Shown: positions 1 to 60,639, numbered from the stretch's first letter. The stretch is 60,639 nt of DNA from Deltaproteobacteria bacterium (GCA_030018495.1 JASEFS010000022.1:1-60639); one strand, 5' to 3'. Program-made: numbers and translations. The notes: generated from the sequence alone by a model not told the origin.

Positions 1-9
1 AAGGGAGTT

Positions 10-996
10 TTGTGCCGCGGTAAATTGATTCTATTCTTTATTGCCTGCTTATGTTTGCTGCCCTGCCTGGGGACGCCCGGATATGCCCAGGATTGGGAGG
101 TCACCGCCGATTCCTTCGTCATCATGGACGCCAAGACAGGAAAGATCCTCTTGTCTTTGGATCCTCATAAAATGATGCAACCCGCCAGCACTCAGAAAAT
201 TATGACCGCGATGTACGTGCGGGAGAAACTGGATTTGGACGACCAGGTCCCGGTCAGCAGCTACGCCGCCTCGGCGCCGCCCTCGAAGGTCGGCCTCAAG
301 CCCGGAGAGGTCTATACCGTCAAGGAACTCCTCTACGCCCTGTTGCTTTCCTCCGGCAATGACGCGGCCCGGGCTCTGGCCGAACGGGTGAGCGGTTCGG
401 AAGAAGCCTTCGGCCGGGAGTTGACCAGAAGAGTGCGGGAGTGGGGAGCCTACCGCACCAGGGTGGTGACCGCCAACGGCCTGACCGCTGACGGTCAGTA
501 CTCCACCGCGGAAGACCTGGCCATCCTCTTCCGGCGGTTCATCCATGACCCTGTCCTGGTGGAGATCATGAGCACCAAGCACTATAATTTTCCAGGAGGC
601 CGGGAACTGCGGAACCACGACCGCTTCCTGTTTACTACGGACCTGGCCATGGGAGGCAAGACAGGCTACACCAGGGCGGCCAAACACACCTATGTGGGCC
701 GGTTCAGCAACGGCAGCAACGAAATCATCGTCGCCATGATGCAAAGCTCAAAAAAATGGGCCGACTTAAGGGCCATTATCGAAAAAGGTTTTGAGTTGTC
801 CGGCACGCCTATCGCCAAGCTGGAACCCAGAGAAGAGCGCCTCTGGGCTGGCGCCAAACCCAAGACCCGGTATGCTCAAAAAAAGGTACGGCATAAGGGC
901 AAAAGGGCCAAAGTCGTCCTGGGCTCCACCACGTCCCTGCCCAGCAAAACGAAAACCGTCACCAAAAGAAGGTCCAGGAGCGCGGGAGGGTCATAA
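10..996 (+). CDS. D-alanyl-D-alanine carboxypeptidase (PBP5/DacF family, S11 peptidase)
   Basis: This enzyme trims the terminal D-Ala from peptidoglycan pentapeptides in the periplasm. All three active-site motifs of the S11 family are visible: S60-x-x-K63 (PASTQK), S115-G-N117 and K217-T-G219. Residues 1-26 form a signal peptide ending in GYAQ. After the catalytic domain (to about residue 270) comes a very basic tail rich in K, R, S and T instead of the usual amphipathic membrane anchor, which may bind wall or nucleic acid polymers. The start used is TTG at 10, with AGGGAG only two bases upstream; the frame is open to the window edge, so the true start could lie a little further left. Family assignment is secure; which PBP it corresponds to is not. 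Confidence 0.92.
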   Translation: MCRGKLILFFIACLCLLPCLGTPGYAQDWEVTADSFVIMDAKTGKILLSLDPHKMMQPASTQKIMTAMYVREKLDLDDQVPVSSYAASAPPSKVGLKPGEVYTVKELLYALLLSSGNDAARALAERVSGSEEAFGRELTRRVREWGAYRTRVVTANGLTADGQYSTAEDLAILFRRFIHDPVLVEIMSTKHYNFPGGRELRNHDRFLFTTDLAMGGKTGYTRAAKHTYVGRFSNGSNEIIVAMMQSSKKWADLRAIIEKGFELSGTPIAKLEPREERLWAGAKPKTRYAQKKVRHKGKRAKVVLGSTTSLPSKTKTVTKRRSRSAGGS

Positions 997-1017
997 ACCC
1001 CGATTTCCGCCGAAGCC

Positions 1018-1278
1018 ATGAAGGGCTTGTTCAATAAAGTCCGCAACCGCTCCACTCGTCAGCGTTATGTGGTATCCACCATCCGCAAAGACGATTACCT
1101 GTTCGAGACCGCGATATTTGAAGCCACCTTTTTCTATATCCCCAAAACTTTGTCCCGGCCTGTCCTGAGAGTGGAAAGCCGCACCAGGGAAGAAGCCTGG
1201 GACCTGCATCATCTTCTGGCCAGGCGCCTGAAGGATGAATACCCCCCCAAACTTTTTCAGGAATACTCCGCCACCTGA
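1018..1278 (+). CDS. Small conserved-looking protein of unknown function (86 aa)
   Basis: I do not recognise this protein. It begins 21 bases after the carboxypeptidase stop, so it is probably cotranscribed with it. It is basic at the N-terminus and has alternating hydrophobic residues suggestive of a small alpha/beta fold. No signal peptide, membrane segment or cysteine cluster is visible. The phrase TREEAWDLHHLLARRLKDEYPP near the C-terminus looks helical. No good ribosome binding site precedes ATG 1018. Reading frame quality and codon use match the neighbours, so I take it as a real gene. Confidence 0.6.
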   Translation: MKGLFNKVRNRSTRQRYVVSTIRKDDYLFETAIFEATFFYIPKTLSRPVLRVESRTREEAWDLHHLLARRLKDEYPPKLFQEYSAT

Positions 1279-1378
1279 TTTTCAGAGCCGCTGCCGCTAA
1301 ATCTCAGGCGCCCCCAAGAGTCCACTTGTCAACCTTTTCATGGTTTTGATCCGGCCTGACCCATTCCTGAATTCCCGG

Positions 1379-1409
1379 TTGACAGCCGATTAAAGTTCTT
1401 TGGAATAAA
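1379..1409 (+). promoter_or_regulatory. Possible sigma-70 promoter upstream of tadE-like gene
   Basis: A perfect TTGACA at 1379-1384 is followed after 19 bases by AATAAA (1404-1409, four of six to TATAAT). The spacer is longer than the optimal 17 and the -10 is weak. It lies 110 bases before the TadE-like start in a 242-base gap that otherwise holds no gene I can support. Confidence 0.3.
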
Positions 1410-1520
1410 TGCCGATAAGCTGATCGGGTTCAACCGGGCGTAAAATCATTTGACGTGTTGCCTGCGGCGTTGCCCTCGGGATGGCACTGCCGATCAGGCG
1501 AATCAGACGAGGACTAGGCG

Positions 1521-2033
1521 ATGGCGTTCAAGCCGATATTTTCCGGCCGGACAGCCGGAGAGCGTGGCAATATCACGGTGGAACTTGCTCTGGTCCTGCC
1601 CCTGGTGCTGTTCATCATCGCCGGGGTCTTGGACCTGGGCATGCTCTTTTGGGAGAAGCATATTCTCACCAACGCCACTCGTGAAGGGGCCCGGGCCGCA
1701 ATCAAAGCCGTGGATACCGGCAGCCAGGTGGTGCCCGAAAAAACCAAGGACCAAGTCAGACAGGTGGTGCAGGATTACCTCAACCGCTTCAATATTAAAA
1801 ATGTCGATGGTTCCGATCTGGTGCTCACCGGGAGTAATTTTTTATATTCCTGGACCGCCAATGCTTCGGGCACTATGGTGACGGTGGCTTTGCAGCAAAT
1901 ACCTTACCGGATGATGCTGCTCCCCAATTTTGCCGCATTTTTCGGGTCCGCCCGGCAGCCGGGCGATGAGGCCTTTTACTTGGGGGCCAGCACCCTGATG
2001 GCCGCGGAATGGGTAACTCCGCCTTCGCCATAA
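1521..2033 (+). CDS. TadE-like pseudopilin / pilus assembly protein
   Basis: TadE-family proteins are membrane-anchored pseudopilins of the tight-adherence (Flp pilus) secretion machinery. The TadE signature is at the N-terminus: a short basic leader, the GNITVELALVLPLVLFII segment (glutamate five residues into the hydrophobic stretch, as in prepilins), then the ATREGARAA motif. About 120 residues of exported domain follow. A GAGG ribosome binding site lies upstream of ATG 1521. The next gene is a TadG-like protein 32 bases downstream, so the two form an operon. No TadA ATPase, TadB/C platform or Flp pilin gene is nearby, so the pair would depend on a tad locus elsewhere or serve another export system. 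Confidence 0.85.
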   Translation: MAFKPIFSGRTAGERGNITVELALVLPLVLFIIAGVLDLGMLFWEKHILTNATREGARAAIKAVDTGSQVVPEKTKDQVRQVVQDYLNRFNIKNVDGSDLVLTGSNFLYSWTANASGTMVTVALQQIPYRMMLLPNFAAFFGSARQPGDEAFYLGASTLMAAEWVTPPSP

Positions 2034-2065
2034 ATTAAAAACAAACGTAAAAAAGGAAGGAAGAG

Positions 2066-3061
2066 GTGATTAGACGTTTCCACCGACGCGAGCGGGGCAT
2101 GGTGCTGCCCACCACCGGCCTGTTCATCTTAATGTCCATCGGCATGCTGGCGGTGGGGATCGACTTGGGCAATATGTACCTGGTAAAGTGCGAGTTGCAG
2201 CGCATCGCCGACGCCTCAGCCTTGGCCGGCGCCTTGCGGCTGGTAAGTCCTGCTTCCGGGATGAGCCAGGTGGCCCCTCTCAGCCCTGATTGCGGCCGGG
2301 CCAGCACCGCGGCCCAGGCGGTCGCCACCTCAGGCTCCAACAGCGCGGCAGCCGAGCCGCTGCCGCCGGCCAACCTGGATATCAAATTCGGCATCTACGA
2401 CCTGCAAAGCAAAACCTTCACCGATACGTCCTGTGCGGTGCCGTCGGCGGTTAACGCGGTCAGGGCCGTGGCCAGCAAAATGATCTCCTTTTACCTGGGG
2501 AGCATTGTTTCCGGACGAAGCCAGGTCAATCTCTCGGCCCAGGCCCTGGCGCTTACCGGCGTGGTGGGAGGGGGAAGACCCTCTCTGCCGTTGGCTGTAG
2601 ATGCGGACAAGCTGCCGTCCAATGGGGAGAAGCTGGTTATTCACCTCAATCCCACTCCCGCGGACGACGGCTGCTGGCACACTTTCAATAATGACCGGTC
2701 CAGTTCAAGTCTGCTCAACGATTACCTTGAAGGCAGGGAGCCCATCCCCAACATCAACGTGGGGGACCTGATTAATGCAAAGCAAGGGGTGGATGCGAAT
2801 ACCCTGAAATGTCTGGAAAGACAACTGGACGAACACGGCGGCACCTGGGTGGCCATGGTGCCCGTGATTCCCCCGGACAACCACTCCGGTTGGGTCGAAG
2901 TCCTGGGATTCGCGGCCATCCGCCTGACCCTGGTGGAATCACATGGAGACGACAAGCGGATTGAGGCCGAAACCCTGGAGAATTACGTGGCCCCGGGGGC
3001 CAGCCCGGGCGGCAGCGGCAATTACGGCCTATACGCCGGCGCCCCTAAGCTGGTGCAGTAA
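2066..3061 (+). CDS. TadG-like Flp pilus assembly protein
   Basis: The N-terminus carries the TadG-like signature: ERGMVLPTTGLFILMSIGML, one transmembrane helix, then DLGNMYLVKCELQRIADASALAGA. This is the usual arrangement of putative Flp-pilus-assembly TadE/G-like proteins. The remaining 270 residues are exported; I do not see a von Willebrand A motif (DxSxS), so this is the short form lacking that adhesion domain. The GTG start at 2066 is chosen because of a strong AGGAAGGAAGAG purine run immediately upstream. It is cotranscribed with the TadE-like gene. Confidence 0.8.
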   Translation: MIRRFHRRERGMVLPTTGLFILMSIGMLAVGIDLGNMYLVKCELQRIADASALAGALRLVSPASGMSQVAPLSPDCGRASTAAQAVATSGSNSAAAEPLPPANLDIKFGIYDLQSKTFTDTSCAVPSAVNAVRAVASKMISFYLGSIVSGRSQVNLSAQALALTGVVGGGRPSLPLAVDADKLPSNGEKLVIHLNPTPADDGCWHTFNNDRSSSSLLNDYLEGREPIPNINVGDLINAKQGVDANTLKCLERQLDEHGGTWVAMVPVIPPDNHSGWVEVLGFAAIRLTLVESHGDDKRIEAETLENYVAPGASPGGSGNYGLYAGAPKLVQ

Positions 3062-3211
3062 AAAGGCCGGACGCCGGTGGTGAACAAAGGGCAAGGGAAA
3101 CTTCAAGCGATGCCAAGCCAAAGGGAAAGGGCGATTATATCAACCCGAGGCTTTAGGCCCTCCAGGAACGCGGCTTTCGAAGTTTTAGGGGAACCGGGAC
3201 GACGCCTGATG

Positions 3212-3232
3212 GCACAGGCGTCTCGCCTGTGC
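3212..3232. repeat. Perfect palindrome of an interspersed-repeat type
   Basis: GCACAGGCG / TCT / CGCCTGTGC is a perfect 9-bp stem with a 3-base loop, lying between the convergent TadG-like gene and lpxI. There is no T-run on either strand, so it is not a classical terminator. Its design (ACAGGC...GCCTGT) resembles the hairpin at 28268-28289 and part of the insert inside ybeY. The rest of the 240-base gap (3062-3300) holds nothing I can name. Confidence 0.6.
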
Positions 3233-3300
3233 AAAGAATAATTCACTTCCCTGATTAGTCAGATCTTCAGAAAAGATAGTGCGTGCGCGCCGTACAGAAA

Positions 3301-4122
3301 TTAACCCTCCTCCCGGCCCTCAACTCCCCAGATGATGATGCCGGCCCGGTCGGCCAGGCTCACCATATCTTGCCGGTCAAAGATCAGGGTCTTGCCTGAC
3401 TCCACGGCCAGGACCTTGGCTCCCACTTCCTGCATGACTTCAATGGTGTTCGCACCCACCGCGGGCAAATCAAAGCGCAAATCTTGCCCCGGTTTGCAAA
3501 CCTTGACCACCACCGCCCCTTCCCCGGCCAGCCGTCCCCCCCGGCGGATGGTTTCATCCGTGCCTTCCACCGCCTCCAGCGCCGTCACCACCTGGCGCCG
3601 CACCACCACGCATTGGCCGATATCCAGACGGCCGACTTCCTTGGCCATGTGAAAGCCGTAGTCAATATCCTTGAGCTGGTCAGAGGAGGGACGGTGGCGG
3701 CCGAGAGGTCCGGCAGGGGCCATGAGTTCTTCCAGGAAAATGGTAGCCGGCTCGATGGTGATGCCCTCTCCTTCCAGTTCCTGGGCCACCGCCCGCAGCA
3801 ACCGGTCGTCATGCCCGGCGCCCACCCGCCGGATGAGACCCAGGGCCCGCAAGTCGGGACGGAAATGTTTGAAGAGGCGGCCCCTGGTAATGCCGCCGGC
3901 CAAAAGGGCCTGGCGCACGCCCGCGGACTTGAAGATGCGGATGATTTTGCCCAACTGACCGACGTAAACCCAGTGAATTTCGTCCACTTCATCGGCCAGG
4001 GACGGGTCGGTCTCATCCCGGTGCGCCACCGCCACCACTTCCATTCCCCGATGATGAGCGGCCCGGGCGCATAACAGCGGGAATTGACCCTTACCCGCGA
4101 TGATTCCTATTTTCTTTGACAT
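3301..4122 (-). CDS. lpxI: UDP-2,3-diacylglucosamine pyrophosphatase LpxI
   Basis: LpxI hydrolyses UDP-2,3-diacylglucosamine to lipid X and UMP in lipid A synthesis, replacing the unrelated LpxH. The protein opens with KKIGIIAGKGQFPLL, typical of the family (DUF1009), and carries the conserved LLAGGITRGRLF, AGHDDRLLRAVA and C-terminal RFDLPAVGANTIEVM segments. Length 273 aa is normal. The ATG at 4122 is preferred over the upstream in-frame start at 4155 because family members begin at MxKIGIIAG. This makes lpxI overlap the lpxA stop by 32 bases. It is the last gene of the minus-strand envelope operon. Confidence 0.93.
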   Translation of the reverse strand: MSKKIGIIAGKGQFPLLCARAAHHRGMEVVAVAHRDETDPSLADEVDEIHWVYVGQLGKIIRIFKSAGVRQALLAGGITRGRLFKHFRPDLRALGLIRRVGAGHDDRLLRAVAQELEGEGITIEPATIFLEELMAPAGPLGRHRPSSDQLKDIDYGFHMAKEVGRLDIGQCVVVRRQVVTALEAVEGTDETIRRGGRLAGEGAVVVKVCKPGQDLRFDLPAVGANTIEVMQEVGAKVLAVESGKTLIFDRQDMVSLADRAGIIIWGVEGREEG

Positions 4123-4900
4123 CAACCGGCACCAGACCGCGTTCGGTAGATGCAATGAAATCGAGCAGATGCTGAACTTCCGGTATGTGTATCAATTCGT
4201 CCCGCACCCGTTGCACCGCCTCTTTCATGTTTAAAGAGGACAAAAAGAGAATCTCGTAGGCCTGCTTCAGAGACTGGATGGTCGCGTCGCTGAAACCGGA
4301 GCGCTTCAAACCCACTAAATTCAGCCCCACCAACTTGGCCCGGTTGCCGTAGGCAATGGTATAGGGGGGGACGTCCCGGGCCACTGCTGAGGCTCCGCCG
4401 ACAAAGGCATGGCGGCCGATGCGGGAAAACTGGTGCACCGCGGCCAAGCCTCCGATAATGGCCTTGTCCTCGATGACTATATGGCCACCCAGGGTGGCGG
4501 CATTGGACATGATGACGGAATTGCCCACGAGGCAATCATGAGCGATGTGGGTATAAGCCATGAACAGATTGCCGTTCCCTATGCGGGTGACGCCGCCCCC
4601 ACCGGCCGTGCCCCGATGCATGGTGGCGAACTCCCTGATGGTGTTGTCGTCGCCGATGATGAGCTGGGACTCCTCACCTTTAAATTTCAGGTCCTGGGGA
4701 ATTTCACCCAGCGAGGCGAATTGAAAGATGCGGCACCGGGCCCCGATGGTGGTAAATTCCTTGATCACCACATGCGGGCCGATTTGGGTATCCGCACCGA
4801 TAACCACCCGGCCCTCGATAATGGAATAAGGACCGACCTGGACGCCGGGGGCCAGTTCCGCCCGCTTGTCCACCAGAGCCGTGGCGTGAATGGCGGTCAT
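4091..4900 (-). CDS. lpxA: UDP-N-acetylglucosamine O-acyltransferase LpxA
   Basis: LpxA performs the first step of lipid A synthesis, transferring a 3-hydroxyacyl chain from acyl carrier protein to UDP-GlcNAc in the cytoplasm. The protein shows the left-handed beta-helix hexapeptide repeats (for example VQVGPYSII, VVIGADTQI). The catalytic histidine is H121 in THIAHDC, and the C-terminal helical domain begins around residue 190. Length 269 aa is normal. The start overlaps the fabZ stop by four bases (ATGA), indicating translational coupling. Confidence 0.97.
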   Translation of the reverse strand: MTAIHATALVDKRAELAPGVQVGPYSIIEGRVVIGADTQIGPHVVIKEFTTIGARCRIFQFASLGEIPQDLKFKGEESQLIIGDDNTIREFATMHRGTAGGGGVTRIGNGNLFMAYTHIAHDCLVGNSVIMSNAATLGGHIVIEDKAIIGGLAAVHQFSRIGRHAFVGGASAVARDVPPYTIAYGNRAKLVGLNLVGLKRSGFSDATIQSLKQAYEILFLSSLNMKEAVQRVRDELIHIPEVQHLLDFIASTERGLVPVDVKENRNHRG

Positions 4901-5355
4901 TCGGTCCCTCCCTGGCCGACCGCGGCCATCAATTCCGCTTCGGTCACCAGGGTTTGGTTGACAAAAGCCTTGCCGGTCATTTTAAAAAATTTTTTCCCGC
5001 CCCGTATGGTCTCCAGCTCCATGATCAACTGATCTCCGGGCACCACCGGCTTGCGAAAACGCACTTTATCCAGGCCCATCAGAAAAATCGCCGGGTTGCC
5101 CAGATGTTCCGGGGTGGAAAGGAGGGCCAAGACGCCTCCCACCTGGGCCAGGGCTTCGATAATGAGCACCCCGGGCATTATGGGATGGTCGGGGAAATGG
5201 CCTTGAAAGAAAGGCTCATTAATAGTGACGTTTTTCAACCCGACGATGCGCTTGCCGACCTCCACGCTGAGGATGCGATCCACCAGCAAGAAGGGGTAGC
5301 GATGGGGCAGGATGCGCCTGATTTCCTCCACATCCAAAGTTTGCGGAACCTTCAT
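4897..5355 (-). CDS. fabZ: 3-hydroxyacyl-[ACP] dehydratase FabZ
   Basis: FabZ dehydrates 3-hydroxyacyl-ACP in fatty-acid elongation, drawing on the same substrate pool as LpxA and LpxD. The hot-dog fold signature is clear: LPHRYPFLLVDR near residue 17 and GHFPDHPIMPGVL with catalytic H53, followed by E67 in IIEALAQ. Length 152 aa is typical. It overlaps lpxD by four bases upstream and lpxA by four bases downstream. The position between lpxD and lpxA is the classical arrangement. Confidence 0.97.
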   Translation of the reverse strand: MKVPQTLDVEEIRRILPHRYPFLLVDRILSVEVGKRIVGLKNVTINEPFFQGHFPDHPIMPGVLIIEALAQVGGVLALLSTPEHLGNPAIFLMGLDKVRFRKPVVPGDQLIMELETIRGGKKFFKMTGKAFVNQTLVTEAELMAAVGQGGTE

Positions 5356-6395
5356 GATTCAGTCTCTTTGCTCAAAGCAGCGGTCAATTGCTGCAAACGC
5401 TCTTCTAAATTTTTCAGCCGCTGGTACATTTCAGGAAGCTTGGAGAAATGGGCGTTGAGGTTTAAAAATTCGCGGTGCGGCCGGGCCGGGGAGCCCAGGA
5501 CCACCTGGCCCGCCGGGATGGAGTGGGTGACCCCGGCCTGAGCCCCCACCTGGACGCCGTCCTGCAGTTCAATATGTCCCACCACTCCTGCCTGTCCGCC
5601 CAGGGCCACTTGCTTGCCCAGCTTGCTGGAGCCGGCAATGCCGGCCTGGGCCACAATGATGGAGTGTTCGCCGATAGTGACGTTGTGCGCCACCTGCACC
5701 AGATTGTCCAGCTTCACCCCCCTGCCTATGCGGGTCTCTCCCAGGGCGGCCCGGTCGATGGTGCAATTCGCGCCGATTTCCACATCATCCTCGATGACTA
5801 CCACGCCCAGTTGCGGGATTTTGTGAAATCCCTGGGGCGTGGGCACAAAGCCGAAACCATCGCCGCCGATCACCGCACCGCTGTGAATGATTACCCGGTT
5901 TCCCACCCAGCACCGGTCAAGAATGGTGACATTGGGGTAAATCAGGGCATCGGAGCCGATCACCACCTCCTGGCCGATGACGCAGCCCGCCATAATAGTG
6001 CTTCGGTCCCCTACTTTAACTCCGTCGCCCAGGCAGACAAAGGGGGAAATGGAGACCTCCTCCCCCAGTTCCACTCCTTCTCCTAGGCAGGCCTGCTCGC
6101 TGATGCCGGGCCAGCGCTTCGCCGGAGGCATGAACAGGGCGGCTATGCGGGCGTAGGCCAGGTAAGGATGCGGCACCACAATGAGAGGTCGCGGCATCTC
6201 GGCGTATTCCGGCGATACAATAAACGCCGCCGCCTGGCTGGTTTCAGCCAGGCGGGCGTAGCGCTTGCCGGTGATGAAGGTGATATCCTGGGGAGTGGCC
6301 TGATCAACCGCCGCGATGCCGGAGATAACTAAGTGGGCCGGCCCTTTCAGCTCTCCGCCTACCAGGGCGGCCAGATCACCGAGAGTGCGGGACAT
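5352..6395 (-). CDS. lpxD: UDP-3-O-acylglucosamine N-acyltransferase LpxD
   Basis: LpxD adds the second, N-linked 3-hydroxyacyl chain in lipid A synthesis. The N-terminal uridine-binding domain (about residues 1-95) is followed by hexapeptide repeats of the left-handed beta-helix (about 100-300). The catalytic histidine is H237 in QVAHNV, with the conserved DGFGF segment around 179-183. The C-terminal helix LNAHFSKLPEMYQRL ends the protein. Length 347 aa is normal. The start lies 8 bases after the skp/ompH stop. Confidence 0.97.
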   Translation of the reverse strand: MSRTLGDLAALVGGELKGPAHLVISGIAAVDQATPQDITFITGKRYARLAETSQAAAFIVSPEYAEMPRPLIVVPHPYLAYARIAALFMPPAKRWPGISEQACLGEGVELGEEVSISPFVCLGDGVKVGDRSTIMAGCVIGQEVVIGSDALIYPNVTILDRCWVGNRVIIHSGAVIGGDGFGFVPTPQGFHKIPQLGVVVIEDDVEIGANCTIDRAALGETRIGRGVKLDNLVQVAHNVTIGEHSIIVAQAGIAGSSKLGKQVALGGQAGVVGHIELQDGVQVGAQAGVTHSIPAGQVVLGSPARPHREFLNLNAHFSKLPEMYQRLKNLEERLQQLTAALSKETES

Positions 6396-6403
6396 GCCAC
6401 CGA

Positions 6404-6907
6404 TTACCGAAAATGTCTCTTCACTTTTTCAGTAATGTCCATGGATTTGTTATTGAGAAACACAATGGAAGAATCCAAAACCAGGTCCAGGTTTTCCTCC
6501 CGGGCGACGGTTTCCACCGCGGTCTGCAATTTTTTCAGGATAGGGCCTTTTTCCCGCTCTTCAAGCTGGGCCATGGTCTTGTCAGCTTCCATGGCCTGCT
6601 TTTGCAGGTCGCGGACTTTTTGCTGAATTTCTTCCTGCTTGCGCTGGCGGGCCTCTTCTTTCATGACCGAGGCCTGTTTTTCGAACTCCTGCATCTGTCG
6701 CCCGATGTCCTCCCGCCGTTTTTCCAGGGGCCGGCCCAGGTCTTCCATCTTGCGTTTGATGTTATCCTGGACCCGCTTCCATTCTGCCGAACTGTTGAGC
6801 AGTTCCCGGGTGTTGACGACGCCGATTTTGACATCCGCGGCTGAGGCTGCCACAGGGGACAGCGCCAGGGTGGCGGCTAGGAGCAGTGCAGTGACAAATT
6901 TAATCAT
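6404..6907 (-). CDS. Periplasmic OmpH/Skp-family chaperone
   Basis: Skp/OmpH chaperones hold unfolded outer-membrane proteins in the periplasm before BamA inserts them. The protein has a signal peptide (to about ASAADV) and a long charged coiled coil in the middle (VRDLQKQAMEAD region). It closes with the strand LDLVLDSSIVFLNNKSMDITEKV, typical of this family. The start at 6907 is chosen over 6925 because AGGAGG sits six bases before this ATG, inside the longer reading frame. It lies between bamA and lpxD, the standard location. Confidence 0.92.
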   Translation of the reverse strand: MIKFVTALLLAATLALSPVAASAADVKIGVVNTRELLNSSAEWKRVQDNIKRKMEDLGRPLEKRREDIGRQMQEFEKQASVMKEEARQRKQEEIQQKVRDLQKQAMEADKTMAQLEEREKGPILKKLQTAVETVAREENLDLVLDSSIVFLNNKSMDITEKVKRHFR

Positions 6908-6992
6908 GAAAATCCTCCTGACCATATAAATACTGCTTTATTATGAAACGGCTTTAGTTTATCCCAACTTACCTTATTGCAACAGGGAAATA

Positions 6993-9644
6993 TTAGAAGG
7001 TCCCGCCAACGGTGAATTCCCACACACTTTTGCGCTCGTAGGGCTCAGGATTGAGATTGTAGCCCCATTCGATCCTGAGCGGGCCCATAGGGGAGTACCA
7101 GCGGACACCCCCGCCCACGCTGGTGCGCAACACCGGGGGCACATAGTTCGCGCCATAGACGTTGCCGGCGTCAAAAAACACGGTCCCCATGATGCCGAAT
7201 TTTGCCAAAAAGGGGACCGGCCAGCGATATTCCAAATTTATTTGCGAGAAAGAGGTGCCGCCGATACGCTCGTTGGTCCTCGGGTCCCGGGGGCTGATTT
7301 CGGCGAAGTTGAAGCCCCGGATGGTATCGATGCCGCCCAGGTAAAACTTCTCATAAGCCGGCAGTTCACCCCAGGGGAGCTTGCTCATATAGCCGCCCCG
7401 GGTATGAACGACCGCCACGGTCTTCCACCACAGGGGGAAATACCAGCCGCTCTCTGCGATAAAGCGCATAAAGGCGGTATCGCCGCCCAAACCGGCCATT
7501 TCCATAGACAGGGAATTATCCGAACCCTTGGTGGGCATGAACAGCGCGTCCCGGGAATCACGTCGCAAACTCATGGCCACCGCGCTGGTAGTGTGAATAG
7601 TGGCTGCTTCCCGCAGAACCGTTGAGGTATTGCGCCTGAGATCCTTGAGGTCCACGTATTCAAAACGATACGAGCCATAAAGTCTGGTATATTTCCAGCG
7701 CAGCGGATGGCCCAAACGCAAGGAGCCGCCGTAGCTGTGGCGGGTGTATTCGTCAAATTCCCGTTCCCAGTTGAAGCCGTCCAAGCCGAAGGACAGAGGC
7801 CGGTCAAAAAGATACGGTTCGGTGAAGCTGAGGCGGAAACGGTTGGAAATGGCCCCGATTATGCCTTGCAGGCGCAATTGTTGGCCCCGGCCGAACAGGT
7901 TGGTTTGGCTGATCTCCACCATGCCCACCAAGCGATCCTGGGTGCTGTAGCCCGCACCGATGCCGAAACTGCCGGTGGGCCGCTCCTTTACGGCCACCTT
8001 TAGGTTCATGCGGTCCGGAGAAGTCCCCGGAGTGGTGCTGAAATTAACGTCTTCGAAGTACTCCAGGCGCCGCAGATTCCTCATGCTCTCCTTGAGCTTG
8101 GTGGCCGAGAAAAGCTCCTGTTCGTGCACTCTGAGTTCCCGGCGAATCACCTTGTCCCGGGTCTTGACATTGCCGGAGATCTCAATGCGCTCAATATAGA
8201 CTTTCTTTCCCTGGCGGATGTCAAAGACGATATCCACCTTCTTATTGACATCATCCTCTTTTATAAGAGGGGTGACGTCGGCATTGGCGTAGCCATGATC
8301 GGCATAAAGGTCAGCCAGCGTGGTGAGGTCCTGCTGCACCACTTCCCGGCTGTAAACCTTCTCTTTGACGATGGCGAGGCGCTCCCGCAGCTTGGCCTTG
8401 TCTTCGATGAAATCACCCTGGATATCCACCTTGCCCACGGTGAATTGCGGGCCTTCTTCCACAGGGATGGTGATGTAAATATTGCCTTGTCTTATATCGA
8501 CCCGCGGCTCGCCCACTTTGGCTCTGACATAGCCGTGGTTGAAGTAAAAAGCCGCCACTTTTTCCACATCCCGCTCCAGGATTTCCCGGTTCAATCTCCC
8601 GGAGCCGGTAATAAAGGATATGAGGCTTTTTTCCTTGGTCTCCATGACCCCGCGCAGCTGCTTGTCTTTGAAGGCGTGGTTACCCTCGAATTTGATTTCC
8701 TTGACATAGACCTTGCCGCCTTCATCGATTTTAAAGACCAGGTCCGATTCGGTGTCAGTTATGGGTTGAAGCTCATAATCCACCTTGGCCTGGTAAAAAC
8801 CTTTCTCCGTATAAAGCTTCTGAATTTTGGCCACATTCTCCCGAATGGCCGTCTCGGAAGCCACGGTAAAAGGTTTCAAATCTATGGCATCGAGGATCTT
8901 CTTTTCTTTGATTTTGCGATTGCCCTGGACGACAATGCGGCGGATGGCCGGTTTTTCCTGTACTACCACTGTCAGAATGCGGCCCTCCGCGGTATCGCTG
9001 ACGTCGAACTTGACATTGGTGAAATAACCCATCTTGAAGATGGCCTTCAGGTCTTCCCGGAGACGGGCCGGGGAGATGATTTCGCCCTCCCGGGTCTGCA
9101 TGACGCTCAGGATGGCATCCTTGTCGATGCGCCGGTTGCCCTTGGTGTCGATGCGGGTAATCCGCTCCTTCCCTAAAATCTTCAGGCTGGCCTCCTGGGC
9201 CAACTGCCGGCTCAACCCGGACAGGGACGTAAGGCCCACGCCTTCCGCTTTTAGAGCAGCCGGCGCCATCTTGCCGGTGAGGTCGAGAATGCGGGCTTCA
9301 AGCGAGAGGAGGTCGGCTACTATGACCAGCCTGCCGAACAAGACCACATCCGCGCCTAATCTATGGCCGATTTCCCGAGCCGCAGGCTCGCTGACAGGCT
9401 CCCTCAGCGCGGCCACCTGCCGGTCGACTTCCTCTGGCGGCACCAGGGTGAAGCCTTCGGTCTTGAGGCGCTCCTGGAATTCCTCGCGCACCTTGGCGCC
9501 CAGCGCTTCCCTGGGCTCTTTGGCGAGCACCGCAAAGGGGAAAACCGCCACCTTTTTGAGAACCACTTCGGGTTCCTGGGCCAAAGCCGGCCCGGCCAGA
9601 ACCATAGAAATCAGTACGAGGAGAAAAATCAGGCGCGCTGACAC
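6993..9644 (-). CDS. bamA: Outer membrane protein assembly factor BamA with extra N-terminal domain
   Basis: BamA is the central beta-barrel insertase of the outer membrane. After a signal peptide (ending PALAQ) there is an unusual domain of about 130 residues containing VAVFPF and LGADVVLFGRL. This resembles the N-terminal fold of CsgG/TolB/LpoB-type lipoproteins, not POTRA. Five POTRA repeats follow (from ITRIDTKGNRRID, through NRKIKEKKILDAI and EGNHAFKDKQLRG, to ISGNVKTRDKVIRREL), then the barrel with the VRGF-type lid motif IRGFNFAEISP and a terminal aromatic residue (VGGTF). The start is GTG at 9644, with GGAGAGG five bases upstream and the lolD stop one base before it. The longer frame from 9734 would run into lolD. 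Confidence 0.93.
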   Translation of the reverse strand: MSARLIFLLVLISMVLAGPALAQEPEVVLKKVAVFPFAVLAKEPREALGAKVREEFQERLKTEGFTLVPPEEVDRQVAALREPVSEPAAREIGHRLGADVVLFGRLVIVADLLSLEARILDLTGKMAPAALKAEGVGLTSLSGLSRQLAQEASLKILGKERITRIDTKGNRRIDKDAILSVMQTREGEIISPARLREDLKAIFKMGYFTNVKFDVSDTAEGRILTVVVQEKPAIRRIVVQGNRKIKEKKILDAIDLKPFTVASETAIRENVAKIQKLYTEKGFYQAKVDYELQPITDTESDLVFKIDEGGKVYVKEIKFEGNHAFKDKQLRGVMETKEKSLISFITGSGRLNREILERDVEKVAAFYFNHGYVRAKVGEPRVDIRQGNIYITIPVEEGPQFTVGKVDIQGDFIEDKAKLRERLAIVKEKVYSREVVQQDLTTLADLYADHGYANADVTPLIKEDDVNKKVDIVFDIRQGKKVYIERIEISGNVKTRDKVIRRELRVHEQELFSATKLKESMRNLRRLEYFEDVNFSTTPGTSPDRMNLKVAVKERPTGSFGIGAGYSTQDRLVGMVEISQTNLFGRGQQLRLQGIIGAISNRFRLSFTEPYLFDRPLSFGLDGFNWEREFDEYTRHSYGGSLRLGHPLRWKYTRLYGSYRFEYVDLKDLRRNTSTVLREAATIHTTSAVAMSLRRDSRDALFMPTKGSDNSLSMEMAGLGGDTAFMRFIAESGWYFPLWWKTVAVVHTRGGYMSKLPWGELPAYEKFYLGGIDTIRGFNFAEISPRDPRTNERIGGTSFSQINLEYRWPVPFLAKFGIMGTVFFDAGNVYGANYVPPVLRTSVGGGVRWYSPMGPLRIEWGYNLNPEPYERKSVWEFTVGGTF

Positions 9645-9645
9645 G

Positions 9646-10359
9646 TCAACCTCTCCGTAGGATCTCCGCCTTGCCGTCGATGATAGTGATCTGCCGGTCC
9701 AGAGCTGCCGCCATTTCAAGATTGTGGGTGACAATTATCAAGGTAAGCCCGTGCTCCCGGTTCAGTGAGAGGAGCATTTCCTGCAAATGGAGACCGCTTC
9801 GGGGGTCCAGGTTGCCGGTGGGCTCGTCCGCCAAGAGCACTTCCGGCTCCATCACCAGGGCTCTGGCCACCGCCACCCGTTGCTGCTCGCCTCCGGAAAG
9901 GGTGGACACGCGGTGGGTCAGGCGGTCTTTCAGCCCCACAGCCACGAGGACTTGCTCCGCCAAGGCGCGCGCCTCAGCCGGAGGACGACGGGCAATCAGC
10001 GCGGGCATCATAACGTTTTCCAGGGCATTGAATTCCGGCAGCAAGTGATGAAACTGAAAAACAAAACCGATCTTGCGGTTGCGAAAGTCCGCCAGGCGGC
10101 GGTCATCCAGCGAGAAGACCTCTTCCCCGTCCCAGAGCATCTGGCCGCTGGAGGGCCGCTCCAGGGTCCCCAGGATATGGAGCAGGGTGGACTTGCCCAC
10201 CCCTGAAGCTCCTACTACCGCCAGGGTTTCACCCGCAATAATATCCAGGTCCAGGCCTTTTAAGACCTCCACCTGGTTGCCGTTGGTGACAAAGGTCTTT
10301 ACCAGACTCCGCACCTGGATCTTAACCGGAGCCAAAAGGTTATTCGCTGGTTCCGTCAT
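9646..10359 (-). CDS. lolD: Lipoprotein-releasing ABC transporter ATPase LolD
   Basis: LolD powers extraction of outer-membrane lipoproteins from the inner membrane. The ABC motifs are complete: Walker A GASGVGKST (50-58), signature LSGGEQQ (154-160), Walker B VLLADEP (174-180) and an H-loop histidine in IVTHN. Length 237 aa fits LolD/MacB-type ATPases. It lies between the LolC/E permease gene and bamA, which supports LolD over other members of the subfamily. Confidence 0.93.
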   Translation of the reverse strand: MTEPANNLLAPVKIQVRSLVKTFVTNGNQVEVLKGLDLDIIAGETLAVVGASGVGKSTLLHILGTLERPSSGQMLWDGEEVFSLDDRRLADFRNRKIGFVFQFHHLLPEFNALENVMMPALIARRPPAEARALAEQVLVAVGLKDRLTHRVSTLSGGEQQRVAVARALVMEPEVLLADEPTGNLDPRSGLHLQEMLLSLNREHGLTLIIVTHNLEMAAALDRQITIIDGKAEILRRG

Positions 10360-10534
10360 TACCGTAGTTAACCTGTGCCGGGATCAACCTTAGCACGTTC
10401 TGCAGGGAGCGTCAATCAAGGGTTCCCGGTTTTCAATTGGCATATTTAAGCAAAAAATTTAGGGAGATAGATTTTTAAAGCTTGCGCGTCTGCCGAGATA
10501 ACTAGTCGATAAAGACTGTGGTTGACTTATGGCC

Positions 10535-11770
10535 CTATTCATACCGGATGGCTTCCACCGGATCCAGGCGGGAGGCTTGCCAGGAGGGGTAGAGGGTGGC
10601 CAAAAAGCTGATGACCAGAGCCGCCGCCACAATCAGCGACACGTCCAGGGCCTGCACCTGCACCGGAATCGTGGTAAGGCCGTATACATAACCGGGGACC
10701 TTGATGAATTCATATTCTTTCAGCAGGAGGCAGAGGCCCACCCCAAGAACCAGCCCGATGCCCGTGCCGATGGCGCCGATGGTCAAACCGTTGACAATGA
10801 AAATCTGCATGATGCTCTGGCGGGTCGCGCCCATGGATTTCAGGATGGCGATCTCCTTGGTCTTCTTCATCACCATCATGAACAGGGTGCTGGCGATGCC
10901 GAAGGCCGCCACCAGAATGGTCAGGGTCAGGATGATGAACATGACGATTTTCTCCAGCTTCAGGGCGGAGAAGAGCGTGCTGTTCAGGCGCATCCAGTCC
11001 TTGGTGTAATAGGGCGGCCCCAACTCCCGCTCAATGGCTTGGGCCACCCGATCCGCGGCGTAGATGTCCTTGACCATGACTTCCAGGCCGGTGACCCGGT
11101 CCCCCAGCCCCAAAAATTGCTGCATGCGGGGGATGCTGATGAACACCAGGTTGGAATCGAACTCGTACATGCCGGTGTGAAAAACGGCGGCCACCATCAC
11201 CGGCTTCATGCGCGGCAGGCGCCCCATGGGCGTAAGGGTTCCCAGCGGCGAGATAATGTTAAAATAGTCACCCGGCGCCAAATTGAGGGTGCGGGCCATT
11301 TCATTGCCGATGGCCACCCGCGGCGGGTCGTCAGGGCCGCCCGCAGCCAGGTCCGCGAAGTTGCCCTGCGTCACTTTCAGAGCCTTGGGGCCGCCGGCTT
11401 TGACGGTCTCCAGGTCCACGGCCCGGATCACCCCGCCGGAGATATTGCCGGGAGCGGAAAACATCACCTGGGTGTAAATGAAAGGTTCGGCCTCCACCAC
11501 CCCCGGGACCTTCATGATGCGGGCGGCCACCTGATGGTAGTCCGTGACGCTGGCCCCCTGCTTCAGCACGATGACATGGGCGTTGACGCTTAAAATTTTG
11601 CTTTTCAGGTCTTGGGTGAAGCCGGTCATCACCCCGATGACCACAATGAGGACCATCACCCCCATGGCTACGCCGATGGTGGAGATGAGGGTGGACAGGG
11701 AAATGAAGCCCCGGGTCTGCTTGACGCCCCGAAGAAGCCTGAAGGCCACAAAGGTTTCAAAGAAACCCAA
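10535..11770 (-). CDS. Lipoprotein-releasing permease LolC/LolE family
   Basis: This is the membrane partner of LolD. The N-terminal helix (about 21-49) carries the family phrase FISLSTLISTIGVAMGV. A large periplasmic MacB-like domain follows (about 50-265), and three C-terminal helices include the FtsX-type core KEIAILKSMGATRQSIM. The extreme C-terminus SRLDPVEAIRYE is diagnostic. Only one permease gene is present, so the transporter may be a homodimer (LolF-like) and I leave the symbol open. The gene starts 5 bases after the lysS stop. Confidence 0.92.
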   Translation of the reverse strand: MGFFETFVAFRLLRGVKQTRGFISLSTLISTIGVAMGVMVLIVVIGVMTGFTQDLKSKILSVNAHVIVLKQGASVTDYHQVAARIMKVPGVVEAEPFIYTQVMFSAPGNISGGVIRAVDLETVKAGGPKALKVTQGNFADLAAGGPDDPPRVAIGNEMARTLNLAPGDYFNIISPLGTLTPMGRLPRMKPVMVAAVFHTGMYEFDSNLVFISIPRMQQFLGLGDRVTGLEVMVKDIYAADRVAQAIERELGPPYYTKDWMRLNSTLFSALKLEKIVMFIILTLTILVAAFGIASTLFMMVMKKTKEIAILKSMGATRQSIMQIFIVNGLTIGAIGTGIGLVLGVGLCLLLKEYEFIKVPGYVYGLTTIPVQVQALDVSLIVAAALVISFLATLYPSWQASRLDPVEAIRYE

Positions 11771-11775
11771 CGGTC

Positions 11776-13260
11776 TTACCTCTCCGGACGCAAAAGCGGG
11801 AACAGGATAACATCCCGGATGGAGGGGGAGTCGGTGAGGAGCATGACCAGCCGGTCAATGCCGATGCCTTCGCCCGCGGCCGGAGGCATGCCGTACTCCA
11901 GCGCGGTCAGAAAATCCTCGTCCACCGCGTGGGGGGCCTCTTCATCGCCGGCCGCGTGCGCGCTTAACTGGGCCTCGAAGCGGGCGCGCTGATCGATGGG
12001 GTCATTCAACTCCGAAAAGGCGTTGGCCATCTCCCGGCCCGCAATAAAAAGCTCGAAGCGGTCCACCACTTCCGGGTTGTCGTCGCTTTTCCGGGACAGG
12101 GGCGAGGTCTCGGTGGGATAGCCCAGCACAAAGGTGGGCTGGATGAGCCGGGCTTCCACCTTCAAGTCGAAGAGTTTGGTGAGGGCCCGGCCGTAACCTT
12201 CCCCGGGCCGCAGGACCACCCCCTCGCTTTTAGCCAGTTCCACGAGGGCCTGGCGGTCCTTGACCACCTCCTGTGGGATGCCGCCGATCTCGGTCAGGGA
12301 TTGCCGCAAGTCGATGCGCCGCCAAGGCGGCGTCAGATCGATATCCGCCCCCTGATAAGTGATCTGCAAAGTGCCCAACAGCTCCCGGGCCACCTGGCAG
12401 ACGAGTTCTTCCGTGAGTTCCATCAAGTCTTTATAGGTGGCATAGGCCTGATAAAACTCCAGCATGGTGAACTCCGGATTGTGCAGGGTGGAGAGACCCT
12501 CGTTGCGGAAATTCCGGTTGATTTCATACACCCGGTCAAAGCCCCCGACAATCAGGCGTTTAAGATAAAGCTCCGGCGCGATGCGCAGATAGAGCTTCAT
12601 ATCCAAAGCGTTGTGGTGGGTTTCAAAGGGCTTGGCCGTGGCCCCGCCCGGGATAGGCTGCATCATGGGCGTCTCTACTTCCAGAAAACCGCGCTTGTCC
12701 AGGAACTGCCGGATGAGCCGTATAATCGCAGCCCGCTGCAAAAACACCTGCCACACCTGGGGATTGACTATGAGGTCGAGATAACGCTGGCGGTAGCGGC
12801 GCTCCACATCGGTAAGGCCGTGGTATTTTTCCGGCAGCGGCAGGAGGGATTTGGTGAGCAGGATGAATTCGCTGACGGATAGGGTGAGTTCCCCGGTCCT
12901 GGTGCGGAACAAGGTCCCGACAAAGCCTACGATGTCGCCCAAGTCCAGGCTTTTGAACAGCTTGAAAGCCTCGTCGCCCAGCACCTGCCGTTGCACGTAA
13001 GCCTGAAGACGCGAGGAGCCGTCCTGAAAGTGGCAAAAAATGGCCTTGCCGAAGGCCCTCACCAGCATGATGCGGCCGGCCAGGCGGAAGGTTTCGTTCA
13101 GGCCCTCCAGTTCCGGGCCGCTCATGGAGCCGTAGGCTTCGATGACCTGGGCGATGGTGTGGTCCGGCTTGAAGCGGTTGGAAAAAGGGTCGACGCCTCG
13201 GGCGCGCAGGTCGGCGAGTTTCTGGCGGCGCTGTGTGATAATGCGATCGGCCTGGGACAT
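11776..13260 (-). CDS. lysS: Lysyl-tRNA synthetase, class II
   Basis: LysS charges tRNA-Lys. The N-terminal OB-fold anticodon-binding domain (about 50-165) is followed by the class II core. Motif 1 lies around [11 protein letters not shown], motif 2 around [20 protein letters not shown], and motif 3 is [20 protein letters not shown] near the C-terminus. Length 494 aa is normal. It heads the envelope operon; lysS next to lolC/E is common in deltaproteobacteria. A possible promoter lies 60-90 bases upstream. Confidence 0.97.
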
Positions 13261-13316
13261 GACCGGAAAGAAAGCTCCTCATGGCTTTGTTCAGGCAAGC
13301 TTCCTGAAACTTTAAG

Positions 13317-13345
13317 TTTTTAGATTATTATCCGGGGATAGTCAA
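13317..13345 (-). promoter_or_regulatory. Possible sigma-70 promoter for the lysS-lpxI operon
   Basis: On the minus strand TTGACT (13345-13340) and TAAAAA (13322-13317) are separated by exactly 17 bases. The predicted transcript start would be about 50 bases before the lysS ATG. An imperfect hairpin (TTCAGG 13290-13295 / CCTGAA 13303-13308) lies in the leader. Prediction only. Confidence 0.35.
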
Positions 13346-13428
13346 GATATAAATGGCGCGCCGGCAGACGCCTTCCCAGCATTTTGAGGAAAGACGGACG
13401 TTAAGACTATCTCAGGGGCCGGCTGAAA

Positions 13429-13476
13429 AAACCGAAAGCTGCTGAACCCTGGCGAGTCCTTCCGGGCTTTCGGTTT
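13429..13476 (-). terminator. Rho-independent terminator downstream of the DUF2267 gene
   Basis: AAACCGAAAGC (13429-13439) pairs perfectly over 11 bp with GCTTTCGGTTT (13466-13476), enclosing a 26-base loop. Read on the minus strand the stem is followed by a T-rich tract, and it lies just past the DUF2267 stop at 13522. The loop is long for an intrinsic terminator, hence moderate confidence. Confidence 0.55.
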
Positions 13477-13521
13477 GCCAAAAGCCGGAGCGCCACGGCC
13501 CGTTGGCAACAGCACGGTGCT

Positions 13522-13953
13522 TCAGGGTTTATGGGGCCATAAATCCGCTATTTCCTGAGGCAGCATCCCGGTGACGTCCCGGACTTCTCCCTTGGAGATG
13601 CGATGGGCCAGGAGCTTAAAAATCGCCCGGGCAACGGTTTCAGCATCAATTTCACCAGGCAGGAACTGCTCTCTGATATGGGCCAGGAAATCCTCTTTTT
13701 TGCGCTCTCTCAAAGGCTTGTCCGAAGGCTTCCAGCCTTCATAATAAAACCCCCGGACCAGCATGGGCAACTGCGCCCCCAAATCAACAGCCTCTTCGGG
13801 CATCAGGCGGTCCCGCAAGGCATGCAGGGTGGCGCGCAGGGCCAGATAAGCCCGGTGGCGGTCCTCGGTGTTCAGCTCATACATGATGTCTTTGAGCCAG
13901 TCGTTCGCCTTATGCACGGCCCGGTCAAACACTTCCAAGCCTGTCATGGTCAT
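13522..13953 (-). CDS. DUF2267 family protein
   Basis: The protein matches the DUF2267 pattern: an N-terminal helix with FDRAVHKANDWLKDIMYEL, then RAYLALRATLHALRDRLMPEEAVDLGAQLPMLVRGFYYEGW, and a repeat of the same fold toward the C-terminus. The biochemical role of this family is not established; members are often near stress genes. An AAAGGAG site precedes the ATG at 13953. The gene is monocistronic, flanked by a pseudogene upstream and a terminator downstream. Confidence 0.85.
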   Translation of the reverse strand: MTMTGLEVFDRAVHKANDWLKDIMYELNTEDRHRAYLALRATLHALRDRLMPEEAVDLGAQLPMLVRGFYYEGWKPSDKPLRERKKEDFLAHIREQFLPGEIDAETVARAIFKLLAHRISKGEVRDVTGMLPQEIADLWPHKP

Positions 13954-14016
13954 AGTGGGCGCTCCTTTCCGGATGATTCACAGCCGGGCCGAGAGAAAGC
14001 CGGATTCCGGCTGTTC

Positions 14017-14545
14017 TTAATTTAATATAAGCGCTGGATAATTCCGGACAACAGGAGATTTACCAAAAGGTGAGCGGCGGGTTTTGGCAAAATAGTCGCG
14101 GTGTTTGCCGATGAAGCGCCGGTACAGGCCGTCCCGGATGCCGCACCAGGGACCCGGCGCAAAGTCGCACGTCTTGCGGAGATAATTGCTGCCGCTGCAA
14201 ATTTGACGCCCGCCCCGGCTGCCTGATGCTGAAGGCGCTTGAGCAGGGGCTATATCCGCGGCATCCAGGGTGAGTAACCCGACAATGCAGCCTTGCTTGA
14301 AACCGACGAATAAAGCATCCGGGTCGGCGATTCGGGCATGTTCCAGGTCCCTGACTTGGAACCCCTGGCCGTGAGAAAATCCTGATAAGCCTTCAGACCG
14401 GCCCGATGCAGACGAGCTTCTGCCGGTGGAAGGCGAAATCGCCAAAGAATCGCGGGTCCTCCGCCAAATAGACGGGGCTGCCGGGGGGAAGAGCCGGGGG
14501 CGCGGCAAAGAGCTGATTCGGGAAAATCAAGGCCGCCACGGTCAT
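14017..14545 (-). pseudogene. Remnant of a cryptochrome/photolyase-related gene (DPRP family)
   Basis: The minus strand from ATG 14545 encodes an N-terminus typical of deoxyribodipyrimidine photolyase-related proteins (LIFPNQLF..., VYLAEDPRFFGDFAFHRQKLV). It then hits a stop near 14395. The expected continuation is present in other frames: LHRAGLKAYQDFLTARG after one single-base slip, and GFQVRDLEHARIADPDALF after a second slip in a G-run. Further on, the family's C-terminal signature is recognisable (GPWCGIRDGLYRRFIGKHRDYFAK, 14060-14140), but the roughly 380 codons that should separate the two ends are missing. Two frameshifts and a large internal deletion make this a decayed gene. Confidence 0.8.
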
Positions 14546-14659
14546 TTTCGGCGTTTGTTGCGAAAATTGGTTGGGATGAAATTTTAACTGTGGTTATAGC
14601 TTTACTTTTTTTATGATAAAATTTGTTTAAGCTTATTCTCTTTGCTAATATTATCCTCT

Positions 14660-15097
14660 ATGTTTGCTTTGCAAACATTTTTCCTGGAGGTGCAAACCAC
14701 CCAGGGAACCGACATTTTGGATCTCACCCATCTCGTGCAGGAACAGGTGCGCGCCGGCGGCATCAGCGACGGTGTGGCAACCCTGTTCATTGCCGGCTCC
14801 ACGGCCGCCCTCACCACTATCGAATATGAATCCGGCGTGGTCAATGATTTGCGCGGCGCTATCGAGCGCCTGTTCCCTCGCGACCTGGTTTACGAGCACG
14901 ACCGCCGCTGGGGTGACGGCAACGGCTATGCCCACGTGCGCGCCGCGTTCCTCAAGCCGTCTCTCAGCATCCCCGTTGAACAAGGAAAACTGGTCCTGGG
15001 CACCTGGCAGCAGATCGTCCTGCTCGATTTTGACAACCGCCCCCGCAGCCGCAGCATTCGGGGCCAGGTTATGGGACTGAAGCGACCGCAAGGGTGA
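14660..15097 (+). CDS. YjbQ/UPF0047 family protein
   Basis: The family includes proteins annotated as secondary thiamine-phosphate synthases. The conserved core is clear: LDLTHLVQEQV, then VATLFIAGSTAALTTIEYESG, then the metal-site region YEHDRRWGDGNGYAHVRAAFL, and a C-terminal GTWQQIVLLDFDNRPRSR. ATG 14660 is preferred over TTG 14642 and GTG 14690 because the N-terminal strand aligns with other members from this residue. The upstream 100 bases are AT-rich and likely contain the promoter. No strong ribosome binding site is visible. Confidence 0.88.
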   Translation: MFALQTFFLEVQTTQGTDILDLTHLVQEQVRAGGISDGVATLFIAGSTAALTTIEYESGVVNDLRGAIERLFPRDLVYEHDRRWGDGNGYAHVRAAFLKPSLSIPVEQGKLVLGTWQQIVLLDFDNRPRSRSIRGQVMGLKRPQG

Positions 15098-15124
15098 AAT
15101 CGCCGAACGGCCTGAAAACACCTG

Positions 15125-16103
<979 letters not shown>

Positions 16104-16111
<8 letters not shown>

Positions 16112-18578
16112 GAAGGAAACTCCCGGAAAAATCGGCCGTTTGTACGAACTGGGCAGCTCCCTGCGTTCGCGCTGTGAACGGCTGGTGTCCGCCAAATCCC
16201 GCTCCTCGCGGCATTATGCCAGGGCCAGCAAGATCGCCCTGCTTCTCGCCTTGTGTCTGTGCATCACGTTCATTCTGGCCCCTCAGCCCCAAAGGCCGTT
16301 GAAAAAGTACCGGGAGGGGGATATCTCCCAGGAGGACGTTAAGGCGATCCGAAACTTTCTGGTTGAGGACGTTGAGACCACCGCCAAGCGCCGCAAAGAA
16401 CTCCTGGCGGAGGTGCCCCCGGTTTATGATTTGGACGAACAGGCCGCCGCCCGTATTCAGGAGCGGTTGCACGGCGCCCTGATGTTCATGCGCCGGGAGT
16501 TTCGCAAGCCCGCCGCGGCTTCAGGACAAGCGCCGCCGGACGCGGCTCTCAAAACCGCAGCGTCTTCTTCCGAAGCCGTTGATTTCTTGAAATTAAGAGC
16601 AGAATTTAATGAGCTCCTGGGGGTGGAGATTCCGCCCTCCACTTTCAACCTCCTGGTCAAGAGCGAGTTTTCCCCTACTATCGAGGCCCTGGTAAATCAG
16701 GTAATCAGCCAGTTTTGCCAGCAGGGGGTGATCGCCAGCCACTCGCTGCCGAAGCCTGAACCGGAAGGAATTCTCCTGCGGCGGCTGCCTTCGCGGCAGG
16801 AACAGGTGATCAAGCCGCCTTACCATTTCCTGGAAGTTGACAATATCCGCAAGCCTGTAGCCAGTTATTGTCGGGAGGTGGCCGCGGACTTTTCTCCCTC
16901 GGACCGCTGGCTGGCCTGCGATTTGGTGCAGTACTTGCTTGCCCCCAACGTCACTTTCAATCTGGCTGAAACCCAGGAACGCCAGCAGGTCGTGCTCCGG
17001 GCCTTGCGCCCCTCATATTTCCATGTGAAGCGAGGGGAATACATTCTCAGGGCAGGGGAGCGCCTCACGCCTATACACTTAGCCAAATTGAAAGCCCAGA
17101 GCCTGATCTATCCCCAAAGTCAGGGCATCCTCATTTTTCTGGGGATTTTCATCAGCCTGACTATTTTCTTTTGGCTGACCTACAATCTCAGCCGCGTGTC
17201 CTTAAAGCGCTTCCCTACCAAACTTTGGGACCTGACTTTTTTGGCGGCTCTGCTTTTGGGTGCAACACTGCTGAATCTGGGTCTGCTGCAGCTGGGAGAT
17301 CTCATAGGACAGGTGGCGCCTCAAACTGCCGGCAATCTGGTGTACGGCTGGCCCATCGCGCTGGCACCCATGTTCGCCGCTCTTTTCCTGGGTTTGGAAA
17401 CCGGCGTAGTGATAGCCTTTCTCACCGCCATTCTGTCAGCCTTGCTGTTGGACAAGCCCTTTCCCATGTTCCTTTATTTCTTGAGCGCCGGCTTTGTGGG
17501 CATCTGGGGAGTCAGGCACTGCCGCCAGCGAGGCGATATAATCCGGGCCGGCCTAACTTTGAGCCTGGTGAATTTTATCCTTCTTACAGCCATGAAGCTG
17601 GTGGAATATCCTTTTACCGCCAAGGAACTGTTCATCGCTCAGGTTTTCGGTCTGGGCGGCGGCATGGCCACCGCCATTCTGGTCTTGGGCGTCACTCCGC
17701 TGATTGAGTGGGCCTTCGGCTACACCTCGGACATCCGCCTCTTGGAGCTGCTCAATCTTGATCAGCCGGTGCTCCGGGAACTGATGCTGCTGGCCCCGGG
17801 GACTTATCATCATTCCCTGATGGTGGGCCAGATGGTGGAAGCCGCGGCCGAAGGCATCGGGGCCAATCCCCTGGTGGCCAAGGCCGCGGCCTATTATCAC
17901 GATATCGGCAAAGTCAAAAAGCCGGCTTATTTCGTGGAGAATCAATTGGGCGGGGAGAACAAGCACGAAAAGCTGGCCCCCTCCATGAGCAGCCTTATCC
18001 TTATTTCCCACGTCAAGGACGGCGTCGATTTGGCCCGCAAACACGGCCTGGGCGAGCGGCTGGTGGATATCATTCAGCAGCACCACGGCACTTCTCTCAT
18101 CAGCTATTTTTATCATAAGGCCAAAAACCACTCATCCAACCCCGGGCAGGTGAACATAGACGACTACCGCTACCCCGGTCCCCGGCCCCAGACCAAGGAG
18201 GCGGGCCTGGTGCTTATCGCCGACCAGGTGGAGGCCGCCTCCAAGACCTTGACGGAACCCACTCCGGCTCGCATCCAGGGCATGGTGCAAAAAATTGTCA
18301 ACAATATCTTTGCCGACGGTCAACTGGACGAATGCGAACTAACCCTGAAAGAACTCCATCTTATTGCCAAACACTGCAACAAGATTCTGAGCGGCATCTT
18401 CCACCAGCGCATCCTTTATCCCCAGCCTGCCGAAAAAATCAAAGCCAATGGTGATCTGGATAAACAATCGACAAAGAAAAACGGTTCTAAATCAGGAGAA
18501 CCTCAGGACAAAGGCCGGGAAGATCTTAGGCGCCTTGGGCTGGTCCGAAGCGGAACTAAGTCTCACGCTGGTGAATGA
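16104..18578 (+). CDS. 7TM-HD (PgpH-type) membrane phosphodiesterase
   Basis: The family hydrolyses cyclic dinucleotides; Firmicute PgpH degrades c-di-AMP. The layout is complete: one transmembrane helix near 46-60, an extracytoplasmic 7TMR-HDED domain (about 65-335), seven helices (about 340-500) and a cytosolic HD domain. The metal-binding YYHDIGK motif has H599-D600, preceded by the histidine pair in GTYHHSLM. The last 45 residues are a lysine- and serine-rich tail encoded in DNA shared with ybeY (131-base overlap in a different frame). The phoH-pgpH-ybeY order is conserved widely. Which nucleotide it cleaves here is not evident. Confidence 0.92.
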
Positions 18579-18993
18579 CCGGGCCATGGCGAAACTCAAT
18601 CGGGAGACCTTCGGTCGCCGCGGCCCGACGAATGTGATTGCCTTCCCCATTGATATCGGGACCACGGGCCAGGGGGCATCGCCTTCTGCGCCGTTCGAAA
18701 CTTCCCCTGCAACCCCTGAAAGACGCAGGAACACAGGCTTCCAACCCGGGACCATCGAAAAGAGCGGCTTTGCTGGCGCCCCCCCGCCACTCCTGGGAGA
18801 GGTGGTGATTTCTCTGGAAACCACCCGGCGCCAGGCGCAGGAATGGGGCTGGCCCTTCGAAGAACTCTTCGATTTTTACCTGATTCACGGTATATTGCAT
18901 TTGCTGGGCTACGACCACCAGACTCCGGAAGATGAGGCGGCCATGGAGGCCAAGGCGTGGGAGCTGATGGAAGTAGTGGCCAGCGGCCAGTGA
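18448..18993 (+). CDS. ybeY: Endoribonuclease / rRNA maturation factor YbeY with an internal insert
   Basis: YbeY is a zinc-dependent RNase needed for 16S rRNA 3' end maturation and ribosome quality control. The metal motif HGILHLLGYDHQT (H-x3-H-x5-H) is intact, as are NNRQRK at the N-terminus and LGEVVISLETTRRQA. Between PTNVIAFP and LGEVVIS, where the family normally has a short loop, there is an insert of about 40 low-complexity residues (GQGASPSAP... to AGAPPP), raising the length to 181 aa. ATG 18448 is required to include the conserved N-terminal strand. It places the first 131 bases inside the upstream gene. Confidence 0.9.
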   Translation: MVIWINNRQRKTVLNQENLRTKAGKILGALGWSEAELSLTLVNDRAMAKLNRETFGRRGPTNVIAFPIDIGTTGQGASPSAPFETSPATPERRRNTGFQPGTIEKSGFAGAPPPLLGEVVISLETTRRQAQEWGWPFEELFDFYLIHGILHLLGYDHQTPEDEAAMEAKAWELMEVVASGQ

Positions 18994-19036
18994 TTAGCGG
19001 TCAGTAAATAAAAAGCAGTAAGCAGGAGACCAAGGC

Positions 19037-19750
19037 GTGGCGAAATTGGAAGTGAATGTGGATCATGTGGCAACGGTGCGCCAGGCACGCCTGACCGACG
19101 AACCTGACCCGGTGACGGCCGCGGCCCTGGCTGAATTGGCCGGGGCCAGCGGCATTATTGTGCATTTGCGGGAAGATCGGCGTCACATCCAAGACCGGGA
19201 CCTGCGGCTGCTCCGGCAGACGGTGAAAACCCGGCTTAATCTGGAGATGGCGGCCACCGCGGAAATGTTGGCTATAGCCTCAGAAGTGAAGCCCGATCTG
19301 GTGACCCTGGTGCCGGAAAAGCGGGAAGAGCTCACCACCGAAGGCGGCCTCAATGTGGCCGGCAATCTCGATTTTTTGAAGGATTACCTCCGGAAACTCA
19401 AGGAAGCCGGGTTGGAGGTGAGCTTGTTTATCGACCCTGACCACGGCCAGATAAACGCGGCCAAGGAAGCCGGAGCCGGCTGGGTGGAGCTCCACACCGG
19501 CGCTTACGCCGAAGCCGAAAACGAAGACCGGGCCCAGCGGCTGTTTGACGAATTGCTGGACGCCGCCCGGCACGCCCGCAGTTTAGGGCTGCGGGTCAAA
19601 TGCGGCCACGGCCTGAACTACACCAACATCACCCGCTTCCGGGGCCGCCAGGAGTTCGAGGAATTCTCCATCGGCCACAGCATCATTTCACGGGCCGTAC
19701 TGGTGGGCCTAGAGCGGGCCGTGCGGGAAATGCTTAACCTCATTGCCTGA
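19037..19750 (+). CDS. pdxJ: Pyridoxine 5'-phosphate synthase PdxJ
   Basis: PdxJ condenses 1-deoxyxylulose 5-phosphate with 3-amino-2-oxopropyl phosphate to make pyridoxine 5'-phosphate. The TIM-barrel signature is plain: [15 protein letters not shown] at the N-terminus, [52 protein letters not shown] and [11 protein letters not shown]. Length 237 aa is standard. GTG 19037 is the start, with AGGAG eight bases upstream. It lies 43 bases after ybeY. Confidence 0.97.
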
Positions 19751-19822
19751 ACTCCCTCAATGGCACGCTCCGGTGCCCAGCCTGGCGGGGAAGGCAGGGG
19801 GCGGAAAGTCATTCCCGGTATA

Positions 19823-20182
19823 ATGGACCAGGAAATCCCCCAAAAGCAGTACTACACCATCGGCGAAGTCAGCCGCATCACCGGGGTGCGGACCCACGTG
19901 CTGCGCTATTGGGAGAACCAGGGGAAAATCCTCAAGCCCGGCCGCCGGCGGTCCCGGCACCGCGTGTACCGCCCCGCGGACATCCAGCTCATTTTTGAAA
20001 TCAAGCGCCTGCGGGAAGAGGAAAAGCTCACCCTGCCGGCCATGCGCCGCCAACTCCGGCAACAGCCGGGCTCCCGCCTGTTCCAGCCCCAACCGCCCCC
20101 CCGCGCCTTCGGCAACGAAGCCCTGACCCTGCTCCACAACATCAAAAAAGAGCTGGAGTCGTTGAGAGAACTGCTGGAATAA
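19823..20182 (+). CDS. MerR-family transcriptional regulator
   Basis: The N-terminus is a MerR winged-helix domain: YYTIGEVSRITGVRTHVLRYWE, then the wing RSRHRVYRPADIQLIFEIKRLREEEKLTL. A proline-rich linker follows, then a short coiled-coil-like dimer helix. There is no cysteine-rich effector domain, so the signal it senses is unknown. ATG 19823 is used because it lies just before the conserved domain; an upstream ATG at 19760 would add 21 residues of basic low-complexity sequence. It follows pdxJ and may be cotranscribed with it. Confidence 0.85.
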   Translation: MDQEIPQKQYYTIGEVSRITGVRTHVLRYWENQGKILKPGRRRSRHRVYRPADIQLIFEIKRLREEEKLTLPAMRRQLRQQPGSRLFQPQPPPRAFGNEALTLLHNIKKELESLRELLE

Positions 20183-20218
20183 ACGCTTCGGCAACTCTCT
20201 CTTTTGGTTCACTTAAAA

Positions 20219-20248
20219 TTGACAAAAATTTCTAACTTTGCCAATAAT
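20219..20248 (+). promoter_or_regulatory. Sigma-70 promoter for the restriction endonuclease gene
   Basis: TTGACA (20219-20224) and AATAAT (20243-20248, five of six) are 18 bases apart. The predicted start is only about 12 bases before ATG 20267. The near-consensus boxes and AT-rich DNA contrast with the weak promoters of neighbouring genes. Confidence 0.55.
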
Positions 20249-20266
20249 GCCTGCTTAGAGTTGGTC

Positions 20267-20899
20267 ATGTCGGCAAGCACAGAAATTTTCACACCTCAAT
20301 TATTGATTACCCTTGAAGGATTGGTTAGGTCTCACCACTCGATTTACAATGAAATTCCGCCTCAGGGAATTTACTTTGAATCCCTTGTTGAAAAAGCCTT
20401 TAAGTTAAACAGAATACCTTTCACGCGAGTTCAACCCACTGCCAGGAATGTTCCGCGGCATGATCTGGAGGTAGGAAATATAAGGTTTTCCCTCAAAACC
20501 GAGACAGGATCAGGCACAAGGCTAAATTTTATTAATATAACCAAACTATTAACTACAGAAAGAGACCCATGGGAAGCCGCTGCTCTCATCGGGCGCACCA
20601 TGCAGCATCTTTGCTGCTATGACTATATCCTAATGCTAAGGGCTGTTTGGGAAAGACCGGTAATCCACTACCAGCTTGTAGATATTCCGGTTGAATTATT
20701 GAGGTTGATAGAAGGGGCGCAGTTGGAAGTTGTAGGCAGGCGGACCGGAAGACAAAGTTTAGGGGCAGACATTTACCACGAAGGAAGGAAAGTTTACCGG
20801 TTGCATTTTGACGGTTCGGACGGCAAATGCTCAATAAGGGGTTTGCCGGTTGCCGAGTGCCAGCTTTTAAGAGTCTGGGATTTACAGATTGCCGATTAA
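20267..20899 (+). CDS. Probable type II restriction endonuclease
   Basis: I infer a restriction enzyme from sequence pattern and context. The N-terminal half has a PD-(D/E)xK-like layout: helix with E38 (GIYFESLVEKAF), then D66 in RHDLEV, and SLKTE with K77 on the next strand, followed by a conserved-looking GSGTRLNFIN. The gene is AT-richer than its surroundings and abuts, stop to stop, a convergent DNA methyltransferase. Length 210 aa fits type II enzymes. ATG 20267 is preferred over TTG 20204 because the promoter lies between them. The recognition site cannot be read from the sequence. Confidence 0.6.
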   Translation: MSASTEIFTPQLLITLEGLVRSHHSIYNEIPPQGIYFESLVEKAFKLNRIPFTRVQPTARNVPRHDLEVGNIRFSLKTETGSGTRLNFINITKLLTTERDPWEAAALIGRTMQHLCCYDYILMLRAVWERPVIHYQLVDIPVELLRLIEGAQLEVVGRRTGRQSLGADIYHEGRKVYRLHFDGSDGKCSIRGLPVAECQLLRVWDLQIAD

Positions 20900-21568
20900 T
20901 TATTCACATTTTTTGGATTTTCTGAACACCAGCCAATAGCAATGGTGCCGCCTGGAGTGGTGGGCTTTTTTCCAGCGAGGGTCTATTATCGGGCCTTTTC
21001 TGACTTTGATAATGCAGTCGCAAGCTCTGAACCCCACCCCCCTGGCCGCGTTAATGATTTCCACATGCGCCCACTGGTAGCGGTGATGGTGGATATAGTC
21101 GGTTATTTTGCAGAGGAGTATCCCTTCCGGAATTAAGACCCTGAACGCTTCCTCTGTGAATGGCGCGTAAAGGTGTGAAAAGTTGTAGCCGTTTTCCTTC
21201 GGTGATTTTCCCCCTAACCCGAACCTGTCCTGAAAATCCTTTTGCCTGTCCTTCCCTTGGTTCGGAATGTGAGGCGGATCATAGACGACCACATCAAAAC
21301 TTTCCGACCTGAAAGGCATCTGCATGTTATCCCCAACGATATCAGGCCGGTAGCGGCGGTTTATGTCCAAACCAATCACCGGGTAGTTATTCCCTATCCA
21401 AAATCTTCCCCTGTTTATGGTGGCGTCAAGGATAAGTCGGGGCTTCTGGCGGGGATAAAATTCCAGCATGAGCTTTAAAAGCTCGTTGTCCTCCCCGAAC
21501 CAAACCGACGAAAGGGGCTGATATGATTTCTCTTTCCTGATTTCTGAGATTTTTAGAATCTCGCCCAT
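20900..21568 (-). CDS. Site-specific DNA methyltransferase
   Basis: A Rossmann-fold S-adenosylmethionine-dependent methylase. The AdoMet-binding region is LILDATINRGRFW, an acidic strand DIVGDNMQMPF follows, and the catalytic motif is YDPPHIPNQG (DPPH, motif IV of amino-methyltransferases). Methylation is therefore at N4-cytosine or N6-adenine. The C-terminus is rich in H and basic residues (KAHHSRRHHCYWLVF). ATG 21568 is preferred because a possible promoter overlaps the upstream start at 21589. The stop is adjacent to that of the presumed endonuclease, so transcription converges. Confidence 0.85.
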   Translation of the reverse strand: MGEILKISEIRKEKSYQPLSSVWFGEDNELLKLMLEFYPRQKPRLILDATINRGRFWIGNNYPVIGLDINRRYRPDIVGDNMQMPFRSESFDVVVYDPPHIPNQGKDRQKDFQDRFGLGGKSPKENGYNFSHLYAPFTEEAFRVLIPEGILLCKITDYIHHHRYQWAHVEIINAARGVGFRACDCIIKVRKGPIIDPRWKKAHHSRRHHCYWLVFRKSKKCE

Positions 21569-21589
21569 AAGATTGCCCTGATACATCAC

Positions 21590-21618
21590 TTTTTAGCACA
21601 CTCCCCCTTGAAGTTCAA
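21590..21618 (-). promoter_or_regulatory. Possible promoter for the methyltransferase gene
   Basis: On the minus strand TTGAAC (21618-21613) and TAAAAA (21595-21590) are separated by 17 bases. The predicted transcript start, near 21583, lies between the two candidate start codons and favours ATG 21568. Confidence 0.3.
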
Positions 21619-21709
21619 TTCTGGGACATGGAAGCAATGCAGTCCATCTTCCCTGCAAGCCCGATAAATTAAGGCCTAAGAACGGTTTTATAAATTCTAA
21701 ACCCTGGAA

Positions 21710-22402
21710 TTACCGCCGCCAGAACCACAGCCGCCTTTTCAGGCGCTGCCAGCGGCTGGGCGGCGGGCTGGGCGGCGCTTCCGGGGGTTTTTCCTCTTGG
21801 ACTTGGTCAGCCCCGGGTTTGGGGGGGCTGTCAGTAATCGACGGCGCTGGGGCCGCGGCCAGGTCTTCCAGGGCAGGGGATGGCGCAGCAGTCGAAGGCG
21901 CGGCGCCTTCTCCGACCGGAGACGTCGGAGCCCGGCCTCCGGCTGCCGCCGGCTCAGGCGTCGGTGCAGGTTGGTCAGGCGGTGGGGTCGGAGCCGCCTG
22001 GGTTCTGGTAGGGGGCATTTTCCTTATTCTCGGCCCGTGGAGAGCGGCATAATCCGCGGCCGGCAGTTTGAGCTGCTCTTTCAGAAAATCCAGCCGCTGA
22101 TTGATCAGGTGCACCAGGGGCTGGTAGCCTGGTTGGGGGCTGATTTGCCTCTTAAGGAAATAGTAGCGCAGCAGGGCCCGCTCAAAGTGCCCGGCGCGCA
22201 GCAGGTCCTCGGTATTGTCACAAAATTTGAGAGCCCCGCAAGCCTGCAATTCCTGTTGGAATAAGCCTGCATCCGAGACCCGGTAATCCCGGGCCGCTTC
22301 GCCATCCGGCGCGCCCGCCGCCATAGCCGGAGCCAACAGCAAGCCTGCCAGCGGTAAATAAATCCACCATCGTACCGGTTTTTTAAAATTGCCTTCGATC
22401 AT
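21710..22402 (-). CDS. Exported proline/alanine-rich protein of unknown function
   Basis: I do not recognise a family. Residues 1-31 form a signal peptide (WWIYLPLAGLLLAPAMAAGA). The next 100 residues are helical with two cysteines (CGALKFCDN), which could form a disulphide in the periplasm. Residues 130-220 are a low-complexity linker of P, A, S, T and E, and the protein ends in a strongly basic aromatic patch (RWQRLKRRLWFWRR). The gene is divergent from hcp, with a 204-base shared upstream region containing long A/T tracts. Confidence 0.7.
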   Translation of the reverse strand: MIEGNFKKPVRWWIYLPLAGLLLAPAMAAGAPDGEAARDYRVSDAGLFQQELQACGALKFCDNTEDLLRAGHFERALLRYYFLKRQISPQPGYQPLVHLINQRLDFLKEQLKLPAADYAALHGPRIRKMPPTRTQAAPTPPPDQPAPTPEPAAAGGRAPTSPVGEGAAPSTAAPSPALEDLAAAPAPSITDSPPKPGADQVQEEKPPEAPPSPPPSRWQRLKRRLWFWRR

Positions 22403-22606
22403 TTCTGGCCCCCCCTTCCTTTACTTCGGCCCTTTCGTGATTAACTTGATTTTGTGATTTTGGGAAATCGGGAAAAAAAATCAAAAAATTTCCAGTTTTT
22501 TGGTTTAAGTCAAAAACGCCCTCCTTGATTGTGGTTATGTTCAAAACAGGATCAACCAAGAAAGGCAAAGGAAAGCCTATTATTTTACAGCTCGGGAGGA
22601 ATCCAA

Positions 22607-24235
22607 ATGTTTTGTTATCAGTGTGAACAGGCGGCGAAAGGCGAAGGCTGCACCGTTTTAGGCGTTTGCGGCAAAAATGCCGAAGTGGCGGCCCTGCAGG
22701 ACCTTTTGATCTACGGCTTGCAGGGGCTGTCGATGGTAGCCAAGGAGGGGCGCAAAGTCGGCGTCAGCGATCGGGACGTCAATGTATTCACGGTGGAGGC
22801 GGCCTTTTCCACCCTGACCAATGTGGATTTTGACCCGGAGCGCTTCGTCGCCTTGATCAACCGGTGCGTGGAATTGCGGGAGCGCCTCAAAGACAAGGTG
22901 AGGGCCGCGGGCGGCAAAACGGATTTTCCCGAGGGGCCGGCCACCTTCCAACCCAAGAACACCAAAGAGGGCCTGCTCGAGCAGGGCGAAGCCCACGGTC
23001 TCAAATCCTACCCGGCCGACAGCTCGGATATTCTCTCCCTCAAACACACCCTGCTGTTCGGGGTCAAGGGCGTGTGCGCCTATGCCGACCACGCTCAGAT
23101 TTTAGGGAAAGAGGACGAAGAGGTCTACGCCTTTATCCATGAGGCTCTGGCCGCCACCGCCGACCCCGGCCTCAGTCTGAACGACGCGCTTGGCCTTTGC
23201 CTCAAGTGCGGGGAAATAAATTTAAAGACCATGGGATTGTTGGACGCGGCCAATACCGGCAGGTACGGCGACCCGGTGCCCACCAAAGTGCCTCTGGGAC
23301 ACAAAAAAGGCAAAGCCATCCTGGTGTCCGGCCACGACCTCCTGGACCTGGAGGAAATCCTCAAGGCCAGCGAAGGCAAAGGCATCTACGTCTACACACA
23401 CGGCGAGATGCTTCCCTGCCACGGCTATCCGGGCCTCAAAAAATACCCCCATTTTTATGGCCACTTCGGCTCCGCCTGGCAGAATCAGAATAAGGAATTC
23501 GGCCAATTCCCCGGCTCCATCGTCATGACCACCAACTGTTTGCAGCGTCCTCAGGAATCTTATGCCAGCAACCTGTTCACCACGGGCCTGGTAGGCTGGC
23601 CCGGCATTCCCCACCTCAAGGACCGCAACTTCAAGCCCGCAGTTGACCGGGCCCTGGAGCTGCCGGGTTTCCCCGAGGACGCCAACGGCAGGTTCGTGAT
23701 GACCGGTTTCGCCAAAAACGCGGTTATGTCCGTGGCCGACAAGGTCATCGAAGCCGTCAAGAACAGACAAATCCGCCATTTCTTCCTGGTGGGCGGCTGC
23801 GACGGCGCCAAGCCCACCCGCAACTACTACACCGAATTTGTGGAAAAAGTGCCCAAGGATTGCGTGGTCTTGACCCTGGCCTGCGGCAAGTTCCGCTTCT
23901 TTGACAAAGACCTGGGCGACATCGGCGGCATCCCCCGGCTGCTGGACGTGGGCCAATGCAACGACGCCTACAGCGCCGTGCAGATCGCCGTGGCCCTGGC
24001 TAACGCTTTCAACGTCAGCGTGAACGAACTGCCGCTCTCGCTCATCCTCTCCTGGTACGAACAGAAGGCGGTGGCCATTCTCCTGACCCTGCTGTATCTC
24101 GGCATCCAGAATATGCGCCTGGGGCCCAGCCTGCCGGCCTTCGTCACCCCCAACGTCCTGGACGTGCTGGTGAAAAACTACAACATCAAGCCCATCTCCA
24201 CTCCGGACGAAGACCTGAAAGCAATTCTGGGCTAA
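22607..24235 (+). CDS. hcp: Hydroxylamine reductase / hybrid cluster protein (class I)
   Basis: Hcp is an iron-sulfur-oxygen hybrid cluster protein linked to nitric oxide and hydroxylamine detoxification in anaerobes. The N-terminal cysteines C3, C6, C15 and C21 follow the C-x2-C-x8-C-x5-C pattern of class I (Desulfovibrio-type) enzymes. The hybrid-cluster region includes CLKCGEIN, MLPCHGYP, TTNCLQRP, VGGCDGAKPTRNYYTEF, LACGKFRF and DVGQCNDAYSA. Length 542 aa is typical. ATG 22607 is set by GGGAGGA six bases upstream; the frame extends further but without family similarity. No Hcr reductase gene is adjacent. Confidence 0.96.
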   Translation: MFCYQCEQAAKGEGCTVLGVCGKNAEVAALQDLLIYGLQGLSMVAKEGRKVGVSDRDVNVFTVEAAFSTLTNVDFDPERFVALINRCVELRERLKDKVRAAGGKTDFPEGPATFQPKNTKEGLLEQGEAHGLKSYPADSSDILSLKHTLLFGVKGVCAYADHAQILGKEDEEVYAFIHEALAATADPGLSLNDALGLCLKCGEINLKTMGLLDAANTGRYGDPVPTKVPLGHKKGKAILVSGHDLLDLEEILKASEGKGIYVYTHGEMLPCHGYPGLKKYPHFYGHFGSAWQNQNKEFGQFPGSIVMTTNCLQRPQESYASNLFTTGLVGWPGIPHLKDRNFKPAVDRALELPGFPEDANGRFVMTGFAKNAVMSVADKVIEAVKNRQIRHFFLVGGCDGAKPTRNYYTEFVEKVPKDCVVLTLACGKFRFFDKDLGDIGGIPRLLDVGQCNDAYSAVQIAVALANAFNVSVNELPLSLILSWYEQKAVAILLTLLYLGIQNMRLGPSLPAFVTPNVLDVLVKNYNIKPISTPDEDLKAILG

Positions 24236-24273
24236 AGGGGCGGGGAACGGTTTACAACCGGGCGCAACTGGTG

Positions 24274-24294
24274 GGGGCGATGCTGCATCGCCCC
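24274..24294. repeat. Palindromic intergenic element (GGGGCGATG...CATCGCCCC)
   Basis: A perfect 9-bp stem with a 3-base loop lies 39 bases past the hcp stop. It lacks a T-run, so termination would be weak. This GGGGCGATG-type palindrome is of the kind seen as scattered short repeats in many genomes. Confidence 0.55.
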
Positions 24295-24366
24295 TAAAAT
24301 TGCTTTCCCTGGAAAAATTATTCAGTTAAGGATTGGAAGTGAAATAATTTCGGCTTATGTTATGGC

Positions 24367-25083
24367 ATGATAGTCATCCGCCCACCTCAAAGCATCTATC
24401 AGATCGAAGGGGTCATCCAGAACGGCACCTTTCACGGCCGCTGGCATTTTTCCTTTGACCGCTACCACGATCCGGAGTATACCCGCTTCGGCACTCTGCG
24501 CGTCTTCAATGACGACACCCTCTCGCCCGGCGCGATTTGGCCCCTGCACCCGCACCGCGAGATTGAGGTGGTGACCTACTGCGCGGGCGGGGAGTTCCGC
24601 CATGCCGACGAACACGGCAAGGGTGGCATTCTGAAAAAAGGCTGGGTGCAGCACACCACTGTGGGCAAAGGCATGTACCACTCTGAGATAAATAACCAAA
24701 GCGATGCGCCCATGCGCTTTATCCAGATGTGGTTTCTCCCCAGCCAAGCCGGCCTCGAGCCGGCTGTGCAACAAAAGCAGGTGGAGGCGGCGGAGCGCAC
24801 CAACCGATGGCTGGCCCTGGTTTCCAATCTGCACCTCGGGGCCCTGCCCATTTTTTCTGATGCCCAGGTGTTTGCCTGCTTTCTCGAACGCGGCCGGACG
24901 GTTGATCACGCGCTGCCGCCCGGCCGGGGAGCCTATCTCTATGTGCTGGAAGGCGGCCCGGTTCTGGTAAACGCTCAACCGCTGCCCGCGCTGGGAGCGG
25001 CAAAAATTGCTATTGAGGCTGACATTGCGGTGTTGTCCGAAAACTCCGCTGAACTTCTTCTTGTCGACGTGTTATTAAGCTGA
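24367..25083 (+). CDS. Pirin family protein (bicupin)
   Basis: Pirins are iron-binding bicupins; some bacterial members are quercetinases or modulate metabolic enzymes. The metal site is conserved: H61 and H63 in PLHPHRE, then H105 and E107 in GKGMYHSE. The N-terminal cupin begins with HFSFDRYHDPEY, and the second, degenerate cupin occupies roughly 150-238. Length 238 aa fits the short YhhW-like class. The gene stands alone between hcp and a small membrane protein gene. Confidence 0.9.
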   Translation: MIVIRPPQSIYQIEGVIQNGTFHGRWHFSFDRYHDPEYTRFGTLRVFNDDTLSPGAIWPLHPHREIEVVTYCAGGEFRHADEHGKGGILKKGWVQHTTVGKGMYHSEINNQSDAPMRFIQMWFLPSQAGLEPAVQQKQVEAAERTNRWLALVSNLHLGALPIFSDAQVFACFLERGRTVDHALPPGRGAYLYVLEGGPVLVNAQPLPALGAAKIAIEADIAVLSENSAELLLVDVLLS

Positions 25084-25124
25084 CCGATCGGCGGAGTAAG
25101 GGATTTCCTGCTGAGGCTCCAGAC

Positions 25125-25529
25125 ATGTTGTGGAAAAATCTTTCCCTGGCCTTCACTGCCGGCTGTCTCGGCGGCTTGGTGAACAGCATCGCGGTCTGGC
25201 TTTTCGGGGCCCTGGGAATTAATCAGGCCCTGGGAGTAAGCCTCGCGCCGCATTTTACCCCGGCCTGGCTGTATCCCCGTCTGGTGTGGGGCGGGCTGTG
25301 GGGCTTACTCTTTCTCCTGCCGCTTAAGGGCCTGACTTATACCGCCCGAGGTCTGCTCCTGAGCCTGGGTCCCACCTTGGGACAGCTTCTGGTGGTCTTT
25401 CCCCTAAAGGCCCAGCAAGGCCTGTTCGGCTTGCAGTTGGGCTACCTGACCCCGCTGCTGGTGCTGTTCTTCAATGCCGTTTGGGGAATCGTGGCCGCGT
25501 ACTGGCTGAAGCTCACCCGAGAGAGCTGA
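25125..25529 (+). CDS. Small integral membrane protein of unknown function
   Basis: The 134 residues fold into about four hydrophobic segments (near 5-27, 45-65, 75-92 and 100-126) with conserved-looking glycines (FTAGCLGGLVNSIAVWLFG). No catalytic motif or known domain is recognised. It starts 41 bases after the pirin gene and may be cotranscribed with it. Confidence 0.7.
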   Translation: MLWKNLSLAFTAGCLGGLVNSIAVWLFGALGINQALGVSLAPHFTPAWLYPRLVWGGLWGLLFLLPLKGLTYTARGLLLSLGPTLGQLLVVFPLKAQQGLFGLQLGYLTPLLVLFFNAVWGIVAAYWLKLTRES

Positions 25530-25603
25530 CCTGCCGTAAGTCCTCTTCGCTCCATGTGGAATTTTGAAAAAAGCTGGATAATCGCGGCTGACTGTGGCAG
25601 CGC

Positions 25604-25632
25604 TTGTCACTTCCTGAGATATCCCCTATAAT
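25604..25632 (+). promoter_or_regulatory. Strong sigma-70 promoter for lemA-DUF2207
   Basis: TTGTCA (25604-25609, five of six) and a perfect TATAAT (25627-25632) are separated by exactly 17 bases. The predicted transcript begins near 25639, leaving a leader of about 115 bases before the lemA ATG. Confidence 0.65.
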
Positions 25633-25754
25633 GAGCCGATTCTGAGTTTGAGGCTATTGCGGCCCTCAATGGTCCGGGACTTGCATTAGCCAGGTCCGCA
25701 TGTTTAATGATTTTTTGGTCAGTGACAAAATCATACTTGCAGCGAGGCTAACCT

Positions 25755-26309
25755 ATGGCGGCCTATATTCTGCTTGGGCTCATCATCCTCGGCGCGTTGG
25801 GCGGTATCGCCCTGTACAACCGGCTGGTGAAGAACCAAAACCTGGTCCAGGAGGGCTGGAGCGGCATCGACGTCCAGCTGAAAAGGCGGGCCGACCTGAT
25901 CCCCAACCTCATTGAAGCGGTAAAAGGCTATATGGGCCATGAGCGGCAGGTCCTGGAGCGAGTCACGGAGCTGCGGGCCCAAAGCCTCAAGCCGGGCTCG
26001 CCGGGAGAGAAAGGCCGGGTGGAAGGCATGCTGAGCGCGGCTTTGGGAAATCTCTTGGCGGTGGCCGAAAATTACCCCGATCTCAAGGCCAGTCAGAATT
26101 TTCTGGAATTACAAAAATCCCTGGCCGACATCGAAGAGCAGATCCAGTTGTCCCGGCGCTATTACAACGGCGCGGCCCGCAATCTCAATATCATGGTGGA
26201 GTCGTTTCCCAGCAACCTGGTAGCCCGGGCCTTCGGCTTCAACCGGGTGGAATATTTCGAACTGGAAGACGCCGGGGACCGGGCCGTCCCCCGGGTGAGC
26301 TTTGCCTGA
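25755..26309 (+). CDS. LemA family membrane protein
   Basis: LemA proteins have a single N-terminal membrane helix and a cytosolic or periplasmic helical bundle of unclear function. Visible family features are AYILLGLIILGALGGIALYN (helix), LVQEGWSGIDVQLKRRADLIPNLIEAVKGYMGHE, ASQNFLELQKSLADIEEQI and the C-terminal ARNLNIMVESFPSNLVARAFGF. Length 184 aa is standard. It is followed after three bases by a DUF2207 gene, the usual partner. Confidence 0.93.
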   Translation: MAAYILLGLIILGALGGIALYNRLVKNQNLVQEGWSGIDVQLKRRADLIPNLIEAVKGYMGHERQVLERVTELRAQSLKPGSPGEKGRVEGMLSAALGNLLAVAENYPDLKASQNFLELQKSLADIEEQIQLSRRYYNGAARNLNIMVESFPSNLVARAFGFNRVEYFELEDAGDRAVPRVSFA

Positions 26310-26321
26310 GCCGTGGCTGGT

Positions 26322-28235
26322 ATGAAGACTTTCCGGCGCGGCATCGCCTTGCTCCTGGGCCTCCTGGGATTACTCTGCGTCCCAAGCCTTGACGCCGGCC
26401 CCTCGGAGCGCATCCTCAAGTTCCATAGCCGGATTGTCGTCCATGCCGACGCCACCATGACCGTTACCGAAAACATCACGGTAAATTGCGCCCGGCAGGA
26501 GATCAAGCGGGGCATTATCCGGGAATTCCCCACCACCTACCGGGACCGGCACGGCAACACTGTCAAGGTGGGTTTCGAGGTGCGCGAAGTGCTGCGGGAC
26601 GGGAGGGGGGAACCCTTTCACCTGGAAGCCGCAGCCAACGGCCAAAAAGTCTACATCGGCAGCAAAGACCTGTACTTGCAGCCCGGAGTCTATACTTACA
26701 CCATCACTTACCGCACCGACCGGCAGCTCGGCTATTTTAAAGACTTTGATGAACTTTACTGGAACGTCACGGGCAACGGCTGGACCTTTCCCATAGATGA
26801 GGCCGAAGCGGTGGTGATTCTGCCGGAGGGCGCGGACATTCTGCAATACGCCGCCTATACCGGCCCTTCAGGCGCCCAGGGGCAGGACTTCCGGGTAAGT
26901 TATGATCGTGCCGGCAGCATCGTGTTCACCACCACCCGGGGGCTGGCGCCTCGGGAGGGCCTGACCATCGCGGTGGCCTGGCCCAAAGGCTTGGTGGCGG
27001 AACCTTCGGGCGCCCAAAAGACCGCCAATTTTTTGAAAGACAATCTGGGTCTCCTTTTAGGCCTAATCTGGCTGGCCATCGTATCGGCTTATTATTTGGT
27101 AATCTGGAACCGGGTAGGCCGTGATCCGGAGAAGGGCGCCGTCATTCCTCTGTTTGAGCCTCCCAAGGGATTTTCGCCGGCGGCCGCCCGATTCCTCATG
27201 CGCATGGGCTTTGACAACAAGGCTTTTGCCGCAGCAGTGGTGGATATGGCCGTCAAAGGTTATCTCACCATCGAGGAAGATGACGGTGATTACACTCTGC
27301 GGCGGAGAAGCGGCAACGATGCCCACCTGTTCCCAGGTGAGCGCCGCCTGGGGGCCAGCTTGTTTGTTTCTGCGGATGTCGTGGAGATGAAAAACAGCAA
27401 TCACAGCCGCGTCAAAGCCGCCCGGGACGCCTTGAAGGATGCATTGAACCGGGAGCTGAACAAAATCTACTTCTCCACCAATTCACAATATCTGGTTCCC
27501 GGCCTGATCCTGACGGCCCTGGCCCTTGGTTCCCTTATTATTGTCGCGCCCTTTAAGGCCGAGTCGGCCTTCTCTTCCGTGTGGCTCTCCGTCTGGTCGG
27601 TGGGCTGCTATGCTCTAGGCCTCCAGGTCTACCGGAACTGGCAAAACATCAGGGGTGGTTTGCTGAAGCCTTTGAGAGCCATCTTCACCACCCTCTTTTC
27701 TATCCCTTTTTTCGCCGGATTGCTTTTCGGCACATTTTTATTTGCTCAATCGGTCTCGTTTGGTGCGGCTGTCATTTTTATCGGCATCGGCCTGATCAAT
27801 GCAGTTTTTTTCCACCTCCTCAAAGCCCCCACTCTCAAGGGCCGCCAGGTCATGGATCAGATTGAAGGCTTTAAAATGTATCTGTCCGTGGCCGAAAAAG
27901 AACGCCTGGAAGTCCTCCACCCCCCGGAAAAGACCCCGGAACTGTTTGAAAAGTACTTGCCTTACGCCCTGGCTTTGGACGTGGAAAACGAATGGAGCGA
28001 GCAGTTTGCCGAAGTGCTGGCCCAGTCCCAGGCGGAAGGCCGCGCTTATTCACCCACCTGGTACCGGGGCAGCACTTGGGACGGCTTCCGGCCTTCAAGG
28101 TTTGCCGATAATCTGGGAGGCGCCTTCGCCGGCGCCATCGCCTCCGCGTCCTCTCCGCCGGGCTCATCTTCCGGCAGCGGGGGCGGCGGCTCCTCCGGCG
28201 GGGGCGGGGGCGGAGGCGGCGGGAGCGGCTGGTAA
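26322..28235 (+). CDS. DUF2207 membrane protein with glycine-rich C-terminus
   Basis: After a signal peptide (ending near LDAGPSE) the extracytoplasmic domain carries the DUF2207 phrases NITVNCARQEIKRGIIREFPTTY and NVTGNGWTFPI. A membrane helix near 245-262 is followed by a cytosolic segment with MRMGFDNKAFAAAVVDMAVKGYL, a second membrane region (about 390-500) and the closing RQVMDQIEGFKMYLSVAEKERL. The protein ends in a run of glycine and serine (SGSGGGGSSGGGG...W), a hallmark of this family. ATG 26322 or GTG 26313 could be the start. It forms an operon with lemA, ended by the hairpin at 28268. Confidence 0.88.
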   Translation: MKTFRRGIALLLGLLGLLCVPSLDAGPSERILKFHSRIVVHADATMTVTENITVNCARQEIKRGIIREFPTTYRDRHGNTVKVGFEVREVLRDGRGEPFHLEAAANGQKVYIGSKDLYLQPGVYTYTITYRTDRQLGYFKDFDELYWNVTGNGWTFPIDEAEAVVILPEGADILQYAAYTGPSGAQGQDFRVSYDRAGSIVFTTTRGLAPREGLTIAVAWPKGLVAEPSGAQKTANFLKDNLGLLLGLIWLAIVSAYYLVIWNRVGRDPEKGAVIPLFEPPKGFSPAAARFLMRMGFDNKAFAAAVVDMAVKGYLTIEEDDGDYTLRRRSGNDAHLFPGERRLGASLFVSADVVEMKNSNHSRVKAARDALKDALNRELNKIYFSTNSQYLVPGLILTALALGSLIIVAPFKAESAFSSVWLSVWSVGCYALGLQVYRNWQNIRGGLLKPLRAIFTTLFSIPFFAGLLFGTFLFAQSVSFGAAVIFIGIGLINAVFFHLLKAPTLKGRQVMDQIEGFKMYLSVAEKERLEVLHPPEKTPELFEKYLPYALALDVENEWSEQFAEVLAQSQAEGRAYSPTWYRGSTWDGFRPSRFADNLGGAFAGAIASASSPPGSSSGSGGGGSSGGGGGGGGGSGW

Positions 28236-28267
28236 AGCCTTGCAATACTTTTGCAGTTTAGACGGCG

Positions 28268-28300
28268 GCATAGGCTTTCCAGCCTATGCTCTTTTTTTCT
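28268..28300 (+). terminator. Rho-independent terminator after lemA-DUF2207
   Basis: GCATAGGCT (28268-28276), loop TTCC and AGCCTATGC (28281-28289) make a perfect 9-bp stem followed by TCTTTTTTTCT. It is 32 bases past the DUF2207 stop. The best ATG of the next reading frame (28286) lies inside the descending stem. Confidence 0.8.
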
Positions 28301-29413
28301 AAAATAAAAAAAGACCAGTTAGGCGCAAAATTCGCTGAATTGCATGATTTATCAGTAATCGAACTGTCCGGGTCTCCCTGGGAGCTCGGGCACCGGCACG
28401 GGCAAAAACTGGCTCGCGGCATCCGCGCCATGCGCCGGGGCTTGCTGCGTTACTTGCTTAAGGCGGGCCTGGTGGTCGGAGCCTGCCCAATAATGGGCAT
28501 CCTGCTTTTGCTGGGCCGGAGATTCTGGCCCGCTGTTCCCAGGCCCTTTCAGGAAGAAATGCAAGGTGTCGCCGCCGGCGCCCAGGTGAACCTGTCCTTT
28601 ATCCTGCTAATTAATGTGCTGGACGACCTTGCCAACAACGTACCCCGCTGCTCGGGCCTGGCCGCGGGAGGAGACTATACCGCGGATGGCTTCTACCTTG
28701 CGGGCCGCAACCTGGATTATCCGCTTTTCATCGATGAATTGATCAGTCACCAGACCCTTTTTGTAGTGGAGCCTCACCGGGGCAAACCCTTCGCCTCGTT
28801 GGCCTGGCCCGGTTACATAGGGGTATGCACCGGGCTGAGCAAAGCCGGGGTGGCCATGAGCCAGCTCTCCGCCATGAGCCGGGATACGTCCCTTAAGGGC
28901 ATGCCCGCGGCCCTGCGCTTCCGACAAGGCCTGGAGACGGCCGCCTCATTGCCTGAAGCGGCACAAGCAATTCTCGCTGTCAAAGGCACTATCGGCAACA
29001 ACGTGCTTTTGGCGTCCGCTGACGAAGCTTGTGTCTTGGAATTATCCGCCACCCGGGGAGTAGTCCGGCCACCCCTCGCGGGGCTGCTCACGGTCACCAA
29101 CCACTATCAAACCCCGGCCATGGCCCCCTGGCGGGGCCGCTTTCCCCGGCGGCCGCCCTTTTCTCCTCTGTCCTCTTATTATTTCAGCGAGGACTACAGC
29201 CGGTCTCGGGACGCGCGGCTTCAAGAACTTGCCCAAAATAAAATTTTGCGGCCCGAAGACGTCCAGACCATTCTGGCCGATGCCGACATCGCCAACCCGG
29301 GCACCGTCGCCAGCCTGGTATTTAACCCGGCCGAGAGAACCCTATGGGTGGCCCGGGGGCAAAAACCGCCGGTGAATCGCGGGCTCTTTCAGAAAATCAA
29401 GCCCTGGCATTGA
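28286..29413 (+). CDS. C45-type Ntn-hydrolase family protein (acyltransferase/amidase-like)
   Basis: The protein resembles the C45 autoproteolytic acyltransferase/hydrolase group. It has GSPWELGHRHGQKL near the N-terminus and a candidate nucleophile C122 in RCSGLAA. GRNLDYP follows about 18 residues later, then GVAMSQLSAMSRDT and a C-terminal TVTNHYQTP region. In Ntn hydrolases the cysteine becomes the mature N-terminus after self-cleavage. Whether that occurs here is inference. The ATG at 28286 is inside a terminator stem; a TTG at 28340, just before the conserved segment, is the main alternative. The substrate is unknown. Confidence 0.75.
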   Translation: MLFFSKIKKDQLGAKFAELHDLSVIELSGSPWELGHRHGQKLARGIRAMRRGLLRYLLKAGLVVGACPIMGILLLLGRRFWPAVPRPFQEEMQGVAAGAQVNLSFILLINVLDDLANNVPRCSGLAAGGDYTADGFYLAGRNLDYPLFIDELISHQTLFVVEPHRGKPFASLAWPGYIGVCTGLSKAGVAMSQLSAMSRDTSLKGMPAALRFRQGLETAASLPEAAQAILAVKGTIGNNVLLASADEACVLELSATRGVVRPPLAGLLTVTNHYQTPAMAPWRGRFPRRPPFSPLSSYYFSEDYSRSRDARLQELAQNKILRPEDVQTILADADIANPGTVASLVFNPAERTLWVARGQKPPVNRGLFQKIKPWH

Positions 29414-29522
29414 TTGAAGGGAAAAGAAAACTTCACACTCCGAAACTCAAACCAGGAGTCGGGTATGTCATGGCAAAGATCTTGAAGCAATCGCTTTGAC
29501 CGCTTAACCGGAGTCGTGCAGC

Positions 29523-29550
29523 TTGACATAAAAGCCGCGGCTGGTAATAT
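29523..29550 (+). promoter_or_regulatory. Promoter for tRNA-Arg
   Basis: TTGACA (29523-29528) and TAATAT (29545-29550) with a 16-base spacer lie immediately upstream of the tRNA. The predicted start is a few bases before its 5' end. Confidence 0.6.
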
Positions 29551-29560
29551 TTAATTTTGC

Positions 29561-29637
29561 GGGCGATTAGCTCAGGTGGATAGAGCGTTGGTCTCCGGAA
29601 CCAAAGGTCGGGCGTTCGAGTCGCCCATCGCCCGCCA
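29561..29637 (+). tRNA. tRNA-Arg (anticodon CCG)
   Basis: A complete cloverleaf is visible: acceptor GGGCGAT / ATCGCCC, D-arm GCTC...GAGC, anticodon stem TTGGT / ACCAA with loop CTCCGGA (anticodon CCG, reading CGG arginine codons), and T-arm GGGCG-TTCGAGT-CGCCC. The discriminator is G and CCA is encoded. Total length is 77 bases. It has its own promoter and a terminator follows. Confidence 0.97.
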
Positions 29638-29650
29638 AGGAATTTCAAAG

Positions 29651-29682
29651 GGTTAGGCTTCTCAGCCTGGCCTTTTTATTTT
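29651..29682 (+). terminator. Terminator of the tRNA-Arg transcript
   Basis: GGTTAGGCT (29651-29659), loop TCTC and AGCCTGGCC (29664-29672) form a 9-bp stem with two G-U pairs, followed by TTTTTATTTT. It begins 14 bases after the tRNA 3' end. Confidence 0.7.
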
Positions 29683-29936
29683 GAAGTGAAAGCCTTGCCC
29701 CCAAGACTCTCCAGGCTATTCCCTTGTTTAACTTTGGCTCAGCTGCGACCCGCTCCTCTTTTTGATCAAACAGTATTCACGAAAAAGCCTGATTTATAAC
29801 AACGGGTGCGGCCAAGTTTACACAAGAGACTTTCCCTTTGCCGCATCAACAGGGGAAAGGGCGCATTCTGCTCTTTCTCTCCGGCCAGCATGGTGTTATT
29901 ATTAAGAAAATTCTGCCGTCCAGGTCACAGCCAAAG

Positions 29937-31388
29937 GTGAGAAAAACTACCTTTAAAATCCGTCGCCGGGTCATCACGTTGTTTCTCTTCTGTGTGATGT
30001 CCGTGGTCGTCTTCGCGGGCTTCAGCTTCCAAATCCACCAGGATATCGGCCGGAGGCTGAGGCTTTTGGAGCTGACCAATGACATGCTCCACAATATTCT
30101 GGAGGCCCGGCGCTTTGAAAAGAATTTCCTCCTTTACAAGCATCCGGCCAGCCTGAAGGAAGCCCTGGACTACGCAGGGCGCGTGGAAGGACTTTATCAG
30201 GAGCATGAGCCGGAAATTCTGAGGATGAAACGTGGTCCCGGCGACCCGGAATTCGGCCGTTTGCTCAGCGAGTACAAAAGCGTTCTGGCCCAGATTCAAC
30301 GCCAAGCCGGGCCGGGCAGTGCGGAAACCGCGCCTGCATCTCCATATTTGGAAGAGTCCGTGCGCAACGTGGGCCAAAATCTGGTGGAGATGACGGAACG
30401 GTGGGAAAAGGAAGAACGGGCCCAGATCGACCGCCTGTTTCAGCGGGCTATGTATCTGTTTTTGATGTCCATTCTTATCTTTATATTTCTGGGCATCTTG
30501 GTGGCCTTTTATCTGGCCCGGTTGCTGGTCCGCCCTATGATCCGGATGCAAAATGCCATGGAAAAAATCGCGCACGGGGATTTCACTTCTCTTCCGGAGA
30601 CCAGCCGGGCGGAAGAATTCCACAGTTTATTCCGGGCCTTCAACCGCATGATACGTGAATTGGAGGAGCATCAGGAAGAGCTGTTGCAGTCCCGCAAGAT
30701 TGCGGCCATCGGCACCCTGACATCGGGAATCGCCCATGAATTGAACAATCCCATCAATAACATCGTGCTCACGGCCGAATCTCTCCAGGAGGATTTCTCG
30801 CAACTCGAACAGAAAGAGGCCTTGGGCCTTATCCATGATATCTTGATTCAAGCGGACAGGGCCTCGGAAATCGTCAAAGGCCTGTTGGACTTCTCCCGCT
30901 CGGAACGGCCGGAATTCGAGCCCCTGGCCATTTCGGCGGTTATCGACGAAACCCTGAAGCTGGTGCGGAACCAGGTGATGCTGTCGGGCATTCAGGTGGA
31001 GAAGGACATCCCGCCCGAGGTGCCCTTGGTTTCCGGCGACCGGAAGAGCCTTCAGCAAGTTTTTCTGAATCTGTTTATTAACGCCATTCAGGCCATGCCG
31101 GACGGCGGCCTGCTGCAGATCGGGGTGCACCAGGAAGACGGCCGATGGCTGAAAATTGAGGTGGGCGATACCGGCGCCGGCATTGACCCTGAGCACCTGC
31201 CCCGCATTTTCGATCCTTTTTACACCACCAAGGAGGTCGGGCGAGGCACCGGGCTCGGCCTGTCCGTGACCTACGGCATCATTGAGAAGCACGGCGGCCA
31301 CATCGAAGCCCATAGTAAAAAGGGCCAGGGAGCCACCTTTACGATAACCTTGCCCATCGCTCAAGAGAAAGCCCCGGATTCGGCCTAA
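29937..31388 (+). CDS. Membrane sensor histidine kinase
   Basis: The kinase has two membrane helices (about 12-32 and 172-195 from GTG 29937) bracketing a helical periplasmic sensor of about 140 residues. A HAMP domain (PMIRMQNAMEKIAHGDF) and a coiled linker follow. The dimerisation/phosphoacceptor motif is GIAHELNNPINNI with H267, and the ATPase domain carries the N box (LFINAIQAMPDGG), DTGAGI, a DPFYTTK segment and GTGLGLSVTYGI. No PAS domain is present. The start is uncertain: a longer frame opens at TTG 29838. It overlaps in function with the regulator gene 7 bases downstream. Confidence 0.92.
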   Translation: MRKTTFKIRRRVITLFLFCVMSVVVFAGFSFQIHQDIGRRLRLLELTNDMLHNILEARRFEKNFLLYKHPASLKEALDYAGRVEGLYQEHEPEILRMKRGPGDPEFGRLLSEYKSVLAQIQRQAGPGSAETAPASPYLEESVRNVGQNLVEMTERWEKEERAQIDRLFQRAMYLFLMSILIFIFLGILVAFYLARLLVRPMIRMQNAMEKIAHGDFTSLPETSRAEEFHSLFRAFNRMIRELEEHQEELLQSRKIAAIGTLTSGIAHELNNPINNIVLTAESLQEDFSQLEQKEALGLIHDILIQADRASEIVKGLLDFSRSERPEFEPLAISAVIDETLKLVRNQVMLSGIQVEKDIPPEVPLVSGDRKSLQQVFLNLFINAIQAMPDGGLLQIGVHQEDGRWLKIEVGDTGAGIDPEHLPRIFDPFYTTKEVGRGTGLGLSVTYGIIEKHGGHIEAHSKKGQGATFTITLPIAQEKAPDSA

Positions 31389-31395
31389 GAAATTT

Positions 31396-32733
<1,338 letters not shown>

Positions 32734-32777
32734 CACTGCCCCTCTCACTTCCTTCCTTTAGCCGTATGGCTGCCTTT

Positions 32778-32792
32778 GTTTCATTCTGAAAC
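32778..32792. promoter_or_regulatory. Enhancer-like dyad 1 (GTTTCA-TTC-TGAAAC)
   Basis: A perfect 6-bp inverted repeat with a 3-base centre, midpoint 32785, about 160 bases upstream of the predicted sigma-54 start. It shares the TTTCA-N3-TGAAA design with dyad 2, 62 bases away (close to six helical turns). Most likely bound by the NtrC-type regulator encoded just upstream; that link is inference. Confidence 0.6.
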
Positions 32793-32832
32793 AGTTTTCA
32801 TGCCATTTTTCCATCCTATCTCCCATCTGGAG

Positions 32833-32857
32833 ATTGTTTATTTCAATATGAAACAAT
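32833..32857. promoter_or_regulatory. Enhancer-like dyad 2 (TTTCA-ATA-TGAAA within a larger palindrome)
   Basis: TTTCA (32841-32845) and TGAAA (32849-32853) are centred at 32847, about 98 bases upstream of the predicted start. An overlapping inverted pair ATTGTTT / AAACAAT (32833-32839, 32851-32857) extends the symmetry. Confidence 0.6.
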
Positions 32858-32918
32858 AATCCCCTAAGATTGCCGGAAATAAATAGTTAACTGCCTATAA
32901 TAATTAGTTTTTTTATTG

Positions 32919-32934
32919 TGGCATAGTTAATGCC
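32919..32934 (+). promoter_or_regulatory. Sigma-54 promoter of the TauE/dikinase/Usp cluster
   Basis: TGGCATAGTTAATGCC has the invariant GG (32920-32921) and GC (32932-32933) separated by 10 bases, with TGGCA fully matching the -24 box and a weaker -12 box (ATGC for TTGC). Transcription would start near 32945, leaving an 87-base leader before ATG 33032. Position relative to the two dyads and the NtrC-type gene fits an enhancer-dependent promoter. Confidence 0.6.
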
Positions 32935-33031
32935 TTTAGGCTCATTGAGGCTAACCGAACCGGGACGCGGCCGGCGACCGGCCGCCCCGGCTGAAGTGTC
33001 CAGGGGCCTAATACCGGTAGGGGAGACCAGA

Positions 33032-33961
33032 ATGTTCCTGAGCTTGTATCTGCCGATTTCCGGCAGCGCTAACAGCATCTTACTGCTCTTTGGCCTGGGG
33101 GGTGCGGTGGGATTTCTTTCGGGCCTGTTCGGGGTCGGCGGCGGCTTTCTCATGACCCCCTTGTTGATCATGGCGGGCATTCCCTCCACGGTGGCGGCGG
33201 CCAGCGATTCCAACCAGATTGTGGCCGCCTCCACTTCCGGCACCTACGCCCATTACCGCTTGGGCAACGTGGATTTCAAAATGGGACTGTTTCTCCTGGT
33301 AGGCGGGGTCATCGGCGGCACGCTGGGAGTGCAGTTTATCAGGGTGCTTCGTGCCATGGGCAATGCCGATTTTGTCATCAAGATTACTTATGTCGTCATG
33401 TTGGGAGTTATCGGCACCTATATGTTTGTGGAAAGCCTCCAAAGCATGCGCCGGAAAACTTACGAGACCAAGACCGGCAAGTCCGCCCGACCTTCGATCT
33501 ATGCCCGGCTGGTCCAGTCCCTGCCCTGGCAAATGAAATTCGAAAAGTCGGGAGTGATCCTGTCGCCTTTGATGCCGCTCATCCTGGGGACGCTGGTGGG
33601 GGTGCTGGCGGCCATCATGGGAGTGGGCGGGGGCTTCATCATGGTGCCGGTGATGGTTTATCTCCTGCGCATGCCCATGCACGTGGTGGTGGGCACGAGC
33701 CTTTTCCAGATTCTCTTCACCTGCATCAACGTCACCATCATGCAGGCCGTCACCAATCATACGGTGGACCTGGTCCTGGCCCTCATTCTGCTGCTGGGCT
33801 CCACCCTGGGGGCCCAGTTCGGGGCGCGGATAAGCCGCCGGCTCAAGGCGGACCAGCTCAAGATTCTTCTGGCTGCCATTGTGCTGGTGGTGATGGTGCA
33901 GATTCTCATCGGCCTCATCATGCCGCCGGATCTGCTGCTGGCGCATAAGGGGGGCCACTGA
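33032..33961 (+). CDS. TauE/SafE-family membrane permease
   Basis: TauE/SafE proteins export sulfite, sulfoacetate or related organic anions. The two inverted repeats of the family are visible: FLSGLFGVGGGFLMTPLL near the N-terminus and LAAIMGVGGGFIMVPVMVY in the second half, with eight or so membrane helices. A hydrophilic cytosolic loop (about 135-175) separates the halves. ATG 33032 is chosen for its GGGGAG site; the longer frame from 32930 starts inside the sigma-54 promoter. It is the first gene of the presumed sigma-54 operon; the next gene begins 1 base after its stop. Confidence 0.88.
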   Translation: MFLSLYLPISGSANSILLLFGLGGAVGFLSGLFGVGGGFLMTPLLIMAGIPSTVAAASDSNQIVAASTSGTYAHYRLGNVDFKMGLFLLVGGVIGGTLGVQFIRVLRAMGNADFVIKITYVVMLGVIGTYMFVESLQSMRRKTYETKTGKSARPSIYARLVQSLPWQMKFEKSGVILSPLMPLILGTLVGVLAAIMGVGGGFIMVPVMVYLLRMPMHVVVGTSLFQILFTCINVTIMQAVTNHTVDLVLALILLLGSTLGAQFGARISRRLKADQLKILLAAIVLVVMVQILIGLIMPPDLLLAHKGGH

Positions 33962-33962
33962 G

Positions 33963-34742
33963 ATGGCGGTCCGGAAAACGGCTTTCTGGAAGGTTTTGGG
34001 TCTGGCGGTGGTTCTGGGGATGCTCGGTTCAGGGCAAGAAGCGGGGGCTGCGGGACTTGAATTCCAACTGGTTCCCCATATCCTGGAGATCGGGGCGTTT
34101 TTTCAGGGTGCGGACATCACCATAACCGGCAGCATTCCGGCCGGCAGCGAGGCCGTACTCGAAGTGTTGGGCCGGACCGGCAACGAGACCTTTATGCGCA
34201 AGGGCCGCCGGGGTTTGTTATGGATGAATGTGGGAGAGTTGGATGTTAAAGGCGCGCCCTCACTTTACCTGGTCATGAGCACCTCTCCGGGTCTTTTGGC
34301 CAACCCTGATATGGAGGTTCCCTGGGGCTTTCCGGCCATAAAAAGTCACATAACCTTGGACGGCGATCTCAAGCCGGATGAACAGGCTGAATTTAAGGGA
34401 CAGTTTCTGGACCTCAAGGAGAGCGAAGGGCTTTACCGCGCTCTGCCCGGGGCTCTCAAGGTTTCCGGGGCCGAAGCCGGCCGGGCCAGCCTTCGGGGAA
34501 CCTTTCACCTGCCGGCCAATGTCAAGCCGGGGACTTACCAGGTCTGCCTCTCGGTAGTCAGCCAGGCGCAGGTCATTGATAAACAGTGCAAAAATCTCAC
34601 CGTCGAAATGGTGGGATTTCCTTCGCTGCTCTGGACGCTGGCCTATGAGCACGGTCTGATATATGGTATCCTGGCCGTAGTAATAGCAATATTTACCGGA
34701 TTTTCGATGGGTTATCTCTTCAAAGGCGGAGGAGGCCATTAA
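33963..34742 (+). CDS. Alph_Pro_TM (TIGR02186-type) exported membrane-anchored protein
   Basis: A signal peptide (to about AGAAG) is followed by a beta-rich extracytoplasmic domain beginning LEFQLVPHILEIGAFFQGADITITGSIP, which is characteristic of the family. A C-terminal membrane helix (YGILAVVIAIFTGFSMGYLF) anchors it. Members are regularly encoded next to TauE-like permeases, as here, and are presumed to act with them; the function is unproven. The orientation predicts a periplasmic domain tethered to the inner membrane. Confidence 0.82.
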   Translation: MAVRKTAFWKVLGLAVVLGMLGSGQEAGAAGLEFQLVPHILEIGAFFQGADITITGSIPAGSEAVLEVLGRTGNETFMRKGRRGLLWMNVGELDVKGAPSLYLVMSTSPGLLANPDMEVPWGFPAIKSHITLDGDLKPDEQAEFKGQFLDLKESEGLYRALPGALKVSGAEAGRASLRGTFHLPANVKPGTYQVCLSVVSQAQVIDKQCKNLTVEMVGFPSLLWTLAYEHGLIYGILAVVIAIFTGFSMGYLFKGGGGH

Positions 34743-34790
34743 GAGCAAAACCATCGAGGCACGCCCGGCGCCGACCGCCGGGCAAGTGAT

Positions 34791-37361
34791 ATGGCCGACT
34801 TGCTGGAAATGTTGAAAAGACTTTGGGGAAGAATCCGGAGGCCCAAGCCTGAAGCGGCGCCTTTCCCGGAGATCTTCGAGCAGTTCCAGACTTTGCTTCA
34901 GGATCATCAACAGGTCATGGAACTTATTGCGGATCTGGGCGAAAAGTCAGGCGGTGAATACATTTTCGACCGCAAGTATCTCGTTGATTTTACGAATACC
35001 CTGCACACCCTGTTGTTGCGCATGGTCAACAGTTTGAACCTCATGGCGGACAAACGCTATATGGACCTGTACACCAGCCTGGACCGCATTTTTCAACCCA
35101 TGGAGGCGGAACTGCGGGGGCGGCTCCTGCTGTCCGAGGAAATGCCCCTGGTCATCGGTTTGAGTGCGCTTCCTCTGGACCACCCCGAACTCACCGGCGG
35201 CAAGGCCAACAATTTAGGGCGCATCAGCCAAAGTCTCAAGCTGCCGGTGCCCAACGGGTTTGTCATCACCACCCGGGCTTACCGGAAGTTTCTGGAGGTC
35301 AACCGGCTTGAGGAGCGCATCCATGCCCGGCTGGAAGCCTGGACTGCCGGAGAACTGGATACAGAGCAGACCTCGCGCCAGATCCAGTACAGCATTCTGG
35401 CCGGTCTGCCTCCCAAAGAGGTGGCGGCGGAGATCAGACGCCAGGCCGCCAGGGATGAGATGTACTGGGCCGTCCGCAGCAGCGCCTATGGTGAGGACGG
35501 CGAATTGACTTTTGCGGGCCTTCATGAGACCCGCCTGCAGGTGCCTTCCAGGAAAATTCTTTCGGCTTACAAAGAGGTGCTGGCCAGTCTTTATTCCTCC
35601 CAAGCCTTGATCTACAGGCAAAGAATGGGGCTTCTGGGAGAAGAAGCCGCTATGGCCGTCCTCTGTCAGGAGACCATCGCCAGCCGCACCGCGGGGGTGA
35701 TCCACACTCTTGATTTGTCCGCCCCCGAGGCAAACTGTCTGGTAATTTACGCCTCCTGGGGTTGGGGCCGTACGGTGGTGGAGGGCCGCGCTCAGGTGGA
35801 TCGCCTGGTGGTGGAAAAAGACCCGCCCTTTCGCGTCAGCGCCGCGGAAATCGCCCGCAAGGAGATCATGGTGAGGCCGAAGCCCGGGGGCGGAGAAGAG
35901 GAAATAGCCGTGCCCCCGGAGCAGCAGATTCTGCCCTCTTTGGCGGATGAAGACGTATCTACCCTGGTAAAGTGGGCCCTGAGCCTGGAGCGCTATTTCA
36001 AGCGGCCCCAGGAGATCGAATGGGCCCAGGACGACGCCGGCGCCCTCTGGATCTTGCAGTCCAGGTCCATGAATATTCCCAGGATGACCATGGCGCTCCA
36101 CGGTAATATCGCCGAGATCACTTCCCGCTATCCCGTCCTGATCAAGGACGTGGGCACCGTAGCCCATGCGGGGGTGGGCTCCGGACCGGTCTGCCGGGTG
36201 GATTCCGATGCCAAGCTCGAACTTTTCCCGGAGGGCGGAGTGCTGGTCATCAAGTACACCGCGCCCTGGCTCACCCCCATCGTGCCCAAGGCCTCGGCCA
36301 TTGTTTCGGAACGGGGTTCCGCCGCGGGGCACCTGGCCACCATCGCCCGGGAATTCCGGGTGCCCACTTTGGTGGGGGTGGAAGGAGCCTATGACCGTTT
36401 GCCGGAGGGCGACGAAGTAACGGTGGACACCAAGCAGCGGGTGATTTATGCCGGGCGGATCAAGGAGCTTTTGCAGTATGAACTGGTGCAAGCTCCCGCG
36501 TTTGAGGAAACCCAGGAGTTCCGGCAACTGAGGCGCCTGTTGAAGCGCATCGCGCCCCTGCATCTCATCGACCCCGAGGCGTCCAACTTCACCCCTCAAG
36601 GCTGCGAGTCAGTACATGACGTTATCCGGTTCATCCATGAAAAGGCCGTGAACGAGCTCATGGACCTGCCCAGGTTTTTAAAACGGTTCAAGGGAGTGCA
36701 GATTTACACCCTGAGCTCTGATGTGCCCATCGGCCTCAAGATTTTGGACCTGGAAGGCGGAATTGATCCTCAGGTACAGGGGAATCGGGTGACGGCAGAG
36801 CACATCCGGTCCTTGCCTTTGAAGGCTCTCTGGGAAGGCGTCTCCGCCCCCGGGGTGTGGAGCACCGAGCCCATCCCGGTGGATTTCAAAGGGATGATGT
36901 CCAGCCTCACCAAGACTTGGGCCGAAAGCCCCGGCACCATGGGCTACACCGGTTTTAACCTGGCGGTGGTCAGCAGGGTTTACATGAACCTGCACCTGCG
37001 CTTGGGCTATCATCTGAACCTGGTGGACGCCCGCATGCACCCGGAGCCGCAGCATAACCACATTTATTTCCGGTTTGTGGGCGGGGTTACGGACATGACC
37101 CGCAGGTCCCGCCGGGCCCAGCTTCTGGCCCATATACTGTCGAAATTCCACTTCAAGGTGGACGTTAAAGGAGATCTGGTGGTGGCCCGGGTGCTCCATC
37201 TTTCCCAGGAGGAAATGCATCTGCGCCTCGAGGTCCTGGGTCAGTTGATCGGGTTCACCCGGCAGCTGGACATCCAATTAAAAAGCGATGCCGACATCCC
37301 GCAGTTTATGGAGTCCTTCTTTCAGCAGCACTCCCCGGATCGGGAAACGCCTTCGGCATAG
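34791..37361 (+). CDS. ATP-grasp/phosphohistidine 'dikinase' with novel C-terminal domain
   Basis: Four parts are visible. Residues 1-115 are a charged helical domain not found in PEP synthase. Residues 125-430 are a PPDK/PEP-synthase N-terminal ATP-grasp domain (TGGKANNLGRIS, AVRSSAYGEDG, TFAGLHET, closing WILQSRSM). Residues 445-560 are the swivelling phosphohistidine domain, with H514 in GSAAGHLATIAREFRVP. Residues 565-856, where PEP synthase has its TIM barrel, are something else that I cannot assign. ATP-driven phosphorylation of H514 is likely retained, but the acceptor is unlikely to be pyruvate. The gene sits in the TauE/Usp operon. Automatic annotation as PEP synthase would mislead. 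Confidence 0.8.
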   Translation: MADLLEMLKRLWGRIRRPKPEAAPFPEIFEQFQTLLQDHQQVMELIADLGEKSGGEYIFDRKYLVDFTNTLHTLLLRMVNSLNLMADKRYMDLYTSLDRIFQPMEAELRGRLLLSEEMPLVIGLSALPLDHPELTGGKANNLGRISQSLKLPVPNGFVITTRAYRKFLEVNRLEERIHARLEAWTAGELDTEQTSRQIQYSILAGLPPKEVAAEIRRQAARDEMYWAVRSSAYGEDGELTFAGLHETRLQVPSRKILSAYKEVLASLYSSQALIYRQRMGLLGEEAAMAVLCQETIASRTAGVIHTLDLSAPEANCLVIYASWGWGRTVVEGRAQVDRLVVEKDPPFRVSAAEIARKEIMVRPKPGGGEEEIAVPPEQQILPSLADEDVSTLVKWALSLERYFKRPQEIEWAQDDAGALWILQSRSMNIPRMTMALHGNIAEITSRYPVLIKDVGTVAHAGVGSGPVCRVDSDAKLELFPEGGVLVIKYTAPWLTPIVPKASAIVSERGSAAGHLATIAREFRVPTLVGVEGAYDRLPEGDEVTVDTKQRVIYAGRIKELLQYELVQAPAFEETQEFRQLRRLLKRIAPLHLIDPEASNFTPQGCESVHDVIRFIHEKAVNELMDLPRFLKRFKGVQIYTLSSDVPIGLKILDLEGGIDPQVQGNRVTAEHIRSLPLKALWEGVSAPGVWSTEPIPVDFKGMMSSLTKTWAESPGTMGYTGFNLAVVSRVYMNLHLRLGYHLNLVDARMHPEPQHNHIYFRFVGGVTDMTRRSRRAQLLAHILSKFHFKVDVKGDLVVARVLHLSQEEMHLRLEVLGQLIGFTRQLDIQLKSDADIPQFMESFFQQHSPDRETPSA

Positions 37362-37370
37362 GAGGAGAAC

Positions 37371-37760
37371 ATGAGCCCCAAGAAGCTCAAAATCATGGTC
37401 CTGGACGACGAACCCATCGTCTGCAAGCGGCTCCAGCCGGCTTTGGAAAAATTGGGTTACGAAGTGGATACCTTTACCCAGAGCCTGGAGGCCCTGCACC
37501 GGATTCGAGACTTTGATTACGATATCATCATCACGGACCTCAAGATGAAGGGCGTTGACGGCATGCGCTTTCTCCAGGAGGCGAAAAAACGCCGACCCGA
37601 AACCGAGGTCATTGTCATTACCGGCTTCGCCACCCTGGAAACGGCCAAAGAGTCTTTTCAGAAGGGGGTGTTCGACTTCATCGCCAAGCCCTTCAAGCTG
37701 AGCGAGATTCAGGAAGTGGTGGCCAAGGCCGCGGCCAAAATTCAGGCTCAAAGCGGCTGA
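37371..37760 (+). CDS. Single-domain response regulator
   Basis: A stand-alone CheY-like receiver of 129 aa: acidic pocket D12-D13-E14, phosphoacceptor D56 in IIITDLKM, conserved T in VITGFA and K in IAKPFK. It has no output domain, so it must act by protein contact or as a phosphorelay step. It is similar in style to the receiver of the NtrC-type regulator in this locus (both contain ITGxA...KGxFxxxxKP). It starts 9 bases after the dikinase gene. Confidence 0.93.
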   Translation: MSPKKLKIMVLDDEPIVCKRLQPALEKLGYEVDTFTQSLEALHRIRDFDYDIIITDLKMKGVDGMRFLQEAKKRRPETEVIVITGFATLETAKESFQKGVFDFIAKPFKLSEIQEVVAKAAAKIQAQSG

Positions 37761-37817
37761 TGTCTGATGATTACAGGACGGTTGCGAGGAACGATATGTC
37801 AGTGGGGGTGATTACGC

Positions 37818-38609
37818 ATGATTAAGGCACTAGTGGCCATTGAAGTGGATCTGGCCTCCAGTTTTGCCATCCGCTATGCCTGTCAACTGAGCGGGCTTAT
37901 TGATATGGAGATTCACCCGGTTTATGTCAAGTTTCCTAATCCTGAAGCGCCCATGACCGGGGTAGGCTGGGTGAGGCATACCTGGGAACGCGAGGTGGTT
38001 GAAACGGGCCGGGAGGAGATCCAGGAGATGCTTGCCTCGGAGAGCGAATCCTGTCCCGTGCTAAAGGAGCCGCGGGTAGTTTATGGCGACCGGGAGCAGG
38101 AATTGCTCCGGATCATGCAGCATGAAAAATTCGGCCTTTACATCGAGGGGGCTCCCTACCCATTTACACCGGCTGCGATTTATCAGAGACTCCGGGGCAA
38201 ATTTTACCAGACGCTTCCCTGTCCCTTGATTTGGCTCAGGGGCATGAGGAAAATCGCCAAGGTGCTGGCCCTTTGCTCTGAACCGGCGGGCGCCGGGGCG
38301 GTGCTGAAAAGCCTGGAAAGCCTTTGGGAAGGATGTCCCACCCCCGTTCATCTGGCCTATCCCGACGCCCCGGGGGGCAACCCGGATATGGCCGCCGCGG
38401 TCGCCGAAGCCGGGGCGCGGCTTAAAGCCAAGCGCTGCCGGGTGATCATTGAAGAGCCGTTTGCGCCGGGGGCCGGCGGGCTGCCGGCTAACATGGCGCA
38501 GGACTTTGGACTGGCAATCCTGGCTTTGAAAAGGGGCGCCAAGAAAGACGACCCCCAATTTCAATGGCTGGCCCGCCAGAGGGTGCCGTTAATGCTGTTG
38601 CTGGCGTGA
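37818..38609 (+). CDS. Universal-stress-like protein, divergent
   Basis: The start MIKALVAIEVDLASSFAIRYACQLS and the alternating strands fit a tandem Usp (Rossmann-like) fold, but the ATP-binding GxxGx9GS signature is not visible in either half. The second half begins near RKIAKVLALCSEP. It may therefore be a non-nucleotide-binding member. It is followed by two more Usp-type genes with gaps of 36 and 44 bases, in one operon with the dikinase and receiver genes. Confidence 0.65.
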   Translation: MIKALVAIEVDLASSFAIRYACQLSGLIDMEIHPVYVKFPNPEAPMTGVGWVRHTWEREVVETGREEIQEMLASESESCPVLKEPRVVYGDREQELLRIMQHEKFGLYIEGAPYPFTPAAIYQRLRGKFYQTLPCPLIWLRGMRKIAKVLALCSEPAGAGAVLKSLESLWEGCPTPVHLAYPDAPGGNPDMAAAVAEAGARLKAKRCRVIIEEPFAPGAGGLPANMAQDFGLAILALKRGAKKDDPQFQWLARQRVPLMLLLA

Positions 38610-38645
38610 TGTGCCGGAAATTTTGCTGAGAAAGGAAGGTGCGGC

Positions 38646-39506
38646 ATGAAAATCCTCTTCGCAGCCGACGAATATCCCTATAGCGCGTATGCGCTCAACG
38701 AAATAATCAGGCTGGCCGTGAACACCTGGGCCGATGTCACCCTGATGGCCGCGGGGCCGGTGGGAATCGAAATCCCGCAGGAGCATCCTCTGCTCCGGGC
38801 CCTGCAGAAATACCGTGAGATTTTCTTAAAAAGATCCGAAACGGAAGGTTCGCCTTATGCCCGAAAAAACTGGCGGCATGAATGGCTCCCTCTGAAAAAC
38901 GGCCTCTTTGAGGAACTGCTGGTGTGCCGGGGTGAAAAAAGGGACGTGCGGGTCTGCTTCCGCAATGACAACCCCGTCTCCGGAATTTTGGCCGAGGCCC
39001 GGGAGGAGGACTCCGACCTTATTATCCTGGGCTGCACCAAAGGGCAGGAGTGCATCTGGCAGGACGCCCCTCCCGTGCCCCAGCGGGTGGTCAACGACGC
39101 CGATTGCTCGGTGCTCCTGGTCAAAGAGGAACAGCCCGTGACGCGCATCCTGGCCTGTTTGGACCAGAGCTATATCAGCCAGGACTCCCTCGAAATGATC
39201 AATCAGTTGGCCACCATCCACAAGGCCCAGGTTGAACTGGTGGGCTTGAGCCAGTCCGGAGACATGAAAAAGGACGTTTACCGGCGCCTCATTGAAATCG
39301 GGGATTATTATGAGGACCGCCAGATCCAGGTGGCCACCCAGCTCACCGAAGTCAAAGATTTCGAAAAGTTTGTGGCCCATGAATTAAAGCAGGACCTGCT
39401 GGCCCTGTGGGTGGGCCGCAAGTCCCTGTTGGACCGTTTCTATCCCCGGGATTGGGTGGGCCGCTTTGTCAGCAAATGCCAGACCTCCGTGCTGGTCATG
39501 CGCTAA
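38646..39506 (+). CDS. Universal-stress-like protein, tandem domain
   Basis: MKILFAADEYPYSAYALNEIIRLA opens the first Usp-like half, which ends with DSDLIILGCTKGQECIWQDAPPVPQRVVNDADCSVLLVKEE. The spacing resembles the family nucleotide loop, but the canonical GxxG is modified (GCTKG). The second half (ARILACLDQSYIS region) closes with LLALWVGRKSLLDRFYPRDWVGRFVSKCQTSVLVM. Likely a stress-responsive cytosolic dimer; ligand unknown. Confidence 0.75.
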   Translation: MKILFAADEYPYSAYALNEIIRLAVNTWADVTLMAAGPVGIEIPQEHPLLRALQKYREIFLKRSETEGSPYARKNWRHEWLPLKNGLFEELLVCRGEKRDVRVCFRNDNPVSGILAEAREEDSDLIILGCTKGQECIWQDAPPVPQRVVNDADCSVLLVKEEQPVTRILACLDQSYISQDSLEMINQLATIHKAQVELVGLSQSGDMKKDVYRRLIEIGDYYEDRQIQVATQLTEVKDFEKFVAHELKQDLLALWVGRKSLLDRFYPRDWVGRFVSKCQTSVLVMR

Positions 39507-39550
39507 TTTCAGCCGGGAGATGAAAAATGATGCGCAATAGAGGTGATTCC

Positions 39551-40402
39551 ATGAAAATTCTGGTGGCTGTGGATAAAAGCGAAGAATCGCGGCAGGCCCT
39601 GCGGTATACCTGCCATCTCCTGGAGCATTTCCCCGCACTGGTCGATGCCCTCTACGTCAAGCCGGATATAGTGGACATAGTGGCGGATAGCTCTTATGCG
39701 CCCTTCGCCACCAAGGGCGACGTGGAGAGGGCGGTGGAAACCGACGCCCAGAAGGTCCTGGAGGACATCATTGAATCCTGCGAGATTTGCCTGGGCGGCA
39801 AGATTCCCTGCCAGCCGAAGGTGGCGGTGGGAGAGCCCGCGGATGAAATCCTCAACTTCGCCCATGAGGGCGGCTACGATATGATCGTCCTGGGCTCCCA
39901 TGGCCGTTCTTCCCTGAGAGGATTCTTTCTGGGCGCGGTGCATGCCAAGATTCTCCATCACGCCTTGCAGCCGGTGCTGATCTTGCGCAATTTTCGCCCT
40001 ATCCAGAAAATCCTGGTGGCCTACCGGGGTTCGCAGTGCGATCAGGGAGCCCTGGAGTTTATCGCCCCGCTGTTTGCCAAAAAGAAGCCGGAAATCACCA
40101 TCATGCACGTTCAGGAGACCGAACTCGGAGAGAGCCCGGAATTTGCCCAAGCCTGTTTAATGACCGGCGAGCAGACTCTCAATCAGTATGACTACAAGCC
40201 CATTAAAAAAATGACTCAGGGCGACTTTGTCGACGAGGTTTTAAAAGCGGTGGCGGTGGGGCGCTACGACCTGCTGGTGCTGGGAGCCTATGGCCATCAT
40301 CGCCCGAAGTACTTGAAAGTCATCAGCGACGAGGCACTTAACCTGGTGCGCCTGACCACCCGGCCGGTCCTGGTGTTTCGCGATTTCAGCGAAAGCTTCT
40401 GA
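39551..40402 (+). CDS. Universal stress protein, tandem UspA domains
   Basis: The first domain is a textbook UspA: MKILVAVDKSEESRQALRYT, then YDMIVLGSHGRSSLRGFFLGAVHAKILHHALQPVLILR, which carries the GxxGx9G nucleotide motif in slightly altered form. The second domain (from IQKILVAYRGS) ends with LLVLGAYGHHRPKYLKVISDEALNLVRLTTRPVLVFR. ATG 39551 is preferred over 39527 because an AGAGGTG site lies within the longer frame. It is the last gene of the cluster. Confidence 0.9.
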   Translation: MKILVAVDKSEESRQALRYTCHLLEHFPALVDALYVKPDIVDIVADSSYAPFATKGDVERAVETDAQKVLEDIIESCEICLGGKIPCQPKVAVGEPADEILNFAHEGGYDMIVLGSHGRSSLRGFFLGAVHAKILHHALQPVLILRNFRPIQKILVAYRGSQCDQGALEFIAPLFAKKKPEITIMHVQETELGESPEFAQACLMTGEQTLNQYDYKPIKKMTQGDFVDEVLKAVAVGRYDLLVLGAYGHHRPKYLKVISDEALNLVRLTTRPVLVFRDFSESF

Positions 40403-40541
40403 CCCGGTAAAGAGAGGTGCACGGCTCCTGCAGCACAGTACAGCAAAGGCTTGGCCGCCGGTGATGGAGTGCGCCTCGCGAAAAAGCGGCCGATAACTGC
40501 TTCCGCCAGTACAAAAACTACTAAAATTATCGGAAAAGAAT

Positions 40542-40550
40542 TGTTATAAT
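40542..40550 (+). promoter_or_regulatory. Possible extended -10 promoter upstream of the enoyl-CoA hydratase gene
   Basis: TG-T-TATAAT (40542-40550) is a perfect extended -10 without a clear -35. It lies in a 354-base AT-rich gap (40403-40756) with no credible gene, about 205 bases before ATG 40757. Confidence 0.35.
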
Positions 40551-40756
40551 TCCAGAAACCTCGTGATTCTTTAAAATTTAAAAAAATCTGAAGGCCGGTT
40601 TTTGGGGACCTGTGGCGGTTGAACAGACAAACCAAAAATACGGCAGAATTTCGTTTAGCGCCTGGGAGCATCCGGCGAAATAATTTGGCTTTAGTCAAGG
40701 CAGTCGATATCATCTCAATGTATTTTTTGCATGACTAAACTAAAGGGAGGCGCTTT

Positions 40757-41533
40757 ATGAGCTATACCGACGTCCTGGTGGACAAAAAGGAGCATATAGG
40801 CATCATCACTCTGAACCGCCCTCAAGCGATGAATACCTTCAACGTTGCCTTTGCCCGGCAACTCAATGACGCCTTGTGGGAAATGGAGAACGATCCTGAA
40901 GTCAGGGTGGTGGTCATCGATGCCAACGGCAAGCATTTCTCCACGGGCATTTCCCTGGATGAATTCAAGAATAAAACCAACAAGGAGTACCGCGAGTTCA
41001 TCCGCCTGATGGACGAACACAATCACACCATCGCCAAAATGAAGAAGCCGGTGATCGCCTCGGTCAAAGGCTATGCCCTGGCCAACGGCGCGGGCCTGTC
41101 CTTTGCCTGCGACTTGACGGTGGCGGCGGAGGATGCCAAATTCGGGACCACGGCTATCAATGTGGGGCTTATCTGTCTCGGCCCGGCCGCGCCGCTGATG
41201 CGCCATGTCGGCCGCAAAAAGGCTCTGGAGATGGTGCTTTTGGGAGAAATCATATCGGCCGCCGAGGCCCAGAGGCTGGGACTGGTCAACATGGTGGTGC
41301 CGAGCGACAAATTGGAGGAAGCCACCCTGGAATTGGCTGCCAAACTCGCGGCCAAGAGCCCGCTGGCCTTGCAGATCGGCAAAACCGGCATCTACCGGGT
41401 GCAGGATCTCCCTTATCACGAGGGCCTTGACGTGCTGAGCGAGCTGTTTGCCGCGTTGTGCAGCACCGAAGATGCCGAGGAAGGCGTGAAGGCCTTCCTG
41501 GAAAAGAGAAAACCTGTCTGGCGGGAACGCTAG
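40757..41533 (+). CDS. Enoyl-CoA hydratase/isomerase (crotonase) family protein
   Basis: The crotonase fold is evident: GIITLNRPQAMNTFN, the first oxyanion-hole segment GKHFSTGISLDEF, and the second VKGYALANGAGLSFACDLTVAAEDAKFG. Where true hydratases carry two catalytic glutamates, the residues after the second segment read INVGLICLGPAA, which lack the usual glutamate (ExxxG), so hydration activity is uncertain. A good AAAGGGAGG site precedes the ATG. No other beta-oxidation gene is nearby. Confidence 0.88.
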   Translation: MSYTDVLVDKKEHIGIITLNRPQAMNTFNVAFARQLNDALWEMENDPEVRVVVIDANGKHFSTGISLDEFKNKTNKEYREFIRLMDEHNHTIAKMKKPVIASVKGYALANGAGLSFACDLTVAAEDAKFGTTAINVGLICLGPAAPLMRHVGRKKALEMVLLGEIISAAEAQRLGLVNMVVPSDKLEEATLELAAKLAAKSPLALQIGKTGIYRVQDLPYHEGLDVLSELFAALCSTEDAEEGVKAFLEKRKPVWRER

Positions 41534-41562
41534 GACCAAGCAAATGTTTTAAGGTGTCAACA

Positions 41563-41826
41563 ATGAGTCTCGAAGAAGTGATGAAAACCCGTGGATTCAA
41601 CCTTTCGGCAAGCTGCGCCGGGAAGGCGTCCTATACCAAATGGATAAAATATAAAGGCCGCCGCGCCTATATAACGGTCAATGATGTCAGCGGGGACAGC
41701 TTCCCCACCAGTTTGGAGGAACCCGTTCAAGTGACGATCCACGACCTCAAGTCCGGTGATGAGATTGAAACTCCGCAGGTCGTCAGCTCTCTGAAAGCGT
41801 ATTTGGCATCGCTGGACGGGGACTGA
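41563..41826 (+). CDS. Small protein of unknown function (87 aa)
   Basis: I do not recognise this protein. It starts at ATG 41563 with AAGGTG six bases upstream, 29 bases after the crotonase gene, so the two are probably cotranscribed. The sequence is basic and beta-rich (YTKWIKYKGRRAYITVNDVSGDSFP), with one cysteine (SCAGKA) and no membrane segment. The upstream extension of the frame to 41458 overlaps the crotonase gene and is not supported. Confidence 0.65.
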   Translation: MSLEEVMKTRGFNLSASCAGKASYTKWIKYKGRRAYITVNDVSGDSFPTSLEEPVQVTIHDLKSGDEIETPQVVSSLKAYLASLDGD

Positions 41827-42036
41827 AATAATCCTGGCCCGCTGAAATAACCGGGCTGATTGCGGTCGCGCACAAAGATTTTAAAGTAATCTCCGGAGGC
41901 AGGAAGGTCTCTTCAAGAGATCCGGAACCTCTCCTAAAAACCGGATCACGAGTCCAGCGCTTGCTCTCAAACAAATACATGGAATTGCTTTAGCGATTGA
42001 AGGTAATCCTCAGGCTGGAGTTGCGCCCAGGGAAGC

Positions 42037-42909
42037 TCAAAGGTCCGAGTAGGCGCCGCGCTCAGGCCGCGGCAAAGATTCTTTGCTATCACCGGCGGGA
42101 ACCATCGCCCCCGCTCCAAGGGGACGCCAGCCCAACTCCACCCCCATTTCAAGCAGGGCCGCCTTGCCCCGCACCGCAATATCGCTGATGAATTGAAACT
42201 GCTCCCGGCAGTCAATGGGATAGGCCCTGACCTTATAGTGGGTGCCCCACACCTCTTCCTTCAACACCACTACAATAGGCCGCTCGTGATTGAGATAGGG
42301 GCTGGTCAAGGCCACATCGCGCAATTTCCGGCGCACCAAGGCTCCATCATGATGGGGGTGCAGGTAAAAATCGGTAACGCACATAAGGTCCCGCCTGCCG
42401 TCGTTGGCATTATAAATGTTGGTATCCCAGAACTTCAGGTGGGGGATGGTGACCGTATCATCGTCAGGGGTGACCAGACGCATGGCCCGAAGGCCCACGG
42501 TTTTCACTTCGCCGTACGCCCGGTCGATTTTCACCCAATCTCCGGGGCGGTAGGGGCGCTCGTAAATGGCCACGATGCCGGCCACCAGGCTGCTGCCGAA
42601 ATCCTTGACCGCAAAGCCCAGGGCAATGGCCAGCGCCGCGAAGATGGCCGCAAGATTTTGCAAGGTCGGCTCAATGATCGTCGGCACCAGCAGAATCAGG
42701 GCCACATTGATTATAAGCAGGCGCATCACCGGAATAGAAGGGAGGATGTAGAGACGGAAACGGCCGCCCAGCCTCTCGGCCAGCCAGGGGACCGCACGTT
42801 CCACCATGCGCATGACCACCCAGGCCCCGATGATAATTATGAAAATCCGCACAAAATTGATTTGGTTTATGTCCCTTAAAACTTTGGTCAGTGAACTGTA
42901 ATCGTTCAT
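42037..42909 (-). CDS. MscS-family mechanosensitive ion channel
   Basis: Three membrane helices are followed by the MscS pore and beta domain: IALGFAVKDFGSSLVAGIVAIYERPYRPGDWVKI, then VKTVGLRAMRLVTPDDDTVTIPHLKF. The C-terminal alpha/beta domain ends in a charged tail. Length 290 aa is typical of the short class. Such channels release solutes on hypo-osmotic shock. It is preceded, 9 bases upstream, by a gene for a degenerate P-loop protein, so the channel is the second gene of a two-gene operon. A 7-bp inverted repeat (41919-41925 / 41941-41947) lies downstream, without a T-run. Confidence 0.92.
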   Translation of the reverse strand: MNDYSSLTKVLRDINQINFVRIFIIIIGAWVVMRMVERAVPWLAERLGGRFRLYILPSIPVMRLLIINVALILLVPTIIEPTLQNLAAIFAALAIALGFAVKDFGSSLVAGIVAIYERPYRPGDWVKIDRAYGEVKTVGLRAMRLVTPDDDTVTIPHLKFWDTNIYNANDGRRDLMCVTDFYLHPHHDGALVRRKLRDVALTSPYLNHERPIVVVLKEEVWGTHYKVRAYPIDCREQFQFISDIAVRGKAALLEMGVELGWRPLGAGAMVPAGDSKESLPRPERGAYSDL

Positions 42910-42918
42910 CCTTCCCTC

Positions 42919-44136
42919 CTAAATGGCATCAACCAGATAGCCGCCCTCCTCCAAAAATTCCCGGACCGCAGGGTAGCCCAAGGCCGTCACGCGCCACTCC
43001 CCGTGCTCCAGTTCAACCAGACCGGCCGCTCGAAGTTTATGCAAATCCTGTCCCAGAACCGCGGCCAGACCCGGCAGCAGTTCAGGCAGCAGCCGGTTGG
43101 AGACGCCGTTATGGAGGAGCAGGGTGTGCAGGATGAGGGCAAGCTGGCCCCGGTTTTCCTCAGGGATGCCAGGCAGATTAAGATTCTCCCAGGGGGTTAC
43201 CCAAATGGTCTGCTCTTGCTCTCCGGAATCGCCGCCCCCATCATCATTTTTCGGACCCGGGGTAAAACGCAGGCTATGTCGCCAGATGCTCCAGGCGACC
43301 CCGGGTATTCCCCGGCTGTAAGCCGCCAGCTTGGCAAGGAAGTCGGCTTCTTTTTCCTGGCCGCTCTCATCAGCCTGGACCGCGGGCGCCATAACAAGCT
43401 CTCGGTTAGGCAGACGAAAGGCGCGAGGAGCTTCGTCCGCAAAACGGGTCAGACTTTGGAACCAGCGCTTCAGGCGGTTGCGATCGAAAGGCGCCGGAGC
43501 TAAAGGTGCAGGCAACACCAAGTCAATTTGCACCGCTTTGTGCAGGTAGGCCCAGGCCCAGGAATTGCAGGCGACAAGGGTGGCCCGCCGCCGGGAGGAG
43601 AGCTTTTCCAGCAGTTCTTTGACCGGCTCCAAGCCCTTATGGTGGCGCAGATAACATTTTTCCAGACAAGGGATAACCCAGGGCGACTCATCAGCGGGGT
43701 CAATAGCATTCAGCCAGTCCCTGGCCCCGGTCAGGAGCTGCCCGGCTGCCGGGGGTTCTATCACCCGCCAGTTCTTGTCTGCCCCCCAGTAACGTACCGT
43801 GAAACAAGTGCCGCTGTATGGCGCTCCCACAACCGCGTGCAGCGGCTCGAACTGGCCCCCTGACTTCAGCCAATCCTTGCACTCTTCATCCAGCGCCGGC
43901 TCGGCTTCCCGCCAGTCGGGCTCCCCGACGGCCTGCTGCAATAAGTCCTTGGCTATCGGGTGCAATTCAAGCTGACCGAATCGATTTGAGGGAACTTTGT
44001 CGTGCAGGCGAAGCCGGTCCCATAATCCCCAAAATCCTCGCCTCACTATTTCCCTGGTCAACTCCGGGGGCTTGGCGTATCGATCCAGCGGGATAAAGCT
44101 CCACAAGGGAGAATTATTTGCGTCTTCCGGCGTCAT
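42919..44136 (-). CDS. MscS-linked protein with degenerate P-loop, function unknown
   Basis: The 405-residue cytosolic protein contains HAVVGAPYSGTCFTVRYW, positioned like a Walker A motif, but the essential lysine is replaced (GAPYSGTC, 104-111). A later segment, WVIPCLEKCYLRHHKGLEPVKELLEKL and VACNSWAWAYLHKAVQI, resembles ATPase-like proteins encoded beside MscS channels. The last 120 residues look like a winged-helix pair (LLPELLPGLAAVLGQDLHKLRAAGLVELEHGEWRVTALGYPAVREFLEEGGY). It may sense or gate the channel without ATP hydrolysis; that is speculation. Confidence 0.6.
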   Translation of the reverse strand: MTPEDANNSPLWSFIPLDRYAKPPELTREIVRRGFWGLWDRLRLHDKVPSNRFGQLELHPIAKDLLQQAVGEPDWREAEPALDEECKDWLKSGGQFEPLHAVVGAPYSGTCFTVRYWGADKNWRVIEPPAAGQLLTGARDWLNAIDPADESPWVIPCLEKCYLRHHKGLEPVKELLEKLSSRRRATLVACNSWAWAYLHKAVQIDLVLPAPLAPAPFDRNRLKRWFQSLTRFADEAPRAFRLPNRELVMAPAVQADESGQEKEADFLAKLAAYSRGIPGVAWSIWRHSLRFTPGPKNDDGGGDSGEQEQTIWVTPWENLNLPGIPEENRGQLALILHTLLLHNGVSNRLLPELLPGLAAVLGQDLHKLRAAGLVELEHGEWRVTALGYPAVREFLEEGGYLVDAI

Positions 44137-44300
44137 GGCTGAAAGTCCAGATCGGCTGTATGGGCCGGGGAATCGCAGGCTCCATTTGCCATTACCTTTT
44201 CTGCACCACGATTAACCTTTTTTGCCCTTCGGGCAGTCTCCAATGGCCCGGCAGACCTTAGCCCGAAACTTTCACGGCTTTTTTGGGCAGGCCTGCCGTC

Positions 44301-46022
44301 TCATTTTCTGTGCAGCAACTTCTTGAGCTGCGGCCAAGTCCGGGTATTGAGGACATCTTCGGGTTCCAGCCAACCCCGGCGGGCCTGGCCCACGCCGAAG
44401 CGCATGAAGTCGAATTCCGCGGTGCTGTGGGCGTCCGTGGAAATGGCGATTTTCACCCCCATGTCCTTGGCCAGCTTGCAGTACACGTCGGAGAGGTCCA
44501 GCCGGTCCGGCTGAGCGTCCAATTCCATGAAGCAGCCCCTTTCCTTGGCTGCTTTCAGGAGCGCCTCCACATCCACGTCCAGGGGGGGGCGCCGGTTGAT
44601 GATCCGATCTGTGGGGTGGGCCAGGATATGGAAACAAGGGTTGTCCATAGCCTTGATGATGCGCGCCGTCATCTTTTCCCGGGGAAGGTTGAGATTGTAG
44701 TGCACCGCGCCGATGACCACGTCCAGTTCCTTGAGTATGTCATCCGGCAGGTCCAGGGAACCGTCCTCCAGGATATCCACTTCAATGGCCTTAAGGAGGA
44801 TGATGCCGCGGCTTTGCGCATTAAACGAGTCGATTTTTTCTATTTCTCTGGCCAGGCCCTCGGCATCCAGGCCTTTGGCCATGGTGACCCGCTTGGAATG
44901 ATTGGAAATGGCCAGGTAAGCATAGCCCCGTTCCTCCGCGGCTGCGGCCATCTCCTCCATGGTATTGCGGCCGTCGGTCACCTTGGTATGGGCATGGAGA
45001 TCGCCCCGGATATCTTCCAGGGTGATCAATTGCGGCAGCCTGCCCTGTTGCGCCGCTTCTATTTCGCCCCGGTTTTCCCGCAATTCCGGCACGATGTAGG
45101 GCAGGTCCACCGCGGCAAAGACTTCTTCTTCCTTTTTGCCGGAGACGCGCTTGTCGTCCTTGAAGACGCCGTATTCATTGATCTTGAGCCCCTTTTTGAC
45201 GCCCATTTTGCGAATCGCGATATTGTGGGCTTTGGAGCCGGTGAAATAGTGGAGCGCCGCACCGTAACTTTCCTGGTCCACGACCCGCAGGTCCACCTGA
45301 AGGCCGGAGCGCAGCACTACGGTGGAGCGGGTGTCGCCGTGGGAGACCACTTCCCTGACATCTTCATAGTTCACAAACGCATCCATGAGCGGGGATCCCC
45401 TTTTACAGGTGGCCAGGATATCGATATCGCCCACGGTCTCCATGCGGCGGCGGAAACTGCCCGCCGCGATGACTTCTTCTGCGCCCGGTACGCGCTTGAG
45501 GCGCTCCACCAGGGCTTTTACCAGGTCCTCCACTTCGATCAGCTTGAAGCGCTTTCCCGCTGCCGCGAGCTTTTCCAGGGATTCCGCGATTTTTTCTTCC
45601 GTCTTTTTGCCAAAGCCCCTTAACCTGCGGATTTTCTCCTGCTTGACGGCTTCCCGCAGATCTTCCAGGGTTTTGATGTTCAATTCTTTATAGAGCGCCA
45701 GCACCCGCTTGGGCCCCAAATCGCTGATAATCATCAGGTCCGCCAGTTCCATGGGGGTCGTCTTTTTCAGTTCCTCCAATTGCGCCAGGGTGCCGGTTTC
45801 GACGATCTCTTTGATTTTCCCGGCCAGGTCTTTGCCGATGCCGGGCAGCTCGCAAAGATCCTCCCCCCGCTCCACCATATCCGCAGCGCTCCGGGGCAAT
45901 TCCGCAATGGTCCGGGCTGCGGTGCGGTAAGCCCGGATGCGAAACGGATTGGCGCCCTGGATATCCAGGAGATCGGCGATCCTATTGAAGATTTCGGCGA
46001 TGTCGGCGTTGTGCACCGGCAT
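44301..46022 (-). CDS. polX: DNA polymerase X family protein with PHP domain (PolX)
   Basis: Bacterial PolX fills gaps in base-excision repair and carries a PHP exonuclease/AP-endonuclease domain. The HhH domain (1-100, including ELPGIGKDLAGKI) is followed by the nucleotidyltransferase core with GSFRRRMETVGDIDIL (188-203, metal ligands D199 and D201) and VDLRVV. The PHP domain starts at DLHAHTKVTDGRNT, continues with AISNHSKR and HPTDRII, and ends with ISTDAHSTAEFDFM. Length 573 aa is standard. It is the last gene of the ATPase-treT-polX run, 33 bases after treT. Confidence 0.95.
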   Translation of the reverse strand: MPVHNADIAEIFNRIADLLDIQGANPFRIRAYRTAARTIAELPRSAADMVERGEDLCELPGIGKDLAGKIKEIVETGTLAQLEELKKTTPMELADLMIISDLGPKRVLALYKELNIKTLEDLREAVKQEKIRRLRGFGKKTEEKIAESLEKLAAAGKRFKLIEVEDLVKALVERLKRVPGAEEVIAAGSFRRRMETVGDIDILATCKRGSPLMDAFVNYEDVREVVSHGDTRSTVVLRSGLQVDLRVVDQESYGAALHYFTGSKAHNIAIRKMGVKKGLKINEYGVFKDDKRVSGKKEEEVFAAVDLPYIVPELRENRGEIEAAQQGRLPQLITLEDIRGDLHAHTKVTDGRNTMEEMAAAAEERGYAYLAISNHSKRVTMAKGLDAEGLAREIEKIDSFNAQSRGIILLKAIEVDILEDGSLDLPDDILKELDVVIGAVHYNLNLPREKMTARIIKAMDNPCFHILAHPTDRIINRRPPLDVDVEALLKAAKERGCFMELDAQPDRLDLSDVYCKLAKDMGVKIAISTDAHSTAEFDFMRFGVGQARRGWLEPEDVLNTRTWPQLKKLLHRK

Positions 46023-46055
46023 TATTCGGCTCCGACGCGGTTCAGGTTGGCTCCG

Positions 46056-47276
46056 TCAGCCCAGGAAACGGTAAATGGTCTCAAAGGAGCCGAACAAATC
46101 CAAATATTGTTCCAGCAGGCGGGTCAGCAGGAATTTTTGCTTCACCGTCTCTTTGGCCTTCTTTCCCATCTCCTCCCGTTTTTCCCTGTTTCTGATGAGC
46201 CAGGCGATTTTCTCGGCCGCCTGTTCCACAGAATCCACCAGAAAGCCGTTGACGCCGGTGTCTATCTGGTAGCGGATGCCGCCGACGTTGCCGCCGATAA
46301 CGGCTTTGCCCTTCCACATGGCCTCGGCCACAGTCAGGCCGAATCCTTCCCGAATGGATTTCTGGAGAACTACCGTGGCCCGGCTCTGCAACGCGTTCAC
46401 CAGGGCCGTGTCCTGGACGCTCTTGATGATGGTGCGCTCCTCTTGCTGATCAAGAAGAGACTCATACACTTGGGGGCCTTCCGGGTCGTCCGTGGCCACA
46501 TTTCCCAGGAGCACCAGGGTGGCGTCCACTTCTTTTCTGGCCAGCTTAAAGGCCCGGATCACTCCTTCCGGGTCTTTCCAGCGGTCAAAGCGGGAAACCT
46601 GCACCACCAGGGGCAGGTCGGTGGGGATGTTATGGTGCTCCAGCCTTTCGTCCTTCTCCGCCTCGCTCAGCTCCCGGTTGATGGTGGTAAAGGGGTCAAT
46701 GGCCGGGAGGAAAAATAGCTGCGGCGTCTTAAGGTTTTGCCGGTATTCCTTGAGACTGAAAATCACCGCATCGAATTTTTCAATCATGGGGGAAAGATAA
46801 TTCCATAATTCCCGATTGGGGGCGGTGAGGTCCACATGACAGCGCCAAACCCAGGGTCCCCTTTTTTTGTAGTGGTACACCATCGGGAGGGGCTGGGGGT
46901 CGTGAATTATGACGAAATTGTGATTGTCCAGGTGATTGCGCACTGCATTTTCGTAAATCACCTCCTCGTAAATCCGGCACTTGCGCTCGGTGAGATTGAT
47001 CTCGCCGCCCTGGAGCGCGTTGTGCATTTTCTTGGTGATGCTGAAAAAGTCCGGGGCTCCCTGGATGACCCGCCAGCCGGTCTTGATGCCGACGCTGTTC
47101 ATGAGCAGCGTCAGGGAGGTGAGCAGTTCGGCCACCCCGCCGCCGTAATAGGTGGAATTCACATTGGCCACATGGAGGTGCTCGAAGGCCCGCGCCTTGC
47201 TTAAAATGCGATCCACCGCCTCGCTGCCGATGTAAGGCTCGTAGTCTTGTACTTGGGTTAGTCTGGGGGTAAACAT
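46056..47276 (-). CDS. TreT-like trehalose synthase glycosyltransferase (GT4)
   Basis: TreT makes trehalose from a nucleotide-glucose and glucose. The N-terminal domain has the family start (FEHLHVANVNSTYYGGGVAELL, and later DPQPLPMVYHYKKRGPWVWRCHVDL). The C-terminal GT-B half has QVSRFDRWKDPEGVIRAF and the sugar-nucleotide motif EGFGLTVAEAMWKGKAVIG. Length 406 aa fits. ATG 47276 is supported by AAGGAG upstream; the frame remains open into the atpG region but is not similar to anything there. It is likely cotranscribed with the ATPase genes. Confidence 0.85.
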   Translation of the reverse strand: MFTPRLTQVQDYEPYIGSEAVDRILSKARAFEHLHVANVNSTYYGGGVAELLTSLTLLMNSVGIKTGWRVIQGAPDFFSITKKMHNALQGGEINLTERKCRIYEEVIYENAVRNHLDNHNFVIIHDPQPLPMVYHYKKRGPWVWRCHVDLTAPNRELWNYLSPMIEKFDAVIFSLKEYRQNLKTPQLFFLPAIDPFTTINRELSEAEKDERLEHHNIPTDLPLVVQVSRFDRWKDPEGVIRAFKLARKEVDATLVLLGNVATDDPEGPQVYESLLDQQEERTIIKSVQDTALVNALQSRATVVLQKSIREGFGLTVAEAMWKGKAVIGGNVGGIRYQIDTGVNGFLVDSVEQAAEKIAWLIRNREKREEMGKKAKETVKQKFLLTRLLEQYLDLFGSFETIYRFLG

Positions 47277-47338
47277 GCTTTCTCCTTGGGCTTTTGAGAG
47301 GCCGATGGCCCCGCCGCCTGTGCCTCGGGATGGCGGCC

Positions 47339-48229
47339 CTATTGCTGTTGCTCGGTGAGCGCGGTAAATCCTGCGACGATGTCCAGAAGTTCCTCGGTGA
47401 TGCTCATCTGGCGCTGCCGGTTGAAAAGGGCCGTGAGTTCGGCCAGGCGTTCCTCGATATTGCGCTCCGCCCCCTGCATGGAAGCCAGCCGGCTGGCATG
47501 TTCGCTGGCCAGAGACTCGGCAAAGGCCCGGTACAGGGAAACAAACAAATGCTGGTGAATCAGAGCCGGCAGCAACCGCTCCCAGGGCATGGTGAAAGTG
47601 GGCAGGACCCGGGTGGGCCATTTCTTTTCCTTAAAAGTCTCGAGCCACCATTCCTCCACCGGCAGGAAATGCTGCGTGTGGGGGAGATAGGAGGCTCCCC
47701 CCAAATGCCGGCTGTAGATGAGAATGACCCGATGGATTTTGTGCGCGCCCCAGCGCTCCAACTCGCTAAGAATTTTCCGCACCTGGGAGCCGATGCCTTC
47801 GGCTGAGGCAGGCACCGGCACGTAGTGATCCACCACTTCCCCGGCGCCGCTCAGACGATCGGCGAGGCGCAGCCCCACAGCCAGAATCTTCCGGTGTTGC
47901 CGGTCATAGCCAAGGCCGTCCAGGGTCTCGATGGTATGGGTGAAAATCTGCTCGTTCAACTGGCCGCACATCCCCTGGTCTGAACCGAACACCACCGCGC
48001 CCAGATAGGGCGAGGGCCCGGGCTTAATTACCAAAGGCATATCCCGGGGCTGGTTCTGGATAATTACTTGAAACCCCAACTCCACGGTATGGAAGTAATC
48101 CCTGAGGGCTTTCACCGCCTGCTCGTACTGCCGGATGCTCACCGCGGCCAGCGCTTTCATGGTTTTGACCAGGGAATGCAGGTCTTGCGCGGTTTTGATT
48201 TTGCCTTTGATGTCTTCCAGCGTGGGCAC
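47339..48229 (-). CDS. atpG: N-type ATP synthase gamma subunit
   Basis: The gamma subunit is the central rotating shaft. The N-terminal helix MPTLEDIKGKIKTAQDLHSLVKTMKALAAVSIR and the C-terminal helix LASMQGAERNIEERLAELTALFNRQRQMSITEELLDIVAGF match the coiled-coil pair of F-type gamma subunits. The central domain is divergent, as in N-ATPases. Length 296 aa is normal. It is the last ATPase gene, separated from atpA by a baeRF-like gene. Confidence 0.93.
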   Translation of the reverse strand: MPTLEDIKGKIKTAQDLHSLVKTMKALAAVSIRQYEQAVKALRDYFHTVELGFQVIIQNQPRDMPLVIKPGPSPYLGAVVFGSDQGMCGQLNEQIFTHTIETLDGLGYDRQHRKILAVGLRLADRLSGAGEVVDHYVPVPASAEGIGSQVRKILSELERWGAHKIHRVILIYSRHLGGASYLPHTQHFLPVEEWWLETFKEKKWPTRVLPTFTMPWERLLPALIHQHLFVSLYRAFAESLASEHASRLASMQGAERNIEERLAELTALFNRQRQMSITEELLDIVAGFTALTEQQQ

Positions 48230-48269
48230 GCCGGCCTCCTCAGGCCTTCTTAAGCTTTTCTCGTCAAGC

Positions 48270-49418
48270 CTAATATCGGAAAACCGCCGCGGCGGGGGGC
48301 CCGTCGGGCACCTGCCCGGCTTCTACCGAAAAAACCTGGCCGCCTTGCATGAGAGTGTGGATGGCCGCGACATCCATCAGATCCTGGGAGCCCGGTTCTT
48401 CCTTTTCAAGCAGCCGGATGTCAGCCGTGGCCGCCTCAAAAGAGCCCCAGACCTGTTGACCGACGGCCACGAACAGGGACTCGACCCGCCCGTGATAAGC
48501 CGCGGGCACAATTTCCTTGAGGTCGTGGGAAGCTTTCCCCGTGCCTGCCAGTTGCCGGTACTTGGCGGCCGCTTCTTCCCGTAGCCGCTGAAAATACGGC
48601 TGCACCACCGCGCAGGCCCGCTGATGCAGTTCCGCCGCGCTCAAGCCTTCGGGACTTCCGGTAAGGCCTTCTTGCAGCAGATTGCTGTATGAGTTGGCTT
48701 CATGATAAATGGGCAGCAGGTAGTCAACTCCGGCCAGCACCAGGGGGGCCTGCTCTTCCCGGAGCATCGAGTGCAGACTCCGGTCCACCTGTTGAAAGAA
48801 GCGCAGCAGATTGCTCTTGGAGTCGTCGGTACCGACGCCGTGGCCGTGGAAAATCGCGGGCCGGTCGCCGCTGGTTTTCTGAGTGCCGGTGTGGAACTGC
48901 AGCTGCTTTTGCGGCTCGTCATACTTCAAGGCCTCGGCCAGGCTGCGGGGCATGCCCTCCACCTCCACTTCGCTGACGCTGAAACGGGAGGCCTGGAAGA
49001 ACCTGACCTCGTTCTGGCTTAAGGCCAGGATATATAACTCCCCTCCTCCCAAGAGCTTCAACAGGGGTTTGAGATGAAACCGTTCTCCCACCACCACCAG
49101 TTCCGGGAAGTCCACCGGCAACGGATATAAGCGCTCAAACTCCGGCGCCAGGAAAATCGCCAGCCCGTCCTGCTGGCCTTTCCAGAAGACCATATGTCCG
49201 AGCAGCTTTTCGGCCGGGTCCAACAGCTTTTTGGCCTCCGGCGAGCGCAGGCCCCGGGAGGTCAGAGATTCCTCCGACTTGCGGAGCAAATTTTTCAACC
49301 TCAGGCGATCTTGCTGAATTTCCATGGGAACGCGATGGGTGGGCATATAGATGGAAATGCAGGGACCCGGCCTGGCTGCCGCCAGGTCCTTCAGCTCATT
49401 TTTGATAAAAACCTGCAT
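48270..49418 (-). CDS. baeRF-like protein (archaeo-eukaryotic release-factor-related family)
   Basis: The protein resembles the bacterial eRF1-related (baeRF) proteins: ARPGPCISIYMPTHRVPMEIQQDRLRLKNLL at the start, FLAPEFERLYPLPVDFPELVVVGERFHLKPLL, then LYILALSQNEVRFFQA. A glycine-histidine loop, HGHGVGTDD, precedes LLRFFQQVDRSL and PLVLAGVDYLLPIYHEANSY. The family is suspected of acting on stalled ribosomes, without proof for this subgroup. It is inserted between atpA (104 bases upstream) and atpG (40 bases downstream), not a usual ATPase position. Confidence 0.7.
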   Translation of the reverse strand: MQVFIKNELKDLAAARPGPCISIYMPTHRVPMEIQQDRLRLKNLLRKSEESLTSRGLRSPEAKKLLDPAEKLLGHMVFWKGQQDGLAIFLAPEFERLYPLPVDFPELVVVGERFHLKPLLKLLGGGELYILALSQNEVRFFQASRFSVSEVEVEGMPRSLAEALKYDEPQKQLQFHTGTQKTSGDRPAIFHGHGVGTDDSKSNLLRFFQQVDRSLHSMLREEQAPLVLAGVDYLLPIYHEANSYSNLLQEGLTGSPEGLSAAELHQRACAVVQPYFQRLREEAAAKYRQLAGTGKASHDLKEIVPAAYHGRVESLFVAVGQQVWGSFEAATADIRLLEKEEPGSQDLMDVAAIHTLMQGGQVFSVEAGQVPDGPPAAAVFRY

Positions 49419-49522
49419 ATTATTTTCCTCCTCAATTGACGAGGGCCCGTTTGGTTGCCTGCGCCGGGCAGAATTTCGTGATTGCGGGCTCAGTGCGCGA
49501 CGTCATCAAACCTGCGGGATTC

Positions 49523-51052
49523 TCACTCGGTTTGGACTTCTTGGCCGGCCGCCTGCAGTAAAGCTTCCCGATCCTCATCAGCAAGCTTTTCCCCCGCGGC
49601 AATGCGCTGGCATACTTCCGGCAGTTTCCGGGTGGCGGCCCGCCGGATGTCCTGCTCGGCCGCGGCGACCTTTTCCAGGGGCAGTTTATCAAACACGCCG
49701 CCGGCTGCGGCCACCAGGACCGCGATCTGCTCGGGCACCGGGATCGGCGCATACTGCGGCTGTTTCAAAATTTCCCGGATTCTCCGCCCCCGTTCCAGGG
49801 TGCGGCGGGTGTCTTCATCCAGGCGGGTGCCGAAGCGGGCAAAGGCCTCCAGTTCTTCGAACTGTGAGTAAGTCAGGCGAAGATCGCCGGCCACCGCCCG
49901 ATAGGCCGCGAGCTGGGTCTTGCCGCCTACCCGGGAAACGGATTTTCCCACGTCCACCGCGGGCAGGATGCCTTTCTGAAACAACTGGGGCGATAAATAA
50001 ATCTGGCCGTCGGTTATGGAAATCAGGTTGGTGGGGATATAGGCCGCGATATTCTGGGCCTCTGTTTCCACAATGGGGAGCGCGGTGAGCGAGCCGCCGC
50101 CGAATTCTTCCCTGAGATGGGTGGAGCGCTCCAGGAGCCGGGAATGGATGAAAAAAATGTCCCCTGGATAGGCCTCACGCCCGGGGGGCCGGCGCAGCAG
50201 CAGGGATAACTCCCGGTAGGCCCTGGCATGCAAGGTCAGGTCGTCATAGACCACCAGGACGTCCCGACCCTGCTCCATGAAATACTCCCCGATGGTGGTG
50301 GCCGCGTACGGGGCGGCGAACTGAATCCCCGGCGGGTCCTCGCCCGTGGCCGCCACCACCAGGGAATAGGCCATGGCGCCGTGCTGCCGCAGGTCAGCTA
50401 TGGCTTTGGCCACGGCCGCGTTTTGTTTGCCGATGACGCAGTAAATGCAAAGGACGTCCTGGTCTTTTTGATTGATGATGGTGTCCAGGGCGATGGCGGT
50501 TTTGCCGGTCTGTCGGTCTCCGACAATGAGCTCCCGCTGGCCCCGCCCGATGGGAATCAGGGCGTCCACCACTTTGAGGCCGGTTTGCAGCGGCACAGTC
50601 ACTGGGGCCCGATCCAAAATGGCCGGAGCATCGCGCTCCACCGGGCGGCGCTCCACGGCCCTGATGGCGCCCCCGCGGTCCAGGGGGCGGCCCAGCGGGT
50701 CCACAACGCGGCCGAGAAGATTTTCCCCCACCGGCACGTCCAGCACCCGGCCGGTGGGATGCACTTCGCTGCCGGCGCGCAGCTCCTCGCTTTCGTCCAG
50801 CATAATGACGCCGATCTCGTCCATATCCAGGTTAAAAACCAGGCCCATAAGACCGCCGGGAAAGCGCACCAGCTCTTCGGACTTGACCCGGGTCAGTCCG
50901 CTCACCCGGGCGATGCCCTGGCCCACGAAGACCACCGTGCCCACTTCCTCGACGGCCAATTCGGCCCGAAAACGCTCCACGCTCCTCTGAAAACGGGAGA
51001 ATGCGTCTTCCAGGAATCCTTCCAGGCATTTTGCGGTTTGTTCAGGTGACAT
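49523..51052 (-). CDS. atpA: N-type ATP synthase alpha subunit
   Basis: Alpha subunit of F1. The P-loop is GDRQTGKT (178-185), followed by a nucleotide-binding core with [18 protein letters not shown] and the conserved region [50 protein letters not shown] is present. Length 509 aa is standard. It lies 10 bases after atpF. Sequence and operon order place it in the N-ATPase class, a laterally transferred F-type enzyme that usually accompanies a separate housekeeping ATPase. Confidence 0.96.
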
Positions 51053-51062
51053 AGGCTCTCTT

Positions 51063-51821
51063 TTACGTTTCTTCCTCCAGGGCCGAGCGCAGGTCTTCTT
51101 CCAGGGACTCCAGGTAATGATCGAGGCTCCAGGCGATTTTGTGCCCCGGAATTTTGAGTTCTATGCCGGAAATTACCTCCGGTGATACCCGGTAGTTAAG
51201 TTTTATATTGTTGCCGCTGTGTCGGCGGAGAATTTCCGCAATGGTTTCTTTGGCCTCTTCGGACAGCTCAAAGGAGCTGACGATCACTACATTCCGGTCC
51301 CTCTGCAGGGTTGAATGGAGGACGTGAAGCTTGTCTGCATCGATCTCTTTGAGACGCTGGCTGAAAATTCTGACGATGTGCTCCTCCAAATCGGCATTGG
51401 CCAAGTCGGCCAGGGCGCGACGGGCCACTTCGAAGACCAGGTGCCCGGCCCGCTGTCGCAAATCCGCCAAAAAGGCGTCCTTTTCCCGGGCCAGGGTTTC
51501 ATGCCACCGGGCCTTGGCCCTGTCCACCTCTTCCCGGGCCTCCCTGAGGAGCTTTTTGCGTTCTAGTTCGGCCTCTTCTCTGGCTTGGGCCAGCATCTGC
51601 TCCCGCTTTCTTGCCAGTTCCTCATTCTGCTTTTGATACTTCTCCAGTTCCTGCCTGGCCTCCTGCTCCCGCTCCAGGGCTTCTTCCAGCCGGGCGGCGA
51701 TTTTATCTTCCCGTTCGCGCATGGCCCGGGTGATGCGCCCGTAAAGGAAATACTTGAGGATTCCCACCAGGACCAGGAAGTTGATAATCTGCGCGGCTAC
51801 GGTAAACCAATCGATCAGCAA
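51063..51821 (-). CDS. atpF: N-type ATP synthase b/delta-like stator subunit
   Basis: This stator subunit has an N-terminal membrane helix ([24 protein letters not shown]) and a long coiled coil rich in E, R, K and A (about 30-150). It continues into a delta-like C-terminal domain ([35 protein letters not shown]). N-ATPase operons lack a separate delta gene, which fits. TTG 51821 is the most likely start because the conserved sequence begins there, 14 bases after the atpE stop; the longer frame overlaps atpE. Confidence 0.88.
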
Positions 51822-51835
51822 GGCTTTATTCCCCG

Positions 51836-52102
51836 CTATCTGATGAAATGACTCCAAAAGGGATTGGCGAAAATAAGAATCATGGAAACCACAAAGCAAT
51901 AGATCGCGGTGGATTCGATCATGGCCAGCCCTACGAACAAGGTGCGCGTGATGGTCCCGGTTTCATCCGGCTGCTGGGCGATAGCCGCCAGAGCCTGAGC
52001 CACGGCCCGCCCCTCGCCCAGGGCCGGTCCCACCGAGCCGATGGCGATGGTTATTCCCGCGGTGACGATGGAGGCGATGGCGATAAGGGTGGCGCTTTCC
52101 AT
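51836..52102 (-). CDS. atpE: N-type ATP synthase c subunit
   Basis: The 88-residue two-helix ring subunit has the carboxylate E63 in MIESTAIY, with neighbours S64, T65 and Y68. It also has a second glutamate, E30, in helix 1 (ALGEGRAV). This double-carboxylate arrangement is characteristic of N-ATPase c subunits. The E-S-T-x-x-Y pattern is one associated with sodium binding in other c rings; proton use cannot be excluded from sequence. Spacing to neighbours is 14 bases on both sides. Confidence 0.95.
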   Translation of the reverse strand: MESATLIAIASIVTAGITIAIGSVGPALGEGRAVAQALAAIAQQPDETGTITRTLFVGLAMIESTAIYCFVVSMILIFANPFWSHFIR

Positions 52103-52116
52103 GGATGATTCTCCTC

Positions 52117-52863
52117 CTATGACTCAGTATTCTCTTCCTGGAGCGAGGTCGGCGAAGTTTGATATTTCTGTTCCCGCTGTCGCCGGGCCCTGGTGCCCGA
52201 GGCGATGTAGACCATGGCCAAAATCGCAAAAATATAGGCTTGAATAAGGCCGGTGAGCAGCCCCAAAAGCTGCAGCAGAACGGGAAAGATCAGCGGCGCT
52301 ACAGCCAGGAGAATGGCCGCGATCTTGGTGCCGCTCATGATATTGCCGAAGAGCCGCACGGCCAGGGCCAGGGTGCGGGACAACTCTCCCAAAATGTTAA
52401 AAACCACCATAAACGGAGTAGGGCGAATATAGTGCTTCAGATAACCCAACAGTCCCTGGTCCATGATCCCGTAGGCCGGCACGGCAATGAAGACCAGAAT
52501 GGCCAGGGCCGCAGTGGTGGAAAGAGAGGCGGTGGGCGGCACATAACCGGGAACTATGGTCAGGAGATTGGCCAGGGCAATGAACAAAAACAAGGTGCCT
52601 ATAAAAGGCAGGTAGCGGTCAGGCTTTTCATGCGAGACTTCCTGGATTTGCTGGAGCACCCCGGCAACCAGCACCTCCAGGAGATTTTGCCAGCGGGAGA
52701 TGCGGGTCTCCGAAGTCAGCTTCCAAGTCCCCACCGCGGCGATGACGACCAACAGCCCCATTATCACCCAGGTAAACACCAGGGTGGCGTTTATGTGGAC
52801 GAATCCCCACTGCCAGAAGATCACCTGGTCAGGACTTATATGGCGTAAGCGCATGACATCCAT
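52117..52863 (-). CDS. atpB: N-type ATP synthase a subunit
   Basis: The stator a subunit forms the ion half-channels. The essential arginine is R170 in LAVRLFGNIMSG, within the hallmark helix. N-terminal features are HINATLVFTWVIMG, and PFIGTLFLFIALANLLTIVPGY marks a middle helix. Length 248 aa is typical. Five membrane helices are evident. It lies 9 bases after atpR. Confidence 0.95.
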   Translation of the reverse strand: MDVMRLRHISPDQVIFWQWGFVHINATLVFTWVIMGLLVVIAAVGTWKLTSETRISRWQNLLEVLVAGVLQQIQEVSHEKPDRYLPFIGTLFLFIALANLLTIVPGYVPPTASLSTTAALAILVFIAVPAYGIMDQGLLGYLKHYIRPTPFMVVFNILGELSRTLALAVRLFGNIMSGTKIAAILLAVAPLIFPVLLQLLGLLTGLIQAYIFAILAMVYIASGTRARRQREQKYQTSPTSLQEENTES

Positions 52864-52872
52864 AATGACTTC

Positions 52873-53166
52873 CTACCGTGTGGTTTCCTGAAACTTGCCT
52901 CCGGGAGCCAAGTGGCGGACCAGCAGGAGCCGGGCCAGCAAAAACCCTGCCAGGCACACCAGGAGCCGCTCCCAGCGGCCCCCCATAACCAGGTGAAAAG
53001 CAAGCAAAACAAGAGCCAGCCGCAAAAGCAGACTCCCTGCGGCCAACATGCCGGGGCGGCTGGATCGGGGCAGGCGCTGGATGGTCAGCCACAGGCCGGA
53101 ATAAAAGAAAAATCCTATAGCTATGCCCCCGAGAAACACCAGGAATAAGAGGATACCTGAAGCCAT
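52873..53166 (-). CDS. atpR: N-ATPase-specific membrane protein AtpR
   Basis: AtpR is found only in N-ATPase operons. The protein is 97 residues with three predicted helices (about 3-27, 38-60 and 65-85) and several arginines within or at the edges of helices (RLALVLLAF, LLARLLLV). The role proposed for the family is assistance in c-ring assembly. It begins one base after the stop of the antiporter gene, so translation of the two is probably linked. Confidence 0.8.
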   Translation of the reverse strand: MASGILLFLVFLGGIAIGFFFYSGLWLTIQRLPRSSRPGMLAAGSLLLRLALVLLAFHLVMGGRWERLLVCLAGFLLARLLLVRHLAPGGKFQETTR

Positions 53167-53167
53167 A

Positions 53168-54403
53168 TCAATCTATCTCCCCCTTCTGGGGCCAACGGGT
53201 CAATAAAGCTCGCACGGCAAAAGCAGAAAGTACGCACGTGCTAAAAGAGGCCACTGCCATTGCGGCATAGACCTGGGAGGGCACCGCCCAAGGTCCAAGT
53301 CGAAGGCCTTTGTTCATAATAACCATGGCGATTTCTGCCCGAGGGATCATGCTGACCCCGACCAAAATTGCCCCCGTCCACCCTACAGTAAGCAGAGTCC
53401 CGAGGCCGTCGCCCGCGATCTTGCCGAGAACGGCCACTACCAGCAGAAGCGCGCCCAAGGAAAGACCGGCGCCGATTACGGCCGGGTCGATGTTCAGGCC
53501 AATGCCGATGAAAAAGAATGGGCTGAGCAATTCATAAACCGGTTCGAACGAGGCATCCAGTTTTACAGATTCGGGATCCCTGCTGAAAACCAGCCCGGCA
53601 AAAAAAGCCCCGATGGCAGAAGAAAAGCCGACCAGACCTGCCAATGCCGCCATAATGAAACCAACCCCGGCCACCACCAGCATGGAAACGGGCGGATGGG
53701 AAACTCTCTCAAACCAGAGGGTAAGGTGGCGCTCAATGTAAAGCGAAAAAAACGCGCAAAAAGCACCGAACCCCAACAGCTTCAGCAGCAATATGCCGCT
53801 TGTCCTGAGCACCATCAGCCCCAGCGAAGTCGACATGGCCGCCCCACTTTTCAGAACAGGGGCCAATGCAAATAACAAAGCCATAAGTAAAATGCCCGAA
53901 ATATCATCCAACTCTGCCACATCAATCAGCAATTCACCGATGCTGGACTTGATGGCCCCGGCATCATGCCATACACCCACAGAAACGCCGACGCTCGTGG
54001 CAGTCATGGCAGTCCCCACAAACAAACTGGGAACCAGTCCAAGTCCCAGAATAAAGTGACAAAACGCGTAACCCAGTACGCCGCTGACTAAAACATCACC
54101 TATCCAGATGAAACTTGCCCTTCGCAACTGATGGAACAATCCGGCGATTTTGCTTTCCAAACCGATGCGAAACAGCAGGGCGATGATGCCGATTTCCGCC
54201 AATAAGTGGAAAATTTCCAAGGATTCACTAGAAAAAATCCCTAGGCGGTAGTCCAGCCACCGCATGCCGAACCCCAGGAGCAAAAATCCGGTAAGGGGTG
54301 GTAATGAAAGCCGTTTAAAGGCGGCCCGCAGCAGCAGGGCCAGAACAATGACCACCCCCACCATCAGAATGATAAGAGTATGATTTGTCTCAGCTTCAAT
54401 CAC
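53168..54403 (-). CDS. CPA2-type cation:proton antiporter
   Basis: Twelve or so helices form a KefB/NapA-type antiporter. The first helices carry LSLPPLTGFLLLGFGM, helix 4 has GTAMTATSVGVSVGV, and the ion site is VAELDD with D166-D167, the two-aspartate motif of electrogenic exchangers. There is no C-terminal TrkA domain, unlike KefB. The gene is inside the ATPase operon: its start overlaps atpQ by eight bases and its stop is one base before atpR. Na+/H+ is the likely ion pair; K+/H+ is possible. Confidence 0.88.
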   Translation of the reverse strand: MIEAETNHTLIILMVGVVIVLALLLRAAFKRLSLPPLTGFLLLGFGMRWLDYRLGIFSSESLEIFHLLAEIGIIALLFRIGLESKIAGLFHQLRRASFIWIGDVLVSGVLGYAFCHFILGLGLVPSLFVGTAMTATSVGVSVGVWHDAGAIKSSIGELLIDVAELDDISGILLMALLFALAPVLKSGAAMSTSLGLMVLRTSGILLLKLLGFGAFCAFFSLYIERHLTLWFERVSHPPVSMLVVAGVGFIMAALAGLVGFSSAIGAFFAGLVFSRDPESVKLDASFEPVYELLSPFFFIGIGLNIDPAVIGAGLSLGALLLVVAVLGKIAGDGLGTLLTVGWTGAILVGVSMIPRAEIAMVIMNKGLRLGPWAVPSQVYAAMAVASFSTCVLSAFAVRALLTRWPQKGEID

Positions 54404-54716
54404 GCTGACTTTCTTTCTTCACCCAATGCCAGGCATTGATACAGCCCAGGATGACGCCGATGAACATGAGCATGAGGGTCCAGGAAAAGCCGCTGGGGAA
54501 GGTCATATCCAGCCAGATGCCCAGGGCGATGCCGATCAGGGTGGGGATGGCCACCGACCAGCCCACCAGGCCGAACATGCCCAACCCGAACCAGACCCGC
54601 CGGTTTTGCTCCCGCTCCCGCCGGGCCTTTATTTTGCGGGCCTCCTTGTGTTCCACCTCCCGTTTGAACTCTTCCTCATCGGGAGCCGCCGGTCGGGCCT
54701 GATCAGAATCGTTCAT
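54396..54716 (-). CDS. atpQ: N-ATPase-specific subunit AtpQ (AtpI-like)
   Basis: The 106-residue protein has a charged N-terminal half (REVEHKEARKIKARRERE) and two membrane helices (FGLVGWSVAIPTLIGIALGIWL and WTLMLMFIGVILGCINAWHWV). This is the layout of AtpQ, the AtpI-related member of N-ATPase operons. It overlaps atpC by four bases upstream and the antiporter gene by eight bases downstream. Confidence 0.85.
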   Translation of the reverse strand: MNDSDQARPAAPDEEEFKREVEHKEARKIKARREREQNRRVWFGLGMFGLVGWSVAIPTLIGIALGIWLDMTFPSGFSWTLMLMFIGVILGCINAWHWVKKESQRD

Positions 54717-55099
54717 ATTCTTCTCAATTCCATAAACCGCCGCACGATGTCGGCTTCCAGCCGGGCCCCGGCTGAGAGGGCTTTTTTCTCCCGTTCCGTC
54801 CTTTCCTGAAATTCCGCCACCACGGTCTGTTGCAGTTTTCCCAATTCCGTGCCCCGTACCCCCCTTTTACTCGAGACCAGAACCTCGCGGCCCACTTTCA
54901 CCAGGATGCCGCCGTCCAGCGCGATAAATTCTTCTTGGCCCTCAGGGGTGGTCAAGGTAAGAATCCCCGTAGTCAACACCGATAAAAAATCGATATGACG
55001 GGGCAGAAGGCAAAAGTAGCCGTTTTCGCCTTCGGCGATGACCTTGGCGACTTCCTTGTCCAGGAGGACCTCCGTGGGCAGGAGAACCTTCAGTCTCAT
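54713..55099 (-). CDS. atpC: N-type ATP synthase epsilon subunit
   Basis: The epsilon subunit couples gamma rotation to the c ring. The beta-sandwich domain begins MRLKVLLPTEVLLDKEVAKV and includes GYFCLLPRHIDFLSVLTTGIL. The C-terminal helix is EFQERTEREKKALSAGARLEADIVRRFMEL. Length 128 aa is usual. It begins two bases after the atpD stop. Confidence 0.93.
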   Translation of the reverse strand: MRLKVLLPTEVLLDKEVAKVIAEGENGYFCLLPRHIDFLSVLTTGILTLTTPEGQEEFIALDGGILVKVGREVLVSSKRGVRGTELGKLQQTVVAEFQERTEREKKALSAGARLEADIVRRFMELRRI

Positions 55100-55101
55100 G
55101 T

Positions 55102-56562
<1,461 letters not shown>

Positions 56563-56794
56563 AAATCAGCTTACACGCGCCTATGAAAATGCAGCGCCGC
56601 CGCCGACTGCCGGGGCGGTACGGCTGGATTTCCTCGCGCCTAAGTACAATGGCTCAGAGAAATATTTTTCCGCTCGCAAAGACGGCAAGTGCAAAGTTCG
56701 CAAAATATGTCACCGAATTTACCAAAGCTGTACTAAGTCAGTCGCTGACTCGGCCAGAAGGAACAAGTTATCGGGTTCAATGACAGAGGACGGC

Positions 56795-59173
56795 TTAGGT
56801 GTACCGGCGCTCTGCTTCGGCTACAATCTGCTTGATCTTGAGGACGCTGTCCGGGTTGAGGGAAATGGAATCAATACCCTGCTCCACCAAAAAGGTGGCA
56901 ATTTCGGGATAATCGCTGGGCGCCTGGCCGCAGATGCCTACCTTCGCCCCCACTCTGTGGGCCTTGGCGATCAGATCGGCGATCATGGTTTTCACCGCCT
57001 CATCCCGCTCGTCGAAGAGCTCCGCCAGGATGTCCGAGTCCCGGTCCACTCCCAGAACGAGCTGCGTCAGGTCATTGCTGCCGATGGAAAAGCCGTCAAA
57101 GCGCTCGGCGAATTTTTCCGCCAGAATCACATTGGCGGGGATTTCGGCCATGACATAGATTTCCAGGCCGTTTTCTCCCCTCTTTAAACCATATTCAGCC
57201 ATAACCTCCAGCACCCGGTCCGCCTCTTTCAGAGTTCGGCAAAAAGGAATCATGACGATGACGTTGTCCATGCCGATCTCTTCCCGCACCCGTTTGATGG
57301 CCCGGCACTCCAGGGCGAAGCCCTCTCTGTACCGGTCGCTGTAGTATCGAGAAGCCCCCCGGAAGCCCAGCATGGGATTTTCTTCGCTGGGCTCGAACTG
57401 CCGGCCGCCGATGAGATCGGCATATTCATTGGTTTTGAAATCGCTCATGCGCACGATTACCGGTTCGGGGTACTGGGACGCGGCGATCTTGGCAATGCCC
57501 CGGGCCAGGTTGTCCACGAAATATTCGGTCTTATCGTTATAGCCTCGGGCCAGTTCCTCGATCTGCCGGCGCGCTTCCTTGTCCTCCAGTGCCGCGAACT
57601 TAACCAGGGCCATAGGGTGGACCTTAATAATATTGTTAATTATGAATTCCATCCTGGCAAGGCCGATGCCCTCGCAAGGCAGACGCCACCAGCGGAAGGC
57701 CGCGGCCGGGCTGCCGATGTTCATCATGATGCGGGTCCTGGTTTTGGGCACGTCCTCCAGGTTCATTTCCTTTTCCTCATAAGGGAGGATGCCCTCATAC
57801 ACATAGCCCTGGTCGCCCTCGGCGCAGGAGATGGTTACCTCCTGGCCGTCCTGAAGCACCTCGGTGGCCTTGCCTGTGCCCACGATGGCCGGGATGCCCA
57901 GCTCCCGGCTGACGATGGCGGCATGGCAGGTGCGCCCGCCGTGGTCCGTGACAATGCCCGCGGCCCGGCGCATGATGGGCACCCAGTCCGGGTCGGTCAT
58001 TTCCGTGACCAGTACGGCATTGTCCCTGAACTGCCCGATGTCATGAACATTTTTGATCACGCAGACTTTGCCGGCGGCGATGGCCTCGCCGATGCTGAGC
58101 CCGGAAATCAGGCGCCGGCTGCGCTCTTTGAGCCGGAAACTCTTCATCACCGTGGCTTCCTTCCGGGACTGCACGGTTTCCGGGCGGGCCTGCACGATGA
58201 AAAGCTGGCCCGTGTCGCCGTCCTTGGCCCACTCGATGTCCATGGGGCGGCCGTAGTGGTCCTCGATTTTTTTGGTCCAGCGGGCCAACTGGAGGATTTC
58301 GTCATCGTTCAGGACAAAGGCGCGGCGTTCTTCCCTGGGGGTGTCGATGTTCTTGGTCGGCTTGGTGCCGCCTACCGCGTAGATCATCTTTTTTTCTTTT
58401 TCCCCCAGCGTCTTTTCAATTATGGGTTTCAACTCCGGTCGGTCGAGAAGCGGTTTAAAGGCCATATACTCATCGGGATTTACGGCTCCCTGCACCACGT
58501 TTTCCCCGAGGCCCCAGGCCGCGGTTATAACCACCACGTCCCGAAAGCCTGTCTCCGTGTCAATGGAGAAGATGACGCCTGCTCCGGCCTTATCCGAACG
58601 CACCATCTTTTGCACGCCCACGGAAAGGGCCACTTTCAGGTCGTCAAACCCGTGTTCCTTGCGGTAAGTAATGGCGCGGTCGGTAAACAAAGAGGCATAG
58701 CAGCGGCGGCAGGCTTCAATCAGGGCGGCTTCGCCGGACACATTAAGAAAAGTTTCCTGTTGTCCGGCGAAGCTGGCCTCCGGGAGGTCTTCAGCCGTGG
58801 CGCTGGAGCGCACCGCCACATCCACCTCACCGCCGCCGTAACGCTGGCAGAGTTCGCCATAGGCCTGTTTGATGTCCGCCGCGATGTCCTCCGGAAATTC
58901 CCCGTGCAAGAAGAGGCTGCGGATGGCTTTCCCCACTTCCGCCAAGGGCTTTTTCCCTGTCTTCAGCTCCTGGATCAAGCCGGCGATTCTATCCTTGAGC
59001 CGGTTGTCTTCCAGGAATTTCCAGTAGGCTGCCGCGGTGGTGGCAAAACCGTCCGGGATTTGAATCCCCTCCTCCTTGAGGGTGCGGATCATTTCTCCCA
59101 GGGAAGCGTTTTTGCCGCCTACCAATCCCACATCCTGGGAACCCAGACTCTCAAACCAACGTATATAGGACAT
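56795..59173 (-). CDS. ppsA: Phosphoenolpyruvate synthase
   Basis: PpsA converts pyruvate and ATP to PEP, AMP and phosphate in gluconeogenesis. All three domains are present. The ATP-grasp domain has VGGKNASLGEM and AVRSSATAEDLPEASFAGQQET. The swivel domain has the phosphohistidine in DHGGRTCHAAIVSRELGIPAIVG. The TIM-barrel PEP domain has EGIGLARMEFI, MLGFRGASRYY, SIGSNDLTQLVLGVDRD and catalytic cysteine GICGQAPSDYP. Length 792 aa is standard. ATG 59173 is set by GGAGG four bases upstream. It follows a Usp gene by 66 bases and probably shares its transcript. Confidence 0.97.
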   Translation of the reverse strand: MSYIRWFESLGSQDVGLVGGKNASLGEMIRTLKEEGIQIPDGFATTAAAYWKFLEDNRLKDRIAGLIQELKTGKKPLAEVGKAIRSLFLHGEFPEDIAADIKQAYGELCQRYGGGEVDVAVRSSATAEDLPEASFAGQQETFLNVSGEAALIEACRRCYASLFTDRAITYRKEHGFDDLKVALSVGVQKMVRSDKAGAGVIFSIDTETGFRDVVVITAAWGLGENVVQGAVNPDEYMAFKPLLDRPELKPIIEKTLGEKEKKMIYAVGGTKPTKNIDTPREERRAFVLNDDEILQLARWTKKIEDHYGRPMDIEWAKDGDTGQLFIVQARPETVQSRKEATVMKSFRLKERSRRLISGLSIGEAIAAGKVCVIKNVHDIGQFRDNAVLVTEMTDPDWVPIMRRAAGIVTDHGGRTCHAAIVSRELGIPAIVGTGKATEVLQDGQEVTISCAEGDQGYVYEGILPYEEKEMNLEDVPKTRTRIMMNIGSPAAAFRWWRLPCEGIGLARMEFIINNIIKVHPMALVKFAALEDKEARRQIEELARGYNDKTEYFVDNLARGIAKIAASQYPEPVIVRMSDFKTNEYADLIGGRQFEPSEENPMLGFRGASRYYSDRYREGFALECRAIKRVREEIGMDNVIVMIPFCRTLKEADRVLEVMAEYGLKRGENGLEIYVMAEIPANVILAEKFAERFDGFSIGSNDLTQLVLGVDRDSDILAELFDERDEAVKTMIADLIAKAHRVGAKVGICGQAPSDYPEIATFLVEQGIDSISLNPDSVLKIKQIVAEAERRYT

Positions 59174-59239
59174 ATTGCCTCCGACCCATACAAACGGATG
59201 CAGTTGTTCTCCTAAAGATAAGCGCCTCCGGGTCACATG

Positions 59240-59722
59240 CTAATCTGTTTCCTCCGGAGCCCGGATGGTCAGCACCGGCGGTTTGGCCAGGCGCACGACT
59301 TTTTCCGCCACGGACCCGAAGACCACCCGCCGCCATCCGGTTTGGCCATGGGTGGCGATGACGATGACATCGACATTTTCCTGGTCAGCCAGCTTCACAA
59401 TCTCAGAGGCCGGATCACCGGTGGCCACCAGGGCCTGCACCTCAATATTCGGGGGGATCTGCTGGTCGATCAGTTCTTTCAGGGCTTTTTCCGCCGAATT
59501 GATGATTTCAAGCTGATAAGACGGCGTATTAAAGACGGGGGTCAATTCCGGGGCCGGCGCCGGCGCGGTGATGGGCTGATAAGGCACCGGCACCGGCGGC
59601 GCCACATGCAAGATCAATAATTTGGCTTTGAAATGGAGAGCCAGCTCTCTGGCTCTCTGCAAGGCTTCCGCAGCCGGGCCGCTGAAATCCGTGGGGCAGA
59701 GTATTTTTTTGAAAGGAAGCAT
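59240..59722 (-). CDS. Universal stress protein UspA family
   Basis: A single-domain Usp: MLPFKKILCPTDFSGPAAEALQRARELA, then VDVIVIATHGQTGWRRVVFGSVAEKVVRLAKPPVLTIR, which carries the complete GxxGx9GS nucleotide-binding motif (GQTGWRRVVFGS with shortened spacing). A proline-rich loop (VAPPVPVPYQPITAPAPAPEL) is inserted after the second strand. It leads ppsA. Length 160 aa is usual. Confidence 0.93.
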   Translation of the reverse strand: MLPFKKILCPTDFSGPAAEALQRARELALHFKAKLLILHVAPPVPVPYQPITAPAPAPELTPVFNTPSYQLEIINSAEKALKELIDQQIPPNIEVQALVATGDPASEIVKLADQENVDVIVIATHGQTGWRRVVFGSVAEKVVRLAKPPVLTIRAPEETD

Positions 59723-59812
59723 CAGTAATTTCCTCGCTTTCGGTTTAATAAGGAATAGAAATTCAAAATTTTTCCTGAAATATCAGGCAGCGGCTGTGGA
59801 TATGGCGACATG

Positions 59813-59828
59813 AGCAACCCGGCAGCCT
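59813..59828 (-). promoter_or_regulatory. Possible sigma-54 promoter for Usp-ppsA
   Basis: On the minus strand AGGCTGCCGGGTTGCT has GG and GC 10 bases apart and a perfect TTGCT -12 box, but only GGC of the -24 box. It lies about 90 bases before the Usp start in a 260-base gap. A palindrome CCTGA-AATA-TCAGG (59774-59787) is in the leader. No TTTCA-N3-TGAAA dyad is seen upstream. Confidence 0.3.
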
Positions 59829-59982
59829 GCTCAAGGGATTGATTTGCCGGCAACTCTTTAGAAAAGTTAATTCTCGGATAGCCAAAATCCAGACCCTGCA
59901 GCGCCCGGGCCCTGGATAATCCGAAAATTTTGGAGGGGGATGAACGTTTTTAAAAGCGGGAGTTATAGAAAGGGAATTTTCT

Positions 59983-60348
59983 TTACCGAGTGTATCCGAG
60001 CATTTTGCTGACCACCTGGCCGAGCTCGGAGCAATTATCCTCCAGGTAACACAAATAACGCGGCTTCAGGCGATGGGCTAAGGCTATGGTCTCTTCCTCC
60101 TCATCCGGCAGTACCAAAATTACCCGAATTCTGCGCAAAAATTCCTTGAGCGAAAGAAGCTGCCTAAGAGCCCGGCGATCCGCCGCTACGAATATCGCCA
60201 CAGGTTTGTCCGGCTGACGCCAGATTTCGGCATCACCGGAGCCGCTCCAAAGGCAGTCAGTAAATGCTGTTTCTGCCGGCAAACCCTTGATTACATACTG
60301 CAACCGTTCCGCCACGTGAGAGTGCGGATACAAAAACACCGGAACCAT
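59983..60348 (-). CDS. Small protein of unknown function (121 aa)
   Basis: I do not recognise a family. The alternating strands (VAIFVAADRRALRQLLSLKEFLRRIRVILVLPDEEEETIALAHRLKPRYLCYLEDNCSELGQVVSKML) resemble a receiver-like alpha/beta fold without the acidic pocket and phosphoacceptor. ATG 60348 is supported by GGGGGA upstream; the longer frame from 60441 is less likely. Confidence 0.55.
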   Translation of the reverse strand: MVPVFLYPHSHVAERLQYVIKGLPAETAFTDCLWSGSGDAEIWRQPDKPVAIFVAADRRALRQLLSLKEFLRRIRVILVLPDEEEETIALAHRLKPRYLCYLEDNCSELGQVVSKMLGYTR

Positions 60349-60433
60349 TTTTACTATCCCCCAAGCCTGGCAAATCCGTCCAACTGCAAAAATCTTCCTT
60401 ACAAAAGACGTGCCGTTTCTTTGATAAGGATAA

Positions 60434-60586
60434 CTATTCAATATTCCATAAATATTTTTTGAAATCAGAAAAAAAAGCCTGCGCCTGGTCTGCCAGTCCT
60501 GCCAAACAGGACAGGCTGTCCTTTAAAGTTGGACTTTTCTTGGAAGCTATTTCAAAACCTTGGATGCAGTGGAGATTGTCGGTCAT
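60434..60586 (-). CDS. Possible small protein (50 aa)
   Basis: A short frame from ATG 60586 to TAG 60434, with GGGGGAG just upstream, encodes a plausible helical peptide (CLAGLADQAQAFFSDFKKYLW). It lies 85 bases upstream of the unknown gene at 60348. A nested hairpin lies inside it, so it may instead be non-coding leader DNA. Confidence 0.3.
   Translation of the reverse strand: MTDNLHCIQGFEIASKKSPTLKDSLSCLAGLADQAQAFFSDFKKYLWNIE
60469..60521 (-). terminator. Hairpin followed by T-run on the minus strand
   Basis: AGCCTG (60476-60481) pairs with CAGGCT (60512-60517), enclosing a second hairpin GTCCTG-CCAAA-CAGGAC (60496-60512). On the minus strand the structure runs into eight T residues (60476-60469). 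It could end or attenuate a transcript entering from the right. Confidence 0.35.
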
Positions 60587-60604
60587 TTACTCCCCCTCAC
60601 CCTG

Positions 60605-60627
60605 CCCTCTCCCCAAAGGGGAGAGGG
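60605..60627. repeat. Palindromic intergenic element (CCCTCTCCCC-AAA-GGGGAGAGGG)
   Basis: A perfect 10-bp stem with an AAA loop, preceded by CCCTCACCCTG and followed by an A-run. This is the form of a very widespread short interspersed palindrome of bacterial intergenic DNA. The window ends 12 bases later. Confidence 0.7.
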
Positions 60628-60639
60628 AAAAAAACCGCC

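Follow-up and report, generated by a model that had tools for sequence, protein, structure and literature searches.

The window analysed here, a 60,639-nucleotide stretch of DNA from a deltaproteobacterium (GCA_030018495.1, JASEFS010000022.1:1-60639), contains a single copy of a six-gene unit that encodes a sensor kinase (HK), an NtrC-type response regulator (RR54), a TauE transporter, its PF09608 partner (AlphTM), a dikinase-like protein (DIK) and a stand-alone receiver (REC). Together with its DNA control sites, the unit is conserved among sulfate-reducing bacteria, and it probably regulates how a sulfur oxyanion crosses the membrane. The explanation that we somewhat favour is that it represents a two-component, sigma-54-controlled sulfur-oxyanion transport module of dissimilatory sulfate/sulfite reducers, in which DIK and REC would control or energise TauE. 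The features of the locus are as follows.

29838..31388, + strand: HK, membrane sensor histidine kinase (Pfam HAMP/HisKA/HATPase_c)
31396..32733, + strand: RR54, NtrC-type response regulator with receiver, AAA+ domain with GAFTGA, and Fis HTH (Pfam, motif check)
32777..32793, no strand: distal dyad TGTTTCATTCTGAAACA, putative RR54 site
32839..32855, no strand: proximal dyad TATTTCAATATGAAACA, putative RR54 site
32919..32933, + strand: sigma-54-type promoter TGGCATAGTTAATGC, TGGCAT-N5-ATGC (GG-N10-GC), predicted start ~32945
33032..33961, + strand: TauE, TauE/TSUP-family membrane transporter (PF01925, E 7.9e-51)
33963..34742, + strand: AlphTM, PF09608 protein, TauE partner (Pfam)
34791..37361, + strand: DIK, PPDK_N ATP-grasp, phosphohistidine domain (His514) and C-terminal domain of ~300 residues
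37371..37760, + strand: REC, stand-alone receiver of 129 aa, no other domain (Pfam)
37818..38609, + strand: U1, divergent tandem Usp protein (profile comparison)
38646..39506, + strand: U2, Usp-family protein (Pfam Usp)
39527..40402, + strand: U3, tandem Usp-family protein (Pfam Usp, two stretches)

The locus and its control sites

A first-pass annotation had described a kinase and an NtrC-type regulator upstream of a tight run of seven same-strand genes, and both descriptions are borne out. HK has two transmembrane segments, an extracytoplasmic part of ~140 residues, a HAMP domain and intact H, N and G boxes (transmembrane and motif check), and its orthologs within the order are 57-76% identical. 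The receiver Asp, the GAFTGA motif and the Fis HTH of RR54 are all intact, and, following established families, RR54 is expected to act as a sigma-54 activator. REC, which retains its phosphorylation residues and is 43% identical to the receiver of RR54, is likewise expected to be phosphorylatable. TauE has eight hydrophobic segments, as a multi-span membrane protein, and AlphTM consists of an N-terminal extracytoplasmic domain and a single C-terminal transmembrane segment. From TauE to U3 the gaps between the seven genes are 1, 48, 9, 57, 36 and 20 bp. The last three products had been called Usp-like, which Pfam supports for U2 and U3; the Pfam search of U1 gave no match, and its membership comes from an hhalign comparison with the U3 family (probability 98.4%). 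An intrinsic terminator was looked for 3′ of U3 and none was found.

The two TTTCA-N3-TGAAA dyads reported earlier are confirmed, with a dyad-to-dyad spacing of 62 bp; the exact motif occurs twice in the window, where 0.06 occurrences are expected. The GG-N10-GC site reported with them is confirmed as a predicted promoter. TauE is likely to start at position 33032, which is preceded by a GGGGAG ribosome site; an in-frame ATG at 32930 was rejected as the start, since it precedes the point where transcription is predicted to begin. The extended dyad, with at most one mismatch, is found at only four places in the 3.46-Mb genome, two of which are at this locus. The two others were rejected as further targets, as they lie inside or overlap ORFs.

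Conservation across the phylum

Since homologous loci were found by the DIK sequence, DIK itself was left out of the counts. TauE and PF09608 genes lie upstream of DIK in 67 of the 68 named homologous loci with enough flank, REC is directly 3′ of DIK in 78/79 named loci, and an NtrC-type regulator is found nearby, in an upstream, divergent or downstream position, in 30 of the 34 named loci whose flanks are wide. The locus L169, in a MAG labelled Zixibacteriota, falls outside the pattern, with REC preceding DIK. This cassette and another in a MAG labelled Myxococcota (L174) possibly reflect transfer outside the phylum or a binning error. DIK homologues are present in each of the 29 genomes of the order that were searched, a single genome having as many as 13 matches, and 13 genomes, our own included, have an orthologous DIK (63-77% identity in the others). 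At their loci the order HK-RR54-TauE-PF09608-DIK-REC-U1-U2-U3 is kept as far as the contigs reach, with occasional insertions; one ortholog (L042, G010:C130) carries an additional HK-receiver pair between U1 and U2. Loci of many other families of the phylum likewise retain the core TauE-PF09608-DIK-REC, as do named loci of GTDB genomes, among them Desulfacinum hydrothermale, Desulfobulbus elongatus, Fundidesulfovibrio agrisoli and Desulfopila sp., and among the sampled genomes the cassette is present in 29 families.

Downstream of REC the loci vary: among 64 of them, Usps follow in 47, further DIK copies in 7 and neither in 10. The earlier label of a stress/export cluster is only partly supported, as 'stress' rests on the Usps, the variable part, and neither Usps nor DIK copies are present in those 10 loci; 'export' was not upheld, its only source being the Pfam name of TauE. 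Desulfovibrionaceae-like and Desulfobulbus-like loci (L168, L182, L184, L186, L187, L188, L204 and L205) have the order DIK-REC-DIK-DIK, with two more DIK copies instead of Usps, which suggests DIK multimers or specialised paralogues.

The control sites are conserved as well. The dyad TGTTTCA-N3-TGAAACA is present within 1 kb upstream of TauE in 53 of 70 loci (1.4 expected) and is paired in 40 of the 70 (0.06 expected), where expectations come from first-order Markov controls and the counts are not independent events because there are close relatives among the 70 loci. Dyads are 48-fold denser upstream of TauE than in the remainder of the same loci, and at 17 of the 70 loci they were not found upstream of TauE. 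The proximal dyad is mostly 69-70, 77-82 or 88-93 bp upstream of the -24 element, preferred distances that differ by about a helical turn, and dyad-dyad distances cluster near 41, 62, 68, 82 and 92 bp. Of the 53 dyad loci, only 27 have a good match to sigma-54 promoters at the distance expected. Within the order, those orthologs for which upstream DNA is available again show the dyad pair together with a sigma-54-type site, often preceding an extra Usp gene placed before TauE. These patterns support the assignment of the paired dyads, the sigma-54-type promoter and the nearby regulator to the TauE operon, as judged from comparative sequence evidence. The initial suggestion that the regulator activates the operon gains from the joint conservation of RR54, dyad pair and sigma-54-type promoter across the phylum. 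The gene set and the dyad pair were sought in other genomes and found; a gene order or dyads lost even in close relatives had been named as grounds against the first reading, and the outcome was the opposite, as both are conserved.

The link between DIK and TauE extends beyond this operon. In eight genomes a TauE gene lies within 10 kb of 16 out of 22 independent DIK clusters, against 1.4 expected, and each of the 11 PF09608 genes of the eight genomes is directly 3′ of a TauE gene. The TauE of the cassette forms a discrete subfamily with ~61-85% identity across the phylum; in the one family searched, its members have at least 68% identity, whereas the majority of the remaining full-length TauE proteins do not exceed 36%. 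An intermediate paralogue class (51-59%) is present phylum-wide and includes a copy on contig C16 of our own genome. One genome of the family f38, G438, has no cassette TauE. Contig C16 of our own genome (G000) carries, at ~6-36 kb (L052, L053), four DIK paralogues, two TauE genes and one PF09608 gene, together with Usps, two HK genes and receivers within 30 kb, that is, the same modules in other combinations.

The cassette is also associated with dissimilatory sulfur metabolism. Within one phylum (394 genomes), dsrA is present in 143 of 145 genomes that have the DIK C-terminal domain and in 54 of 249 that do not (Fisher p = 3e-58), and in 65 of 67 genomes with the cassette TauE compared with 197 of 394 overall (p = 8e-20), the p values not being corrected for descent. 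There are thus 54 dsrA genomes without the DIK C-terminal domain.

The DIK protein

In DIK, PPDK_N and the phosphohistidine domain (residues 479-548) are matched by Pfam. No match to PF02896 (PEP-utilizers_C) was obtained at E≤0.01, either in DIK or in its homologue from the sister cluster L057. Across 80 sequences, no variation is seen at His514, R520, E521 and E400 and hardly any at R229, Q423 and R425; in the C-terminal domain of the same sequences H609, D610, H616 and H741 are invariant, and C605 is nearly so. In the AlphaFold model (pLDDT 86) the ATP-grasp part superposes on PEP synthase 2ols with Z 37.6 and rmsd 2.0 over 302 residues, and the His domain superposes on the pyruvate kinase C-terminal, PPDK and Enzyme I domains with Z 12-18. 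Following established families, DIK is expected to be able to carry phosphate on His514.

DIK shares the ATP-grasp (PPDK_N) domain and the swivelling phosphohistidine domain, with its catalytic His, with PEP synthase and PPDK (PpsA, PPDK). Unlike these enzymes, it lacks PEP-utilizers_C and has a helical N-terminal extension of ~120 residues and a C-terminal domain of its own. The predicted secondary structure of this domain is not that of an eightfold beta-alpha barrel. It has no Pfam match, and the sequence search of the PDB gave only lectin noise. When the C-terminal 300 residues were folded alone (pLDDT 79), no Foldseek match was found at E≤1e-3, and VIA gave Z of at most 8.0 over 62 residues. 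Judging from the model and these searches, the domain appears to have no convincing known relative in sequence or fold. A further PPDK_N/His-domain match in the window (57818-59134, - strand), 32% identical over residues 131-549 only and in an 814-aa frame, is probably a true PEP synthase and offers a contrast to DIK.

Related systems, rival explanations and a possible circuit

The closest described relative is the 'nitrate cluster' of Desulfovibrio (DVU0251-DVU0245 / Dde_0597-Dde_0605; Korte et al. 2014, PMC4001038), which likewise brings together TauE, HK, a stand-alone receiver and a protein with PPDK_N and a mobile domain. Two members of the nitrate cluster, its PtxB-like binding protein and its dual-specificity phosphatase, are absent among the genes of the window at 29838-40402, and the cassette has PF09608 and Usps instead; the cassette also has an NtrC regulator and a dyad pair, neither of which is listed in the gene table of PMC4001038. 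In our own genome the sister cluster L057 lies away from the window (G000:C23, 213-223 kb) and contains TauE, a small membrane protein, an NtrC-type activator, HK, REC, DIK and a dual-specificity phosphatase. It is assigned to the nitrate-cluster type, being matched to DVU0251-DVU0245 by gene content and order and not by sequence comparison. Its DIK is ~33% identical to that of the window, and its TauE belongs to a different subfamily. Counterparts of L057 occur in the genomes G022 and G275, and loci of the nitrate-cluster type include L194 and L195. In L057 and in G022 an NtrC-type activator is situated between TauE and HK; the listing of the Desulfovibrio cluster has no such gene.

Mutants with a transposon in TauE, DVU0250, the receiver or the dikinase-like gene grew alike with or without 100 mM nitrate, and the authors proposed a leaky thiosulfate transporter (PMC4001038). 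Nitrate resistance, an anion-specific phenotype, is common to the mutants of TauE, the receiver and the dikinase-like gene (PMC4001038). G20 mutants were mildly impaired on thiosulfate (unpublished data cited in PMC4001038), and for some genes single-mutant and pooled data conflict (PMC4001038). DIK and REC are placed upstream of, or on, the transporter mainly because their mutants resemble TauE mutants; the phenotype could also arise via TauE expression and not TauE activity.

Two other Desulfovibrio systems share elements with the cassette. The three-component general stress system DVU3305-DVU3303 (PMC3333781) also combines HK, an NtrC-type regulator and a second receiver protein, and its regulon includes Usp genes. 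The second receiver of that system is joined to a Lon protease whereas REC is bare, and no DIK or PF09608 is described for it; identity of our operon with the DVU3305 regulon of D. vulgaris was rejected because of the differing second receiver. Desulfovibrio also has TSUP-family transporter operons that are under sigma-54 control through an activator encoded nearby (PMC4641369), and DVU2957-2964 of D. vulgaris, with the TauE-like DVU2958 and the regulator DVU2956 (PMC4641369/PMC5840216), was considered as a match to our operon; the main text of PMC4641369 does not describe a DIK/REC pair or the cassette dyad. Literature searches for PF09608/TIGR02186 and for dikinase, TauE, Usp and receiver together retrieved no described system except the nitrate cluster. 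The first-pass statement that the locus could not be matched to a named system needs qualification to the extent that this sister is known genetically (PMC4001038), and stands for the cassette itself: neither it nor the DIK C-terminal domain is named or described in the literature searched, most subscription papers being outside it.

These comparisons bear on what DIK and the operon do. DIK could be a small-molecule phosphotransferase like rifampin phosphotransferase (Rph), phosphorylating a metabolite, or the anion once imported, that is bound in its C-terminal domain, with REC and TauE as no more than co-regulated members of that pathway, an explanation that we regard as unlikely. On the one hand, DIK has the same ATP-grasp and His domains as Rph (~860 residues, as in DIK) and PEP synthase, and C605, H609, D610, H616 and H741 resemble a binding or active site. 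The domain order differs, in that the substrate domain of Rph is placed between the ATP and His domains and the extra domain of DIK follows the His domain. On the other hand, DIK is almost always paired with a lone receiver, sister clusters contain HK-REC-DIK triads, and in the nitrate cluster disruption of TauE, REC or DIK leads to one phenotype (PMC4001038).

Less probable still is a general stress operon that resembles the DVU3305 regulon in having Usps as its output, with TauE and DIK as incidental passengers. The presence of three Usps at the locus, and of a fourth that separates TauE from the promoter in several orthologs, would fit such an operon, as would the control of operons with UspA domains by the NtrC-type DVU3305 (PMC3333781). 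However, 17 of 64 loci lack Usps or have DIK copies in their place while TauE-PF09608-DIK-REC is fixed, and in most distant loci TauE is the best conserved protein of the operon. Lastly, some dyad loci have RR54 elsewhere or cut off by contig ends, so that another Fis-type activator might bind the dyads while HK and RR54 control something else. This is very improbable, given that RR54 adjoins the dyads in several orthologs within the order and is kept in the wide loci counted above, and that no further intergenic dyad pair was seen elsewhere in our own genome.

The sulfur-oxyanion transport module that we favour would function in several steps. HK would sense an extracytoplasmic signal and phosphorylate RR54, which, as the conserved anatomy suggests, would bind the paired dyads and activate the sigma-54 promoter. 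The operon would yield TauE and its PF09608 partner, together with DIK and REC. The conserved residues and fold of DIK imply that it would take phosphate from ATP onto His514; phosphorylated REC may control DIK, which would pass the phosphate on or change shape so that TauE works. Such post-translational control or energising of TauE is suggested by the strict linkage and by the mutants of the sister nitrate cluster. The substrate would be a sulfur oxyanion, and the Usps may be an accessory module. The set has the appearance of the self-contained circuit proposed at the outset. A more specific version is offered tentatively, as possible though doubtful: DIK and REC could together be a phosphohistidine device, driven by ATP and gated by the receiver, through which a TSUP anion transporter is powered or gated. 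Such a device would be PTS-like but run on ATP where the PTS runs on PEP, would join the core of a PEP synthase to a novel C-terminal domain, and would be a signature of the dissimilatory sulfite reducers of the phylum.

Little is known so far about the transport of sulfate, sulfite and thiosulfate in sulfate reducers, whose many TSUP genes have no assignable substrates (PMC5840216). The cassette links one TSUP subfamily with a sensor of its own, with a conserved promoter and with a dsrA-associated phosphotransferase family. It predicts that the Desulfovibrio nitrate-cluster result would be one case of a general rule, that TauE needs DIK and REC, and it bears on the nitrate control of souring.
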